The position numbers were made by a program, and so were the translations under genes. This document shows positions 1-64,000 of a DNA stretch of 64,000 bases, piece by piece. Under the pieces are notes generated by a model. That model ran no database searches. It was not told where the DNA came from and was given only the letters and a program-made list of their open reading frames with translations. Position 1 is the stretch's first letter; every line of letters starts with the position of its first letter. Source of the stretch: a bacterium (lineage in GTDB: Bacteria > Actinomycetota > Acidimicrobiia > Spongiisociales > ZC4RG35); NCBI GenBank assembly GCA_028819345.1, contig JAPPLW010000103.1, positions 1-64,000 of the forward strand, given 5' to 3'.

Positions 1-2
1 CT

Positions 3-926
3 GAGACGGTCGTCTCCTCCGCCACCAGGGAACTGGTGATAGGCCCCAATCGTCCGTTCACGATCATCGGGGAGCGGATCAACCCCACGGGACGAAAGCT
101 CCTGGCCGCCGAGATGAAGAGGGGAGACTACAGCCGGGTCGAGGCCGACGCACTGGCGCAGGTCGCCGCCGGCGCCCACATGCTGGACGTGAACGCCGGC
201 ATACCCCTTGCCGACGAGCCGGCCATCCTGGCCGAGGCCGTCCAACTGGTGCAGTCCCTCACCGACGTGCCCATCTCCATCGACTCCTCGATCGTCGAAG
301 CGCTGGAGGCCGGCCTCGGAGTGTATCAGGGCAAGGCGCTGGTCAACTCGGTGACAGGTGAGGAGGAGGTGCTGGAACGGGTGTTGCCCCTGGTCGCCAG
401 GCACGGAGCGGCGGTGGTGGCCATCTCCAACGACGAGACCGGCATCTCCGAAGACCCCGACGTCCGGTTCGAGGTGGCCCGAAAGATCGTCTCCCGGGCC
501 GCCGACTACGGGATCCCGGCCTGCGATGTGGTGGTGGACCCGCTGGTCATGCCGATCGGCGCGCTCGCCAACGCCGGCAGGCAGGTGTTCCACATCCTGG
601 GCCGCCTGAGAGACGAGTTGGGGGTCAACTCCACATGCGGAGCGTCGAATGTCAGCTTCGGACTCCCCAACCGTTCGGCGATCAACTCGGCCTTCCTGAC
701 CATGGCGATCAGCGCCGGTCTCACCTCTGCGATAACCAACCCCCTTCACGAGGAGATCCGCACCGCGGTGATGGCCGCCGACGTGATGATGGCCAACGAT
801 CCGGAGTGCGCCCGGTGGATCCGGGCCAACCGAGCCCCGGCTCCGGCGGGCGAAGAGAGAGGCTCGCGGCGGGGAAGGGGTCGTCGTCGGCGGGCCGGGC
901 GAGGCGCCGATGTCCAGTCCGGCTGA
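3..926 (+). CDS. Methyltetrahydrofolate:corrinoid methyltransferase-like pterin-binding (DHPS-fold) protein, probably 5'-truncated by the window edge
   Basis: Translation ..ETVVSSATRELVIGPNRPFTIIGERINPTGRKLLAAEM..; INPTGRK and pterin-binding barrel motifs. The frame stays open to position 3, so the true start is likely just upstream of the window rather than GTG at 36. Confidence 0.85.
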   Translation, partial: ETVVSSATRELVIGPNRPFTIIGERINPTGRKLLAAEMKRGDYSRVEADALAQVAAGAHMLDVNAGIPLADEPAILAEAVQLVQSLTDVPISIDSSIVEALEAGLGVYQGKALVNSVTGEEEVLERVLPLVARHGAAVVAISNDETGISEDPDVRFEVARKIVSRAADYGIPACDVVVDPLVMPIGALANAGRQVFHILGRLRDELGVNSTCGASNVSFGLPNRSAINSAFLTMAISAGLTSAITNPLHEEIRTAVMAADVMMANDPECARWIRANRAPAPAGEERGSRRGRGRRRRAGRGADVQSG

Positions 927-2904
927 GCCCAGGATAATTTTCACACCCTCGGGCCGTAGAGGCCGGGTGCCGCGGGGGACCACGGTGCTGGAGGCCGCCC
1001 GCATGGTGGGGGCCGACCTGGCCTCGCTGTGCGGCGGGCGGGGGATCTGCGGGCGGTGTCAGATGACGCCGGTGTTCGGGACATTCGCCAAGCACGGGAT
1101 CTCGGTGGGGCCGGAGGCGTTGAGCGAATGGTCGGAGACCGAGTCCGCATACCGCCGGCGCCGGGGACTGGAGCCCGACCGGCGGCTGGGATGCATGGCA
1201 AAGGTGTGCGGAGATCTCCTGGTGGACGTGCCGCCCGAGAGCCAGACCCACCGACAGGTGGTGAGAAAGGACGTGGACGTGGGAAAGCTCCGGCTCGACC
1301 CGGTGACCACCCTCCACTACGTGATCACGCCTCCGTCCACGCTGGAGGAGGCGGCCGGTGACGCCCAACGGCTCCTGCGGGCTCTCGCGGAGCAGTGGGG
1401 CCTTACCGAGGTGGGAGTGCGGGCGGAGATGCTCGGAACTTTGCAGGAGGCGCTTCGCGAGGGCCGGGGAAAGGTGACCGCGGCGGTGCGGGACGGCCGG
1501 GAGGTGGTGGCGGTGTGGCCCGGATTCTCCGAGGTCGTCCTCGGGGTGGCGGTGGATGTGGGCTCGACCACCATCGCCGGACACCTGGCCGACCTGACCA
1601 CCGGGGAGATACTGGCCTCTGAGGGTCTGATGAATCCCCAGGTGAGGCTGGGTGAGGACTTGATGAGCAGGGTTTCCTACGCCGCCTTGAACGAGGATGG
1701 GGGAGCCCGTTTGACCTCCCTGGTCCGCGAGGCGGTCAACGAACTGTGCGCGGGTCTCGTGGAGTCGGCGGGGGCCGCCCCCGAGTCGGTGCTGGAGATG
1801 GTGGTGGTGGGCAATCCAATCATGCATCATCTCTTCCTGGGACTGGATGTGCGTCCCCTGGGCGAGGCCCCCTTCACCCTGGCGACCGACGGTCCGGTCG
1901 AGGTTTCCGCTTCCAGAGTGGGAGTGGACCTTGCAGATGCGGCCCGCGTATATCTGCTTCCCTGCATTGCAGGGCATGTGGGTGCGGACGCGGCGGGGAT
2001 GATCCTTGCCGAGCGGCCCTATGAGTCGGAGGAGATAACCCTCTTGTGTGACATCGGGACCAACGCGGAGATCGTGCTGGGCAACTCCGAGCGCCTGCTG
2101 GCCGCCTCCAGTCCGACCGGCCCCGCCCTGGAGGGGGCCCAGATCTCGTCGGGCCAGCGGGCGGCGCCGGGAGCGATAGAGAGGGTGCGCATCGATCCCG
2201 ACACCCTGGAGCCGCGGATTCGCGTAATCGGGATCGATCCCTGGTCGGACGAGCCGGGGTTCTCGGCGCTGGAGGCGGAGACGCAGGTTACGGGCATCTG
2301 CGGGTCGGGGATCATCGAGGCGCTGTCGGAGTTGGCGGCGGCAGGGGTGATTACCGCCGACGGCCTCATAGACGGGCGGGCCGCGGAGCGTTCCCGCCGG
2401 GTGGTGGAAACCGGACGGACGTTTTCCTATATCCTTTGGGACCAGGGGTCGGAGGTGCATGTAACTCAGAACGATGTACGGGCCGTGCAACTGGCGAAGG
2501 CCGCTCTGCTGGCCGGGGCGCGGCTCCTGATGGACCACCTCGGGACCGACCATGTGGACCGGATCCGCTTGGCGGGCGCCTTTGGGTCCCACCTCAGCGC
2601 CTCGCACTCGATGGCGCTGGGTTTGATCCCCGAAATCTCTCAGGAGGGGGCTTCCTCGGCGGGAAACGCGGCCGGGACCGGGGCGCTGATGACCCTCCTG
2701 AGCGGGGAGTGCCGGCGGGAGATAGAACAGATCACAGAGAGGGTGGAGAAGATAGAGACCGCCATAGAACCCCGCTTCCAGGAGCATTTTGTGGAGGCCA
2801 TGTCCTTTCCGGGCGCCCGGCGGAGCCGGGACGGCGAAGGACGAGTTAACCAGCGACGATCCAGGCGGGGGACTTCCCGTCGGACAAGAGAGAGGCGAAG
2901 ATGA
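910..2904 (+). CDS. Corrinoid-activating ATPase: N-terminal 2Fe-2S ferredoxin domain plus DUF4445/ASKHA domain (RACo/RamA-like function)
   Basis: N-terminal CGGRGICGRC...LGC 2Fe-2S pattern; ASKHA motifs VDVGSTTIAGHL, DIGTNAEIVLG, GICGSGIIEAL; sits between methyltransferase genes. Confidence 0.88.
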   Translation: MSSPAEPRIIFTPSGRRGRVPRGTTVLEAARMVGADLASLCGGRGICGRCQMTPVFGTFAKHGISVGPEALSEWSETESAYRRRRGLEPDRRLGCMAKVCGDLLVDVPPESQTHRQVVRKDVDVGKLRLDPVTTLHYVITPPSTLEEAAGDAQRLLRALAEQWGLTEVGVRAEMLGTLQEALREGRGKVTAAVRDGREVVAVWPGFSEVVLGVAVDVGSTTIAGHLADLTTGEILASEGLMNPQVRLGEDLMSRVSYAALNEDGGARLTSLVREAVNELCAGLVESAGAAPESVLEMVVVGNPIMHHLFLGLDVRPLGEAPFTLATDGPVEVSASRVGVDLADAARVYLLPCIAGHVGADAAGMILAERPYESEEITLLCDIGTNAEIVLGNSERLLAASSPTGPALEGAQISSGQRAAPGAIERVRIDPDTLEPRIRVIGIDPWSDEPGFSALEAETQVTGICGSGIIEALSELAAAGVITADGLIDGRAAERSRRVVETGRTFSYILWDQGSEVHVTQNDVRAVQLAKAALLAGARLLMDHLGTDHVDRIRLAGAFGSHLSASHSMALGLIPEISQEGASSAGNAAGTGALMTLLSGECRREIEQITERVEKIETAIEPRFQEHFVEAMSFPGARRSRDGEGRVNQRRSRRGTSRRTRERRR

Positions 2905-4439
2905 GCAGCAGAAGAAGAAGATCGGGAGGCCGGGCGGCTCGGGCTGCGGCTCGGGCTGCGGCCCGCCGGGAGATGGAGAAGTCTCCCTTCCTCACCAGCA
3001 TGCTTGCCCCCTACGAGGTGCTCAGCACCGAGGGTCTGGAGATAATCGAGAACAACGCGGAGATCATCCTGGAGAGGGTCGGGGTCGACATCACCGACGC
3101 TCAGGCGGTGAAGGACTTCGAGGGGGCCGGCGCCGACGTCGACGGGACCAGGGTTCGATTCCCGCGGGGGATGTGCCGCCAACTCATCACCGCCACCGCC
3201 CCGTCGTCGTTCACCCAGGTGGCCCGCAATCCCGCCAGGTCGGTGGTGATCGGGGGAAAGAACATGGTCCTGGCCCCCACCTACGGTTCCCCCTTCGTCC
3301 GGGACCTGGAGGGAGGTCGCCGCTACGCCACCCTGGAGGATTTCCACAACTTCGTCAAGCTGGCCTACATGTCCCCCTACCTTCATCACTCGGGAGGGAC
3401 GGTGTGCGAGCCGGTGGACGTCCCCATCCCCAAGCGCCACCTCGACATGGTGTATGCCCACATGCGTTACTCGGACAAGCCGTTCATGGGCTCGGTGACC
3501 GCCCCTCACCGGGCGGCCGACACGGTGGAGATGGCCGCTCTGCTCTTCGGGGAGGACTTTCTGGAAGAGAACACGGTGGTCATCTCGCTGTGCAACGCCA
3601 ACTCGCCTCTCACCTGGGACCGGGCCATGCTGGGTTCGGCGCGCGAGTACGCAAGCCGCAACCAGGGAGTCATCATCACACCCTTCATCCTGGCGGGCGC
3701 CATGGCGCCGGTCACCGTGGCGGGGGTTGCCGCCCAGACCCTGGCGGAAGCGCTGGTGGGACTGTCCTACACCCAGGTGGTGAGGCCGGGCGCCCCGGTG
3801 ATCTTCGGGTCGTTCGCATCCTCGCTCTCCATGCAGTCGGGAGCGCCGACCTTCGGTACCCCGGAGCCGACCATCACCCTGTTCGTGCTGGCGCAGTTGG
3901 CCCGGCGGCTGGGAGTCCCGTTCCGGTCGGGCGGGAACCTCACCGCCTCGAAGATCCCCGACGCCCAGGCCGCCTACGAATCGGCCGCCACCTTCCAGCC
4001 CACCCTGCTGGCCGGGATCAACTTCGTCCTCCACGCGGCCGGCTGGCTCGAGGGCGGGCTGACGATGGGGTATGAGAAGTTCGTCCTGGACACCGACCAG
4101 TGCGGGATGGCCGAGGCCCTCCTGAAGGGAGTGGACCTGTCGGAGAACGGACAGGCCCTGGAGGCGGTGATCGAGACCGGCCCGGGCCAGCATCACCTCG
4201 GCTCGGCCCACACCCTGGCCAACTTCGAGACCGCCTTCTACCGGTCGTTCACCGCCGACAGCAACAGCTTCGAGCAGTGGTCGGAGGAAGGCGCCCTCGA
4301 AGCCGCCGAGCGGGCCAACTCGTTGTGGAAGAAGTCCCTCGCCGAATACCAACCGCCTCCCCTGGACGAGGCGGCCGACGAGGCCCTCCGCGAGTACATG
4401 GCCAAGAAGAAGCAGTTCTATCCCGACTCGGAGGTGTAG
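2901..4439 (+). CDS. MttB-superfamily (trimethylamine/glycine betaine) corrinoid methyltransferase, non-pyrrolysine type
   Basis: MttB-family architecture (YEVLSTEGLEIIENNAEIILERVGV...; NLTASKIPDAQAAYESA); full-length ORF without in-frame TAG; Arg-rich N-terminus; 4-nt overlap with upstream gene. Confidence 0.87.
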   Translation: MSSRRRRSGGRAARAAARAAARREMEKSPFLTSMLAPYEVLSTEGLEIIENNAEIILERVGVDITDAQAVKDFEGAGADVDGTRVRFPRGMCRQLITATAPSSFTQVARNPARSVVIGGKNMVLAPTYGSPFVRDLEGGRRYATLEDFHNFVKLAYMSPYLHHSGGTVCEPVDVPIPKRHLDMVYAHMRYSDKPFMGSVTAPHRAADTVEMAALLFGEDFLEENTVVISLCNANSPLTWDRAMLGSAREYASRNQGVIITPFILAGAMAPVTVAGVAAQTLAEALVGLSYTQVVRPGAPVIFGSFASSLSMQSGAPTFGTPEPTITLFVLAQLARRLGVPFRSGGNLTASKIPDAQAAYESAATFQPTLLAGINFVLHAAGWLEGGLTMGYEKFVLDTDQCGMAEALLKGVDLSENGQALEAVIETGPGQHHLGSAHTLANFETAFYRSFTADSNSFEQWSEEGALEAAERANSLWKKSLAEYQPPPLDEAADEALREYMAKKKQFYPDSEV

Positions 4440-4441
4440 CT

Positions 4442-5311
4442 GTGACATCCGCATACGCCGAACGGCTGAACGGGGTGGGTCCGGCCACTCGGTCGGCGAT
4501 AGCCGAGGTCCTCGAGAACGCCCGCTTCGAGATCATCCCCCTCAAGAACGCGGTGACCCAGGCCGCCCACCTGCCTTCGGGCTCGGTGATCACCGTGACG
4601 GCTTCCCCCAACAAGGGAATGGAAGCCACCATGGACCTGGCCGCCGAACTGGCCGAATCCGGCTTCGAGGTCACCCCTCATCTCTCGGCTCGCCTCCACC
4701 GGGACCGGGCCCATCTGGAGGAAACGCTGGACAGGGCGGCGGAACTGGGTCTTCGTCGAGCCTTCGTGGTGGGGGGAGACCACCTCCACCCCGGCGAGTT
4801 CTTCGACGGGATCTCCCTGTTGCGGGCCATGGAGGAGATCGGCCACCCCTTCGAGGAGGTGGGAATCCCCGCCTACCCGGAGGGGCATCCGGTGATCCCG
4901 GACGCCAAACTCGAAGAGGCGCTGTCGGAGAAGCAACCCTACGCGCACCACCTGGCCACCCAGATGTGTTTCGACGCCCAGGCGATTCGCTCGTTCCTGT
5001 CCGGCGCCCGGAGCCGGCGGATCGGGCTTCCCGCCCTCCTGGGCGTGCCGGGCGTGGGAGGGCGGCTGAAGCTGCTGGAGATCTCGGCCCGGATCGGGGT
5101 GGGGGACTCGGTGAGGTTTCTCACCAAGAACGCCCGGGTGGTGACCAGGCTCCTCGGCCCGGGAGGCTACGACCCGGGGGAGTTGCTGGAGGACCTGGGA
5201 GACAGCCTGACCGATCCGCTGCTGGGGATCGAGGGACTGCACATTTACACTTTCAACCGCTGCGAGGCCACCGAGGCTTGGCGACAGGAGTATCTGGAGG
5301 CCCTGCGGTAG
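4442..5311 (+). CDS. Methylenetetrahydrofolate reductase-like (MetF family) protein
   Basis: GTG start at 4442; SVITVTASPNKGMEAT..., VVGGDHLHPGEF, HHLATQMCFDAQAI motifs of the MTHFR barrel; immediately follows the MttB-like gene. Confidence 0.8.
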   Translation: MTSAYAERLNGVGPATRSAIAEVLENARFEIIPLKNAVTQAAHLPSGSVITVTASPNKGMEATMDLAAELAESGFEVTPHLSARLHRDRAHLEETLDRAAELGLRRAFVVGGDHLHPGEFFDGISLLRAMEEIGHPFEEVGIPAYPEGHPVIPDAKLEEALSEKQPYAHHLATQMCFDAQAIRSFLSGARSRRIGLPALLGVPGVGGRLKLLEISARIGVGDSVRFLTKNARVVTRLLGPGGYDPGELLEDLGDSLTDPLLGIEGLHIYTFNRCEATEAWRQEYLEALR

Positions 5312-5346
5312 CCGTTCTCGCCCCCCGACAGGTAAGGTCACACTGA

Positions 5347-6477
5347 ATGCTGGTCGACGCGATCTGGCTGGTCCTGGGCATGGCCGTGCTGATATTCGGG
5401 GCGGAACGCTTGGTCACAGCCGCCGAGCGGCTTGCCTACCACTGGGGAATGTCGACCGTACTGATCGGGGCGGTCGTGGTGGGTTTGGGCACCTCGCTGC
5501 CGGAGATGCTCATCTCGGGACTGGCCGCCGCCCGGCCGGAGGGACTGGACCTGGCGACCGGCAACATCGTGGGATCCAACATCGCCAACCTCTCTCTGGT
5601 GCTGGGCGTCTCCATGGTGATAGCTCCTCTCAAGAACGTGCAAGTGGACCTGCGCCGCGAGTGGCTGGCCATGGTGGCGGGATCGTTCGTGCTGGTGGCG
5701 CTGGCCTGGAACAACGCCCTGTCCCGCTGGAACGGGGTGATCCTGATTGCCGGGATGGCGCTGGCGCTGATGCTCCTGGTCAAATGGTCCCGCGATCCGC
5801 GTCTGATCGGCGAGGGCGCGGGCGGGGATCCCGCCGGGGAGGGAAGCAAACCCCACTCGGCCGACATCTTGGCGTGGAGGGAAAAGGTGCAGGTGGCGAC
5901 CCCTGTACGGCTCCTCGGACTCGGGGTTCGTCTGCGGCTCACCCTGTGGAAGGAGGTCACGATGGCGGTGGTCTCCCTGGCGTTGACGCTCTGGGGAGCG
6001 GACCGGTTGGTGGACGGAGCCACCGGTATCGCCGATCGGCTCAATATCTCGGGAGGGTTGGTCGGCCTCACCCTGGTGGCCCTGGGCACCTCTCTTCCCG
6101 AGTTGGCCACCGCCGTGGCGGCCGCCCGGCACGGGGACAACGCGCTGGTCATCGGGAACGTTCTGGGCTCCAACCTGTTCAATGCGCTGGCGGTGGGAGG
6201 GATAGCGGGCGTGGTGGGGGACGGCGCGTTCGGGGGCAACTTCAGGGGGAGCCTCCTCTGGATGCTGGCCGCCGCGGTGGCGGCGGGCGGCATCGCCAAC
6301 GGTCTGCGAGGAGTGGACCGGCTTCGGATCCACCAGAGCCCCAATCGTGCCCTGAGAGTGCTGGGAACCGCCCTGGCCAGGAGCGACGCGGGTTTCAACC
6401 GGTGGTCAAGGAGCCGGATGGCGGGGTGGGTGCTGGTGGTCTTCTACCCCCTGGCCTTGATTCTCGCCGGGTTGTAG
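5347..6477 (+). CDS. Calcium/sodium antiporter (YrbG/CaCA family)
   Basis: Two alpha repeats: VVGLGTSLPEMLIS..GNIVGSNIANL and VALGTSLPELATAVAA..GNVLGSNLFNAL. Confidence 0.92.
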   Translation: MLVDAIWLVLGMAVLIFGAERLVTAAERLAYHWGMSTVLIGAVVVGLGTSLPEMLISGLAAARPEGLDLATGNIVGSNIANLSLVLGVSMVIAPLKNVQVDLRREWLAMVAGSFVLVALAWNNALSRWNGVILIAGMALALMLLVKWSRDPRLIGEGAGGDPAGEGSKPHSADILAWREKVQVATPVRLLGLGVRLRLTLWKEVTMAVVSLALTLWGADRLVDGATGIADRLNISGGLVGLTLVALGTSLPELATAVAAARHGDNALVIGNVLGSNLFNALAVGGIAGVVGDGAFGGNFRGSLLWMLAAAVAAGGIANGLRGVDRLRIHQSPNRALRVLGTALARSDAGFNRWSRSRMAGWVLVVFYPLALILAGL

Positions 6478-6497
6478 ACCAGGGGATCCGGAGTCCC

Positions 6498-7262
6498 TCA
6501 GAAGGAGTACCCACCCAGTTCCCCGGTGAGTTGGGCGGCGAGGTCGCACAGCATGCGCCCGATCCTGGGCTCCTCGCCCGGCGCGGGGAAGCGGTAGGAG
6601 GGCCCGTGCACGCTCAAAGAAGCCACAACCTGGCCGTGGGGATTGAACACGGGTGCTGCCACCCCGTTGATGTCTTCCGTGTACTCCCGGTGGGTCCAGG
6701 CGTAGCCGTCCCGGCGGACCGTTTCCAGACGGCCCATCAAGGCCGCCGGTTCGACGAGGGTCTGCGGGGTGTGCCTCACCAGGTCCTGTTGCAGGTACCT
6801 TCCCAGCCTCTCAGGCTCCCATGTAGAGAGGAACACCAGTCCGGGCGCCACCGTGTTGTGGGGCAAGGCGAACCCGGTCCAATCCTGCACCTGCACCGAA
6901 CGGTCGGCCGTGACCTGGCTGACGTAGAGCGTATTGTCGCCTTCCGGGACCGACAGGGTTGCGTCCTCTCCCAGGTGGGAGACCAGGGACAGCAGGTGGG
7001 GACGGCTCAACTGGGCCAGCACCTGGGGCGACGTCCCCCCGCCGGCCAGCACCTCCAAGCCGTGGCCGACTCGATACCGACCCCGCTTGCCCACCTGCTC
7101 CACCATGTCGAGATGCTGGAGGGTGTCGAGCATGCGGGAAACCGAACTCTTGGGAAGCCTGGTGACTCTGGCGATCTGGGCCAGGCTGACCCCATTGGGG
7201 GAGGCGACCACCACCCTCAGAACCGCAAAGGCCCTGGTTACCGCCCGAACGGGGGAAGTCAC
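6498..7262 (-). CDS. IclR-family transcriptional regulator
   Basis: HTH (GVSLAQIARVTRLPKSSVSRMLDTLQ) plus IclR effector domain; ORF extends to 7379 but GTG at 7262 fits the family N-terminus better; divergent from the BKACE gene. Confidence 0.85.
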   Translation of the reverse strand: MTSPVRAVTRAFAVLRVVVASPNGVSLAQIARVTRLPKSSVSRMLDTLQHLDMVEQVGKRGRYRVGHGLEVLAGGGTSPQVLAQLSRPHLLSLVSHLGEDATLSVPEGDNTLYVSQVTADRSVQVQDWTGFALPHNTVAPGLVFLSTWEPERLGRYLQQDLVRHTPQTLVEPAALMGRLETVRRDGYAWTHREYTEDINGVAAPVFNPHGQVVASLSVHGPSYRFPAPGEEPRIGRMLCDLAAQLTGELGGYSF

Positions 7263-7367
7263 GATGTTTGTTGCGGGGAGAAGAGGTGTGTTCGCATTCT
7301 GCCTATCGGTAAAGCGTGCCGCCAGTCGGAATGTACTATAATACGGAACGAGTCGAAGGAGTTGAGG

Positions 7368-8306
7368 ATGGCTGCTCACAACAAAGTGATCCTCACCTGC
7401 GCGGTCACGGGAAGCTCACACACTCCCACCATGAACATCGGGATACCCGTCACCCCCGAAGAGATGGTGTCCCAGTCGGTGGAAGCGCACTCCCGGGGGG
7501 CGGCGGTGATCCACATTCACGCCCGCGATCCACTCAGCGGCCGCCCCAGTACCGACGTGGGGCTGTTCAGGGAGTACTGCGCAGGCATCAAGGAGCAGTG
7601 TGACGCGGTGATCAGCATCACCACCGGAGGGGCCACCGGACAGACCGTCGAGGAGCGGCTGGCGGTTATCAAGGCGCTGCAGCCCGAGTTGGCCACCTGC
7701 AATCTGGGGACCATGAACTACGGTCTTTTCCAGATGATCCCCCGCTACGAAGGTCGGTGGAAGCACGACTGGGAGGAGCCGTATCTCGAGTCCACCCGCC
7801 ATGAGCCCTTCGTGAGCCGTTTCTCCGACATCGAGTACATGCTCACCGAGTTGACCGAGGAGACCGGCTGTCGCTTCGAGTTCGAGGCATACGACGTCGG
7901 GCACCTCTATACATTGGCGTTCTACGCCGACCAGGGCCTGGTGAAGCCTCCCATCTTCATGCAGTTCGTGGTGGGGACCCTGGGTGGGATCGGCCCGGAT
8001 GTGGAGAACGTGGTGGCCATGAAGCAGGTCGCCGACCGCCTGTTCGGGACCGACATCGAGTGGTCGGTGCTGGGGGGAGGGCGCTTCCAGTTCGACATCG
8101 TCACCGCAGGCGCGGTGCTCGGGGGCCATGTTCGGGTCGGCCTGGAGGACGGCATCTATCTCCGGCGTGGACGGTTGGCCGACGACAATGCCGAACAGGT
8201 GGCGAAGATGGTGCGCATCCTCGAGGAACTTTCCCGCGAGACCGCCAGTTCCGCGGAGGCCAGGGAGATTCTCAATCTCAAGGGCCTTGACAATGTGGCA
8301 TTCTGA
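7368..8306 (+). CDS. BKACE (DUF849) beta-keto acid cleavage enzyme, probable 3-dehydrocarnitine:acetyl-CoA trimethylamine transferase
   Basis: MAAHNKVILTCAVTGSSHTPTMN...IHIHARDP...; ATG at 7368; adjacent to a carnitine dehydrogenase/thioesterase fusion. Confidence 0.85.
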   Translation: MAAHNKVILTCAVTGSSHTPTMNIGIPVTPEEMVSQSVEAHSRGAAVIHIHARDPLSGRPSTDVGLFREYCAGIKEQCDAVISITTGGATGQTVEERLAVIKALQPELATCNLGTMNYGLFQMIPRYEGRWKHDWEEPYLESTRHEPFVSRFSDIEYMLTELTEETGCRFEFEAYDVGHLYTLAFYADQGLVKPPIFMQFVVGTLGGIGPDVENVVAMKQVADRLFGTDIEWSVLGGGRFQFDIVTAGAVLGGHVRVGLEDGIYLRRGRLADDNAEQVAKMVRILEELSRETASSAEAREILNLKGLDNVAF

Positions 8307-8312
8307 CCGGCA

Positions 8313-9836
8313 TTGACGATGATGGCCGAACCGGGGGGGTCGTCTGGGCAGTTCGTAGCCGAGGTGGGGGTGGTCGGTCTGGTGGGGACCGGCGTGATCG
8401 GAAAGGGATGGGCGGTGCGCGCTCTTTCCCGGGGTTGGGAGGTGGTGGCCACCGATCCGGCGCCCGGGGCGGCCGGGAGCCTGACGGCCTTCGTGGAGCG
8501 GGCCTGGCCGGCCGCGACGGCGCTGGGTCTGTATCCAGGGGCCCGCCCCGACCGGGTGCGTTTTGTGGAGAGCATCGGGGAGGTCACCGCCCGGGCCGAC
8601 CTGGTCGTGGAGTCGGTTCCGGAACGGGAGGAACTCAAGAGGGAGGTGGCGCTGCGGATCGACCGGACGCTTCCGGCCGAGGTATTGATCTGCTCCAGTT
8701 CCTCGGGACTCCTCCCCAGCCGACTGCAGTCCGGGCTCGCGCACCCGGAGCGGTACCTCGTAGCCCATCCCTTCAACCCCGTCTACATACTTCCCCTGGT
8801 GGAACTGTGTGGGGGCCGTCTCACCAGCCCCGCCGCGCTGGACGCGGCCAGGGCGATCTACGAGGACCTGGGCATGCACCCGCTGGTGGTGCGGAACGAG
8901 ATCGAGGGCTATCTTTCCGACCGCCTGCAGGAAGCCATGTGGCGGGAGGCTCTCTGGATGGTGAGTGACGGGGTGGCCACCACCGATGAACTCGACCAGG
9001 CCATCATCTACGGTCCGGGTCTGCGCTGGGCCGGAATGGGGACCATGCTCACCTTTCACCTGGCGGGGGGAGAGGGCGGCATGCGGCACATGCTGGGGCA
9101 TTTCGGCCCGGCCCTGGAGCTTCCCTGGACCAACCTCAAGGCGCCTCCGCTGACCGACCGTCTCTCGGAGTCGCTCATCTCGGGGATCGAGGAGCAGGCG
9201 GCGGGCCGGAGCGTGGCCGAGTTGGAGCAGCTTCGCGATCGTTTTCTGATCTCGGTGATGCGAGCGCTTCGACCCCACGACCTGGGGGCGGGGAGGATGG
9301 TCGCCGACAGGGAGGCGGTCCGGCTGGGAGCCGCGGCCCGGACCTGGCGGCCCGGAGTGGAGGTGGGAGCACCGCTGGAGCTCTATCACACCCAGGTGGA
9401 GCCGGATTGGGTGGACTACAACGGGCACATGACCGAGAGCGCCTACCTGACCGCCTTCGGTTGGGCCTCCGACGCCCTGTTCCGCTTCGTGGGGATCGAT
9501 GAAGGGTATCGGGCGGGCGGACACTCCTTCTATACAGTGGAGACCCACATCCACTACCGCCGGGAGGCCTCCGTGCACCAGGAACTCTTCTTCACCACCC
9601 AGGTGCTGGGAGTGGATGAGAGGCGCCTTCACATCTTTCACGCCATGGACGACAAGGACGGGCGTCGTATGTCCTCCACCGAGCAGATGCTTCTTCACGT
9701 CGACACCGAGGCTGGCGCGGCCGTTCCCGTCCTCCCCGGACCGGCCCGGGCGCTGGCCGCCGTGGGGGAGGCTCACCGGAAGCTGGCGGTCCCTCCCGAG
9801 GTCGGGTCGCGGATGAGCCTCGACCGCCGGCGCTGA
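8313..9836 (+). CDS. Bifunctional L-carnitine dehydrogenase / betainyl-CoA thioesterase fusion
   Basis: N-terminal 3-hydroxyacyl-CoA dehydrogenase fold (VGLVGTGVIGKGWAVRALSRGWEV; VAHPFNPVYILPLVELCGG) and C-terminal hotdog thioesterase (VEPDWVDYNGHMTESAYLTAF). Confidence 0.85.
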   Translation: MTMMAEPGGSSGQFVAEVGVVGLVGTGVIGKGWAVRALSRGWEVVATDPAPGAAGSLTAFVERAWPAATALGLYPGARPDRVRFVESIGEVTARADLVVESVPEREELKREVALRIDRTLPAEVLICSSSSGLLPSRLQSGLAHPERYLVAHPFNPVYILPLVELCGGRLTSPAALDAARAIYEDLGMHPLVVRNEIEGYLSDRLQEAMWREALWMVSDGVATTDELDQAIIYGPGLRWAGMGTMLTFHLAGGEGGMRHMLGHFGPALELPWTNLKAPPLTDRLSESLISGIEEQAAGRSVAELEQLRDRFLISVMRALRPHDLGAGRMVADREAVRLGAAARTWRPGVEVGAPLELYHTQVEPDWVDYNGHMTESAYLTAFGWASDALFRFVGIDEGYRAGGHSFYTVETHIHYRREASVHQELFFTTQVLGVDERRLHIFHAMDDKDGRRMSSTEQMLLHVDTEAGAAVPVLPGPARALAAVGEAHRKLAVPPEVGSRMSLDRRR

Positions 9837-9852
9837 GAGACACCGAGGACCC

Positions 9853-11025
9853 ATGGACTTCGCGCTCACCGACGAACAGGAACTGATCCTCGCCACTATC
9901 CGGGACTTCACCGACCGCGAACTGCTTCCCCACGAGGATGAGGTGGAACGGCGAGGGCACGTCCCCACCGAGGTGGCGGACGGGATAAGGAGGAAGGCGA
10001 TCGAAGCGGGAATCTTCGCCGCCAACATGCCTGTGGAGGTGGGCGGCGCCGGTCTGGACAACCTGACCATGGCGCTGGTGGAGAAAGAACTGGGCAGGGT
10101 GTCCTATGCCCTCCACCACCTGGTGGCCCGGCCCTCCAACATCCTGCTGGCGTGCGTGGGTCCCCAACGCGACCGTTACCTCTATCCCACGGTGGCGGGG
10201 GAGCGCATGGAGGCGTTGGCGATGAGCGAACCGGACGCCGGCTCCGACCTGCGGGGTATGAAGTGCCGGGCGGTCCGGGACGGGGACGAGTACGTGATCA
10301 CGGGGGTCAAACATTTCATCTCCCACGCCGACATCTGCGACTATGTGATTCTCTTCGCCGCCACCGGTCCCGATCCGGAGGCAGACCCGGGCCGGGGGCG
10401 CTCTCCCCAACGGATCACCGCCTTCCTGGTGGATGTGGGGACTCCCGGGTTCGAGGTGCGGGAGGGCTACCGGTCGGTCTCGCATCGGGGATACAACAAC
10501 TCGGTCCTCAATTTCGACGACTGCCGCGTCCCGGCATCCCAGGTCCTGGGTGAGGAGCATCGCGGGTTCGACGTAGCCAACACCTGGCTGGGGGAGACCC
10601 GGCTGGCAGTGGCAGCCAACTGTCTGGGTCGAGCAGAGCGGGCCATGGACCTGGCGGCCGGATGGGCGGCCCGCCGCACCCAGTTCGGGCAGACCATCGG
10701 ACGCTTCCAGGGGGTGTCGTTCAAGCTGGCGGACATGGCCACCCGACTGGCTTCGGCGGAGCTTCTCACTCTCCGGGCCGCCTGGAAAGCCGACCGGGAC
10801 ATCATGACCAACGCCGATGCGGCGATGGCAAAGCTGGCCGCCACCGAGATGCTGGCCTACGTGACGGACGAGGCCATCCAGATCTTCGGCGGGATGGGAC
10901 TGATGGACGAACTGCCGCTGGAGCGCCTGTGGAGGGACGCCAGGGTGGAGCGCATCTGGGATGGCACGTCCGAGATCCAACGCCACATCATCTCTCGGTC
11001 CATCCTCCGGCCCCTCGAAGGCTGA
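9853..11025 (+). CDS. Acyl-CoA dehydrogenase family protein (CaiA-like by context)
   Basis: MDFALTDEQELI...; AMSEPDAGSDLRGM; IFGGMGLMDELPLERLWRDARVERIWDGTSEIQ. Confidence 0.88.
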   Translation: MDFALTDEQELILATIRDFTDRELLPHEDEVERRGHVPTEVADGIRRKAIEAGIFAANMPVEVGGAGLDNLTMALVEKELGRVSYALHHLVARPSNILLACVGPQRDRYLYPTVAGERMEALAMSEPDAGSDLRGMKCRAVRDGDEYVITGVKHFISHADICDYVILFAATGPDPEADPGRGRSPQRITAFLVDVGTPGFEVREGYRSVSHRGYNNSVLNFDDCRVPASQVLGEEHRGFDVANTWLGETRLAVAANCLGRAERAMDLAAGWAARRTQFGQTIGRFQGVSFKLADMATRLASAELLTLRAAWKADRDIMTNADAAMAKLAATEMLAYVTDEAIQIFGGMGLMDELPLERLWRDARVERIWDGTSEIQRHIISRSILRPLEG

Positions 11026-11031
11026 ACCACG

Positions 11032-13062
11032 GTGTCGAGACTGTCGCGGCTGCTGAGGCCCAGAACAGTGGCTCTGGTTGGGGGAAGTCTGGTCAACCGG
11101 CTGGTGGAATCCTGTGAGGAGATGGGATTCACCGGCGAGATCTGGCCGGTGAACCCCGACCGGAAACGGCTGGCCGGGCTGGAGTGCTTCCCCGACCTCG
11201 GCGCGCTTCCGTCTCCGCCGGACGCGGCCTTTCTGGCGGTCAACCGTGGGAGGACCATCGAGGCGGTGGCAAACCTGGCCGAGATGGGAGCGGGCTCCGC
11301 GGTCTGCTATGCCTCTCTCTTTTCGGAGCAGGGATCCGAAGGCGCCGCCTACCAGCGGCGCCTGGTGGAGGCGGCCGGGGACATGCCAATTCTGGGACCC
11401 AACTGCTACGGCCTGGTCAACGCGGTTGACGGCGTGGCCCTGTGGCCCGACCTGTTGGGCTGCGAGCCGGTCTCGGAGGGGGTGGCCCTGATCTCCCAGA
11501 GCGGGAACGTCGGGATGAACCTGTCGTTCCAGGGTCGACAGCTACCCGTCTCTCACCTTGTGACGGTGGGGAATCAGGCCGTGGTGGGGATAGAGGACCT
11601 GATGGAGGAGCTGTTGGAGGACCGGCGTGTCAAAGGGTTAGGCCTGTTTCTCGAAGCGGTCCGGGACCCTGCCCGGTTCCTGGCTGCGGCGCGAAGGGCC
11701 CTGGCTGTCCGGGTGCCGGTCGTGGCGCTGATGGTGGGTCGTTCCCGGCGCGGAGCGGAGATTGCCCGGAGCCACACCGCCTCGATCAGTGGTATGACCG
11801 AGGCATACCGGGCCCTCTTCGATCGTGGCGGGGTGATGAGAGTGGACACCATCCCCGAGTTGCTGGAGACCTTGGGGGTGCTGGTGGGAGTCGGTCCCCT
11901 GCGCGGAAACCGGATCGTATCCATGTCCTGTTCGGGAGGGGAGGCGTCGTATGTGGCCGACCTGTCGGAGAGCACCCGCCTGGACTTCGCCCCGTTCCCT
12001 TCCGAGCTGGCCGCCCGGGTGGAGCGGATACTGGAGGGAAGGGTGAAGGTGGGCAATCCCCTCGACTACCACACGTTCATCTGGGACGACCGCGCCCGGC
12101 TGGAGCGGTTGTTCCGGGAGGTGACCTCCGGCCCCCAGGACGCCACGATGCTGGTGCTGGACCTTCCCGACCGCGACGGAGACTTCGCGGCTTTCTGGAA
12201 GACCGCCCGGGCGATGGTGACGGCCCGATCGGTGTCGGAGCGACCTGCCCTGGTGGTGTCGGGATTGCCTGAGAACCTCTCCGCAGACCTGGCGAGGGAG
12301 TTGGCGGCGGCCGGGGTGACGCCGGTGCGAGGTATTGCCGAGGCGCTGGCCGGACTGGACGCGGCTGTCCGTTGGGGAGACGTGGTCCATTCCGAGCCTC
12401 CCGTCTCTCCCGCCGCAGTCCCGCCGCCGGGTGACCGCCTCACTCACCTTGATGAAGCCGCGGCCAAGGAGCGCCTTGCAGAATGGGGGATGGCAGTCCC
12501 CCGGGGAAAGGTCACCCCGGCCTCCGGCGTGGAGGACGTTGCGGCGGCGATCGGCTATCCCGTGACGATCAAGGTGGTGGGGATCGATCACAAGACCGAG
12601 GAGGCCGGGGTGAAGGTGGGGATCCCCACGCCTGCCGACCTGAATCTCGTGTTAGCGGAGATGTCGGAGCGCTACGCGGGCCCGTTCCTGGTGGAGGAGA
12701 CGGTCGGCGGGGTGGTGGCCGAGTTGCTGGTCTCGGTGCGCCGCCAGTGGCCGGTCGGTTGGCTGGTGGCACTGGGCGCCGGGGGAGTCCTCACCGAACT
12801 GGTAGACGACTTCGTCCACTTTCTGGCCCCGGTGGACCGCCGGGAGGTGCGCGCCGGGATCGAGAAGTTGAAGATAGGCCGGCTGCTGGCCGGCTACCGG
12901 GGAGCCCCGGCCGCCGATCTCGACGCCTGCGTGGCTGCGATTTGTCATCTGGTGGACGGCGTGCTGGGCGACGAGGATGTAGTCGAGGTGGAAGTGAACC
13001 CGTTGCTGGCCACCGCCTCGGGGGCGGTGGCGGCCGACGCGCTGCTGAGCCTGAGCGGTTGA
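11032..13062 (+). CDS. Acetate-CoA ligase (ADP-forming) family / acyl-CoA synthetase
   Basis: GTG start; CoA-binding domain (TVALVGGS...GEIWPVNP), succinyl-CoA-ligase-like domain, ATP-grasp C-terminus (YPVTIKVVGIDHKTEEAGV). Confidence 0.85.
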   Translation: MSRLSRLLRPRTVALVGGSLVNRLVESCEEMGFTGEIWPVNPDRKRLAGLECFPDLGALPSPPDAAFLAVNRGRTIEAVANLAEMGAGSAVCYASLFSEQGSEGAAYQRRLVEAAGDMPILGPNCYGLVNAVDGVALWPDLLGCEPVSEGVALISQSGNVGMNLSFQGRQLPVSHLVTVGNQAVVGIEDLMEELLEDRRVKGLGLFLEAVRDPARFLAAARRALAVRVPVVALMVGRSRRGAEIARSHTASISGMTEAYRALFDRGGVMRVDTIPELLETLGVLVGVGPLRGNRIVSMSCSGGEASYVADLSESTRLDFAPFPSELAARVERILEGRVKVGNPLDYHTFIWDDRARLERLFREVTSGPQDATMLVLDLPDRDGDFAAFWKTARAMVTARSVSERPALVVSGLPENLSADLARELAAAGVTPVRGIAEALAGLDAAVRWGDVVHSEPPVSPAAVPPPGDRLTHLDEAAAKERLAEWGMAVPRGKVTPASGVEDVAAAIGYPVTIKVVGIDHKTEEAGVKVGIPTPADLNLVLAEMSERYAGPFLVEETVGGVVAELLVSVRRQWPVGWLVALGAGGVLTELVDDFVHFLAPVDRREVRAGIEKLKIGRLLAGYRGAPAADLDACVAAICHLVDGVLGDEDVVEVEVNPLLATASGAVAADALLSLSG

Positions 13063-13089
13063 GAGGAGTCCGCCCGCCCTCCTCGAGGG

Positions 13090-14205
13090 ATGAAGGGCAA
13101 GGTACTCTTTGCGAACCGGTTCAACGAAACCGACGCGACGGCAGAGGCATGGATGGCTGATTCAGAAGAGCATTCGGACAGTCCCTCGGGTCAACCGATC
13201 CTGGCCTCGGGGGTTTGGAAAGTCTTCGGGAAACGCGTGGCGGACGCCATGGCGATGGCCAGGGACAAGGTCGACCAGTCAGAGATCCTGGCCAAGAGCG
13301 GGTGTGTCGTGGCTGTGCAGGACGCCACATTCGAGGTCAACTGGGGCGAGATCTTCGTGGTAATGGGGCTGTCGGGCAGCGGGAAGTCCACCCTCATCCG
13401 CTGTCTGTCGCGATTGGTCGACGCCACCGCCGGCAGGATCGTCATCAACGGCCAGGACCTGGGGGAGATGCCTGAACTCGAGTTGCGGGAACTGCGCCGC
13501 CACACGATCAGCATGGTCTTCCAGAACTACGGGCTGTTTCCACACCGGCGGGTGATCGACAACGTGGCCTTCGGGTTGGAGGTGAGGGGAGCCACCAGGG
13601 AGGACCGGTACCAGAAAGCGGAGGAGATGATCGAGTTGGTGGGGCTGGACGGCTGGGCCACGAACTACCCGGAGCAGCTGAGCGGGGGGATGAAGCAGCG
13701 GGTGGGGCTCGCCCGGGCGTTGGCGGTGGACCCCGAGATACTGCTGTTCGATGAGCCCTTCTCGGCCCTGGATCCGCTGATCCGCCGGGACATGCAGGAT
13801 GAGCTCCTGGGTCTGCAGGAACGCCTCAAGTGCACCATGGTGTTCATCACCCATGACTTCTCCGAGGCGCTGAAGCTGGGGGACCGGATCGCCATCATGC
13901 GATCGGGCGCCATAGTGCAGGTGGGCACCCCCGAGGAGATCGTCGCCCATCCGGCCGACGACTACGTGCGGGACTTCACGATCGATGTTCCCCGGCACAA
14001 GGTGCTGTCCGCCGGGACGGTGATGGCGCCGTTCTCCCCGGACATGGTCTTGGAAGGAGAGCCCGTGGCGGTCTCGGCCCGGTTGGAAGCCATCCTGCCT
14101 CGCCTCCTGACCGAGGGCAGACCGGTGCCGGTGGTCGACGAACGGGGGAGACGCTGCGGGGTGTTGGAGCCGGCGGTCGTCTCCCGGTACCTCTGGCGGC
14201 AATGA
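13090..14205 (+). CDS. Glycine betaine/proline ABC transporter ATP-binding protein (ProV/OpuAA type)
   Basis: Walker A GLSGSGKST, signature LSGGMKQRVGLARAL, Walker B ILLFDEPFSALDPLIR; CBS-like tail. Internal ATG at 13153 is an alternative start. Confidence 0.92.
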   Translation: MKGKVLFANRFNETDATAEAWMADSEEHSDSPSGQPILASGVWKVFGKRVADAMAMARDKVDQSEILAKSGCVVAVQDATFEVNWGEIFVVMGLSGSGKSTLIRCLSRLVDATAGRIVINGQDLGEMPELELRELRRHTISMVFQNYGLFPHRRVIDNVAFGLEVRGATREDRYQKAEEMIELVGLDGWATNYPEQLSGGMKQRVGLARALAVDPEILLFDEPFSALDPLIRRDMQDELLGLQERLKCTMVFITHDFSEALKLGDRIAIMRSGAIVQVGTPEEIVAHPADDYVRDFTIDVPRHKVLSAGTVMAPFSPDMVLEGEPVAVSARLEAILPRLLTEGRPVPVVDERGRRCGVLEPAVVSRYLWRQ

Positions 14206-16148
14206 CCTCTCTGACGGTCCGGTCGGCGGGCTGGCGCCGTCCGATCGCGTATCTGGGGGGAGCCGTTCTCCTGCTGGGAGGATTGATCGTGCTCCTCCCG
14301 GAGGGAATAGGGGCATTCCCGCCGGAGTGGGACGTCGGTCTTGGGCCGGCGGTGAACGAGGTCCAGCAGTGGTGGATCAGCAACCGGCGGGATCTCGGCG
14401 TATACCTGTATTTCTTCGATCCGCTCTCCGACTCCATTGACTGGCTGCTGCGGGCCTTTGAGAACCTGTTGTTGGCCATCCCGTGGTATGTCCATGCAGC
14501 CGGGGTGGGATTGGCTTTCGGCCGGTGGCTGGGGACGCCGGGTGGAGTGGCTGCCGGTGCAGGGATGCTCTACTTCGTCGCACTCGGGCTATGGGAGCAA
14601 AGCGTCCAGACTTTCTCCCTGATGACAGTGGCGGTGGCGCTGGCGGTGGCGATCGGAGTGCCGGTGGGAATACTGGCTGCTCGAAGCGACTGGGTATTCC
14701 GCGGGCTTAGGCCGGTGCTCGACTCGATGCAGACGCTTCCTGCCTTCGTTTATCTGATTCCGGTCCTACTTTTCTTTGGGGTGGCGAGGGTGCCGTCCCT
14801 AATTGCCACGGTGATCTACGCCTTGCCTCCCGTCATCCGGCTCACCAATTTAGGCATTCGGCAGGTCCCCACCGAGAGCCTGGAGGCGGGGCTGATGTTC
14901 GGGTCCACCTCCGGCCAGCTCCTCCGGAAGGTCCAGTTGCCCCAGGCGGTGCCATCCATCCTGGCTGGGGTGAACCAGACGATCATGATGGCGCTGAGCA
15001 TCGTGGTGATAGCGGCCATGATCGGCGCTGGAGGTCTGGGCCAGGAGGTGCTGCTGGCGCTTCGCCATCAGGAGGTGGGAAGGGCGGTGGAGGCGGGCAT
15101 GGCCATCGTGCTGATGGCGGTGATGCTGGACCGTTTCTCCCATTCCCTGGTGGGGCAGGGTCGCATGGGAGGGGCGGCCCGCACCCAAGGGCTCCAGTAT
15201 CGGAACTGGTGGGTAGCGGGAGGAGCGCTGGCCGCAATGGCGATCGCCGGATGGACCCTGGGTTGGACCGACTACCCGACCGCCCTGCAGTTCAGTTATG
15301 CCGCTCCCATCGACGGAGCGGTGGACTGGGCGCGGGACAATCTGTACCAGTTGGGAAACCTGCCGGTGGGCACCGGCCCGTTCAGCGACTTCCTCACCAC
15401 CTACGGCACCCGCCCCATGCGGCTCTATTTGAGTGAGGAGGCGTGGCCGGTGGTGGTGCTGTTCTTCGGATTCGTAGCCTGGTGGGCTTCCGGCAAGAAG
15501 TTGTTGTTGGGATCGGTGGTCGGAACCGTTGTCATCGGGTTGCTGGGTATGTGGACCCTCACCATGGACACCCTGTCGCAAACGGTGGTGGCGGTGTTGA
15601 TGGCCATAGTGATCGGGTTGCCTTTGGGGGTGGCGGCGTCCCGCCGGGACTGGTTGGAGCGGGGCATGCGACCGGTCCTGGATACGTTGCAGACCATACC
15701 GAGTTTCTGTTTCCTGGTCCCGGTGGTGATTCTGTTCAATGTGGGGCGAATCCCGGGGATAATCGCCTCGGTCCTCTACGCTATCCCGCCGGTGATTCGA
15801 CTTACCAACCTCGGGATCCGGAGTGTTGACTCCGAGATTGTGGAGGCTTCCGAGTCATTCGGGGTCACCCGCCGGCAGAAGCTGTGGAAGATCCAGTTGC
15901 CCCTGGCCATGCCCACCGTGCTGGCGGGTATCAACCAGACCGTGATGCTGGTACTGGCCATGGTGGTGATAGCCGGCCTGGTGGGAGGCGCAGGCCTGGG
16001 GTTGGAGGCGGTGAAAGGGCTGGCCAGGAGCGACACCGGCCTGGGATTCGAAGCGGGAGCCTCAATTGTGATCCTTGCCATGATCCTGGACCGGATCACC
16101 CAAGGCTGGGCCGCTCGTTTTCAGCCTCCCTCCTCGGATCGAGGCTAG
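14202..16148 (+). CDS. Glycine betaine ABC transporter permease with two fused ProW-like domains
   Basis: Two homologous blocks: LQ/MQT(L/I)P...YALPPVIRLTNLGIRQVP... and ...YAIPPVIRLTNLGIRSVD..., each followed by EAA-like LPQAVPSILAGVNQT / LPLAMPTVLAGINQT; ATGA overlap with upstream gene. Confidence 0.92.
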   Translation: MTSLTVRSAGWRRPIAYLGGAVLLLGGLIVLLPEGIGAFPPEWDVGLGPAVNEVQQWWISNRRDLGVYLYFFDPLSDSIDWLLRAFENLLLAIPWYVHAAGVGLAFGRWLGTPGGVAAGAGMLYFVALGLWEQSVQTFSLMTVAVALAVAIGVPVGILAARSDWVFRGLRPVLDSMQTLPAFVYLIPVLLFFGVARVPSLIATVIYALPPVIRLTNLGIRQVPTESLEAGLMFGSTSGQLLRKVQLPQAVPSILAGVNQTIMMALSIVVIAAMIGAGGLGQEVLLALRHQEVGRAVEAGMAIVLMAVMLDRFSHSLVGQGRMGGAARTQGLQYRNWWVAGGALAAMAIAGWTLGWTDYPTALQFSYAAPIDGAVDWARDNLYQLGNLPVGTGPFSDFLTTYGTRPMRLYLSEEAWPVVVLFFGFVAWWASGKKLLLGSVVGTVVIGLLGMWTLTMDTLSQTVVAVLMAIVIGLPLGVAASRRDWLERGMRPVLDTLQTIPSFCFLVPVVILFNVGRIPGIIASVLYAIPPVIRLTNLGIRSVDSEIVEASESFGVTRRQKLWKIQLPLAMPTVLAGINQTVMLVLAMVVIAGLVGGAGLGLEAVKGLARSDTGLGFEAGASIVILAMILDRITQGWAARFQPPSSDRG

Positions 16149-16173
16149 GTTGCGGGCCCGAGACTTTCCCCCG

Positions 16174-16186
16174 CCAATTTAATTGG
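16174..16186. promoter_or_regulatory. Palindrome CCAATT-T-AATTGG in the permease/SBP intergenic region
   Basis: Arms pair perfectly around one central base; AT-rich in a GC-rich genome. Confidence 0.45.
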
Positions 16187-16220
16187 GTCCTGCAGGAGTG
16201 GGCATCCGGGACCGGGCGTG

Positions 16221-16237
16221 GTTAACATATTGTTAAC
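16221..16237. promoter_or_regulatory. Palindrome GTTAACA-TAT-TGTTAAC upstream of the betaine-binding protein gene
   Basis: Perfect 7-bp arms with a 3-nt spacer, about 60 bp before the ATG at 16300. Confidence 0.5.
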
Positions 16238-16299
16238 TGTCGACGAAGGCGAATCGGGAAACATTTGAGTTCAAGGCCCCGCGATGAAAGGACAAGGAC

Positions 16300-17235
16300 A
16301 TGAGTAGAAGATCAACTTTCAAGGCCTCTCTCCTTCTGGCCGCCTTTTCCCTGGTGCTGGCGGCCTGCGGAGATGACCTTGGCGACGTCGAAACCATCAA
16401 GCTTGCGGTGAACCCGTGGGACGGTTCGGCGGTCAACATTGCAGTGGCCGCGGCCGTTCTGGAGGGAGAGGGCTACACCGTGGAGAGAGTCGAGATCGAC
16501 GAGAACGCCCAGTGGGCTGCCATGGCCGCCGGCGACCTGCACGCCTCCCTCGAGGTCTGGCCCTCGGGGCATGCCGAAAACGTTGCTTCCTACATTGACG
16601 GAGGCGGCGGAGTCGTGAACGGCGGTGAACTCGGGGCAGTCGGCAAGATCGGCTGGTGGATCCCCACCTACGTGGTGGAAGAGAACCCGGCGGCCGGTAG
16701 CTGGCAGGGCCTGCAGGACCCGGCAACGGCCCAGGTGTACGCCACAGCCGAGACCGGCGACAAGGGACAGTTCCTGATCGGCGACCCCAGCTGGGTCTCC
16801 TATGAACAGGACATCATCGACAACCTCGGGCTGCACCTTGAGGTGGCTTATGCAGGATCCGAAGAGGCCCTGCTGGCCGCCATGGACTCGGCAACCAGCC
16901 GCGGCGATCCGTTGCTGTTCTACTGGTGGACTCCCCACTCGGCGTTCAGCAAGTTCGACCTGACGGCATTCGAGCTGCCGGCCTACTCCGACGAGTGCTA
17001 TGCATCCGGCGCGGTCGACTGCGACTATCCGGACGACGTCTTGTTCAAGATCATGTGGGACGGCTTGGAGGAAGGAGCCCCGACCGCTTTCACGATCCTC
17101 TCCAACTTCAGCTACACCAACGAGGACCAGATCTTCATGTTGGGCAAGCTGGATGAGGGATTGTCGGTGGATGAGGCCGCCGCTGCATGGATGGACGCCA
17201 ACGAGTCCGTCTGGCAGGCCTGGATCCCCGGATAA
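16300..17235 (+). CDS. Glycine betaine/choline-type ABC substrate-binding lipoprotein (OpuAC/ProX family)
   Basis: Lipoprotein signal LVLAAC; OpuAC-type features (FYWWTPHSAF, LEVWPSGH); downstream of ATPase and permease. Confidence 0.88.
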   Translation: MSRRSTFKASLLLAAFSLVLAACGDDLGDVETIKLAVNPWDGSAVNIAVAAAVLEGEGYTVERVEIDENAQWAAMAAGDLHASLEVWPSGHAENVASYIDGGGGVVNGGELGAVGKIGWWIPTYVVEENPAAGSWQGLQDPATAQVYATAETGDKGQFLIGDPSWVSYEQDIIDNLGLHLEVAYAGSEEALLAAMDSATSRGDPLLFYWWTPHSAFSKFDLTAFELPAYSDECYASGAVDCDYPDDVLFKIMWDGLEEGAPTAFTILSNFSYTNEDQIFMLGKLDEGLSVDEAAAAWMDANESVWQAWIPG

Positions 17236-17264
17236 ACCGTCCTTCACAAGACCCATTGACGACC

Positions 17265-17298
17265 CAGGTGAGGCTGCCCTACGGGGCGGCCTCACCTG
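17265..17298 (+). terminator. Strong hairpin after the betaine SBP gene
   Basis: CAGGTGAGGCTGCC-ctacgg-GGCGGCCTCACCTG, about 14 bp stem with one G-U, followed by TTTG. Confidence 0.65.
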
Positions 17299-17407
17299 TT
17301 TGCGGAGGGGTTCGCTCTCGACGTTCCTCGCTAACCCCGTTCAATGGCTTCAGCGGTATCGAAGTCGCGCTCACCCCTAGACTTGGGCCTGCCCAACTGA
17401 GAGTGCC

Positions 17408-17638
17408 ATGGGAGATCCAAAGGTAAGAAGACGCGTCGGGCTGGTGGGGCTGCTGTGCTGTGTTTTCCTGATCATCGCCGAGGAGATAGTCGATGTCGAG
17501 TTCTTCGGGGAGGCGCTCCTCGGGCTGTTCTGCATAGTTCTCCTGGGTACCTCGGCTACCGAAGAGGGCAAGGCCGGCGCCGAGGCGCCCGCCGAAGACC
17601 CCGAGGCCGTCCGAAGGTTGGCAAGACCATCATTCTGA
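17408..17638 (+). CDS. Small putative membrane protein
   Basis: 76-aa ORF with a hydrophobic segment (VGLVGLLCCVFLIIAEEIVDVEFFGEALLGLFCIVLLG); no recognisable family. Confidence 0.35.
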   Translation: MGDPKVRRRVGLVGLLCCVFLIIAEEIVDVEFFGEALLGLFCIVLLGTSATEEGKAGAEAPAEDPEAVRRLARPSF

Positions 17639-17671
17639 CCTGTGCCAGGCCCCGGGCGCCGGCCGCCGCAT

Positions 17672-18598
17672 ATGAGGCAACGGGTTCGACTCCAGCTTGG
17701 ATGTGGGGACTTGCTTAGAGAGCTGCTGGAGGAAAACGCCGTTCTGGTTGCCGATGGCGCCATGGGCACCACCCTGTTCGAAATGGGCCTCGAGAGCGGG
17801 GACTGTCCGGAGAGGCTGAACATCGAACGGCCGGAGATGATCTCGGAAGTTCATCGGCTGTTCGTGGAGGCGGGAGCGGATCTGTTTCTCACCAACACCT
17901 TCGGGGGCAACCGTCGTCGTCTGGCCCTGCACGGCCTGGAGGACCGGGTTGCCGAGTTCAACCGGGCCGGGGTGGTCATCGGTCGCCAGGTGGCGTCCGA
18001 CGCCGGGAGGCCGGTGGCGGTTGCGGCCAGCGTGGGTCCCACCGGCGACCTTTTCGAGCCCCTCGGCCCCCTGAGCCATGGCGAGGGGGTGGAGGTGTTC
18101 CGTGAACAGATGGAAGCGCTGGTGGAGGCAGGCGCCGATGTCCTGTGGATCGAGACCTTGTCCTCCTGGGAGGAGATCTCCGCCGCCACCGAGGCGGCGT
18201 CGGGCTTTGACGTGCCGTACGCCGTGACTCTCAGCTTCGACACCAACGGGCGGACCATGATGGGCCTGCGGCCTTCGGAGTTCGGACAGTGGTGGACGGG
18301 GCTCTCCCCGGACGGCCGCCCCGCGGCATTGGGCGCCAACTGCGGCACCGGCCTGGAAGAGGCCCTGGAGGCTGCCGCAGCCATCGCGGAGGTCGCCGAG
18401 GAGGCATGCGTGATCGTCAAGTCCAACTGCGGCATACCGATTTACGAAGGCGGGGGACTCACCTACCCCCAAGGTCCCGAACTCATGGGGAACTACGCCC
18501 GACGGGCGATGGATGCAGGATGCAGCATCATCGGAGCCTGCTGCGGATCCACTCCCCGCCACATCCGGGAGATCCGCTCCACATTGGAGACACCCTGA
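17672..18598 (+). CDS. Homocysteine S-methyltransferase / betaine-homocysteine methyltransferase-like
   Basis: LVADGAMGTTLFEMGL...TNTFGGN...GANCGTG...GACCGSTPRHIR; zinc-binding C and GACC motifs. ATG at 17672. Confidence 0.87.
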   Translation: MRQRVRLQLGCGDLLRELLEENAVLVADGAMGTTLFEMGLESGDCPERLNIERPEMISEVHRLFVEAGADLFLTNTFGGNRRRLALHGLEDRVAEFNRAGVVIGRQVASDAGRPVAVAASVGPTGDLFEPLGPLSHGEGVEVFREQMEALVEAGADVLWIETLSSWEEISAATEAASGFDVPYAVTLSFDTNGRTMMGLRPSEFGQWWTGLSPDGRPAALGANCGTGLEEALEAAAAIAEVAEEACVIVKSNCGIPIYEGGGLTYPQGPELMGNYARRAMDAGCSIIGACCGSTPRHIREIRSTLETP

Positions 18599-18603
18599 GA
18601 TTG

Positions 18604-18648
18604 ATCCAAACGGACGGGAATTCGGCGCGCCGCCGTCCAAGTTTGGAT
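18604..18648 (+). terminator. Hairpin downstream of the BHMT-like gene
   Basis: ATCCAAACGGACGG ... CCGTCC-aa-GTTTGGAT pairs over 8+6 bp with a 2-nt bulge; no long U tract. Confidence 0.5.
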
Positions 18649-18727
18649 TATCAAAGAGGACACATACTCATGAGAGATTGGCTATTTGCCAGAGTACGGT
18701 TTGTGATGACGGGAGCAGGACTGTTAG

Positions 18728-18964
18728 TCAAGCCCGAAGGGAGCGAAACTGAGTGCTTGGAAGAAGGCGGCGCCTCACCCGCGGTTGCACCAACACCAGA
18801 GGGACAGAGCGTTCGGAGGGACTGACGAGTTGGAGGAGTTCTTCAGGGAGTGCGATGGGCTGGACGGGCCTGTTGAGGAACCGGATTGGGACGAACACGT
18901 CGCAGTGATCAATGAGTCTCGCCTTCGAGGTATTGGCAGGCCGAGAAGGGGACACCTGGACTGA
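18728..18964 (+). pseudogene. Possible degraded small-protein/antitoxin-like reading frame
   Basis: Frame reads ..DELEEFFRECDGLDGPVEEPDWDEHVAVINESRLRGIGRPRRGHLD*, protein-like composition without a credible start codon. Confidence 0.25.
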
Positions 18965-19034
18965 GTTCGCCTGATGAAAGGCGGGTCCGGGGGGGGAGCG
19001 CGATGTGTCCCATCATCTTCCATACACTGCCCTT

Positions 19035-22028
19035 ATGCGGTTTGTGGTCTTCGATCTGGAAGCGAACGCCGATCATCCCCGTCCCGACGGTCAAGAGATC
19101 ATCGAGATCGGCGCCCTGGTGGTGGAAGACGGCCGGGTGTCGAAAGAATTCTCCAGCCTGGTCGCTCCCACCCCGGGTCGGCCCCTGGCCCCCCTGACCG
19201 TCGAGCTGACCGGCCTCACCGAGGAGGCCCTGAGAGGGGCGCCGTCCCGGGTGTCAGCCCTGGAGGAGTTCCTGGAGTTGTGCAGTGATCTCCCAATGGT
19301 GGCCCACAACGGGAGCACCTATGACTATCTCCTGCTCCTGGCGGAATTGGATCGGGCTGGTCTGCGGGAACCCCGGGGCGAGCGACTCGACACCCTCGAG
19401 TTGGCTCATGTGGCTTTCCCCCGGGCCGGGAAGGAGTCGGTCCCCGACATCGGGGGAGGCATACCCCCGCGTTCGCGTCGCCTTGTGGACCTGGCGGACC
19501 ACTTCGGCGTCGGTGGTGGCGTCGGGCCTGCCCATCGGGCCCTGTCGGACGCGCGGATGGTGTGGGGAGTGATGAACGGCCTGCTCGGGGAACTGAACCG
19601 GGTTGATCCCGTCCGCCGTGCCCAGCGGTGGATCCTGGAGGTCACGGGTCACCCCTGGGCGGTCTTCTGCCAGCCGGACATAGCCGACTTCGGAGTGGCG
19701 TACCGGCCGGACCTGGTGGAGGTGATCCCGCTGCCTCCCCTGTCCGAAGAAGAACAGGACCCCCCTCCCGAACCGGCATTCGACGAATGGGCGGGGGAAG
19801 AGGAGGTCCAACGGGACATAGATCTCCTCGAACTGGTGGCTCCACTGACCGAAGGGGGAGAGCTGATGACCGAGGGCATGGAGCATCGGCCGTCGCAGGA
19901 GGAGATGGCTCAGCAGGTGGCTGCCGGCCTTGCCCGGTCCGAGAACCTCATGGTGGAGGCCCCCACCGGCACCGGCAAGACGCTTGCCTACCTGGTGCCC
20001 GCCACCCGGCTGGCGACCGCCTGGAACACCCAGATTCTCGTCTCCACCTACACCAAGGCGCTGCAGGACCAGGTTTGCCTGACACTGCGGGACATCTCCG
20101 ACCGACTGTCTCCGGTCCGGTGGACGGTCCTGAAAGGGCTCAGCAACTACTTGTCGGTACATGCCCTGGCAGAGGAGTTGGTGTGGCTCGATCCCTTCGA
20201 GTCGGGTCGGATTCGAGACAACCCGCTCTTCTCGGACCAAGCATCCGATCATCTGGCGGATCATGAACTCGGCCTGGCCCTGGCGGTGGTGTTGGGTTGG
20301 GCGGCCGAGACTCCCACCGGGGAGTGGGACGATCTTCGCGACGGCTGGCTAAGAAGACGCGACGCCACCATGTACCGGCTCCGGTCCCGGCTGTCGATGA
20401 CCGAGACTCCCGGCAGAGCCCGCAACGCCCTGGAGAAGCGGTGCTTCTTCGTGCGGGCTTTGAAGCGGCTCTCCGCGGCGCAGATCGTGGTGGCCAACCA
20501 CTCGCTTATGTTGCTTCGCGACCAGATGACCGGCTACAGCCCGCGTTTGATAGTGGATGAGGCGCACGAGTTGGAGTCGGCGGCCCGGTCCGCCTTCACG
20601 GGGACGGTGAGCCGACGGGTCCTGTGGCGCCTCCTCTACACGGTGTACCACCCCAGGTTTTCGGGAAGCCTGCTGCGTCGCTATCTGGGTTCCCTGCCGG
20701 CCGGTTCGGCGCGGGACCGCGGGCAGGTCGGGGCCGAGCGGGTGGTGCGCTACTGGCGGGCTTGCGAGCCCCGCATCGAGGACTTGGGGGAGACGCTGCT
20801 GGATTACCTCGAGGCGACGCGAGGGTGGTCGCCCGGGGCGGAGGAGCCTTTCTCCACCCGCGTAACCCGGGTGGACCTCAACCGCTCCCGATGGCAAGAG
20901 GTGACCGAGGCCCTGGAACAGTTGGCGGAGGCATTCTCCTTTCTGGCCGAAGCTCTCGACGCTCTGCCGGTTCCCGAGGGTTTGCGGGCCGAACGGTCGT
21001 CAGACGAGTTGAAGCGGCGGATCACCTATGCAAGCGGGGGAGCGAAGACGATCGCTGAGCTCTGCTTCCAGATGGCGAACATCGACTCTGAAGACCTTCT
21101 GGAGTCGGCCTTGGTCTGCGACCTCGCCTGGACCGAAGAGGAGTGGCGATGGAAGCTGAGCGCGGTCCCGTTGGAAGTGAGCGAACGCCTGGCGGAAGTC
21201 TGGGAAGAGAAGAAGTCGGTGATAATGACCTCCGCCACTCTCACGGTGGCAGGGTCCTTCGACTACGTTGCAGCCGGTTTGGGAATCGGTGAGAGTCGCA
21301 GAGCATTGTTGGAGAGTCCGTTCCCCGACCTGCGCAGGCAGATGCTGGTGGTGATTGCCGGGTATCTGCCCAATCCCAGCGGGTCCAGCCTGGAGGAGTT
21401 CGCCGAGGCCGCTCCGGCCGAGATGGCCCGCCTGATCGAGATCAGCCGGGGCCGGGCGCTGGCGCTGTTCACCGCCAACCGGCGGATGGAGCGGGCGGCA
21501 GGGTATCTGAGAGATCGCCTGTTTCCCGGTTTCACGGTGCTCTGCCAGGGCGAGGCCTCGGCGCCGGAGCTCACCGAGGGTCTTCGCAATCCCTCCCAAC
21601 CCACCTGCCTCCTGGGAAGCGGAACGTTCTGGCAGGGGATCGATGTTCCTGGCGAGGCGCTCAGCCTGCTGGTGATGGAGAAACTTCCCTTCTCCTCTCC
21701 CGAGGATCCGGTGGTTGCGGCTCGTCAGGACGTAATCGGCCGCCGCGGGGGAAGGCCGTTCGAGGACTTCCTCCTACCCGAGGCGGTTCTGGGCTTCAGG
21801 CAGGGCGCCGGACGGTTGATCCGGACTCCCGACGACCGGGGGGTGCTGGTGGTGCTTGACAAACGCCTGGGTTTTGCCGGGTATGCCTCCCGGTTCCTGG
21901 ACAGCCTCACCGGTTCGCCCCCGGTGTTGAAGGCCGAGCGGCCTGTCCAGTGTTACCGGGCCATCGCCCGCCACCTGGGGACCGGGCCTGACAGCTTCAA
22001 ATGGGACGGCGGCGGCGCGAGGAGATGA
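19035..22028 (+). CDS. DinG-family helicase with N-terminal DnaQ-like 3'-5' exonuclease domain
   Basis: MRFVVFDLEANADHP (exonuclease DxE), GTGKTLAYLVPA (Walker A), VDEAHELE (DEAH), GTFWQGIDVPGE. Confidence 0.87.
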   Translation: MRFVVFDLEANADHPRPDGQEIIEIGALVVEDGRVSKEFSSLVAPTPGRPLAPLTVELTGLTEEALRGAPSRVSALEEFLELCSDLPMVAHNGSTYDYLLLLAELDRAGLREPRGERLDTLELAHVAFPRAGKESVPDIGGGIPPRSRRLVDLADHFGVGGGVGPAHRALSDARMVWGVMNGLLGELNRVDPVRRAQRWILEVTGHPWAVFCQPDIADFGVAYRPDLVEVIPLPPLSEEEQDPPPEPAFDEWAGEEEVQRDIDLLELVAPLTEGGELMTEGMEHRPSQEEMAQQVAAGLARSENLMVEAPTGTGKTLAYLVPATRLATAWNTQILVSTYTKALQDQVCLTLRDISDRLSPVRWTVLKGLSNYLSVHALAEELVWLDPFESGRIRDNPLFSDQASDHLADHELGLALAVVLGWAAETPTGEWDDLRDGWLRRRDATMYRLRSRLSMTETPGRARNALEKRCFFVRALKRLSAAQIVVANHSLMLLRDQMTGYSPRLIVDEAHELESAARSAFTGTVSRRVLWRLLYTVYHPRFSGSLLRRYLGSLPAGSARDRGQVGAERVVRYWRACEPRIEDLGETLLDYLEATRGWSPGAEEPFSTRVTRVDLNRSRWQEVTEALEQLAEAFSFLAEALDALPVPEGLRAERSSDELKRRITYASGGAKTIAELCFQMANIDSEDLLESALVCDLAWTEEEWRWKLSAVPLEVSERLAEVWEEKKSVIMTSATLTVAGSFDYVAAGLGIGESRRALLESPFPDLRRQMLVVIAGYLPNPSGSSLEEFAEAAPAEMARLIEISRGRALALFTANRRMERAAGYLRDRLFPGFTVLCQGEASAPELTEGLRNPSQPTCLLGSGTFWQGIDVPGEALSLLVMEKLPFSSPEDPVVAARQDVIGRRGGRPFEDFLLPEAVLGFRQGAGRLIRTPDDRGVLVVLDKRLGFAGYASRFLDSLTGSPPVLKAERPVQCYRAIARHLGTGPDSFKWDGGGARR

Positions 22029-22479
22029 CCCCGGTGTTGAACCCGGCGGCATGCAGCCCGCCGGCAAAGCGGGCGTGCTCGATTTTCAGGCAACGGTCCT
22101 GAACCACCTGCAACCCGGCGTCGCGGGCCCGGGCGGCGGCTTCCTCGTGGCGGAGGCCCAACTGGAACCAGACCACCTTGGCGCCGACCTCGATCGCCTC
22201 CTCTACCACGCCGGGGAGTTGGTCCTGTCGGCGGAAGACGTCGACGATGTCGGGTGGCTCGGGGAGGTCCGCCAGGCTGGGGAAGGTGGGAATCCCCAGG
22301 ACATCGGTATAGACGGGGTTGACCGGACGGATCAGATAGGGGGTGCGGATCAGGTAGGTGGCGACGAAGTTGGAGGAGCGAAGCGGGTTGGCCGAGACAC
22401 CCACCAGCGCCACGCTGCGCGCCCTTCGAAGAATCGCCAGCCGCTCGGTGGCGGTGGCGTCGTGGGGACGCTCAGACAC
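21997..22479 (-). CDS. CoA-binding (YccU-like Rossmann) protein
   Basis: GTG at 22479; VALVGVSANPLRSSNFVATYL...PVNPVYTDVLGIPTFPSL...QLGLRHEEAAARARDAGLQVVQDRCLKIEH. Confidence 0.82.
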   Translation of the reverse strand: MSERPHDATATERLAILRRARSVALVGVSANPLRSSNFVATYLIRTPYLIRPVNPVYTDVLGIPTFPSLADLPEPPDIVDVFRRQDQLPGVVEEAIEVGAKVVWFQLGLRHEEAAARARDAGLQVVQDRCLKIEHARFAGGLHAAGFNTGVISSRRRRPI

Positions 22480-23767
22480 GGGCCGCCTCCCCGAGGGCGC
22501 TGTCGAGGTCGGCCAGGATGTCCTCGATGTCCTCCAGGCCCACCGAGATGCGGATCGTGTCGTCACCCACTCCGGCGGCCGCCCGGGCCTCGGGGGACAC
22601 CTGTTGGTGGGTGGTGGATGCGGGATGGATGACCAGCGTCTTGGTGTCTCCGACATTGGCGAGGTGGCTGGCCAACTGCACCGTCTCGATGAACCGCACT
22701 CCCGCGTCGTATCCCTTCTTGAGTCCGAATGTGAACACCGCTCCCGGACCGGCCGGGGTGTACTTCTCGACAAGGTCCCTACCGGGGCTGTCGGGGAAGA
22801 TGGGATAGCTCACCCACGACACGGCCGGGTTTGCGGCCAGGAATTCGGCCACCTCACGGGCGTTCTCCACGTGCCGCTCCATCCGGAGCGGGAGAGTCTC
22901 GAGCCCCAGCAGCAGCAGGAAAGAGTTGAAGGGTGAGATGGCGGCGCCCACGTCGCGCAGCAACTCGGCGCGGGCCTTGGTGAGGTAGGCGTATTCGCGG
23001 AAATTCTCCCAGAAGCGCAGGCCGTGATAGGCGGGGGAGGGATCGGTCATCACCCCGAAGTTGCCGTTGTCCCACGGGAAGAGGCCCGACTCCACGATGG
23101 CGCCGGCGATCACCACCCCGTGGCCTCCGATGAACTTGGTGGCGGAGTGGACCACGATGTCCGCACCCCATTCGAAGGGCCGGCACAGCCACGGTGACGC
23201 GAATGTGTTGTCGATCATCAGGGGAATCCCGTGGTGATGGGCAAGGGCGGCGATCGGCTCGATGTCGAGCACCTCGCCGCGGGGATTGCCGATCGTCTCT
23301 CCGTAGACCAGTTTGGTGCGATCGGTGATGGCTTCCTCTATGTTCTCCAGCCGGGAGGCGTCCACGAAAGTGGTGTGAATCCCCATGCGCCGGAGGGTCA
23401 CGTCGAACTGGGTGATGGTTCCGCCGTACAGGTTGCGGGCCGCCACGATCTCGTCGCCTTCCTTGCACAGGGTCAGCACCGCTATCAGTTGCGCGGCCTG
23501 TCCGGAAGCGGTGGCGAGTCCCCCCAGCCCCCCTTCCAGGGAGGCGAGCCGCTCCTCGAAGGCGGCGGTGGTTGGATTGCTGATCCGCGTGTAGATGTCT
23601 CCGTAGTTCTGGAGCGCGAACAGGTCGGCGGCTGATTGGGCATCCTCGAAGACGAACGAACTGGTGGCGTAGATGGGCATGGCCCGTGCCCCAGTCTCGG
23701 GGTCGGGCCGCTGGCCGGCGTGGATAGCCCGGGTGGAAAAGCCCGCCAGGTCTTTGGGTGAAGCCAC
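22472..23767 (-). CDS. metY: O-acetylhomoserine aminocarboxypropyltransferase (PLP Cys/Met metabolism family)
   Basis: FSTRAIHAGQRPDPETGARAMPIYATSSFVF...YTRISNPTTAAFEERLASLEGG...HSATKFIGGHG. Confidence 0.9.
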   Translation of the reverse strand: MASPKDLAGFSTRAIHAGQRPDPETGARAMPIYATSSFVFEDAQSAADLFALQNYGDIYTRISNPTTAAFEERLASLEGGLGGLATASGQAAQLIAVLTLCKEGDEIVAARNLYGGTITQFDVTLRRMGIHTTFVDASRLENIEEAITDRTKLVYGETIGNPRGEVLDIEPIAALAHHHGIPLMIDNTFASPWLCRPFEWGADIVVHSATKFIGGHGVVIAGAIVESGLFPWDNGNFGVMTDPSPAYHGLRFWENFREYAYLTKARAELLRDVGAAISPFNSFLLLLGLETLPLRMERHVENAREVAEFLAANPAVSWVSYPIFPDSPGRDLVEKYTPAGPGAVFTFGLKKGYDAGVRFIETVQLASHLANVGDTKTLVIHPASTTHQQVSPEARAAAGVGDDTIRISVGLEDIEDILADLDSALGEAARV

Positions 23768-23802
23768 GGGTCGCAGTTTAGGGACTTGCCCCCTGCGACC
23801 CG
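23767..23802 (-). promoter_or_regulatory. 10-bp inverted repeat between hsp20 stop and metY start (terminator or leader hairpin)
   Basis: CGGGTCGCAG (23767-23776) and CTGCGACCCG (23793-23802) pair perfectly; one arm abuts the GTG start codon. Confidence 0.5.
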
Positions 23803-23818
23803 CAGCCGGTTTGGGTTT

Positions 23819-24214
23819 CTAGGCGGGCAGGCCGTTGGCGGCGCCCGTGACCGGTATCTTCCGGGGCCGGGACGAGGCGGCCACCGGGATGGTGAGAGTG
23901 AGGACGCCGTTCTCGTAGGCGCTGGTGGTCTCCGAGATGTCGAGGTCGCTGCCTATCACGAACCGGCGGCGAAAGCTCCCGCTGGGACGCTCCACGAAGA
24001 ACACCCGCGCCTCCTCCGGTCGGGCGGCGGCGGTGTCACGCTGAGCAGAGATTGTGAGGGTGTTCTTGGCCACCTCCACATCGATCAGTTCGGGGTCCAT
24101 CCCCGGCATGTCCACCGTCACCACGAAGTTGTCGTCCACCAGGTAGACCTCGGAGGGGAGGGTGTTAGAGACCGCGGATGGGAACTCGAAGAGGGGATTG
24201 ATCCTGGCCATCAT
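23819..24214 (-). CDS. Hsp20/alpha-crystallin small heat-shock protein
   Basis: VYLVDDNFVVTVDMPGMDPELIDVEVAKNTLTISAQR...GSFRRRFVIGSDLDISETTSAYENGVLTLTIPV. Confidence 0.92.
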   Translation of the reverse strand: MMARINPLFEFPSAVSNTLPSEVYLVDDNFVVTVDMPGMDPELIDVEVAKNTLTISAQRDTAAARPEEARVFFVERPSGSFRRRFVIGSDLDISETTSAYENGVLTLTIPVAASSRPRKIPVTGAANGLPA

Positions 24215-24241
24215 ATGCGCTTTTTCCTTTCTTCTGAGGGA

Positions 24242-24283
24242 AAGATTATCAGATTACATATAGGATAACACACAGATAATCTT
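24242..24283. promoter_or_regulatory. Inverted repeat and repeated GATWA-type motifs upstream of hsp20
   Basis: AAGATTATC (24242-24250) and GATAATCTT (24275-24283) are perfect complements; AT-rich island with internal AGATTACA/GGATAACA repeats. Confidence 0.45.
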
Positions 24284-24379
24284 ATATATTCCCGCTCAGA
24301 TTACTACCGCCGACGGGTGCGGCGCCCCATGGGAGAGGTCGGGGATGACCGGGGTCATTGTTAGGCTGGTCGGGCGGAG

Positions 24380-24913
24380 ATGGCGTTTTCTATTGGTGAG
24401 ACAGTGGAGCGATGCGCCAACTGGCGGGTGGCGGTGGCGGCGTTGGTTGGGGCCGCTGGTTGCGCGGCGGGCCTCTTCTGGCGACAGGGGCGGCTGGCGG
24501 GGCTGGACTTGCTGGACAGTCGGGGCTGGTACACACCCGCAGAGGCGGCTGCGTTGTTCGACGCTCTCGATGGGCTCGACGCCGACGCAAGAGTCGTCTA
24601 TGCAGCGACCGCGCTCACCATCGACATGCTCTTTCCGGTCTTCTACGGCGTGCTGTTCGCAGTGGTGCTGTTCCGGTTGTTTCGAAGCGGGCCGCCCCTG
24701 TACCTGCTGCCGCTGGCGTTGGCCCTCGGGGACGCAGTGGAGAATCTCACAGTGGCGGCGCTGGCGCTGAGCCATGACGGTGCGCCTTCTCCGCTGGCAT
24801 GGCCGGCCGCGTTGTTTACCCTGGTCAAGACCGCCCTGTTGGTTGCCACGCTGGGGGCGATGGGCATGGGGGTGGTTCGCAGCCTGCGGGTACGGCTGCG
24901 GCGCTTGCCCTGA
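24380..24913 (+). CDS. Putative multi-pass membrane protein, unknown function
   Basis: Several hydrophobic segments over 177 aa; uninterrupted ORF. Confidence 0.6.
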   Translation: MAFSIGETVERCANWRVAVAALVGAAGCAAGLFWRQGRLAGLDLLDSRGWYTPAEAAALFDALDGLDADARVVYAATALTIDMLFPVFYGVLFAVVLFRLFRSGPPLYLLPLALALGDAVENLTVAALALSHDGAPSPLAWPAALFTLVKTALLVATLGAMGMGVVRSLRVRLRRLP

Positions 24914-24963
24914 CCGGGTCAACCGGCAGCCCTCGGCCTGCTGGGAACCTATTCCCGAGCAGT

Positions 24964-25542
24964 TTATCTGGGGACGGAGGTGTGCTTGTACTCGTTGAGG
25001 CGGTTCCAGGCCAGGAGTTCCAGGGCCCGGTCGAGGTCGTCAAGGCGGTCGCGCTCCATGAACCGGATGAACACCGCCTGTTCGGAGGTGATGAAAGTCG
25101 GTACTCCGAACGCCATCCACTCGTTGACCGCCTTCATGTGCTCCCCGGCGATCTTGCACAGGGGCTCTCCGGTGGCCACCACCTGCGCCACCGCCTCCGG
25201 GTCGCACCCGGCGGCGGCCACCGCTTCGGCCAGCACCTCGGTGTCACCGATGTCGAGGCCGCGGTCGTGCCGGGCGGCGTAGATGGAGAGGTGGGCCCTG
25301 CCGAAGAGTTCCGGCCAGGTGTCGCGCACTGCCACCCCCCATTGAAGGGCATCGAGTCCCGACTGTCCCGCCGGGTTCTCCCAAACCGCTGGATCTCCTT
25401 CGGCGGTATGGGCCTGGGCCAGGGAGAACGCTCGGAAATTCACTTTCCAGGGCCGTCCCTCCTCCAACCCCCTGACCACCGCCTCGTGGGCATTGCGGGC
25501 AAAGGGGCACAGATAGTCGAAGGTGGTTTCGTACTCCAGCAT
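24964..25542 (-). CDS. DsbA/FrnE-like thioredoxin-fold oxidoreductase
   Basis: MLEYETTFDYLCPFARNAHEAV...; C-terminal GVPTFIT cis-Pro motif; ATG at 25542. Confidence 0.75.
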   Translation of the reverse strand: MLEYETTFDYLCPFARNAHEAVVRGLEEGRPWKVNFRAFSLAQAHTAEGDPAVWENPAGQSGLDALQWGVAVRDTWPELFGRAHLSIYAARHDRGLDIGDTEVLAEAVAAAGCDPEAVAQVVATGEPLCKIAGEHMKAVNEWMAFGVPTFITSEQAVFIRFMERDRLDDLDRALELLAWNRLNEYKHTSVPR

Positions 25543-25559
25543 CGATCCTCCTTCCTCGG

Positions 25560-26798
25560 TCAATCCCAAACGTAGAGATCGGGTACGAATCCCGGTTCGA
25601 AACGGGCTATCTCGGCCCGCGCCACCGCACGGCGGTGCACTTCGTCAGGCCCGTCGGCCATCTGCAGCCAGCGTCCCATGGTGTAGAAATGCGCCAGGGG
25701 AAAGTCGTCCGTGAAGCCTGCCCCGCCGAAAACCTGGATGGCCCGGTCGGCTACGTAGCAGAGCATTTCGGGCACCACCACCTTGATTGCCGAGATCTCC
25801 ACCCGTGCGGACCTTACTCCGACCTTGTCGATCATCCAGGCCGTCTTCAGCACCAGCAGCCTGGCCTGCTCGATCTTCATTCGCGACTCGGCGATCCATT
25901 CCCGGACCACCCCCTGTTCCGCCACGGTCTTGCGGAAAGCGGTGCGCGCCTTGGCCCGGCTCACCATCATCGCGAAGCATCGCTCGGCCGCCCCGATGGC
26001 CCGCATGCAGTGGTGGATCCGCCCCGGTCCCAGCCGGGCCTGGGCGATGGCGAACCCCGATCCCTCGGTGCCCAAAAGGTTTTCGGCCGGCACCCGCACC
26101 CGGTCGAAATGGACGGTGGCATGGCCTCCCCGATGCTGGTATCCGAACACGGTGGGAGTGGCTTCGATGTGCACCCCCGGAATGTCGAGCGGCACCAGGA
26201 TCATGCTCTGGCGGCGGTACGGATCGGCATCGGGGTTGGTGACCCCCATTACGATCGACATCTTGGCGCGAGGGGATGCGGCGCCGGACGAGAACCACTT
26301 GCGCCCCCTGATCACATAGTCATCTCCATCCCGCTCGATACGTGTGCGGATATTGCGGGGATCGCTCGAAGCCACGTCGGGCTCGGTCATCGAGATGACG
26401 GACCGGATCTCGCCTTCCAGCAGGGGATGCAACCAGCGCTCCTTCTGGTAGGGCGTTCCGAACATGTGGAGAATCTCCATGTTCCCGGTGTCGGGCGCCG
26501 AGCAGTTGATGGCTTCGGGCGCGATATCGGGGCTGTGACCGGTTATCTCCGCCAGGGGGGCGTACTCGGTGACCGATAGTCCTCCACCGTGTTCGGCGTC
26601 GGGCAGGAACAGGTTCCACAGTCCCTGGGCGCGGGCTTCAGCCTTGAGGTCCTCCATTATCTGGGGATGGTGATGGGGGTTGCCGGAGGCCTTGACCTGC
26701 TCCTCGTAGATCGGCTCGGACGGGATAACCCGTTCCTCAACGAATTTCCGGAGCTTTTCCCGGAGAGCTTCGACCTTGGGGGTATATGAGAAGTCCAT
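25560..26798 (-). CDS. Acyl-CoA dehydrogenase family protein
   Basis: ISMTEPDVASSDPRNIRT...GFAIAQARLGPGRIHHCMRAIGAAERCF...IQVFGGAGFTDDFPLAHFY. Confidence 0.9.
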   Translation of the reverse strand: MDFSYTPKVEALREKLRKFVEERVIPSEPIYEEQVKASGNPHHHPQIMEDLKAEARAQGLWNLFLPDAEHGGGLSVTEYAPLAEITGHSPDIAPEAINCSAPDTGNMEILHMFGTPYQKERWLHPLLEGEIRSVISMTEPDVASSDPRNIRTRIERDGDDYVIRGRKWFSSGAASPRAKMSIVMGVTNPDADPYRRQSMILVPLDIPGVHIEATPTVFGYQHRGGHATVHFDRVRVPAENLLGTEGSGFAIAQARLGPGRIHHCMRAIGAAERCFAMMVSRAKARTAFRKTVAEQGVVREWIAESRMKIEQARLLVLKTAWMIDKVGVRSARVEISAIKVVVPEMLCYVADRAIQVFGGAGFTDDFPLAHFYTMGRWLQMADGPDEVHRRAVARAEIARFEPGFVPDLYVWD

Positions 26799-26811
26799 GT
26801 CGCTACATACC

Positions 26812-27567
26812 TTATCGGGGCGGTCCGCTCTTCGGGCTGGCCGGATCTGGGGGAGGGGGTGGATCGAGCAAGAAACGCTCGGGAGGGGGCGGTGGCGGAG
26901 GGCGCCTGGTCCGGGGCGCTGTCCCCAGCAGTTGGCGAATCTCCATGACGAGCATGAAGGCGGCGAATAGGCCGGCTATCGGGAACCTCATCCGGAAGGC
27001 GACGATGGCGGCGGCCGCCGAGGAGAAGAGGAAGAACAGGTTGGCGATCCGATCGGAGCGCTTCGGCCACAGAGCGTCGATGACTCCACGGAATATGTGG
27101 CCGCCGTCGAGCAGGCGGATCGGCAGCCAGTTGATCAAGCCCCAGCCCAGATTCACCCATACGATCCAGCCCAAGGCCAGGGACACCAGATCGACCGGCG
27201 GCCCCGCCATCTTCCACAGCGGGTACACGGCGCCGCCCACCACCAATCCCAGCCCCGACCCGGCAGCAGCTATGGCCGCCCGCCTGGTGGGGGTGATCGG
27301 CCGCGAGACGGGCTGCCAGGTGGTGAGCCCGCCCAGGGCCCACAGTTCCATGGTCACGTCGGCCCCGAATCGGCGGGCCAGGAGGGCGTGTCCCAACTCG
27401 TGGATGACCACGGACACCAGCACCACCCCGACCCATATTGCCAGTCGCCCGATGAGTTCGGGAGCCTCGGCCGTCGGGTGCCGGACGATCGGCATCCCCA
27501 GCAGGCACACAACCACCAGGAAGGAGGGCTTCACCCGAAGCGGGATGCCTGCCAGTCTCACATTCAC
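26812..27567 (-). CDS. Site-2-protease-like M50 family membrane metallopeptidase
   Basis: HELGHALLARRFGADV zinc motif, NWLPIRLLDGGHIFRGV second motif; Pro-rich cytoplasmic tail. Confidence 0.87.
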   Translation of the reverse strand: MNVRLAGIPLRVKPSFLVVVCLLGMPIVRHPTAEAPELIGRLAIWVGVVLVSVVIHELGHALLARRFGADVTMELWALGGLTTWQPVSRPITPTRRAAIAAAGSGLGLVVGGAVYPLWKMAGPPVDLVSLALGWIVWVNLGWGLINWLPIRLLDGGHIFRGVIDALWPKRSDRIANLFFLFSSAAAAIVAFRMRFPIAGLFAAFMLVMEIRQLLGTAPRTRRPPPPPPPERFLLDPPPPPDPASPKSGPPR

Positions 27568-27688
27568 CGTACCCCTAGATGATGGCGGGTCGGCGTTCCT
27601 TTGGCCAACCCCCGCCCGGTCCGAGTAATCTTGCCGCTATGCGGCGCAATGTTTCGGGGGGTGCAGTCAAGACCGGGCGGGAGTGGCG

Positions 27689-29056
27689 ATGAGCGGGGAT
27701 TCCCCCGCACCCGAGGACCTGCGGGAGGCGGTCTCCTCCTTCTTTCCGGAACTGGTCGAGGACCTTGCCGGGTTGGTGTCCATTCGGTCGATCAGCGCCT
27801 CCGGGTCCCATGCCGGAGAGGTGAGACGCGCCGGGGAGGAGTGCGCGCGGCTCCTGGCAGAGTCGGGTTACCGGGACGTCCGGTTGTTGGAAGTCGAAGG
27901 GGCGCATCCGGCCGTCTATGGCCATCTGCCCGGCCCCGAAGGCGCCCCCACCGTGCTGCTATACGCCCACTACGACGTCCAGCCGGTTGGCGATCTTGAG
28001 GTGTGGGAGACCGCGCCCTTCGATGCGGTGGTGAAGGAGGGTCGCATGTACGGGCGGGGGACAGCCGACGACAAGTGCGGGGTGATCGCACATCTGGGGG
28101 CGGCCAGGGCGTTCAGCGGGTCGCCGCCGGTGGGGATGAAGGTGTTCCTGGAGGGGGAGGAGGAGATCGGCTCGCCCAACCTGGAGGCTTTCCTGGAGCG
28201 CTATGAGGATGTGCTGGCTTGCGATGCGGTGGTGATAGCCGATGCCAGCAACTGGGCGGTGGGGGTCCCCGCCATCACCACTTCCCTCCGGGGGCTGGTT
28301 GGGTGCAACGTGGAAGTCCGGACCGCCCAACTCGGGGGGCACTCCGGTGTCTTCGGCGGGTTGTTCCCCGACGCCATTACCACCCTGGTCCGCCTTCTCT
28401 CCACCCTTCACGATGAAGAAGGCGACGTTGCGGTGCAGGGCCTGGTTCGAAGCGACGTCACCGATCTGGAGATGCCGGTGGAAGATCTGGCCGAGAACCT
28501 GGGGGCCGTGGCCGGCTTGGAGACCATCGGCACCGGTTCGGCGGCGTCGAGGCTGTGGACCAAACCGGCGATCTCGGTGCTGGCGGTGGACGCCCCTCCT
28601 ATATCGGATGCGATAAACCTGCTGGTGCCCGTGGCCAGGGCAAAAGTGAGCGTTCGAACCGCTCCGGGACAGGACCCGGAGTCGGCCCGGCAGGCCCTCT
28701 CGGATCACTTGAGGGAGAACCTGGCATGGGGAGCGCAGTTGAGTGTGGAGTTCGTCGAGGAGGCGGAGGGCTTCCAACAGGTCCCCTCCCACCCCGCCAT
28801 CGATGCCTGGCGGCGGGGTCTGGAGGCGGCATGGGGGGTCCCTCCGGTGGAGAAGGGGGAGGGCGGGACCATTCCCTTCCTGGCGTCTTTTGCAAGGGTG
28901 TTCCCGGATGCACCCCTCCTTCTGGCCGGGATCGGAGACCCAAGCTCGGGCATTCACGCCCCCAACGAGAGCCTGGACCTGGGGGAACTGGAGCGAGCGA
29001 TCGTCGCCGAGGCGGCGGCGCTGCGGATATTGGGGGCGCCCGCCGCCCAGCCATGA
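27689..29056 (+). CDS. M20-family dipeptidase/peptidase
   Basis: [61 protein letters not shown]. Confidence 0.92.
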
Positions 29057-29724
29057 GGCTGGTTGTCGCAGAGTGCACGGTCAACTACCAGGGCCGGGTG
29101 GACGCTCATCTTCCCCGATCGCGCCGCTTGATAATGATCAAGGCGGACGGGTGCGTGGCGGTTCATGCCGACGGGGGCGCCTACAAGCCGCTCAACTGGA
29201 TGTCGGCTCCAAACACGCTGGAAGAGGGGGAGGAACTCTGGCTGGTGACCAATCCCAAGGGTGAGCGTTTGGAGATCACCATTCATGAGGTGTTCTCCGA
29301 CATCTCGCATGAGTTGGGTGTGGATCCGGGTCTATCCAAGGACGGGGTCGAAACCCATCTTCAGGAGTTGCTGGCAGACAATCCCGAGGTGATCGGTCCG
29401 GGTTTGAAGCTGATCCGGCGGGAGTACCCGACCGCCATCGGACCCATCGACCTGCTCTGTACGGATCCGGAGGGAGGTACGGTGGCGGTAGAGGTCAAGC
29501 GGCGTGGCGAGATTTCGGGAGTCGAGCAGCTGACCCGGTATGTGGCGCAGCTGGAGCTCGACCCCCGCCTCACACCGGTCCGCGGGGTGCTGGTCGCCAC
29601 CGCCGTCACTCCCCAGGCCAGGGTTCTGGCTGAATCCAGGTCGCTGGGCGTCCGCGAGGTGGACTACCAGTTGCTTCGAGACCCGGATTCGGGGGACCCT
29701 CGGCTCTTCGACCACTATCATTGA
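29053..29724 (+). CDS. nucS: Endonuclease NucS (EndoMS), non-canonical mismatch repair
   Basis: [42 protein letters not shown]...[37 protein letters not shown] overlap with M20 gene. Confidence 0.93.
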
Positions 29725-29737
29725 CGAAAGAGCAAAC

Positions 29738-29830
29738 ACGGGAGCTCGGTGAGACCGGGCTGAGAGGGAGGATGGGTTCCTCCGACCGTTAGCACCTGAT
29801 CCGGGTAATGCCGGCGAAGGAAGCTTTCGT
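29738..29830 (+). ncRNA. TPP riboswitch (THI element)
   Basis: CTGAGA core (GGGCTGAGAGGG) and ACCTGATCCGGGTAATGCCGGCGAAGGAAG; P1 ACGGGAGCT/AGCTTTCGT pairs over 9 bp with G-U pairs; directly upstream of the thiamine transporter. Confidence 0.95.
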
Positions 29831-29878
29831 TGACAAGTCCAGTTCCCGGGCTCCTCCCAAAGAGACAAGGAGTCCCCA

Positions 29879-30907
29879 ATGCGTGGAAAACTGGCGGTCG
29901 GCATCACCCTCGCGGCCTTGGCCCTGGGAGCCTGTGGAGAGGCCGATCCCGAGACCCTGACAATCATCAGTCACGACTCCTTCGCCGGGGGCGTGACCGA
30001 GGAGACGTTTTCCTCGTTCACTGCCGAGACCGGCATCGCGGTGGAGATCGTCCCGGCGGGAGACACCGGATCGCTGGTCAACCAGGCCATCCTGACCAGG
30101 GACAATCCCTTGGCCGACGTGCTGTTCGGCGTAGACGACACATTCCTGTCGAGAGCCCTGGGCGCCGACCTGTTCCGCTCCCACCGGTCCGACCTGCTGG
30201 ACAACACCCCAGAGAACATCCGTCTGGACGCCGAGAACCGGGTTACCCCCATCGACTTCGGCGACGTGTGCCTCAACTATGACCGTGCCGTGATCGCCGA
30301 TGCGGATGCCCCTCGGAGCCTCCGGGACCTGACCACCGATCGTTACCGGGGCCAGTTGGTCGTGGAGAGCCCGGCCACCTCCTCCCCGGGGCTGGCTTTC
30401 CTGCTCACCACCATCGCGGTATTCGGCGAGGACGGCTGGAAGGACTACTGGCAAGCCCTGGTGGACAACGACGTGGAGGTGGTTCCCGACTGGGACACCG
30501 CCTACTACGCCTCCTTCACCCGATGGGGAGGGGACCGGCCGCTGGTTGTCTCCTATGCCTCCTCTCCGCCCGCCGAGGTGATCTATTCCGATCCGCCCAC
30601 CGACGTCGCCCCCACCGGGGTGGTGACGGAGGGCTGTTACCGCCAGATCGAGTTCGCCGGGATCCTGGAAGGGACCGAGTTCCCCGAGGCCGCCGGTGAA
30701 CTGATCGACTTCATGCTGTCGGTGGAATTCCAGGAGCAGATCCCTCTCACGTGGTTCGTGTTCCCGGCCAACCGGGACGCCTCCCTGCCTCCCGAGTTCG
30801 TTGAGCACACCGCGCTGCCGGATGCCCCGGCATCCGTGGATCCCGGGTTGATCGATGCGAATCGGGAACGGTGGATAGAGGAGTGGACCGAGTTGGTGCT
30901 GGGATAG
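29879..30907 (+). CDS. thiB: Thiamine ABC transporter substrate-binding lipoprotein
   Basis: LALGACGEADPETLTIISHDSFAGGVTEETFSSFTAETGIAVEIVPAGDTGSLVNQAIL...; downstream of a TPP riboswitch. Confidence 0.92.
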   Translation: MRGKLAVGITLAALALGACGEADPETLTIISHDSFAGGVTEETFSSFTAETGIAVEIVPAGDTGSLVNQAILTRDNPLADVLFGVDDTFLSRALGADLFRSHRSDLLDNTPENIRLDAENRVTPIDFGDVCLNYDRAVIADADAPRSLRDLTTDRYRGQLVVESPATSSPGLAFLLTTIAVFGEDGWKDYWQALVDNDVEVVPDWDTAYYASFTRWGGDRPLVVSYASSPPAEVIYSDPPTDVAPTGVVTEGCYRQIEFAGILEGTEFPEAAGELIDFMLSVEFQEQIPLTWFVFPANRDASLPPEFVEHTALPDAPASVDPGLIDANRERWIEEWTELVLG

Positions 30908-30962
30908 CAGGCCCGCTCGAACAGGACCCTGAGGGCATGCGGGTCGGGTCCGCGAGGCGCAG

Positions 30963-32525
30963 ATGACTTACCGTTGGGTGGCCGCGGGGGTGACGGTGGC
31001 TTTCCTGGGTTACCTGTTCCTCTATCCCCTTGCCCGCATCCTGGGTCTGTCCCTCGGGGAGGAGGGGGCGTTCGGGGCCTTCGAGGAGGTGTTGACCGAT
31101 TCGGGGTTGCGGAGCGCCCTGTGGTTCTCGCTGTGGCAGTCCGCCGCCTCGGTGGCCTTGACCCTGGTGGCGGCAGCCCCGATTACCTGGGCCGTGTCGA
31201 GATTCAGGTTTCCGGGCCGCGCACTGGCGAAGGCCCTGGTGACGGCGCCGTTCGTGTTGCCCACGGTGGTGGTGGCGTCAGCCTTCCTCTCATTGGGAAT
31301 CGGGGGAAGCGTATGGGCCATCCTGGCCGCCCACGTCTTTTACAACGTGGCGGTGGTGGTGCGCACGGTGGGGGGTGTGTGGGCCAGGATCGACCGGTCC
31401 CTGTTCGAGGCCGCCCGGACCTTGGGGGCAAACCCCCGCCAGGTGTTCTGGCGGCTGACCCTTCCGCTCCTTCGCCCGGCCCTGGCCGCCTCGTCGGCCA
31501 TAGTGTTCCTGTTCACCTTCACCTCCTTCGGGGTGGTGCTGATCCTGGGAGGGCTACGGTACCGGACCCTGGAGGTGGAGATCTGGCAGCAGACCGTGGT
31601 GTTCCTGAACCTTCCGGCCGCGGCGGCCCTGGCCATAGTGCAACTGGTGGGGGTGACCGCGGTGCTGGCGTGGTACTCCCGCTACCAGGAGCGAAAAGCG
31701 GTGGGACTGGAGTTGGAGGCGGAGGACCGCAATCTGCAGCGTCCCCGCACTCTCCGGCAGCGATTGATGTTGGGAGCCGCGGTTTGGGGGACCCTTGGGG
31801 CCCTGGCGGTACCCCTGGTGACGCTGGTGGCGAGGTCCCTCCGCACGGGCGGCGCAGGCTGGCGGTTCCTGATGGACCCGGGACCGCTGGCAGTGACGCC
31901 TGGACGGGCGATGGTCAACTCCCTGCTGTACGCCGGGGCGACCGCGGTGATCGCGGTGACGGTGGGGTTGTGCGCTTCCACCGTGATAGTTTCCGGCAAG
32001 GGCAGGGCGGCCCGGTGGTTCGACGTGGTCCTGATGTTGCCGTTGGGCGCCTCGGCGGTGACCGTGGGTTTCGGCATGCTGGTGGCCCTCGACTGGCCGG
32101 TCGACCTGAGAGCCACAGTGGTGCTGGTGCCCCTTGCCCACGCCCTGGTGGCCGTGCCGTTCGTGGTTCGAACGGTCACCCCAATGCTCCGTTCGGTCGG
32201 GGCCGGTCTGCGGGAGACCGCCTCAGTCCTGGGGGCCTCTCCCTGGCGGGTGTTCCGGGAGGTCGATCTGCCCATCGCGGCCCGGGCCGTGGCGGTGGGG
32301 GGCGGGTTCGCGGCGGCGGTCTCCCTGGGGGAGTTCGGAGCCACCGCTTTCATAGCCCGCCCCGACACCATCACCGTGCCGGCCCTGATCTTTCGGCTGC
32401 TGGGCCGCCCCGGAGCGGTCAGCTACACCGGCGCCATGGCAATGGCCGTGGTGCTGGCGGCGACGGTGACCCTTTTGATCATGGCGGTCGACCGGATCCG
32501 GCTGGGAGAGTTGGGAAGCTTCTAG
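30963..32525 (+). CDS. thiP: Thiamine ABC transporter permease (two-domain ThiP)
   Basis: Two BPD_transp_1 modules (FEAARTLGANPRQVFWRLTLPLLRPALAAS; ETASVLGASPWRVFREVDLPIAARAVAVGG). Confidence 0.92.
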   Translation: MTYRWVAAGVTVAFLGYLFLYPLARILGLSLGEEGAFGAFEEVLTDSGLRSALWFSLWQSAASVALTLVAAAPITWAVSRFRFPGRALAKALVTAPFVLPTVVVASAFLSLGIGGSVWAILAAHVFYNVAVVVRTVGGVWARIDRSLFEAARTLGANPRQVFWRLTLPLLRPALAASSAIVFLFTFTSFGVVLILGGLRYRTLEVEIWQQTVVFLNLPAAAALAIVQLVGVTAVLAWYSRYQERKAVGLELEAEDRNLQRPRTLRQRLMLGAAVWGTLGALAVPLVTLVARSLRTGGAGWRFLMDPGPLAVTPGRAMVNSLLYAGATAVIAVTVGLCASTVIVSGKGRAARWFDVVLMLPLGASAVTVGFGMLVALDWPVDLRATVVLVPLAHALVAVPFVVRTVTPMLRSVGAGLRETASVLGASPWRVFREVDLPIAARAVAVGGGFAAAVSLGEFGATAFIARPDTITVPALIFRLLGRPGAVSYTGAMAMAVVLAATVTLLIMAVDRIRLGELGSF

Positions 32526-32758
32526 GCGGATTCTGAGGATTCGCACCCGGCGGGCAGCAGCTACGCCAACTCGGATGAGAGTGTTCCTCAATCCCACGCC
32601 CGAGTTCCTACTCTTGAGGTCGCAGATAGGCACGCGCAGTGTCCGACGGCCGGGTCGTGCTTATCTTGGCTCCATCGCGCGGTGGCAGCCCACCTTCGGG
32701 ACGGCGGCGACATCGGTGTCGGCAATAGACGACAGATAGTTGAGCAAGAAGGCGATAC

Positions 32759-33772
32759 ATGAGGAAGTTGATCAAGATCTCGGTTTGGGCAGGACTAGCG
32801 ATCGTGATTGTGGCGACCGCAGCCTTCTTGTGGTGGATCGACGATGGTCCCGAGGCCGTCGACCTGGAGACGGCTGTGGTGCAACTCGAGGCAACTTCCA
32901 ACGATGGCGTCGACGGCTCTTCGGCCACCCAGCCCCCCGAAAACTCTGGAATGACATCGACAACCGGACCCGACGATGAGCTGTCAACTGGCCTCGGCAT
33001 CGACGCAGAGACTGTGAACACCACCGCCGCCGTCGACGCTCCGGGTTACTCGCCGGGCCTCCCGACCACCGACGAGGCCTTACCGACAGATTCAGTCCCC
33101 ACAACAGGGACCACCTCAACGGACACCCCTCAGGTTGCCGAGCCCGCCGACGACGCACCATCCCCGGACACAGGCGCCACAGAGACGACATCGGCCGGCC
33201 CCGACCCGGAGGCCTTCGCCGGGTTTTGGTTCCTGGCGACGCCCGAGAGCGCTGACGGACTTCCGGGAGAGCCGGCGGTCAGCTTCGCCGGGTTCCGGGT
33301 GGTGGAGGTGCTGGCCGGTGGCGTGGCCGAGTCCACTGCGGTGGGCCGCACCGCCGATTTGGCCGGCTCCATCGAACTGGCAGGTGCCAACCTGGTGGCT
33401 GCGAGGGTGGAGGTCAATGTGGCAACGTTGCGCACTGACAACAGCCACCGTGACAGCCACATGCGGCAGGCTCTCAACACCAGGGAGTATCCGCTGGCGG
33501 TCTTCACTCTCATCGAGCCCATGGAGTTGCCCGTCGGTGTGTTCGAGGGTGGGACGTTCTCAGGGACAGCCTATGGCGAACTCACGATAAAGGGGGTTGC
33601 GAACCGGGCGGCGTTCGATTTGAAGGCCCGATTGGTGGGGGACACCATAGTCGTGGCGGGATCGAGCGAGGTGGTTTTCGGCGACTACGGAGTACCCACT
33701 CCGACATCTGCCAGCGTTATCTCCGTGGAGGACCAGGGGGTCATGGAGTTCCTGCTCTATTTCACCCGCTGA
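32759..33772 (+). CDS. YceI-domain protein with N-terminal TM anchor and Thr/Ser/Pro-rich linker
   Basis: YceI-like C-terminus: VNVATLRTDNSHRDSHMRQALNTREYPLAVFTL...GTAYGELTIKGVANRAAFDLKARL. Confidence 0.82.
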   Translation: MRKLIKISVWAGLAIVIVATAAFLWWIDDGPEAVDLETAVVQLEATSNDGVDGSSATQPPENSGMTSTTGPDDELSTGLGIDAETVNTTAAVDAPGYSPGLPTTDEALPTDSVPTTGTTSTDTPQVAEPADDAPSPDTGATETTSAGPDPEAFAGFWFLATPESADGLPGEPAVSFAGFRVVEVLAGGVAESTAVGRTADLAGSIELAGANLVAARVEVNVATLRTDNSHRDSHMRQALNTREYPLAVFTLIEPMELPVGVFEGGTFSGTAYGELTIKGVANRAAFDLKARLVGDTIVVAGSSEVVFGDYGVPTPTSASVISVEDQGVMEFLLYFTR

Positions 33773-33952
33773 CTATGAAGCCGCTCCTCAAGCCAGTAGT
33801 GGGGACCTCCCCGGGTTCGGAGCGGTCGAGTTCGACTCCTGCCTCGAGATGGAAGGCGCGCTGCAACGATTCCCGTACCCCGCTGGTCGTCCTCCACCAC
33901 CAACAAACCGGCCGCCACTCATCGTCCACTCATCGTCTCGATCCCGTCACGG

Positions 33953-35113
33953 CTATCCCCGTTCTCGCAGGATCCAGGTGGTCCCTGAAGGACTGTCCTG
34001 GAGGGTCACCCCCAGCCTCTCCAACCCCGAACGGATTCCGTCCGCCGCTTCCCAGAGCTTCCGGGCGCGGAGGCGGGACCTGGCTTCAACGAGTAACTCC
34101 ACGTAGCCTCCCACCCATTCGGCGGGCTCCACCAGACCGGACACCGCCAACTCCGACATCTCCAAGAGCGCGGATCTCAAGGTCTGTCGAGCCTGGGGAG
34201 ATCCATCCGCAGCCTTGGACTCCAGCCGGAGCAGTGTCTCGGCAATCATCTCGGCCGACCGTGCAGCCTTGGCCTCGGTGAGATCGGGCAGAGTCTCGAG
34301 GGACTCCCGGGTAGGCGCCGGGGGGCTGGTCTCCAAGAGCTTGAACATCGTGTCCAGGGCTATCGCTTCTCCATCGGCCACGAACATGTCGTCCGCTCCG
34401 CTCAGGGTGACCCCTCCCGCTCCCAGCACGCTCATCTCCCCGGTCCCGAAGTCGATGGTGGCGGCGGTGTGCTCATCCACTCCGATCACTCCCATTCCCT
34501 CCGGCAGCATGGCCCGAAGCCGCTGGAAACGGCGCCGCCCCATGTAGCAGCGGCTGGTGTCGAACCCCTGGCCCTCGGTGTTGTTCCAATGGGGTATGAC
34601 CACCGTCTCCAGGCCCAGGTGAGCGGTGAGGTTCAGGCCTTCCAACCACTCCAGCCCGGCGCCGACCTTGAATATCTCGTAGACCGGCAGGGTCTTGGCT
34701 CCGGCGGTGAGGGCGGCGGCCGAGGCCAGGGTGACGGTGGCGCCGTCCGAGAGGACTTTCCGCAGGGCCGCCGCCAGTCCCGTCTCCCGCCAGGTTGCAA
34801 GGGCATAGCCGGGCGAACCGGGCCCGGCGAAGACATAGCGGGCGCGGCGAACGGCGGCCAGCATTCGTTCGCGGGCGCCTTCTCCTTCTGCGTCGGAGCG
34901 ATAGGAGGCAATTGCGGCCTCTATGGACAGGCTGGTCCGGAAGAACCCGGTGAGCCGTTCGGAGAGGAGAGGGGCGTTCTCCTGGAATCCGTAAGGAGTG
35001 TCCAAGACCACCGCCTCGCGGGCCCCGGCCCGCTCGACTCCCAGCCGGTGGGCGGCCACCAGGCGATTGGAGACCTCTCCCGATCCCATCAGGATGAGCC
35101 GTCCGGCGCTCAT
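33953..35113 (-). CDS. Peptidase S51/type-1 GATase-like protein with C-terminal cysteinyl-tRNA-synthetase-like domain
   Basis: N-term MSAGRLILMGSGEVSNRLV..AGPGSPGYAL..; C-term VEARSRLRARKLWEAADGIRSGLERLGVTLQDSPSGTTWILR resembles the CysRS C-terminus. ATGA overlap with hydrolase gene. Confidence 0.75.
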   Translation of the reverse strand: MSAGRLILMGSGEVSNRLVAAHRLGVERAGAREAVVLDTPYGFQENAPLLSERLTGFFRTSLSIEAAIASYRSDAEGEGARERMLAAVRRARYVFAGPGSPGYALATWRETGLAAALRKVLSDGATVTLASAAALTAGAKTLPVYEIFKVGAGLEWLEGLNLTAHLGLETVVIPHWNNTEGQGFDTSRCYMGRRRFQRLRAMLPEGMGVIGVDEHTAATIDFGTGEMSVLGAGGVTLSGADDMFVADGEAIALDTMFKLLETSPPAPTRESLETLPDLTEAKAARSAEMIAETLLRLESKAADGSPQARQTLRSALLEMSELAVSGLVEPAEWVGGYVELLVEARSRLRARKLWEAADGIRSGLERLGVTLQDSPSGTTWILRERG

Positions 35114-35982
35114 GGGGACACATCCCGCGCCAGTTCCTCCAGCCATCCGGCGGTCAGGCGAGGGTATTGAGCATGCAGGTCATGGTCCGCATCCAGCCAT
35201 ATCAACCGGCCCCGCGTAAGAAGGTGGGCGAAACGGGACACGCTCTCTAGCTTGGCGGCTCTTCCGGCCGGCGTCTCGGTGGTGGCGATCACCAGGACCG
35301 GTTGTTGAATGAGGGGAGCGATCTCGCACGGCTGGTGCTTCCACATCTCCGCCAGCAGCCGGAAGTGGTAGTCCCTCTTCAGGTGGGGCCGCGCTGTTCC
35401 GTCCGGCGCCACCGCGAAGTTGGCCAACTGGCCCAGGACGCCGTTCTCCGGCCAGGCGGAGTAGCGCTTCCGGAGCTTGTTCTCCAATTCGGTGAAGAGC
35501 ACCTTGTCGAAGGACGGCGGGGCTAGTTCACGGGCCGCCGCCTCCCAGTCGGGGAAGGCCCTGCTCAACGTGATGAACCCCCCGTCGATGCAGGCCACGG
35601 CGGCGATTCGGCTCGGGTGGCGGCCGGCCAACTCCAATACCACATTGCCTCCCAGGGATTGTCCCGCCGCCACCACCGCCGTTCCGGGAGGAAAGAACCT
35701 GTCTATCACCGGCAGCAGATCGTCTGACAGGGTGGCGAAGTCGAAGGGTCCGTCCACCTTCTCGGACTGTCCGTGAGAGCGCTGGTCCACCGCCACGGAC
35801 CGGTAGCCTCTCGACGCCAGATGGTCGGCGACTCCGTCCCAGAGGCGGGCGTTGGAGGCCAGCCCATGCACGAACAGGAAGGAAGCGGGCCGGGACCCGG
35901 TCCGGCTCACCGCGCTGATCCCCACCCCCTGGGCGGTATTGATTCGTAGGCGTCGGGGTTCTCTCACTGCCCTCTTCCGCAT
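35110..35982 (-). CDS. Alpha/beta hydrolase
   Basis: FLFVHGLASNARLWDGVADHLASRGYRSVAVDQRSHGQS; nucleophile elbow AAGQSLGGNV. Confidence 0.88.
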   Translation of the reverse strand: MRKRAVREPRRLRINTAQGVGISAVSRTGSRPASFLFVHGLASNARLWDGVADHLASRGYRSVAVDQRSHGQSEKVDGPFDFATLSDDLLPVIDRFFPPGTAVVAAGQSLGGNVVLELAGRHPSRIAAVACIDGGFITLSRAFPDWEAAARELAPPSFDKVLFTELENKLRKRYSAWPENGVLGQLANFAVAPDGTARPHLKRDYHFRLLAEMWKHQPCEIAPLIQQPVLVIATTETPAGRAAKLESVSRFAHLLTRGRLIWLDADHDLHAQYPRLTAGWLEELARDVSP

Positions 35983-36070
35983 TGCTCAATAGCGATTGCA
36001 CCAAAAAGCATGGACCGCGAATATGAGAGGAACATGAGATTTACCCTACCGGGAGGGCGGGCTAACATGA

Positions 36071-37348
36071 ATGGATGTGACAGCCACCATCGTGTTGGGC
36101 GCACAGTGGGGCGACGAGGGGAAGGGCCGGGTCACCGATTTCTTCGCGGAGTCCGCCGACTTCGTCGTCCGCTACCAGGGAGGGAACAACGCCGGGCACA
36201 CCATCACCATTGGCGAACGAGTCTTTGCCCTCTCTGTCGTCCCGTCGGGGGTGATGTACGAGGAGTGCGTACCGGTGATCGCCTCGGGTTGTGTCCTGGA
36301 TCCGGCGGTGCTCCTCGAAGAGATCGAGATGCTCACCCGGGAGGGATTCAGCCCCGAACGCCTTCGGATCTCCTCCAACGCCCACCTGATCATGCCCTAT
36401 CACCGGGTGCTGGACGGGGTGATGGAACTGTATCTGGGCCGCAACCGGATCGGGACCACCAAACGGGGGATCGGCCCCGCCTACACCGACAAGTATCAGC
36501 GGGTGGGCATCAGGGTCCAGGACCTGTTCGACCCCCGGATCTTCCGGGAGAAGGTGGAGGCGGCCCTCGAAGACAAGAACAAGATAATCAGCAGGGTCTA
36601 CAACCGCCTCCCCATGGATCCCGAGGAGGTGACATCCCGGTACCTGGAGATGGCGGACCGTCTCCTTCCCTACGTGACCGATACCTCTCTTCTTCTTTGG
36701 AACGCAATTGCCGAAGGGCGCTCCGTGCTGTTCGAAGGTGCGCAGGGAACGCTCCTCGACATCGACCACGGCACGTATCCCTTCGTCACCTCCTCCAATC
36801 CCACCGCGGGCGGGGCGTTGATCGGGGCGGGGTTGGGGCCCACCGCTATCGACGCGGTGGTCGGGGTGGCCAAGGCCTACATCTCCCGGGTGGGCAGCGG
36901 GCCCTTCCCCACGGAGCTGTTCGACGAGGTGGGGGATTGGATGGTGGAAAAGGGCCGGGAGTTCGGCACCGTAACCGGTCGACGGCGGCGCTGCGGGTGG
37001 CTGGACCTGGTGGCTCTTCGCTACGCGGCGAGGATCAACGGGTTGACGCACCTGTTCATCACCAAGTTGGACATCCTGTCGGGGCTCGACACCCTACGGG
37101 TGGCGGTTGGCTACGACGGCGCCGGAGACAGCTACCGGGAGTTCCCCCGTCAGCAGCGGGTGCTGTACAAGTGCGCTCCGGTGTACGAAGAACTGGAGGG
37201 TTGGTCCGAGGACATCACGGAGGCCAGGAGGTTCGAGGACCTCCCGGCGGCGGCCCGCCGGTACATACGGTTCATCGAGGAGACGGTGGGAGTGCCGGTG
37301 GGATGGGTCTCGGTAGGCCCCGAGCGGAGCCAACTGGTGGTGAGATAG
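36071..37348 (+). CDS. purA: Adenylosuccinate synthetase
   Basis: VLGAQWGDEGKGRVTDFFAE; QGGNNAGHTI; GTTKRGIGPAYTDKYQRVGIR. Confidence 0.97.
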   Translation: MDVTATIVLGAQWGDEGKGRVTDFFAESADFVVRYQGGNNAGHTITIGERVFALSVVPSGVMYEECVPVIASGCVLDPAVLLEEIEMLTREGFSPERLRISSNAHLIMPYHRVLDGVMELYLGRNRIGTTKRGIGPAYTDKYQRVGIRVQDLFDPRIFREKVEAALEDKNKIISRVYNRLPMDPEEVTSRYLEMADRLLPYVTDTSLLLWNAIAEGRSVLFEGAQGTLLDIDHGTYPFVTSSNPTAGGALIGAGLGPTAIDAVVGVAKAYISRVGSGPFPTELFDEVGDWMVEKGREFGTVTGRRRRCGWLDLVALRYAARINGLTHLFITKLDILSGLDTLRVAVGYDGAGDSYREFPRQQRVLYKCAPVYEELEGWSEDITEARRFEDLPAAARRYIRFIEETVGVPVGWVSVGPERSQLVVR

Positions 37349-37363
37349 CTCCCCGCCGGGGGA

Positions 37364-38551
37364 TCAGATCGAATGGGCGAGAGGGGCCGCAAGATCGCCG
37401 TTGGGCGATACCGACACTTCCCTGGCGCCCAACCACCCGGCCATGTCCAGGAGTTCTGCGGCAAGCTCCCGGCAGACCCCTTCGGTGGCGATGTCGGGCT
37501 CGGCGTAGCTGCCCAGCACCAGCAGGCGTTTGGCGCGCCGGTCCAGCTTGAGGTCCACCCGGGCGACCATCTTGTCTCCGAGCAGGAAGGGCAGCACGTA
37601 GTAGCCGTGAATCCGCTTGGGGCGAGGAATGTAGATCTCAATCCGGTAACGGAAGTCGAAGATCCGCTCCAGCCGCGGCCGGTGCCACACCAGGGGATCG
37701 AAGGGCGAGAGGAGCGCCCGTCCCCCGACGCGGCGGGGAAGGGCGGCATCGGGATCCAGGTATGCCGGCTCCGACCAGCCTTCCACCTCCACTTCCCGGA
37801 TGCTGCCTGAGGCGACCAGGTCGGAGAGCGCCTGGCGGGCCGGCCAGATGCCTATGCGGTAGTAGTCGGCGAGATCGGCCGCGGTCCCCACGCCGCAGCG
37901 CTCCACCGCCAGGAGCAGCAGCCGGCGGAGGGCTTCCGGCCCCTCGACCGGCGGCTCGGCCAGCGCCCAGGCGGGATGAACCCGCTCGGGAATGTCGAAC
38001 CACCGGATGAAGTTCGGCCGGTCGGCCACGGTGACCGCGCCTTTCCAGAACAGCCACTCCAGGGCGCGTTTGCCCATCGAGTGTCCCCACCACGATCCGC
38101 CGGACTTCCCCGGTTCGCTCAGATCGGAAGGGCGGAGCGGTCCCCTCTCAGCCACCTCCCGGCCCACCTGCTGCACGTATTCGGGGTTGTCGTAATTGAC
38201 GGACTCGATCCATCCCCGAGGCGTCTCACGCATCCGGTGGACGAAGAGGGGGCGATGGCGGATCGGTATCAGGGACCGCTCGTGCCCCCAGTACTCGAAG
38301 AGTTCCTGCGATGTCCAGAGCCATTGGTCCAGGAGATCGCCGGGATAGGCGCCCAGCCGGGAGAAGAAGGGGAGATAATGGGCTCTGGCCAGTACGTTCA
38401 CAGAGTCGAGTTGCACGACGCCCATCGTGTCGAGCGCCTCGCGGAAGTTGTCGGCGTCCACCGGCTCCGTGGGCCGGGACAGTCCTAGCCCCGTGGCGGC
38501 GATCGCAACACGGCGAGCCTGGGCCGGGGTGAGTCGCTTCACATCCGCCAT
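37364..38551 (-). CDS. YcaQ/AlkX-type winged-helix DNA glycosylase family protein
   Basis: GVVQLDSVNVLARAHYLPFFSRLGAY (QxD motif); SPFDPLVWHRPRLERIFDFRYRIEIYIP. Confidence 0.87.
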   Translation of the reverse strand: MADVKRLTPAQARRVAIAATGLGLSRPTEPVDADNFREALDTMGVVQLDSVNVLARAHYLPFFSRLGAYPGDLLDQWLWTSQELFEYWGHERSLIPIRHRPLFVHRMRETPRGWIESVNYDNPEYVQQVGREVAERGPLRPSDLSEPGKSGGSWWGHSMGKRALEWLFWKGAVTVADRPNFIRWFDIPERVHPAWALAEPPVEGPEALRRLLLLAVERCGVGTAADLADYYRIGIWPARQALSDLVASGSIREVEVEGWSEPAYLDPDAALPRRVGGRALLSPFDPLVWHRPRLERIFDFRYRIEIYIPRPKRIHGYYVLPFLLGDKMVARVDLKLDRRAKRLLVLGSYAEPDIATEGVCRELAAELLDMAGWLGAREVSVSPNGDLAAPLAHSI

Positions 38552-38690
38552 GGGAGGTACCCGGGGAGTGCGGCGGCGTCGGTCGCAATGCACATCGGAT
38601 AGGAGCCTATGGTCGTCTCCGCCGCCTTCAGCCTATTTGTGGCTGGGCCGCCGTGCATTGGCAGGTAGTCTCCCATAAGCGGTGGGACCC

Positions 38691-40022
38691 ATGAGTCCCC
38701 CGGCCGATGAGATGATTGATCGCTACACGCTTCCGGAGATGGCCGAGTTGTGGTCGGCTGAACGGCGCCTGGCCACTTGGAAGAAAGTGGAGGAATTGGC
38801 GCTGGAAGCCTGGGTGGAGGCGGGAGTGGCGCCCGCCGCGGCCGTGAGGGCAATCCGGAACGCGCCGGTTCCCACACCGGAGCAGGTCGCTGAGCGGGAG
38901 GCGATCATCAATCATGATCTAGCCGCATTTGTCGACGTCCTGGCGGCTGGCATGGAGGAGGGAGGGGAGTGGGTCCACTACGGGCTGACCTCGTCGGATG
39001 TGGTCGACACCGCCTCCGGTGTGATCATGGGGGAGGCGGCCGGTTTGTTGATCGGCCAAGTCGAACGGCTCTTTTCGGTGGTCAAGGAGGCGGCCCTGGC
39101 GCACCGGGACACCCTGATGCTGGGTCGCACCCACGGCATGTGGGCCGAGCCCACCTCCTGGGGCCTCAAATTGGCGAACTGGGCCTTTCAGCTGGCCAGG
39201 GACCATGAACGGCTCAGCGCTGCCCGCCAGGCGGTGGCGGTGGGCAAGGTGAGCGGCGCGGTGGGCACCTATGCGCAATGTCCCCCGGCTGTGGAAGAGT
39301 ACGTTTGCCGGAGGCTTGGCATCGGTTCGGAACCGGCCTCCACCCAGGTGACCGCCCGGGATCGTCACGCCCAGTTGCTGGGAGCCATCGCTTTGGCCGG
39401 GGCTTCCCTGGAGCGTTTCGCCACCGAGGTCCGCCTGCTGCAACGCAACGAGGTGGGAGAGGTGGCGGAGGGATTCCGGCCCGGCCAGAAGGGATCTTCG
39501 GCCATGCCCCACAAGAGGAACCCGATCACCTCGGAGAGAATGGTCGGCATGGCGCGGCTGCTACGGGGGTACTCCACCGCCGCACTCGAGAATGTGGCGC
39601 TGTGGCATGAGCGGGACATCAGCCATTCCTCGGTCGAGCGGGTGATCATACCCGACGCCTGCACCGTCCTCCATTACATGCTGGTGACCTTCACCCGGCT
39701 GATGGTGCGCCTGGAGGTGAACGCGGCGAGGATGAGATCCAATCTCGATTCAACCGGAGGCCTGGTGGTCAGCGGCGCGCTTCTGTCGGAGTTGATCCAG
39801 CAGTCCGGCCTCAGCCGGGACGACGCCTACCGGATCGTGCAGCGAAACGCTGCGGCGGTGCTCGACGGCGGCGGCGTCCTGTGGGAGAAGTTGGCCGCCG
39901 ACCCTGACGTGACGGTCCCGGCCGACCGGCTGAAAGAGGTCTCCGACCCGATGAGATTCCTGGCTGAGACCTCGGTGGTATTCGGACGGCTCCGCTCTGT
40001 GACCCTACGCCCCACGGATTGA
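38691..40022 (+). CDS. purB: Adenylosuccinate lyase
   Basis: YGLTSSDVVDTA; GRTHGMWAEPTSWGLK; GSSAMPHKRNPITSERMVG signature. Confidence 0.96.
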   Translation: MSPPADEMIDRYTLPEMAELWSAERRLATWKKVEELALEAWVEAGVAPAAAVRAIRNAPVPTPEQVAEREAIINHDLAAFVDVLAAGMEEGGEWVHYGLTSSDVVDTASGVIMGEAAGLLIGQVERLFSVVKEAALAHRDTLMLGRTHGMWAEPTSWGLKLANWAFQLARDHERLSAARQAVAVGKVSGAVGTYAQCPPAVEEYVCRRLGIGSEPASTQVTARDRHAQLLGAIALAGASLERFATEVRLLQRNEVGEVAEGFRPGQKGSSAMPHKRNPITSERMVGMARLLRGYSTAALENVALWHERDISHSSVERVIIPDACTVLHYMLVTFTRLMVRLEVNAARMRSNLDSTGGLVVSGALLSELIQQSGLSRDDAYRIVQRNAAAVLDGGGVLWEKLAADPDVTVPADRLKEVSDPMRFLAETSVVFGRLRSVTLRPTD

Positions 40023-40064
40023 CCGCCGGTTGACGGGCTACCCCAGCCGGGGTCCTTAAAGAGG

Positions 40065-40098
40065 GTTTCGGCTGGCGGGAGGACCCACCAGCCGAAAC
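40065..40098. terminator. Hairpin between convergent purB and proX-like genes
   Basis: GTTTCGGCTGG (40065-40075) / CCAGCCGAAAC (40088-40098), perfect 11-bp stem. Confidence 0.7.
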
Positions 40099-40125
40099 AG
40101 TCGATTACTTACAGATTGGGATCAG

Positions 40126-41064
40126 CTACCCGCGGGCGATCTCCAGCCAACTGTCGACCCGGTCGCGGTTGGATGCGATCCAGGCCTCGGCGTCGGCCTG
40201 CACATCGGCGTCGGAGTACTCGTCCGCGGCGGCCATCTTGGCATTCTGAGCGGCGATGTCGCTCAACGGAATCGCCACCACCTCCAGGAGACGGCGGATA
40301 TCCGGGTTGTCATCCAAGAAGTTGGTGTTGGCCACGGCCCGGATGTCGTTTACGCCGTGCTCGTACACCCACACCGCGTTGTCGCCGTCCACCAGGGAGT
40401 CGGCGGTCCAGTTGGGCGTGTAGGCGTAGAACAGCACCGACTCACCGGCATTCACCCGGTCGATGACGCCTCGGACCAGGTCGTCGTAGTTACCCACGAT
40501 CTGTTCCACGTTGGCGCCCCAACTCTCGTCGGCGATCAGGTCGTTGATCCAGGTGTTGCATCCCCATCCGGCGTTGCATCCGATCAGGTCGGCCTTGCCG
40601 TTGCCGTTGGCGTCGAAGACACCGGCATTGGCGGCTACGTCAGCCATGGACGTGATCCCCAGCCGGTCGGCGGTGGCCTTGTCGACCATCCAGCCCTCGA
40701 CGCCCCCCTTGGCTACTTCATAGCCGACGGGTTCGATCGGGAGATCCACCGCTTGGCCGGTGACGTTCTCTCCTTCCAGGAAGATGTCGTGGTTCGGGAA
40801 CCATCCGTTGGCCCACAGGTCGTACTGCCCGGCGGCCAGGGCCGGATAGAAGGAAAATGGCTGCAACTCTGCCAACGCGGGATCGGTGACCTCGTGTCCG
40901 AGTTCTGCGATCAACTGAGCGTAGATGGCGGCCTGCATGTGACCGGAGCCCCAATCGGCCCGAGCAATCGTCACGGGTCGATCTTGGCCGTCGGTGGCGC
41001 AGGCGGAGAGCACCAGCACGAACGCCGCGAGGGCGGCGATCAGTACATTCGTTCTCTTGATCAT
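40126..41064 (-). CDS. Glycine betaine-type substrate-binding protein (ProX/OpuAC), lipoprotein
   Basis: LVLSACATDGQ lipobox; RADWGSGHMQAAIYAQLI..LWANGWFP..GCNAGWGC..FYAYTPNWT; ATGA overlap with BCCT stop. Confidence 0.9.
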   Translation of the reverse strand: MIKRTNVLIAALAAFVLVLSACATDGQDRPVTIARADWGSGHMQAAIYAQLIAELGHEVTDPALAELQPFSFYPALAAGQYDLWANGWFPNHDIFLEGENVTGQAVDLPIEPVGYEVAKGGVEGWMVDKATADRLGITSMADVAANAGVFDANGNGKADLIGCNAGWGCNTWINDLIADESWGANVEQIVGNYDDLVRGVIDRVNAGESVLFYAYTPNWTADSLVDGDNAVWVYEHGVNDIRAVANTNFLDDNPDIRRLLEVVAIPLSDIAAQNAKMAAADEYSDADVQADAEAWIASNRDRVDSWLEIARG

Positions 41065-42830
41065 GACTGGTCACCTCCTCTTCCCAGCCTCTCAAGCAAG
41101 CCGCTGTGCTGGGCCTTGAAGATGGCCTCGTCGTAGTGACTCTCCAAGAGGTCGAGTTCTTCGTCGAAGGCCTTCTTGAGGCTCCACAGCATGATGAGAA
41201 GCACGAACAGGAATGGCAGCCCGGTGGCCACGGCGGCCGTTTGGAGTGCCGATAGGCCACCTCCCAACAGCAACACGCATGCGACGAGGCCCTCCATGCA
41301 CGCCCAGAAAACCCGCTGGGGCTTGGGCGAGTCGAGCTTTCCTCCAGAGGTGAGGTGATCCACGACCAGAGACCCGGAGTCCGACGAGGTAACGAAGAAC
41401 GAAACCAACAGCAAGATGCCCACTATCGAGACGAAGAAGGTCCATGGGAAGGCCTCCAACATCACGAACAGGGCGGTGGCCACGTTCTCGTTCACCGCGG
41501 TGGCAACGTCCAGTTCACCGGTCATCTGCAGATTCATGGCCGCTCCGCCGAACACCGCGAACCACAGGAAGCACAGGAGGCAGGGGAGGACGATCACACC
41601 GATGATCATCTCCCTCACCGAGCGTCCCTTGGAGATTCGGGCGATAAACATGCCGACGAAGGGAGACCAGGAGATCCACCATCCCCAGTAGAAGATGGTC
41701 CACCACTGCTGCCACTGGGTGTCGATCAACGCTGCGTTCCAGAACGAGAACTCCGGCAGGATCTGGATGTAGACGCCGATGCTCTCAACGTACAGCGACA
41801 GGACCAACAGGGTCGGTCCCACCAACATCACGAACAGCAGGAACGCTGCGGCCAGATAGACGTTGAGCTGGCTGAGCCTCTTGACCCCTGCATCCAGACC
41901 TGCAACCACCGAGATGGTCGCCAGCCCGGTAATGAAGGCGATCAGGAGGATCTGGAACCCGGTGCCCTCCGGGAGGCCGAAGAGCTTGTGCAGTCCCGCA
42001 GCAGCCTGTCCGGCGCCGAATCCCAGTGAGGTGGCGAGCCCGAAGAGGGTGGCCACCACCGTCAGGATGTCGATGGCGTTGCCCCATCCGCCGTAGATCC
42101 TCGGACCGAGAATCGGATAGAAGACCGAGCGGAAGGTCAGTGGCAGGCCGCGGTTGTAGGCGAAGAACCCCAGGGCCAGGGCTACCAGGCCGTACAGCGC
42201 CCATCCGTGGATCCCCCAGTGGAGGTAGGATGTCGCCAGCGCTCCTCGGGCCGCGCCCGCTGACAGGGGCTCGACGTCGAAGAGGGGAGGCGGCGCCGTC
42301 AGGTGATAGATCGGCTCTGCGACGCCCCAGAACATCAACCCGATGCCGAGACCGGCGGAGATCAACATTGCGTACCAGGCGCCCGTGGAGAACTCGGGAA
42401 GGGCCCCTGGACCTCCTAGTCGGATCTTGCCGTATCTCCCTAACGCAAAGTAGAGAGCGGCGCCGATAAAGATGTTGAACGCGATGATGTACAGCCAACC
42501 CACCTTCTCGTTGATGAAGGTGAGAATGGTGCCGAACACATCAGCGGCCGACTCCGGGAACAACAAGGTCCAAGCGATGAACAGCAGCAGGAAGCCTGCC
42601 GCGTAGAACGTCACCTGGGGGTGGATGTCGAATCCCCACTTGACAATGTTCTTGTCACCGGGTTCCCGGTCGGCCACCTCGGGATAGAAATCGATGTCGG
42701 GATCGACTTGGAGGCCTTCGAACTGGGGTCGATTACGGATGGCCTCCGCGCGGCGGCGCTCCTCATCCTCTTCCCAGTCCTCGTAGGCCTCGGCGATCTG
42801 AGTGAGATCGAGATCTTCTTTCTCAGACAT
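41061..42830 (-). CDS. BCCT-family betaine/carnitine/choline transporter
   Basis: GLGIGLMFWGVAEPIYHL; WTIFYWGWWISWSPFVGMFIARISKGRSVRE; SDSGSLVVDHLTSGG; RBS AAAGGAG before ATG. Confidence 0.95.
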   Translation of the reverse strand: MSEKEDLDLTQIAEAYEDWEEDEERRRAEAIRNRPQFEGLQVDPDIDFYPEVADREPGDKNIVKWGFDIHPQVTFYAAGFLLLFIAWTLLFPESAADVFGTILTFINEKVGWLYIIAFNIFIGAALYFALGRYGKIRLGGPGALPEFSTGAWYAMLISAGLGIGLMFWGVAEPIYHLTAPPPLFDVEPLSAGAARGALATSYLHWGIHGWALYGLVALALGFFAYNRGLPLTFRSVFYPILGPRIYGGWGNAIDILTVVATLFGLATSLGFGAGQAAAGLHKLFGLPEGTGFQILLIAFITGLATISVVAGLDAGVKRLSQLNVYLAAAFLLFVMLVGPTLLVLSLYVESIGVYIQILPEFSFWNAALIDTQWQQWWTIFYWGWWISWSPFVGMFIARISKGRSVREMIIGVIVLPCLLCFLWFAVFGGAAMNLQMTGELDVATAVNENVATALFVMLEAFPWTFFVSIVGILLLVSFFVTSSDSGSLVVDHLTSGGKLDSPKPQRVFWACMEGLVACVLLLGGGLSALQTAAVATGLPFLFVLLIMLWSLKKAFDEELDLLESHYDEAIFKAQHSGLLERLGRGGDQS

Positions 42831-43112
42831 ACGAACTCCTTTCTACTCGTGGATCAACCATTCTCGCCTCCTTCCGTTGTCTTCTCTACTTCACTACCAC
42901 CCGCAACGAACGATCTCCAGCAAACCTCAGCCGTGACGGTGGGGATTGGTATTTCCCAGCAACCCTACTTATGAACCTTCGGGCGCGTCGCAAAAAGCGG
43001 CGAATCTTTTTTCTTGTTTCACCTGGTGGAATGACATTCATTTTCAGGACGCAGAAGGAGCATTTGCATATCGCCTTGCTACCCTTTGGCCCAGCCCACC
43101 CGGACACCTTTC

Positions 43113-45197
43113 ATGCGCAGAATCTCCATAGTTGTCTTGGGAATACTTTCAGTAGTGCTTTTTTCTCCGCTGGCCGCGGCTATTGCCCAGGTCGAGTCGG
43201 AGGAGGACAGTGCTGAAAAACAAACGGTGCGGATGGCTCGGGCCACCTGGGATACGGGCTGGTTCCAAGCCGAGGTTTATCGCCTCCTGATCCAGCGGCT
43301 CGGGTATCAGGTCGAGGGACCTGTCACCATGGACAATGACGAATTCTACGAAGCCGTGGCGGTGGGCAAGGTGGACCTGTGGGCCAACGGATGGTTCCCG
43401 ACACAGGACGTCTTCATTCAAGAGGACCACGTGGAATTGGTGGGAACTCAAGTGGACGATGGGGCCCTGCAGGGATACTTCGTGGACAAGGCGACCGCAG
43501 AAGCTCACGGAATCACCAATCTGGGTGACTTGTCCTCTCCCGAGATTGCCGCGCTGTTCGATGAGGATGGGGACGGAATGGCCGACCTGACCGGGTGCGA
43601 GCCCTCGTGGGGTTGTGCGGCGATCATTGATCACCACCTGGAGGCATACGGCTTGAGAGACACGATCGAGCAGGTTCAGGGCACCTATTCACCCTCGATC
43701 AGGGCGACCTTCGATCGGTATCGGTCCGGGCAACCGGTCCTCTTCTACACATGGACGCCCAACTGGACGGTTGGCAAGTTGCAGCCTGGCGTGGACGTGA
43801 TCTGGCTCGAGACGCCCTTCCCCTCACTGCCCGCGGAACAGGCTGCCTACCTGGACCGGACCACGATCGCCGGGATCCCGGGATGCGCCAACGATCCCTG
43901 CCACGTCGGTTGGCCTCCCAATGACATACGGGTGGTGGCCAACACCCGGTTCCTGGAAGCCAATCCCTCCATCCGGAGGTTGTTGGAGCAGGTGGTGATA
44001 CCACTGGGAGACATCTCCGCTCAGAACGCCTTGATGGTGGCCGACGAAGGGGATCCCGAGGACATCCGCCGCCATGCTGAGGAATGGGTGGACGCCAATC
44101 AGGTAACCGTGGAGGGCTGGATAGAGGCCGCGGACCCGGAGGCGGTGGGACTGGAAGACACCGGCGGCGCCATCTCGGCGGCCGGGGGCAGGCTGGCGGT
44201 GGCCGCACGCATCCTCCCACCGTTCGTGATCTATGACGACCGCTCCTACAGCGGTTTCGAGGTGGAGTTGGCGCATCTCCTGGCCGCCCGGCTGGGGATG
44301 GAGGTCGACATCTACGCGGTGGATACAGTGGCCAAGCAGATCGATGACATCGACCGCGGCGTTGCGCGAGTGGCCCTCGGGGGAGTGGCGATCACCGAAT
44401 CCAGGGAGCGGCTGGTCGATTTCTCGTTGCCGGTGCTCAACGCCGGGCTAACCATCATGGCGCCCAGCGAAGCGAACCGGAACCTCGGCGATCGGATCCT
44501 GCTGTTCCTCAGGGCCATCATCTCCTCGGACCTTCCCTGGTTGTTGATGGTGTTCGGGGTGGCGGTGCTGGTCTCCGCCCATGTGATCTGGTGGTTGGAG
44601 CGCCATCACAACGCCGACTTCGCCGTGCCCTACCGCAAGGGAATCTGGGATTCGTTCTACTGGTCGGTGGTGACCATGAGTACCGTCGGTTATGGCGACA
44701 AGGTGGCCAGGGGCGACAAGGGGAGGGTGTTCGCCCTGATCTGGATAGCCCTGGGAACACTGGTGTTCGCCAGTTTCACCGCTTCCATCGCCTCTTCCCT
44801 GGCGGTAAGCGAACTGCGTGCGGAGATCGCCGGGCCCTCCGACCTGCCCGGTCAACGGGTTGCCACGGTCTCCCAAACGGCCGGGGCAGCCTACCTGTCC
44901 GCCATAGGGGTGGGGCCGGTGCTGGTGGAGGACATCGGGGAGGCATACTCGCTGCTACAGGCGGGTGACGTAGATGCGATTGTATTCGACGCTCCCGTGC
45001 TCCACTTCCATGCTTCCCGGGAGGGAGGCGGCGAGGTGGCGACAGTTGGGCCCGACTTCGAACAGGTCCAGTACGGGTTGGCGCTGAGCCAGGCCGATGC
45101 CGACTTCCGCGAACAGGTGAACCTGGCCCTGTTGGACCTCATCGAGAGCGGCGTCTACCGCCAACTCCACGATCGGTGGTTCGGTCCCTTGGGCTGA
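43113..45197 (+). CDS. Fusion: ProX/OpuAC-type betaine-binding domain + GluR0-like ligand-gated ion channel (SBP_bac_3 halves flanking TM-P-TM with TVGYGD filter)
   Basis: Signal peptide; N-domain RATWDTGWFQAEVYRLLI..LWANGWFP..GCEPSWGC..FYTWTPNWT; then RLAVAARILPPFVIYDDRSYSGFEVELAHLLAARLGMEV; TM1 WLLMVFGVAVLVSAHVIWWLE; filter TMSTVGYGD (44673-44699); TM2 VFALIWIALGTLVFASFTASIASSLAV; S2 half to the C-terminus. Confidence 0.92.
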   Translation: MRRISIVVLGILSVVLFSPLAAAIAQVESEEDSAEKQTVRMARATWDTGWFQAEVYRLLIQRLGYQVEGPVTMDNDEFYEAVAVGKVDLWANGWFPTQDVFIQEDHVELVGTQVDDGALQGYFVDKATAEAHGITNLGDLSSPEIAALFDEDGDGMADLTGCEPSWGCAAIIDHHLEAYGLRDTIEQVQGTYSPSIRATFDRYRSGQPVLFYTWTPNWTVGKLQPGVDVIWLETPFPSLPAEQAAYLDRTTIAGIPGCANDPCHVGWPPNDIRVVANTRFLEANPSIRRLLEQVVIPLGDISAQNALMVADEGDPEDIRRHAEEWVDANQVTVEGWIEAADPEAVGLEDTGGAISAAGGRLAVAARILPPFVIYDDRSYSGFEVELAHLLAARLGMEVDIYAVDTVAKQIDDIDRGVARVALGGVAITESRERLVDFSLPVLNAGLTIMAPSEANRNLGDRILLFLRAIISSDLPWLLMVFGVAVLVSAHVIWWLERHHNADFAVPYRKGIWDSFYWSVVTMSTVGYGDKVARGDKGRVFALIWIALGTLVFASFTASIASSLAVSELRAEIAGPSDLPGQRVATVSQTAGAAYLSAIGVGPVLVEDIGEAYSLLQAGDVDAIVFDAPVLHFHASREGGGEVATVGPDFEQVQYGLALSQADADFREQVNLALLDLIESGVYRQLHDRWFGPLG

Positions 45198-45258
45198 GGG
45201 GACTGTCATCGGCGTATTCCGTTGCCCCTAGTCGCCGGTAACTGGTAGCCTCCTCCCT

Positions 45259-45921
45259 ATGTCATGGCGCAGGAAGCCCACCACTCTGCCCGATAGGGAA
45301 ACGGCGCTAGCCGGCCGGGAGACTCCCCTTTCAGTACCTGAATTCCACTTTGTCACCGGTGCTCGCATCACGCCGCCCTTCCCGGAAGGATCCGAGGTCA
45401 TCTGGTTCGGAATGGGGTGCTTCTGGGGCGCCGAGCGGATGTTCTGGCAAACCGAAGGCGTGTACTCCACCGCAGTGGGGTACGGCGGCGGAGTCACCCC
45501 CAACCCCACTTATGAAGAGGTGTGCTCGGGAATGACCGGTCACACCGAGTTGGTGCAGGTTGTATACCTGCCGGGAGAGATCGATCTCGATGTGCTCATG
45601 GCCGTTTTCTGGGAGGGTCATGATCCCACCCAGGGGATGAGACAGGGGAACGACTACGGGACCCAGTATCGCTCCGCGGTCTATGTCTCCCGCCCGGAGC
45701 AGTTGCCGGCGATCTGGGAGAGCCTCGAGGCCTATCAGACGGAATTGCACAAGAACGGATACGACCTGGTCACCACCGAGATCGGTGAAGGGAAGTCCTT
45801 CTACTACGCGGAGGACTACCACCAGCAGTATCTGGCCAAGAACCCCTGGGGGTACTGCGGCATCGGGGGCACGGGAGTCTCATACTGCACCCCTGCCCAG
45901 GCACAGTCCGCCACCGGTTAG
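45259..45921 (+). CDS. msrA: Peptide-methionine (S)-S-oxide reductase
   Basis: [54 protein letters not shown]. Confidence 0.95.
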
Positions 45922-45934
45922 GCCGCGGAGCGCG

Positions 45935-47080
45935 GTGAAGGAGTCCCTTCGCTCCCAGGTCCCTCCGTTCTATGTGATGGAGGTGATGAAGGCGGCCGCC
46001 CTGCGGGAGGCGGGTGGCGGAGACGTCCTTCACCTGGAGGTTGGTCAACCCATGACGCCGGCTCCCTCCCGGGTGTTGGAGGCCGCCCGGAAAGGCCTGA
46101 TCGAGGACCGCCTGGGATACACGGCCGCGACCGGCCTGGGGACCCTGCGGGAGAGAATCGGTCGCTTCTATCAGGATCGGTACGGCCTGGACGTGTCGCC
46201 GGATCGGGTGGTGCTGACAATCGGGGCCTCCGCCGGGTTTGTCCTGGCCTGCCTGGCGCTCTTCGATCCCGGCGATCGGGTGGCGATGACGGTGCCAGGC
46301 TACTCGGCCTACCGCAACGTGCTCTCTGCTCTGGGCTTGGAGTTGGTGGAGGTGCGGGTGGACGCCGAGACCCGTTTCGTTCCCTCGACGGAACGTTTGG
46401 AGGTGGCCGGTCCGCTGGACGGGTTGGTGGTGGCGAGTCCGTCCAACCCGACCGGGGTCACCCTCACCCCCGAAGAGTTGAGCTCGGTGGTGGACTTCTG
46501 CGAGACCTCGGGGACTGTCCTGATCAGCGACGAGATCTATCACGGGATTCACTACGGGGGGCGGGCCGCCAGCGCGCTCGAGTTCAGCGATGCGCCGGTG
46601 GTGGTGCAGAGCTTCTCCAAGTATTTCTCGATGACCGGGTGGCGCCTGGGGTGGCTGGTGGTGCCCCCCGAGATATTCCGTCCTGTGGAACGACTCTCCC
46701 AAAACCTGTTCATCGCGCCGCCCACCGTCTCTCAGTTGGGGGCCTTGGAGGCCTTCGACTGCACCGGGGAGCTGGACGCGATCGTCACAGCCTACGCCGA
46801 GAGCAGGGAGATACTGGTAGCCGGTTTGGCGGAGGCCGGGATTACCCGGATCGCTCCGCCCGACGGGGCGTTCTACGTCTACGCCGACATCTCCCATCTG
46901 GGCATGGACTCTCCCACCCTGTGCGCCCGTTGGTTGACCGAGATTGGAGTTGCGGTCACTCCCGGAATCGACTTCGATCCCGAGCAGGGAGATCGCTGGG
47001 TCCGTTTCTCGTACTCGGAGTCCACTGGCGATATCGCCGAGGCGGTCCGCCGCCTCAAGAAGTGGTCCGGTCTGCGCTAG
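45935..47080 (+). CDS. PLP-dependent class I/II aminotransferase
   Basis: GYTAATGLGTLRERI; ASPSNPTGVTL; SFSKYFSMTGWRLGWLV; GTG start at 45935. Confidence 0.92.
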   Translation: MKESLRSQVPPFYVMEVMKAAALREAGGGDVLHLEVGQPMTPAPSRVLEAARKGLIEDRLGYTAATGLGTLRERIGRFYQDRYGLDVSPDRVVLTIGASAGFVLACLALFDPGDRVAMTVPGYSAYRNVLSALGLELVEVRVDAETRFVPSTERLEVAGPLDGLVVASPSNPTGVTLTPEELSSVVDFCETSGTVLISDEIYHGIHYGGRAASALEFSDAPVVVQSFSKYFSMTGWRLGWLVVPPEIFRPVERLSQNLFIAPPTVSQLGALEAFDCTGELDAIVTAYAESREILVAGLAEAGITRIAPPDGAFYVYADISHLGMDSPTLCARWLTEIGVAVTPGIDFDPEQGDRWVRFSYSESTGDIAEAVRRLKKWSGLR

Positions 47081-47104
47081 CCGGAGATCTGTAGAGTTGC
47101 GGTC

Positions 47105-47515
47105 GTGAGCGACCGTTCCGTGCTGGGTGTTGGCGGGGGCTTTGCTGAGTTGGCGGGAATCGTTCTCGACGAGTCGTCGTCGTCAAGGGTGCGCGGGCAC
47201 GTGGAAGCGGGGGAGGAGCACCATCAACCGTTCGGCATGGTGAACGCGGGACTTCACACCACCATGGTGGAGACTCTCGCCTCGGTCGGCGCTTTCATCT
47301 GGGCACAAGAACAAGGAATGATGGCGGCGGTCGGCGTCCACAATGCCACCGATTTCTTCCGCTCGCATCGGCTCGGAAGGTTGAATGGGGAAGCCACCCC
47401 CATTCACCAGGGCCGTAGCCAACAGGTCTGGCAGGTGACGATAACCCGCGCCTCGGACGGGAAGATGGTCGCCCAGGGTCGTTTGCGTCTCCAGAACCTG
47501 GATCAGATTCGTTGA
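47105..47515 (+). CDS. PaaI-like hotdog thioesterase
   Basis: HHQPFGMVNAGLHTTMVETLASVGAF; GTG start. Confidence 0.82.
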   Translation: MSDRSVLGVGGGFAELAGIVLDESSSSRVRGHVEAGEEHHQPFGMVNAGLHTTMVETLASVGAFIWAQEQGMMAAVGVHNATDFFRSHRLGRLNGEATPIHQGRSQQVWQVTITRASDGKMVAQGRLRLQNLDQIR

Positions 47516-47764
47516 GACCCCCCCTACGGGCTGGAGCAGAGGTTCGCGAATTAACTCTCCGTTTTCCGGACTTGACCGGGTTCGAATGATTATTGTCCGG
47601 ATATCGGATAGAGATTCCGGTAAACGGGCATTTCGATCAGAGGGTCCCGCCTGGCAGCGTCAGGTGGGGCAGTTCTTTCGAGATTGACTGAGAACGAATA
47701 GAGAAGCGTGACCCTATGTCCATCCTCTTTAGGTGGCGAGGGTCCGGAAGGAGAAGGCAGGTAT

Positions 47765-49012
47765 ATGAGTAAACGTAGATCTTGGGTACGAGTAGCGGTT
47801 GTGCTGTCCGTCCTGGCTCTGGTCGCCACTGCCTGTGGTGACGGAGAGGAAGAGGCGGCCGAGACCACTGCAGCCCCAACCACTGCAGCCCCAACCACCA
47901 CTGCCGCTCCCGAACCGGAGGAGCCCATCAAGCTGGGAACCGTCTGGTTCAACTCGGGAACGGCGGTCGGTTTGGGCGACATCATGCGCAACGGGTTCGA
48001 GTTGGCTGTTATGCAGCAGAACGAGGCCGGTGGCGTATTGGGACGCCAGGTCGAGGTTATCCATTATGACGAAGGCTATTCGGCCGACGAATCGGTGGCA
48101 TCGGCTCGCAAGGCCATCGCCGATGGAGTAGCCGGCGTGGCCGGCGGCAACGACGCCACAACCTGCGTGGCCATGAAGGATGTGTTCAAAGAGGAAAGTG
48201 TCCCGCTGGTGGTGACCGCCTGCGGCTCGGAGTTGATCACTACCGAGGGATATGACGGAGCGGTGCATATCCGCGCTCCGGTGAAGCAGACCCAATCGGA
48301 CAGCAACGCCCTCTCGGTGTTGGCCCGTTGGATGATCCAGCAGGGCTACAAACGAGTCCAGGGCGTAGGAGTGGATTCGGACTGGGTATTGCTTACCAAT
48401 GACGAATTCACCCGCATCTTCGCCGAAGAGGCGCCGGCCGACTTCGAGTACACCGGGATGATTTACTTCCCCTATGGAACTGCCGAAGCCCGGGTGGAGG
48501 TCACTAAGGGCGTCGGCAACGATCCCGACCTCCTGTATCTCGGCCTGTGGGGTAAGGACGTGGTCGTGAACGCCGTGCAAGCCGCCCGTGAGATCGGCTA
48601 TGAGGGTGACATCATGGTCAACGAGGTGGTGTACACGCCGCCGGAGGTGGAAGCCCTGGGTGATCTTTCTGAAGGCATTTACAGTTCCACCGGGTGGATT
48701 CTGGACGAGTCGATCCCCGAGGCAGCCGCCTTCTCCTCGGCATATGAAGCCGAGTTCGGCCATGCACCGGACTGGTGGTCCGAACTGGGCTACACCGCCG
48801 CCCTGCAGTTGATGGCAGCCATCGAGGCGGCTGGAACCACCGACTATGAAGCAGTTGCTCCCCTCATGAACGACGAGCACGGGTTTGTCACCCCTCGCGG
48901 TAAGCCCTTGCGCTTCAACGAGAATGGACTCCGACTGGTTGACGACTGGATCATCATCCAGTCAAGCGGTGGTGAACTGCATCCCGTGGACGCCGTTCCG
49001 TTGGCCGGGTAG
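47765..49012 (+). CDS. Branched-chain-amino-acid-type ABC substrate-binding lipoprotein (LivK/Peripla_BP_6)
   Basis: LVATACGDGEEE lipobox; TTAAPTTAAPTTTAAP linker; IKLGTVWFNSGTAVGLGDIMRNGFELAVMQQNEAGGVLGRQVEVIHYDEG. Confidence 0.92.
   Translation: MSKRRSWVRVAVVLSVLALVATACGDGEEEAAETTAAPTTAAPTTTAAPEPEEPIKLGTVWFNSGTAVGLGDIMRNGFELAVMQQNEAGGVLGRQVEVIHYDEGYSADESVASARKAIADGVAGVAGGNDATTCVAMKDVFKEESVPLVVTACGSELITTEGYDGAVHIRAPVKQTQSDSNALSVLARWMIQQGYKRVQGVGVDSDWVLLTNDEFTRIFAEEAPADFEYTGMIYFPYGTAEARVEVTKGVGNDPDLLYLGLWGKDVVVNAVQAAREIGYEGDIMVNEVVYTPPEVEALGDLSEGIYSSTGWILDESIPEAAAFSSAYEAEFGHAPDWWSELGYTAALQLMAAIEAAGTTDYEAVAPLMNDEHGFVTPRGKPLRFNENGLRLVDDWIIIQSSGGELHPVDAVPLAG
47864..47893 (+). repeat. Two perfect tandem copies of ACCACTGCAGCCCCA in the lipoprotein linker
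   Basis: Direct reading; encodes TTAAP repeats. Confidence 0.85.
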
Positions 49013-49034
49013 AGGTAACTCTCCCATAACTTCT

Positions 49035-49079
49035 GATGTATCGGTCTGCGCCCTTTATCCAGGGCCAGACCGATACATC
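49035..49079 (+). terminator. Long hairpin after the LivK-like gene (partial terminator or processing site)
   Basis: GATGTATCGGTCTG (49035-49048) / CAGACCGATACATC (49066-49079), perfect 14-bp stem. Confidence 0.65.
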
Positions 49080-49111
49080 CTGTTTGACCGAGGAAGGAGG
49101 CTCTGAAGAGA

Positions 49112-49513
49112 GTGGAGAGAGTATTCGTACCGGTTGACGAGGAACTCTTCCGGGCCATCGGGTCGAAGAGCCGGTGGAATGATGTGGTGCGGGTGGGAAA
49201 CACTCTCTGGGTGACTGGACAGTTGGGCTGGGACAAGACCACCGGAGTACTGGGGAAGACCCTGGAAGAGCAGGCAGAACTGGCTTTGGAGAACCTCAAG
49301 GTGGCCTTGGAACGGGCCGGCGCCAAGATGAGCGATGTGGTCCTTACCCGGGTTTACCTGGTCGATCACGACCACTATCACCGGTACGAGCCGATTTACG
49401 CCCGGTATTTTCCCGACCGCCAGCCCGCCCGGGTGTCGGTGGTGGTGGCGGAGTTGATCCACCACGCCCTGATCGACATAGAGGCGGTGGCAGTGGTGGA
49501 CGACAACGGATGA
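49112..49513 (+). CDS. RidA/YjgF-family protein
   Basis: VGNTLWVTGQLGWD...QAELALENLKVALERAGAKMSDVVLTRVYLVD; RVSVVVAEL. Confidence 0.87.
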   Translation: MERVFVPVDEELFRAIGSKSRWNDVVRVGNTLWVTGQLGWDKTTGVLGKTLEEQAELALENLKVALERAGAKMSDVVLTRVYLVDHDHYHRYEPIYARYFPDRQPARVSVVVAELIHHALIDIEAVAVVDDNG

Positions 49514-49568
49514 CCCTTTCCCGGCAGCCGGCGTTCGGTAATACGCGCCCTGGTACGAGGAGTGGAAG

Positions 49569-49898
49569 ATGATCAAGACGGTAACCCTGCTGACCAGACG
49601 AGCCGATCTGACCAGCGAGCAATTCCATGAACACTGGAAGACGGTCCATGCACCCCTGGTGTTGGCCATGCCCAGGGTTCGTCGGTACGTTCAATGTCGA
49701 CCCCTGGAGGTTCCCGGGCGTGTTGCGCCTTGCGATGGGGTGGCCGAGGTGTGGTATGACACCGTTGAGGACTTTCTGGCCACCGCCGACTCTCCCGAGT
49801 ACGCCGCGCTCCTGGCCGACGAGAAGAACTTCATGGGCGCCAAGACCCAGGACTCGGTGTTCGTGATCGTCGAGGAGGACGAGTTCGGTGTCGAGTAG
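49569..49898 (+). CDS. EthD-domain protein
   Basis: MIKTVTLLTRRADLTSEQFHEHWKTVHAPLV..MPRVRRYVQ. Confidence 0.82.
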   Translation: MIKTVTLLTRRADLTSEQFHEHWKTVHAPLVLAMPRVRRYVQCRPLEVPGRVAPCDGVAEVWYDTVEDFLATADSPEYAALLADEKNFMGAKTQDSVFVIVEEDEFGVE

Positions 49899-49913
49899 GC
49901 CCGCCGGTTTCAG

Positions 49914-50714
49914 ATGACCGCCGTTCCCAGCCATCCGCCAGGGTCTCTCTCGAAGGGTCTGCAGATATTGGCTGTCTTCGATGAGAAGTCTCCGGCGCTT
50001 TCGGTGGCCGATATCGCGCGCCGCACCCAGATCAGCCGGGCCAGCGTCTATCGTCTCACCGGCGTTCTGGAAGACCTGGGATACATAAGGAGAACCGAGC
50101 GTCTCTACCGTCCTTCCAAGAAAGTCCTGAACCTGGGGGTGGCCGCGGTGGAGTCTCGGGAATTCGTGGAGCACATCCGCCCCTACCTGGATGAGATCAG
50201 TGTGGCATTGCCGGAGGCGACGGCGGTCAATTACGGTGTCCTGGAGGGCGCCGAAGTCATCTACATGGCGAGACGTCACCGCGATGACATAATCACCATC
50301 AATCTTCAGGTCGGCAGCCGGCTACCTGCCCATCTGAGTTCTTTGGGCAAGGCCATTCTCTCGGCCATGCCAACCCGGGAAGCGGAGGGGGTGTTGAGGG
50401 AGATGGATTTCCAGCGCCGGACCACCACTACGGTTACGGGCGTTGATGACTACCGGGCGCAACTGGAGGAGGCCCGGATCAAGGGGATCGCCCTGAACGA
50501 CCAGGAACTGACTGCCGGTTTGCGGTCGGTGTCGGCGCCGGTGTTTCATGACACAGAGGTGATAGGAGCGGTGGGGGTGGCCACCCTGGCAACCCGAGCC
50601 GACATCGAGACCTTGGAAAACCACTACGGCCCGATTCTCAAGTCCTTCGCGGAAACGATCACAGAGGAGATATCGGCCACACGATTCGACAACCGGGTCC
50701 CGATCTACGGCTAG
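49914..50714 (+). CDS. IclR-family transcriptional regulator
   Basis: HTH SVADIARRTQISRASVYRLTGVLEDLGYI; IclR effector-domain motif LPAHLSSLGKAILSAM. Confidence 0.92.
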   Translation: MTAVPSHPPGSLSKGLQILAVFDEKSPALSVADIARRTQISRASVYRLTGVLEDLGYIRRTERLYRPSKKVLNLGVAAVESREFVEHIRPYLDEISVALPEATAVNYGVLEGAEVIYMARRHRDDIITINLQVGSRLPAHLSSLGKAILSAMPTREAEGVLREMDFQRRTTTTVTGVDDYRAQLEEARIKGIALNDQELTAGLRSVSAPVFHDTEVIGAVGVATLATRADIETLENHYGPILKSFAETITEEISATRFDNRVPIYG

Positions 50715-50769
50715 CCATGAATCGGTTGTCTCAACCCGGGTTGGTCGGTCACCATGCGAGGTCCGGCGG

Positions 50770-51633
50770 ATGAGTTGGGACGTCATCGGCCAGCAACTCT
50801 GGAACGGTCTTCTCAACGGTTCGATCTACGTGATATTCGCGGCCGGGTTGAGTCTGGTATTCGGAGTAATGAGGGTAATCAACATGGCGCATGGCGAGTT
50901 GACCATGTTGGGGGCCATGCTGTTGTTCACGGTCACCGATCTGGTCGGGTTGGGTTATTTCACTGGAGCTGCGCTGGTGGTGGTGGTGATGGCCCTGGCC
51001 GGCTTCCTGGTCAACCGGGTCACGGTTCGCCCGTTCCTGGGACATTCGGAGTTGGTGGTGATCCTCTCGACCGTGGCGCTGAGCTTCATGCTGTTAAACG
51101 GCAGTCTGGTGGTGTGGGGGTCCGGGCCCAAGGGGGTGGACAAACCTTTCAACGAGATCGTCCAGGTCGGGGGGGTGTACGTAACCACCGCCAGCGTTCT
51201 TCTGGTGGGGGTGTGCTTTGCGGCGGTCCTGGGTTTGTACCTCATGCTCACTTTCACCAAGCTGGGCAAGAAGACCCGGGCAACCGGCCAGAACCTGCTC
51301 GGCGCCCGTTTGATAGGGATCAACACCACCGCCGTCTATGATACCACCCTGATAGTTGCTTCCGGACTGGCGGCCCTGGCCGGAGTGTTGATCGTCCTGG
51401 TGTCGTCTGCATCTCCCAACCTGGGACAACCTCTGCTCATCACCGGCTTTGCGGTGGTGATCGTGGCGGGGATGGGAAATGTGGGGGGAGCGGTGGCGGT
51501 GGGCCTGTTCATGGGCGTGACCGAGGCGCTGTTCGGCCAGTTCGTCTCCACCTATTACCGACAGGGGTACCTGTACGTTGTGATGATCGTCGTCCTGCTG
51601 CTGCGCCCCCAGGGCCTGTTCGGGAGGAAATGA
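50770..51633 (+). CDS. Branched-chain amino acid-type ABC transporter permease (LivH)
   Basis: LWNGLLNGSIYVIFAAGLSLVFGVMRVINMAHGELTMLGAM. Confidence 0.93.
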   Translation: MSWDVIGQQLWNGLLNGSIYVIFAAGLSLVFGVMRVINMAHGELTMLGAMLLFTVTDLVGLGYFTGAALVVVVMALAGFLVNRVTVRPFLGHSELVVILSTVALSFMLLNGSLVVWGSGPKGVDKPFNEIVQVGGVYVTTASVLLVGVCFAAVLGLYLMLTFTKLGKKTRATGQNLLGARLIGINTTAVYDTTLIVASGLAALAGVLIVLVSSASPNLGQPLLITGFAVVIVAGMGNVGGAVAVGLFMGVTEALFGQFVSTYYRQGYLYVVMIVVLLLRPQGLFGRK

Positions 51634-51634
51634 A

Positions 51635-52657
51635 GTGCGGTTGAGAATCCCACCGGGATGGTGGCTGGGAGGTTTGTTGCTCCTGTTGGTTGCGATGGTG
51701 CCGCTGTTTGTTTTCACCAACACCTACAACCGCGGTCTGTTGGTCCTGATTGTGATATATGCGATCGCCGGGCTCAGTCTCGATTACATCATGGGCGAGA
51801 TGGGGCAATTCTCTTTCGGACACGCCGCTTTCTGGGGGTTCGGCGCCTATGTGTCGGCGAAATTGGCGCTCGATCTGGGGATATCTCCGTGGATCGGGTT
51901 CCTGGCTGCGCCGGCGGCGGCCGGCCTGGTGGGTCTTTTGATCGGCTACATCGCCCTGCGCCGCACACGGGGCCTCGAACTGGCGATCGTCACCCTCGGC
52001 TTCGGGGTGCTGGCCTGGACAGTGGCCCTAAGGTGGAGACCGGTCACCGGCGGTCCGTCAGGACTGCGCCAGGTCCCCCCGCCCAGTCTGTTCGGCTGGG
52101 AGATCCGCTCGGAGTTGGCTTACTTCTACTTCGCACTGCTGTTGCTGCTGGGCATAGTGTTCCTGTTGTCGAGGCTGCGGACCTCCCGCTTCGGAAGAGG
52201 CGTGCGCAGCATTCACGAGAACGAAGACCTCGCCAAGTCCGTTGGTGTGGCGGCCACCAAATACTATGTGATGGCTTTTTCGTTCGCATGCGCGCTAGTG
52301 GGGTTCTCCGGAGCCCTGTACGCCCACCACTTCCGGTTCGTAAACCCGAATCTCTTGGGTCTCGACTACATGTTCATCTTCTTGATCGTTGTCCTGGTAG
52401 GAGGGAGGGGAACCCTGTGGGGTCCGGTATTGGGTTCGGCGATCTTCGTTCTGGTGAGTGAGTGGCTGCGGGCCCTGCAGGAATACCGCTTCGTGATATT
52501 CGGCGTGGTGTTGCTGCTGGTGGTGCTGTTCATGCCGATCGGAGTCTTCCCCGCTCTACAGAGGGCAGTTCGGAGCAGCAGGGAACGCAGGAAATCCGGA
52601 GATGAGGCGACCGCGGAGGGCGAAGACCGAGCCCGGGCCGGGGTGGGGATGGAGTAG
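51635..52657 (+). CDS. Branched-chain amino acid-type ABC transporter permease (LivM)
   Basis: YAIAGLSLDYIMGEMGQFSFGHAAFWGFGAYVSA; GTG start. Confidence 0.93.
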   Translation: MRLRIPPGWWLGGLLLLLVAMVPLFVFTNTYNRGLLVLIVIYAIAGLSLDYIMGEMGQFSFGHAAFWGFGAYVSAKLALDLGISPWIGFLAAPAAAGLVGLLIGYIALRRTRGLELAIVTLGFGVLAWTVALRWRPVTGGPSGLRQVPPPSLFGWEIRSELAYFYFALLLLLGIVFLLSRLRTSRFGRGVRSIHENEDLAKSVGVAATKYYVMAFSFACALVGFSGALYAHHFRFVNPNLLGLDYMFIFLIVVLVGGRGTLWGPVLGSAIFVLVSEWLRALQEYRFVIFGVVLLLVVLFMPIGVFPALQRAVRSSRERRKSGDEATAEGEDRARAGVGME

Positions 52658-52659
52658 CG

Positions 52660-53427
52660 ATGCCGATCCTAGAGACCAGCGGCCTCACCAGGATGTTCGG
52701 CGGCCTTTCGGCGGTGGACCGCTTGGACCTGTCTGTGGAAGAGGGAGAAATCCGGGGTCTGATCGGGCCGAACGGCTCCGGCAAGACCACTGCCCTCAAC
52801 CTGATCACGGGCTACATCAAGCCCACCAGGGGGGTGGTTAGGTACCAGAGTTCGGACGTCTCAGGCGAGCAACCTCACGAACTGGCCCGTCTGGGATTGG
52901 TTCGCACCTTCCAGATCACCACCCTGTTCGAGAACCTGACCGTCCGGGACAACGTACTCCACGGAAGCCACCTCAAGAATCCGACATCGCTGCTGGGAGC
53001 GCTGACGAGGTCCAGAAAATACCTGGAGCAGAGCAGGGAGATGGAGGAACGGGTGCGGGAGTTGCTCGCCTTCGTGGGCCTCGCCGAGCGGATCGACGCG
53101 GTGGCCCGGGACCTCTCGGCCGGAGAGCACCGGTATCTGGAGATCGCCATCGCCTTGGCGGCCAAGCCCAAGATGCTGCTCTTGGACGAACCAGCCACCG
53201 GCCTCAATCCCGAGGAAGCAGCCTATTTGATGAACCTGATCAGGACGCTGCGAAGCCAGGGGGTCACGGTTCTCCTGGTGGAGCACAACATGCGCTTGAT
53301 AACCAACATCTGCACAAGGATCACCGTGCTCAACTTTGGCGCGAAGATCGCCGAGGGGACCCCCGAGGAGATAGTGGGCAACCCCGATGTGATCACCGCC
53401 TACCTTGGGAAACGCCGCGGTGCTTGA
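52660..53427 (+). CDS. ABC transporter ATP-binding protein (LivG)
   Basis: GLIGPNGSGKTTALNLITGYIKPT; LSAGEHRYLEIAIALA; MLLLDEPATGLNPEE. Confidence 0.93.
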   Translation: MPILETSGLTRMFGGLSAVDRLDLSVEEGEIRGLIGPNGSGKTTALNLITGYIKPTRGVVRYQSSDVSGEQPHELARLGLVRTFQITTLFENLTVRDNVLHGSHLKNPTSLLGALTRSRKYLEQSREMEERVRELLAFVGLAERIDAVARDLSAGEHRYLEIAIALAAKPKMLLLDEPATGLNPEEAAYLMNLIRTLRSQGVTVLLVEHNMRLITNICTRITVLNFGAKIAEGTPEEIVGNPDVITAYLGKRRGA

Positions 53428-54124
53428 GATCAACGCTCTCAACGTGGCCTACGGGCGGGTGCAGGTGCTCTTCGATGTCTCGATCAGCGTGCCGGAGGGG
53501 GAGTTGGTGACGGTGATCGGAGCCAACGGCGCGGGAAAGACCACTCTGCTGCTCACCGTCTCCGGAGTGCTCAGACCCCAGAGCGGCGAGATCTCCTTCG
53601 AGGGTGAGAGAATCGACAGCCTCAGACCTCACGAGATAGTCGGCATGGGCCTGGGCCACGTGCCGCAGGGCAAGGAACTCTTCCCGGCCATGACCGTCCT
53701 GGAAAACCTGGAGATGGGCGCTCACATGGTAAGGGAAGAGGATGAATACCGTCGCCGGCTGGAACGGGCCTTCGAGTTCTTCCCGCGCCTCTCCGAACGG
53801 GCTCGCCAGCGCGCCGGGACCCTGAGCGGCGGGGAGCAGCAGATGCTCGCCATCGCCAGGGCCCTGATGGCCGAGCCCCGGCTGTTGCTGCTGGACGAGC
53901 CGTCGGCGGGCCTGGCCCCCATCATCGTTGACCATCTGGCCGAGATCATCCTCGATCTCAACCGCCACGGGTTGACGGTGTTGCTGGTGGAGCAAAACGC
54001 CTTCCTGGCATTGGAGATCGCTCGGAGAGCCTATGTGATGGAGTCGGGCCTGGTGGTCGAGAGCGGCGACACCGAAGATGTGCTCGAGAGCGATCTCGTG
54101 CGACGGGCTTATCTGGGGATCTGA
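53420..54124 (+). CDS. ABC transporter ATP-binding protein (LivF)
   Basis: VIGANGAGKTTLLLTVSG; LSGGEQQMLAIARALM; LLLLDEPSAGLAP; GTG at 53420 (TTG 53405 possible). Confidence 0.93.
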   Translation: MLEINALNVAYGRVQVLFDVSISVPEGELVTVIGANGAGKTTLLLTVSGVLRPQSGEISFEGERIDSLRPHEIVGMGLGHVPQGKELFPAMTVLENLEMGAHMVREEDEYRRRLERAFEFFPRLSERARQRAGTLSGGEQQMLAIARALMAEPRLLLLDEPSAGLAPIIVDHLAEIILDLNRHGLTVLLVEQNAFLALEIARRAYVMESGLVVESGDTEDVLESDLVRRAYLGI

Positions 54125-56184
54125 TGACTGAGCTCAGGATCGGGGTTGACATTGGCGGCACCTTCACCGACTGGGTGATGGCCGATTCCGAGGGTGGGGT
54201 GCAGGTCGTCAAGACTCCAACCACACCCGATGGGTTCGGGGGAGTCTTCAATGCCATGGATGAAGCAGAGGTCACAGGGGATAGGTTCCGCTCCTTCGCT
54301 CATGGGACCACCCTGGGCACCAACGCCTTGATTGAGAGGCGGCTCCCTCGGGTGGCCATGGTGACCACCAGGGGAGTCACCGCCGTCCTGACCCAGGCTG
54401 CCCGCGGCTCGAAGGAGGACATCTGGGATATCTACCACGACTCCCCCCGTCCTTCCATCGTCAAGCCGCGAGACCGCCTGGAAGTCACGGAACGGACGCT
54501 CAGTTCCGGCGAGGTGCGCACCCCCCTCGACGAGAAGGAGGCACGCGAGGTGGCCCGAATCCTGCGGGGGCGGGGCATCCGCACCATCGCGGTGTGCTTC
54601 CTGCATTCCTACACCAACGGCCGCAACGAACGGAGGATGAAGGAGATCATCCTGGAGGAGTTTCCGGAGGCGCTGGTCCGCACCTCCCACGAGACCATTC
54701 CTCGCATTCTCGAGTACGAGCGTTTCACCACCACCATCCTGAACGTTGCCCTGATCCCGGTGATGATCGACTACCTGCAGGCGCTGGAGCAGGGTCTTAG
54801 GGGTCGGGACTACCCCGGTGACGTGCTGATCGTGCAGTCGGCGGGTGGCCTGATGGGGGTGGAGGCCACCACCAACATCCCGGTCCGCACCGCCAACTCG
54901 GGCCCCTCGGCAGGGGCGATCGCGGCCCGGGAGATAGGGGCCCTGGCCGGCTTCGAGAACATCATCGGCCTCGACATCGGCGGGACCAGCACCGACGTTT
55001 CGGTAACCCTCGACGGCCAGTTGAGGACCACCGAGACCTGGGAGGTGGAGTGGGGGCATCCGATCATGTTCCCGGCGGTGGACATAATCACCGTGGGGGC
55101 GGGGGGAGGGTCGGTGGCGTGGTTCGACCCGGGAGGCAAGCTCCGATCGGGACCTCACAGTATGGGAGCAGTGCCCGGACCGGCCTGTTACGGCAAGGGA
55201 GGGGACCAGCCCACCAACACCGACGCCCACGTGGTGATGGGGAACCTCCGGCCGGGCGCCATGTTGGGCGGGGCGATGGAGATCTCACCGGAGCTTGCCC
55301 ACAAGGTGATCCATGACGGGATCGGTCGAAGGCTGGGCGGCGACACCGTCTCCGCCGCGGCGGCGGTGATCGCGGTGGCCGAGGCGAACATGGCCAACGC
55401 CATCAGGCTGGCCACCATGAGGCGGGGGCTGGACCCCCGCGACTTCGCCCTGGTGGCATTCGGCGGCGCCGGGCCGTTCCATGGGGCGCGGGTGGCGGCC
55501 GAGTTGTCAATACCCACCGTGCTGGTGCCTCCCCGGCCCGGACTCACTTCGGCTCTGGGTTGTCTCATGGCCGACATCCGCCATGACCTGGGCGCCAGCA
55601 TGTTCTATGGGGAGGCGGCGGCGGTTGACATCGACGAGATGAACGATCGTTTTGAGGAGTTCGACGCCCGGGTGCGGGCGGCCCTGGACCGGGAGGGCAT
55701 TGCGCCGGAGAACCAGTTCGTGGAGAAGACCATCGACATGTGCTACGCGGGACAGTGGAGGGTGTTCGCCATCCCGGTCACCGGCAGAATGACCAGAGAG
55801 AGTCTTTCGGAGAGCGTGGAACTCTTCAGAAAGTTGTATCTGCAGAGGTTCACCTTCGACCTGGGGGAGCGGGAAGTGGAGATCCACGGGATAAACGTCA
55901 CCGGGACCGGGATCTCCGACAAGTACCAGCCCCAGGCGGTCGAGCAGGATTCCGCCGCGCCCACCGCTTCGGGGTCACGTCCTGTCTACTGGCGAGAGGC
56001 GGGAGGGTGGGTGGAAACGCCGGTGTGGTCCCGGCCTTCCTTGCCGGTTGGGTTCCGGACTGTGGGGCCGGCCGTGGTGGAGCAGATGGACTCCACCACC
56101 CTCGCGCCACCCGGAATGAGTCTGTTTGTGGACCGTCATCTCAACCTGGTGCTCGACACCACCGGCGAGGGAGGTGGGGCATGA
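54124..56184 (+). CDS. Hydantoinase/oxoprolinase A-family subunit (HyuA-like)
   Basis: RIGVDIGGTFTDWVM; HGTTLGTNALIERR; GLDIGGTSTDVSV; ITVGAGGGSVAWFD. Confidence 0.92.
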   Translation: MTELRIGVDIGGTFTDWVMADSEGGVQVVKTPTTPDGFGGVFNAMDEAEVTGDRFRSFAHGTTLGTNALIERRLPRVAMVTTRGVTAVLTQAARGSKEDIWDIYHDSPRPSIVKPRDRLEVTERTLSSGEVRTPLDEKEAREVARILRGRGIRTIAVCFLHSYTNGRNERRMKEIILEEFPEALVRTSHETIPRILEYERFTTTILNVALIPVMIDYLQALEQGLRGRDYPGDVLIVQSAGGLMGVEATTNIPVRTANSGPSAGAIAAREIGALAGFENIIGLDIGGTSTDVSVTLDGQLRTTETWEVEWGHPIMFPAVDIITVGAGGGSVAWFDPGGKLRSGPHSMGAVPGPACYGKGGDQPTNTDAHVVMGNLRPGAMLGGAMEISPELAHKVIHDGIGRRLGGDTVSAAAAVIAVAEANMANAIRLATMRRGLDPRDFALVAFGGAGPFHGARVAAELSIPTVLVPPRPGLTSALGCLMADIRHDLGASMFYGEAAAVDIDEMNDRFEEFDARVRAALDREGIAPENQFVEKTIDMCYAGQWRVFAIPVTGRMTRESLSESVELFRKLYLQRFTFDLGEREVEIHGINVTGTGISDKYQPQAVEQDSAAPTASGSRPVYWREAGGWVETPVWSRPSLPVGFRTVGPAVVEQMDSTTLAPPGMSLFVDRHLNLVLDTTGEGGGA

Positions 56185-58028
56185 ACAGTGAGCGCCGAGG
56201 TCCAGAGTTGACGCATGGGGTCGATCCGGTCACATTCTCCATTCTCTCCAGCGCCTTCGTCAGCCTGGTGGACGAGATGGTGGAGGCGCTGCGGGACGCC
56301 TGCCTGTCGTTCGTGATCTACTGCGGAGACGTCAGCGGAGGGATGCTCAACGCCAGGGGTGAACTGGTCGCCCAGGGCACCCGGGATGTGGCGGTCCATG
56401 TCGGGGCGCTCCAACCCAGCACGCAGTCGGTGATCGAGGACTTCGCCGAGGTGGAGGGAGGGATCGAGGAGGGGGACGTCTTTGCCTTCAACGAACCCTA
56501 CCGGGGAGGGACGCACCTTCCCGACATGACCTTCATCAGCCCGATCTTCTGGGAGGGCCAACTCATCGCCTTCACCGCCACCAAGGGACACTGGTCGGAT
56601 GTGGGCGGCCCCACTCCGGGCTCCATGAATGCGCTGGCTTTGGACATCTATGCCGAGGGGTTGGTTATTCCCCCGCTCAAGGTGGTTTCCCGGCGTGTGA
56701 TCCGCCATGACGTGAAGAACCTGATAATGGCCAACATCCGCCTGCCGGTCAATTCGACCGGTGACCTGATCGCTCACATCGAGGCGGCCCGGGTGGGGGA
56801 GAGTCGTCTCCACACCCTCATAGAGAAGTACGGGTTGGAGACTGTGGTGGGCTCCATGGAGGGGACGCTCGACCATTCCGAGCGCGAACTGGCCGCCGAG
56901 ATCCTCCGGTGCCCCGAGGGCACCTGGGAGACCGATGACTTTATCGACTACGACCCCCAGGCGCCCGAGGATGGTCCGGTGAAGGTCTCTCTCAAGATGA
57001 CCATCCAGCACGACCCCCCGCGGGTCATCTATGACATGACAGGGTCCGGGCCGCCCGTGCAGTCGGGCATGAACGGCACCCGCGGCTCCACCACCGGAGC
57101 GCTGGTGGCCGGCACCAAGTACATCTTTCCCAAGCCCCTGATGAATGCCGGGTGGCTGCGCATCATCAAGGCGATATTTCCCGAGACCAGCGTGGTGAAC
57201 GCGGTCCGGCCCTACGCAGTGTGCGGGGAGGTGTCGGGGGCCTACGAGAAGACCACCGCCTGCGTCCAGCGGGTGTGGGCGAAGGTGGCGCCCCGACGAT
57301 CCTTCGCCGGGAATTTCAACCTCGAGTACGTGGTGGCCGGCGGGGTGGACGACCGTCCCGGCCGGCACAACAATTACTTCGTCTACTACCACTGGCACAC
57401 CGGCGGCTGGGGGGGAAAGTTTGGAGCGGACGGACGCGACTGCGGCGCCGCCATCTTCGGACTTGGCATACTGAACCAGTCGAGCGAGGTGATCGAGAGG
57501 ATGTGGCCGGTCACCTTCGACCGCCTGGCGCCGGTCACCGACTCCATGGGCGCCGGACAGTGGCGAGGAGGGGCGGGGCTGGAGTCGGTGCTCCGGGCCG
57601 AGAACGCCGGAGGCGTGCGGCTGTCATACATCGCCGACCGGGGAGAGGAAGGCCCCGGGGGACCCCGCGGGCTGTTCGGAGGGGAGGACGGGATCCCCAT
57701 CCGGGTCGCCAAGCATGTGGGCACCGACCAAGAGGAAAACCTTCCCATCTACTTCGCCGACGAGTTCGTGGGCCAGCACGGCAACTTCTATCACGTCTCG
57801 TCGGGAGGCGGCGGGTACGGCGATCCACTGGAAAGGGAGCCGGAAGCCGTGCTGGAGGACGTGCTGGACAGGTACGTCTCGATCGAGTCGGCGCTCGGTG
57901 ACTACGGAGTGGTGATCGAGGTTCGGGACGCCGATCTTCTTGACTACCTGATAGACGTCGAAGCAACCCAAGACTTGCGGGCCGAATTGCGCGCCGCCCG
58001 ATTGAACACAGGAGAGAAACTGCCATGA
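56181..58028 (+). CDS. Hydantoinase B/oxoprolinase-family subunit (HyuB-like)
   Basis: DPVTFSILSSAFVSLVDEMVEALRDACLSFVI; NEPYRGGTHLPDMTFISPIF; SSGGGGYGDPLEREPEAV. Confidence 0.92.
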   Translation: MNSERRGPELTHGVDPVTFSILSSAFVSLVDEMVEALRDACLSFVIYCGDVSGGMLNARGELVAQGTRDVAVHVGALQPSTQSVIEDFAEVEGGIEEGDVFAFNEPYRGGTHLPDMTFISPIFWEGQLIAFTATKGHWSDVGGPTPGSMNALALDIYAEGLVIPPLKVVSRRVIRHDVKNLIMANIRLPVNSTGDLIAHIEAARVGESRLHTLIEKYGLETVVGSMEGTLDHSERELAAEILRCPEGTWETDDFIDYDPQAPEDGPVKVSLKMTIQHDPPRVIYDMTGSGPPVQSGMNGTRGSTTGALVAGTKYIFPKPLMNAGWLRIIKAIFPETSVVNAVRPYAVCGEVSGAYEKTTACVQRVWAKVAPRRSFAGNFNLEYVVAGGVDDRPGRHNNYFVYYHWHTGGWGGKFGADGRDCGAAIFGLGILNQSSEVIERMWPVTFDRLAPVTDSMGAGQWRGGAGLESVLRAENAGGVRLSYIADRGEEGPGGPRGLFGGEDGIPIRVAKHVGTDQEENLPIYFADEFVGQHGNFYHVSSGGGGYGDPLEREPEAVLEDVLDRYVSIESALGDYGVVIEVRDADLLDYLIDVEATQDLRAELRAARLNTGEKLP

Positions 58029-59380
58029 CAGACGCCCGATCAAAGTTCGTAGACCTGTACACGCAACGCACGCCAGGATCTCTGCGACTCTACGAGGAGG
58101 CTAGGAGACACCTTCCTGGCGGCGTCCCCGGAAACGCCGGATTCCGCCCCCCGTATCCCCTGTATGTGGAAGGGGCGCGGGGCCCCTTTCTGTGGGATGT
58201 GGACGGGAACCGATACATCGACTCGTTGATCGGGGGAGGCCCTCACATCCTGGGACATTCGCCGCCCGCGGTGATGGATGCGGTGGCGAAGCAACTCTCC
58301 TCCGGCACCAGCACCATCGCACCCTCTCCCAACAACCTGGTTCTGGCGGAGAAGATTCGAAAGCACATGCCGCACATGGAGATGATCCGCTTCGTCCACA
58401 CCGGCTCGGAGGCGGTGCACATGTCGATGCGGGTCGCCCGCGCCTTCACCGGCCGCCAGAAGATCGGCAAATTCGAGGGTAATTTCCACGGCGGGTACGA
58501 CAACCTACTGGTTAGCGGGACGTCCTTCGCCGGACCCGAGGAGCGCCCGGTCTCCCTTCCGGAGGGGGCCGGGATACCCCAGAGCGTTCTGGACGACACC
58601 GTGGTCCTCCCGTACAACAACACGGACGCCGCGGTGGCCCTGATCGAGGAACACGCCTCGGAGTTGGCCGGTGTGGTGGTTGAAGCGGTGGGGGGGACGT
58701 GGATGGCGGGGATAGTGGCCGACCAGAGGTTCCTGGAGGCGCTTCGGGAGGTTACCGCTCGCCACGGCATCCTGCTGATCTTCGATGAGGTGATCACGGG
58801 GTTCAGGGTCGCCTTGGGGGGAAGCACCGCGGTCACCGGAGTCACCCCGGACCTGGTGGCGCTGGCCAAGACCATCGGAGGAGGACTTCCGATGGGCGCC
58901 TTCGGAGGACGCCGGGACGTCATGGACCAGGTCGTCACTCCTCCCCGGGACGCCGACGACAGGCGGGTCACCATCTTCCAGTCGGGGACCTTCCAGACCA
59001 ACCTGGCCTCGCTGGCGGCGGGGATTGCCATGTTGTCGGAACTGGAGAAACCCGGCGTCTACGAGAACCTCGAGGAGACCGGCGAGCAGGTGCGAAAGGG
59101 CATCGAGAAGATCGGCGCCAACCAGGGACTGCCGGTCCAGGCCACCGGCCAGGGCCCCATCTTCGGGGTTTACTTCGCTGAAGAACCGGTGCGCACCATC
59201 CGCGATGTGCTGGCCAGCGACCGGGAGATGGCGGGGACCTTCTACCTGGGGCTGGTGGCCCACGGGATATACATCACCCCCTATCACCTCGGCTTCACCA
59301 ACGCTGCCCAGAGCCAGGCCGAGATCGATCAGGTGCTGGAAGTCTGCCAGCGGGTGATGGAGACCATCAAGGAGGACTGA
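58025..59380 (+). CDS. Class III PLP aminotransferase (glutamate-1-semialdehyde aminomutase-like)
   Basis: LPGGVPGNAGFRPPYPLYVEGARGPFLWDVDGNRYID; IFDEVITGFRVALGG; LAKTIGGGLPMGAFGG. Confidence 0.9.
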   Translation: MTDARSKFVDLYTQRTPGSLRLYEEARRHLPGGVPGNAGFRPPYPLYVEGARGPFLWDVDGNRYIDSLIGGGPHILGHSPPAVMDAVAKQLSSGTSTIAPSPNNLVLAEKIRKHMPHMEMIRFVHTGSEAVHMSMRVARAFTGRQKIGKFEGNFHGGYDNLLVSGTSFAGPEERPVSLPEGAGIPQSVLDDTVVLPYNNTDAAVALIEEHASELAGVVVEAVGGTWMAGIVADQRFLEALREVTARHGILLIFDEVITGFRVALGGSTAVTGVTPDLVALAKTIGGGLPMGAFGGRRDVMDQVVTPPRDADDRRVTIFQSGTFQTNLASLAAGIAMLSELEKPGVYENLEETGEQVRKGIEKIGANQGLPVQATGQGPIFGVYFAEEPVRTIRDVLASDREMAGTFYLGLVAHGIYITPYHLGFTNAAQSQAEIDQVLEVCQRVMETIKED

Positions 59381-59425
59381 CGGCTTGATCTGCACGCAGA
59401 CGCGACCAAAAAGGCCGGGACCGGA

Positions 59426-60658
59426 ATGAAGGGAATGCTCTCGGGTGTGACAGTCCTGGAACTGGGCCAGGTGATCGCCGGCACCTACGGTGGGATGATT
59501 CTTGCCGATCTGGGCGCCGAGGTGATCAAGATCGAGCCTTTCTGGGGCGATGCGGCCCGGAACCCGAAGATCACCCCGGTGGGATCCGAGAGCGCCATTC
59601 ACCTGCAGATGAACCGCGGGAAGAAGAGCATGGTGCTGGACCTCAAGAGCGAGGCGGGGCGAGAGATCTTCTGCGACCTCGTGGCCACCTCGGACGTGGT
59701 GATCGACAACTTCCGTCCCGGGGTCATGGAACGGCTGCGGATCGATCCTGAGAGTCTTTCCCGGCACAACCCCCGGATCATCACCGTCTCGATCACCGGC
59801 TTCGGCGCCACCGGGCCTGCCCGCGACCGTCCGGCCTTCGATCTGGTGGTGCAGGCTTACAGCGGCCTGCTGGACATGACCGGCCCCGGAGACGGACCCC
59901 CGGCGCGGGTTGGGATCCCCATAGCCGACATTTGCGGCGGGATCTTCACCGCCCTGGCGGTACTGGGCGCCCTGGTGGGCCGGGAGCTTCATGGAGAGGG
60001 CCAGCACGCCGACATCTCGATGCTCGATGCTTTGGTTTCCATGCTCTCCTATGACGCCTTCGACCACCTGAACACCGGGGCGGTGATCGAGCGGCGGGGG
60101 ACCGCCCATGCTCACATCGTGCCTTGGCAGGCCCTGGAGGTGAGGGATGGCTTCGTGGTGGTGGCAGCCCGGGGCGACAAGTTCTGGAGAAACCTGTGTG
60201 ACGCCATTGGGCGTCCCGACCTCAAGGAAGACCCGCGCACAAGGGACAACGCCGCCCGCCTGGAGCACCGGTCCTTCGTGGAGGAGATCCTGACCACCGA
60301 GTTCGCTCGCCGGACCAAGGCCGAATGGATGGAGATGACGGAGACATACGATCTCCCGGTGGCTCCGGTCAATGACATCGCCGAGGTGTTCACAGACCCA
60401 CAGGTCCTGGCGAGGGACATGGTGCGGCAGTACCGGCACCCCGTCCTGGGTGACCTCTCCTACCTGACCAGCCCCGTGAAGCTCAGCCGCTGGCGCCATC
60501 CGAACCAGTCCGCCCCCATGCTGGGTGAGCACACCGCCGAGGTACTGATGAAGAAGATGAACTACTCGCCCGAAGCGATCGAGGGGCTGGTCGACCAGGG
60601 CGTGGTGCACACGGCCGGGGACCATGACGGGAGAGTGGCTGCAGGGGTGGGATCATGA
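59426..60658 (+). CDS. CaiB/BaiF-family CoA-transferase
   Basis: GVTVLELGQVIAGTYGGMILADLGAEVIKIEPFWGD; NRGKKSMVLDLKSEAGREIF; DNFRPGVMERL. Confidence 0.92.
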   Translation: MKGMLSGVTVLELGQVIAGTYGGMILADLGAEVIKIEPFWGDAARNPKITPVGSESAIHLQMNRGKKSMVLDLKSEAGREIFCDLVATSDVVIDNFRPGVMERLRIDPESLSRHNPRIITVSITGFGATGPARDRPAFDLVVQAYSGLLDMTGPGDGPPARVGIPIADICGGIFTALAVLGALVGRELHGEGQHADISMLDALVSMLSYDAFDHLNTGAVIERRGTAHAHIVPWQALEVRDGFVVVAARGDKFWRNLCDAIGRPDLKEDPRTRDNAARLEHRSFVEEILTTEFARRTKAEWMEMTETYDLPVAPVNDIAEVFTDPQVLARDMVRQYRHPVLGDLSYLTSPVKLSRWRHPNQSAPMLGEHTAEVLMKKMNYSPEAIEGLVDQGVVHTAGDHDGRVAAGVGS

Positions 60659-61698
60659 CCGAAGGCGCCGGCCTCATCTCCTCGGTCACCTCGCCTCCCG
60701 TAAGCGACCGGGGCGACGGCTCCCCAGAGAGAGATGACGATCTTCACGGCTTGAACGACGCCCAACTCCTCGACATCTTCAAGACCATGTACACCATCCG
60801 GCGTTTCGAGGTTACGATGGAACGCGCCCATCTGGCCGGAGACCTGTATGGGCCTTTCCACTCCTCGATGGGACAGGAGGCGATCCCGGCAGGGGTGTGC
60901 GCCGCTCTCCGGACCGATGACGTGGTCACCTCCACTCATCGCGGCCACGGGCATGCGATTGCAAAGGGCGCCGAACTCGGACCGATCTGCGCTGAACTGT
61001 GGGGCAGGGCCACGGGGTACTGCGGGGGAAAGGGCGGATCGATGCACATCGTCAGCACCGAGCACGGGTTCATCGGTCAGAGTCCGATCATCGGAGGGAG
61101 CGGCCTGCTCGCCACCGGAGCGGCCCTGAGTTTCGACCTGACGGGGGATCCACGCGTGGCGGTGGCCTTCATGGGGGACGGGGCGGTCGGCCAGGGGGTC
61201 TTTCACGAGACGCTCAACCTGGCGGCCATCTGGCGCCTGCCTGCGGTGTTCGTGGTGGAGAACAACGGATACGCTCATTCCTTCCGGGCCGACCAGATGC
61301 AGCTGAACCCCGATATCGCGTCGCGGGCGGAAGGCTACGGGATGCCGGGGGTGGTGGTGGACGGGATCGACGTCTTCTCGGTGTATGCGGCGGCGGAGGC
61401 CGCGGTGGCCAGGGCGCGAGCCGGGGATGGCCCGACCCTGATCGAGGCCAAGTGCTACCGGTGGCGCGGGCACAATCTGGGCGACGCCGAGCATCTCTAC
61501 CGGGAACGACAGGAGGTGGAGGAGGCCCGCGGGGACGATCCTCTCCAACGCTTCCGCCAGGCTGTGTCCCGCCGGCTGGAGCCCGCCGCCCTCGCCGGTG
61601 TGGAGGCCGCCGTGGACAAGGAGATCGATGATGCGGCCAGGTTCGCCGCCGAGTCTCCGTCGGCTGATCCCCGAACCGCGCTGGAGGGGAGCTACTGA
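60655..61698 (+). CDS. Thiamine-diphosphate-dependent dehydrogenase E1 alpha subunit
   Basis: FKTMYTIRRFEVTMERAHLAGDLYGPFHSSMGQEAIPAG; GGSMHI; GDGAVGQGVFHETLNLAAIWRLPAVFVVENNGYA (TPP motif). Confidence 0.92.
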   Translation: MTEGAGLISSVTSPPVSDRGDGSPERDDDLHGLNDAQLLDIFKTMYTIRRFEVTMERAHLAGDLYGPFHSSMGQEAIPAGVCAALRTDDVVTSTHRGHGHAIAKGAELGPICAELWGRATGYCGGKGGSMHIVSTEHGFIGQSPIIGGSGLLATGAALSFDLTGDPRVAVAFMGDGAVGQGVFHETLNLAAIWRLPAVFVVENNGYAHSFRADQMQLNPDIASRAEGYGMPGVVVDGIDVFSVYAAAEAAVARARAGDGPTLIEAKCYRWRGHNLGDAEHLYRERQEVEEARGDDPLQRFRQAVSRRLEPAALAGVEAAVDKEIDDAARFAAESPSADPRTALEGSY

Positions 61699-62690
61699 TG
61701 CGGGAGATCACCTTCATCGAGGCAGTGCGGGAGGCCCAGGCCGAGGCGCTGGTCTCCGACGACCGGGTGTTCATCATGGGCCAGGAGATCGGTTCCTACG
61801 GAGGGGTGTTCCGCGCCACCCAGGACTTCGTTCGCCGATTCGGCGATCACCGGGTACGCGACATGCCGATCGCCGAGCAGTCCATGCTGGGCGCTGGGGT
61901 GGGAGCGGCGGTGATGGGGATGCGGCCCATCGTCGAGGTCATGTTCATGGACTTCGTCGCCTGCGGGATGGACGCCATCGTGAATCACGCCGCCAAGATG
62001 CGCTACATGTCCGGTGACCAACTGCGGGCGCCGATGGTAATCCGGACCCAGGGGGGCTCCGGCACCCACCACGGCTCGCAGCACTCCCAGACCCTGGAGA
62101 GTTGGTTCCTGCACGTCCCCGGCCTGGCGGTGGTGGTGCCCTCCGTTCCCCAGGACGTCAAAGGGCTCTTCAAGACCTCGGTGGAACTGGAGCATCCGGT
62201 GCTGTTCGTCGAGCACCGGGCCCTTTACAGGACCACGGGACCGGTCACCGACCCGGTGGCGCCCATCCCGCTAGGAGAGGGAGTCGTCAGGCGTCGAGGG
62301 GAGGACGTCACCGTGGCTGCGGTGGGCAAGTCCGTCCATCAGGCCCTGGCGGCGGCCCTGGAGTTGGAGGAGGAGGGCGTGTCGGTGGAGGTGATCGACC
62401 TGAGGACCCTGGTGCCCATGGACGTCGAAATCGTCTTGGAGTCGCTCTCCCGCACCCATCGGTTGGTGGTGGCCCACGAAGCCGTGGAGAGAGGCGGCTG
62501 GGCGGGGGAGTTGGTTGCCAGGGTGGTGGCCGAGGGGTTCGACGAACTGGACGCGCCGCCCCTTCGGGCCGGCAGCAAGGCGACTCCCATTCCCTTCGCC
62601 CGCGAACTGGAAGCGGCCATGATCTCGGACGAGCGCCTGATCGCCAGGCGGATCCGGGAAAGTCTCGACCTGGCGGAGTACCCGGCATGA
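61698..62690 (+). CDS. Thiamine-diphosphate-dependent dehydrogenase E1 beta subunit
   Basis: REITFIEAVREAQAEALVSDDRVFIMGQEIGSYGGVFRATQDF...DMPIAEQSMLGAGVGAAVMGMRPIVEVMFMDF. Confidence 0.93.
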   Translation: MREITFIEAVREAQAEALVSDDRVFIMGQEIGSYGGVFRATQDFVRRFGDHRVRDMPIAEQSMLGAGVGAAVMGMRPIVEVMFMDFVACGMDAIVNHAAKMRYMSGDQLRAPMVIRTQGGSGTHHGSQHSQTLESWFLHVPGLAVVVPSVPQDVKGLFKTSVELEHPVLFVEHRALYRTTGPVTDPVAPIPLGEGVVRRRGEDVTVAAVGKSVHQALAAALELEEEGVSVEVIDLRTLVPMDVEIVLESLSRTHRLVVAHEAVERGGWAGELVARVVAEGFDELDAPPLRAGSKATPIPFARELEAAMISDERLIARRIRESLDLAEYPA

Positions 62691-64000
62691 CCAGGGCGGC
62701 GGTCGACATTGGGGGGACCTTCACCGACGTGGTGACGATCGACGAGTCCACCGGCCGCCTGGTCCAGGCAAAGGCCCTGACCACCTACCCCGATCCGACT
62801 CCCGGGTTTCTGGCGGCCCTCGCCAAAGCCACCGACCGCGACCGGTTGGAGACCGTCGGGTACGGCACCACGTTGGCCACCAATGCGGTCCTCACCCGCT
62901 CCGGAGCCAAGACTGCGCTTCTGACCACCCGGGGTTTCCGCGATGTGCTGGAAATACGTCGAACCCACCGCTCCACTCTCTTTGACATCTACGAGGAGAT
63001 CCCCGCGCCGATCGTGCCCCGGCCCCTCCGGTTCGAGATCCCCGAGAGGACCGCAGCGGATGGCAGCGAGGTGACGCCCCTCGACGAGCAGGCGGTCCGG
63101 GCCGTAGCCCGGAAGATCCGTCGAGCAGGGGTGGAGTCGATCGCGGTCTCCTACCTCTTCTCCTTCATGAACCCGGCCCATGAGCTGCGTACCCGGCAAA
63201 TCCTGGCCGAGGAACTGCCCGACCTCTCCGCCGACATAACCATCTCCTCGGAGGCGCTTCCCCTCCATCGCGAGTACGAGCGCACCAGCACCACGGTGAT
63301 GAACGCCTATCTGACTCCCCTGGTGAGGAGCTATTTCAGCCGGCTCCGCGCCGAGTTGGCGGAGAGCAAGCTGTATGTGTGGTTGCAGATGATGCAGTCC
63401 AACGGCGGTTTGGTGCGCCCCGACCGGGCTGCCTCTTTTCCCATCCTGACCCTTCTGTCGGGACCGGCCGGGGGTGTGATGGCCTCCGCCTATCTCGGAC
63501 GGTTGCTGGGGGAGACCCATCTGCTCACCCTGGACATGGGTGGGACGAGTTGTGATGTGGCCGGCATCACCGGCGGTGAGCCCGACACCCGCCTCGACTT
63601 CGAGATCGGCGGTTATTCGGTGTCGTACCCCACTCTGGACATCCACACCGTGGGCGCCGGCGGGGGGAGCATCGCCAAGGTGGATGGCTTCGGGAGGGTG
63701 TCGGTGGGCCCGGATTCGGCCGGATCGGATCCCGGACCGGCCTGCTACGGCCGGGGAGGGGAGCTGCCCACCGTTACCGACGCCAACCTGGTGTTGGGCG
63801 TCTACGACCCGGACTTTCAAATGGGCGGTGAGATATACCCCGACATCGACCTGGCGGCGCGCGCTATTGAAGAGCATGTCGGGAAGCCCTTGGGGATCTC
63901 GGTGGTCGACGCGGCGGTGGGGATCGTCAGGCTGGTCAATGCCAACATGATGCACGCCCTGCGCACCGTCTCCATCGAGCGGGGCCGGGACCCCCGCGAC
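62687..64000 (+). CDS. Second hydantoinase/oxoprolinase A-family subunit, 3'-truncated by window end
   Basis: ATG at 62687 (ATGA overlap); TRAAVDIGGTFTDVVTI; YGTTLATNAVLTRSG; TLDMGGTSCDVAGI; HTVGAGGGSIAKVD; open to the window edge, so absent from the ORF track. Confidence 0.92.
   Translation, partial: MTRAAVDIGGTFTDVVTIDESTGRLVQAKALTTYPDPTPGFLAALAKATDRDRLETVGYGTTLATNAVLTRSGAKTALLTTRGFRDVLEIRRTHRSTLFDIYEEIPAPIVPRPLRFEIPERTAADGSEVTPLDEQAVRAVARKIRRAGVESIAVSYLFSFMNPAHELRTRQILAEELPDLSADITISSEALPLHREYERTSTTVMNAYLTPLVRSYFSRLRAELAESKLYVWLQMMQSNGGLVRPDRAASFPILTLLSGPAGGVMASAYLGRLLGETHLLTLDMGGTSCDVAGITGGEPDTRLDFEIGGYSVSYPTLDIHTVGAGGGSIAKVDGFGRVSVGPDSAGSDPGPACYGRGGELPTVTDANLVLGVYDPDFQMGGEIYPDIDLAARAIEEHVGKPLGISVVDAAVGIVRLVNANMMHALRTVSIERGRDPRD

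Follow-up and report, generated by a model that had tools for sequence, protein, structure and literature searches.

A ProX-type binding domain fused to a GluR0-type K+ channel beside a BCCT transporter: a putative osmolyte-sensing bacterial glutamate receptor

Introduction

A gene that joins a complete ProX-type binding domain to a GluR0-type K+ channel within a single protein was found in the window, i.e., the whole 64,000-nucleotide stretch of acidimicrobiial DNA analyzed here. The domain order, the fold, the residues of the binding cage, ligand site and filter, their conservation, and the linkage of the gene to a BCCT-family transporter are all directly observed. The reading that we consider probable is that of a two-ligand, K+-selective prokaryotic ionotropic glutamate receptor (iGluR), in which the ProX amino-terminal domain (ATD) senses a betaine-type solute and the K+ flux is coupled to solute uptake.

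The natural comparison group is made up of the GluR0 of Synechocystis and the other “Group 1” prokaryotic iGluRs (Ger et al., 2010, PMC2950845; PMC13099474). Cores of the GluR0 type are K+ channels whose two termini both lie outside; GluR0 itself carries K+ and influences cell volume during a KCl shock (PMC13099474). Bacterial GluR0 is stated to be without an N-terminal domain (PMC6385376). Has a fusion of this kind been described before? In the literature covered, mostly non-subscription papers, no description of a ProX::GluR0 architecture or of a betaine-gated bacterial channel was found, and in a survey of 100 prokaryotic sequences, the domain-network legend contains no OpuAC domain (PMC2950845).

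Gene and Domain Architecture

The fusion gene opens with an ATG and encodes 694 residues plus the stop, with 0 internal stops, in keeping with the single uninterrupted frame claimed by the first-pass annotation. Its start (M-R-R...) is kept in same-genus homologues as well as in many other Acidimicrobiia. The protein reads, in order: signal peptide, complete ProX domain, linker, S1, TM1, pore loop TMSTVGYGD, TM2, and S2. This order had been claimed from the letters alone, and Pfam, the PDB matches, the model and hydropathy all show it to be correct. Pfam detects OpuAC at residues 38-327 (E 4e-47), SBP_bac_3 at 368-691 (E 4e-24, interrupted by the membrane part), Ion_trans_2 at 483-563 (E 4e-15), and Lig_chan (E 2e-11); the first three are the domains for which a check had been proposed, and they have the expected layout. 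Hydropathy indicates a signal peptide and two transmembrane segments, and nothing further. The AlphaFold2 model is a monomer built from 47 homologues (mean pLDDT 80, pTM 0.50), whose relative domain placement (given that pTM) and filter (residues 525-528, low confidence) are unreliable. The features of the gene and its neighbors are as follows.

43113..45197, plus strand: whole gene, ProX::GluR0-type K+ channel fusion (ORF, Pfam, PDB sequence search, AlphaFold2 model, fold search)
43113..43187, plus strand: signal peptide, residues 1 to about 25, cleavage site undetermined (hydropathy peak at residues 4-24; model helix 2-17)
43224..44135, plus strand: ProX-type amino-terminal domain, residues 38-341 (Pfam OpuAC, NCBIfam ProX, 1r9l by sequence and fold, alignment columns)
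44136..44186, plus strand: flexible linker, residues 342-358 (pLDDT <50 at 344-357; weak conservation in the alignment)
44187..44477, plus strand: S1 half of the ligand-binding domain, residues 359-455 (Pfam, PDB sequence match, alignment columns)
44532..44600, plus strand: TM1, residues 474-496 (model, hydropathy)
44631..44699, plus strand: pore helix and K+ filter, residues 507-529, with TMSTVGYGD at 521-529 (44673-44699) (sequence, Pfam, alignment columns, model)
44715..44816, plus strand: TM2, residues 535-568, containing FASFTASIASSLAV (sequence, model)
44823..45185, plus strand: S2 half of the ligand-binding domain, residues 571-691 (Pfam, PDB sequence match, alignment columns)
41061..42830, minus strand: BCCT-family transporter, 589 aa, divergent neighbor (Pfam BCCT, E 3e-185)
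40126..41064, minus strand: stand-alone ProX-like protein with a lipobox-like signal (LSAC) (Pfam OpuAC, E 2e-35; 1r9l, E 3e-35)
42831..43112, no strand: divergent intergenic region between the BCCT and fusion genes (ORF positions)

The ProX-Type Amino-Terminal Domain

The N-domain is specifically of the ProX type, the type of E. coli ProX. It scores 344.6 bits on the NCBIfam ProX model NF008334 and thus passes the cut-off of 215; genes like this one are liable to be named automatically as ProX. E. coli ProX (1r9l) is the best PDB sequence match (E 3.8e-64) and also ranks first in the fold search done with the model (TM of target 0.90, 36% identity). The first-pass annotation had called this a complete ProX/OpuAC-type domain and had accepted that a lack of fold similarity would refute it; the fold is there, along with a pass on the curated ProX model.

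In E. coli ProX, glycine betaine is contacted by W65, H69, W140, G141, C142, and W188 (PMC10087775). By alignment, these become W94, Q98, W166, G167, C168, and W214 in the fusion protein, while C136 becomes C162. The three-tryptophan cage for the quaternary ammonium group (W94/W166/W214) is therefore present. W94, W166, C162, and C168 are each found in 47/47 full-length homologues, and position 214 is aromatic in all 47. Position 98, the equivalent of ProX His69, is a histidine in 38/47 aligned homologues and a glutamine in three, including the window's protein, in which the His69 carboxylate contact is missing. Compared with E. coli ProX, the binding protein of ProU, the domain is thus alike in sequence, fold, tryptophan cage, and disulphide cysteines, but it is fused to a channel, lies outside any proVW operon, and has Gln in place of His69.

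The GluR0-Type Channel Half

For the C-terminal half, the best PDB sequence match is the NpGluR S1S2 core (2pyy, E 5e-37), and in the fold search, AMPA-receptor LBD-TMD chains were matched after 1r9l, with a TM of target up to 0.60. Together with the TMSTVGYGD filter, these matches uphold the proposal of a GluR0-like second half with a K+ selectivity filter. The GYG of the filter occurs in 46/47 aligned homologues. P370, T428, and R431 in S1 and D626 in S2 are each found in 47/47 homologues; R431 and D626 are the S1 Arg and S2 Asp, the residues that hold an alpha-amino acid, and both are present. F555, T556, and A557 in TM2 are invariant among the 47 homologues, and the TM2 stretch FASFTASIASSLAV resembles the iGluR gate motif SYTANLAAF. 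A non-functional cage or pore would also have counted against the original reading; at the residue level, both are intact and conserved.

One position separates most of the fused proteins from the GluR0 group. Five residues before R431, the Ser or Thr seen in the unfused relatives inspected by eye gives way to Ala or Gly in 40/47 fused rows. The S1S2 ligand is therefore perhaps not glutamate, or the site is altered. This substitution suggests a ligand at the second site different from that of GluR0.

In two Jiangellaceae fusions (L078:7812-9947 and L097:8182-10065), the K+ filter is replaced by ITPFGAGN, so selectivity has probably changed in these proteins.

Distribution, Selection, and Origin

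The full-length fusion is present in 5/5 other same-genus genomes searched, in 12/60 near relatives, and in 27/396 genomes sampled from the class (one of them split over two contigs), with 61-91% identity among the homologues in these relatives. A scan of GTDB representatives yielded 59 ORFs having both halves plus GYG or a related motif, with overall identities down to about 39%; as the scan was seeded with exact peptides, this number is a lower bound. The carriers belong to the Actinomycetota (Acidimicrobiia, Nitriliruptoria, Jiangellaceae), the Cyanobacteriota (Symploca, Caldora, Leptolyngbyaceae, Halomicronema), the Chloroflexota, the Desulfosarcinaceae and other deltaproteobacterial groups including an Olavius symbiont, the Bacteroidota, and the Kiritimatiellae, and Pfam confirmed the architecture in five distant fusions. 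Two cultivated organisms, Salsipaludibacter albus and Halomicronema sp. CCY15110, are among the carriers. The search of other genomes that had been called for thus located it in dozens of assemblies from several phyla, which removes the possibility of an architecture confined to this one assembly. The distribution is patchy, since only 4/243 genomes of the cyanobacterial class and 1/247 of the Olavius symbiont's phylum carry the fusion (center genome counted in each case). No PLSDB record covered at least 80% of the query, leaving plasmid spread unsupported.

Against close homologues, dN/dS is about 0.05-0.13 for all folded modules, and judged by these ratios every one of them is under purifying selection. 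In the tree of the channel half, the fusions come close to a single clade when set against 18 unfused GluR0-like sequences (SH-aLRT 98%); a lone unfused cyanobacterial row falls within it. In the ProX tree, as many as three changes of the fused/unfused label are required, on weak branches. Based on these two trees, a single origin therefore appears likely but has not been shown.

Several variants deserve separate mention. A 712-aa Chloroflexaceae protein (L102:330-2468) fuses ProX to SBP_bac_3 without a channel, and is possibly an intermediate or a parallel of the fusion. Between L040:8001-10082 and window positions 43113-45194, the ProX halves are 89.5% identical and the channel halves 78.6%, with synonymous differences of 0.34 and about 0.6, respectively; going by these alignments, the contrast looks like recombination between modules. 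In L099:7938-10096 and L092:7830-9993, the fusion is split over two frames, and decay cannot be distinguished from sequencing error. An apparently larger fusion, a 1411-aa ORF in L061, was rejected as read-through over the antisense strand of a BCCT gene.

Gene Neighborhood

The fusion gene is divergent from a BCCT gene whose product has as its nearest PDB entry the trimethylamine transporter 8zw8, followed by choline and betaine transporters. It is the sole BCCT found in the window's genome assembly, which was searched piecewise. The BCCT gene is in turn overlapped by 4 bp by the stand-alone ProX-like gene, whose product is 37% identical to the fusion's N-domain. A recent duplication of this neighboring ProX into the channel is unsupported, given that identity and the fact that the companions form their own clade (98), separate from the fused domains.

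A BCCT gene adjoins the fusion in 44/50 loci with enough flank (L104, a fusion fragment, was left out of the neighborhood counts), compared with 0/18 loci for unfused GluR0 and 0/12 for ProX-only genes. Many of the 44 are from closely related Acidimicrobiia and are not independent. However, the pair recurs in Nitriliruptoria, other Acidimicrobiales, Chloroflexota, Kiritimatiellae (where the two genes overlap by 4 bp), and deltaproteobacteria, and it occurs in divergent, convergent, and co-directional orders. The linkage is not universal, because some fusions lack a BCCT gene despite enough flank, among them cyanobacterial, Desulfosarcinaceae, and Bacteroidota ones; none was found at L080, L085, or L092 (cyanobacterial, enough flank), nor at L073, L089, or L097.

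A stand-alone OpuAC-family solute-binding protein (SBP) often accompanies the pair, and its type depends on the lineage: in the window's relatives it is ProX-like, in L095 and L096 it comes closest to OsmF, and in L091 to ChoX, the last two types falling below the NCBI naming cut-offs.

L091:7768-8688, L095:7020-8003, L096:10131-11093: companion OpuAC-family SBPs beside BCCT, of different subfamilies

As betaine- or choline-type SBPs are swapped beside a constant BCCT-fusion pair, a common ligand class can be argued. No other independent evidence speaks as strongly for an osmolyte ligand as this linkage to BCCT and to an extra OpuAC-family SBP, which the first-pass annotation had not noted; the binding itself is inferred.

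Might the fusion simply serve uptake? A role as the SBP of an ABC importer was rejected: no proVW lies beside the fusion gene, and the same genome has a complete ProV-ProW-tandem-ProX operon on another contig, which leaves no need for the fusion as a binding protein for ABC import. (The last product of that operon, L151:6197-8392, G000:C31, has 731 aa and carries a tandem pair of almost identical ProX domains; and in Marinimicrococcus flavescens, six ProX genes stand in a row, L103:3241-10134.) It is also conceivable, but in our view unlikely, that the ProX domain catches betaine at the membrane and passes it on to BCCT, with the K+ pore only balancing charge and no gating by solute. The BCCT linkage in several phyla, the soluble companion SBPs, and the intact binding cage would all suit such an arrangement, and SBP-assisted secondary transport by BCCT and these companions remains possible. 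Yet we know of no BCCT transporter of known structure that needs a binding protein, some fusions have no BCCT within reach, and the conserved S1S2 ligand residues and LBD-pore layout would be needless in a passive pore. The two-ligand receptor remains the preferred reading.

Relation to Known Receptors and Channels

The fusion has the S1-TM1-pore loop-TM2-S2 order of GluR0 and NpGluR, along with their TxxTVGYGD filter, S1 Arg, S2 Asp, and signal peptide, but adds a complete ProX domain in front. It is thus a core GluR0 plus a separately acquired sensory domain. With eukaryotic AMPA and NMDA receptors it shares the ATD-linker-LBD layout with an inserted pore, the LBD-TMD fold, and a TM2 motif like SYTANLAAF. 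It differs from them in having no M4 (both model and hydropathy give two transmembrane helices only) and in having a K+ filter rather than a non-selective cation pore. Their ATD is moreover LIVBP-like, whereas that of the fusion is ProX/OpuAC, and Pfam finds no match to ANF_receptor, the LIVBP-like ATD, in the protein. The parallel with the eukaryotic ATD, but drawn from an osmolyte-binding family, was already proposed in the first-pass annotation and is supported here: the ProX ATD is a parallel acquisition, separate from the eukaryotic one.

ATDs help assembly in eukaryotic iGluRs. It could be imagined accordingly that the fusion is an amino-acid-gated channel of the GluR0 type, its core being complete, with ProX acting mainly as an assembly or dimerization module in which solute binding has little regulatory weight. 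This we hold to be quite unlikely, as it is not merely the fold but the ligand cage that is invariant across phyla, the ProX domain is under purifying selection, and the neighbors are a betaine-type transporter and SBPs. A solute-sensing ATD remains our reading. Betaine-gated ion channels are already known in C. elegans, for example DEG-3/DES-2 (PMC9860315, PMC8747062), but these belong to the unrelated animal pentameric Cys-loop family.

Proposed Mechanism

The ligand, the tetramer, the coupling, its sign, and the physiology are inferred, with no binding or current data. The extracytoplasmic ProX ATD would bind a methylated onium solute, either glycine betaine or one like it (choline, proline betaine, TMAO), while S1S2 would bind an amino-acid-like zwitterion and, in the manner of GluR0 and iGluRs, pull on the inverted K+ pore. 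ProX closes clamshell-like on glycine betaine; through the 17-residue linker, such closure would act on the S1S2 layer and allosterically change pore opening, a proposal modeled on the ATD-to-pore control of some eukaryotic iGluRs. The fusion, BCCT, and the companion OpuAC-family SBP would then form an osmolyte module. With solute outside, the channel would open and K+ would leave as betaine enters to replace it as the osmolyte, and this exit would balance the charge of cation-coupled BCCT uptake. For a K+ channel reading the outside solute next to an importer, K+ exit and solute uptake would thus be coupled. On salt shock, bacteria take up K+ first, then export it once compatible solutes accumulate (PMC8844918).

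That the gating is activating is only a guess. The solute might inhibit or desensitize the channel instead, as NMDA-receptor ATDs can inhibit, or the channel might be mainly a K+ inlet at high external KCl, as proposed for Synechocystis GluR0, which acted passively in that role under KCl stress (PMC13099474). We find this opposite sign improbable, K+ exit on betaine uptake being a better fit to known osmoadaptation (PMC8844918), but no data decide the matter. Finally, an assembly or annotation chimera or a decaying pseudogene, which the fragmented genome (120 contigs) and the few split homologues (L099, L092) might have evoked, merits virtually no credence and is ruled out by full-length fusions in dozens of separate assemblies, isolates included, and by a dN/dS of about 0.1 in every folded module.

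Significance

As far as we could find, no directly solute-gated bacterial channel coupling K+ release to solute uptake is known. More tentatively than the main reading, and with rather less than even confidence, we suggest that such proteins are a widespread class of bacterial coincidence-detecting K+ channels, which need or are tuned by both an outside betaine-type osmolyte at the ProX ATD and an outside amino acid at S1S2, and which, together with BCCT, directly exchange cytoplasmic K+ for imported compatible solute. If this is true, a ligand-binding ATD would be described here for the first time in a bacterial iGluR, as would the gating of a bacterial channel by an osmolyte ligand. A modular design for biosensors would also be offered. 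In this family, bacteria have acquired an iGluR ATD separately, from an osmolyte-binding family. It provides a simple K+-selective protein in which to ask by what means the pore of an iGluR is controlled by a second clamshell, and a system for asking how cells link K+ release to the uptake of compatible solutes.
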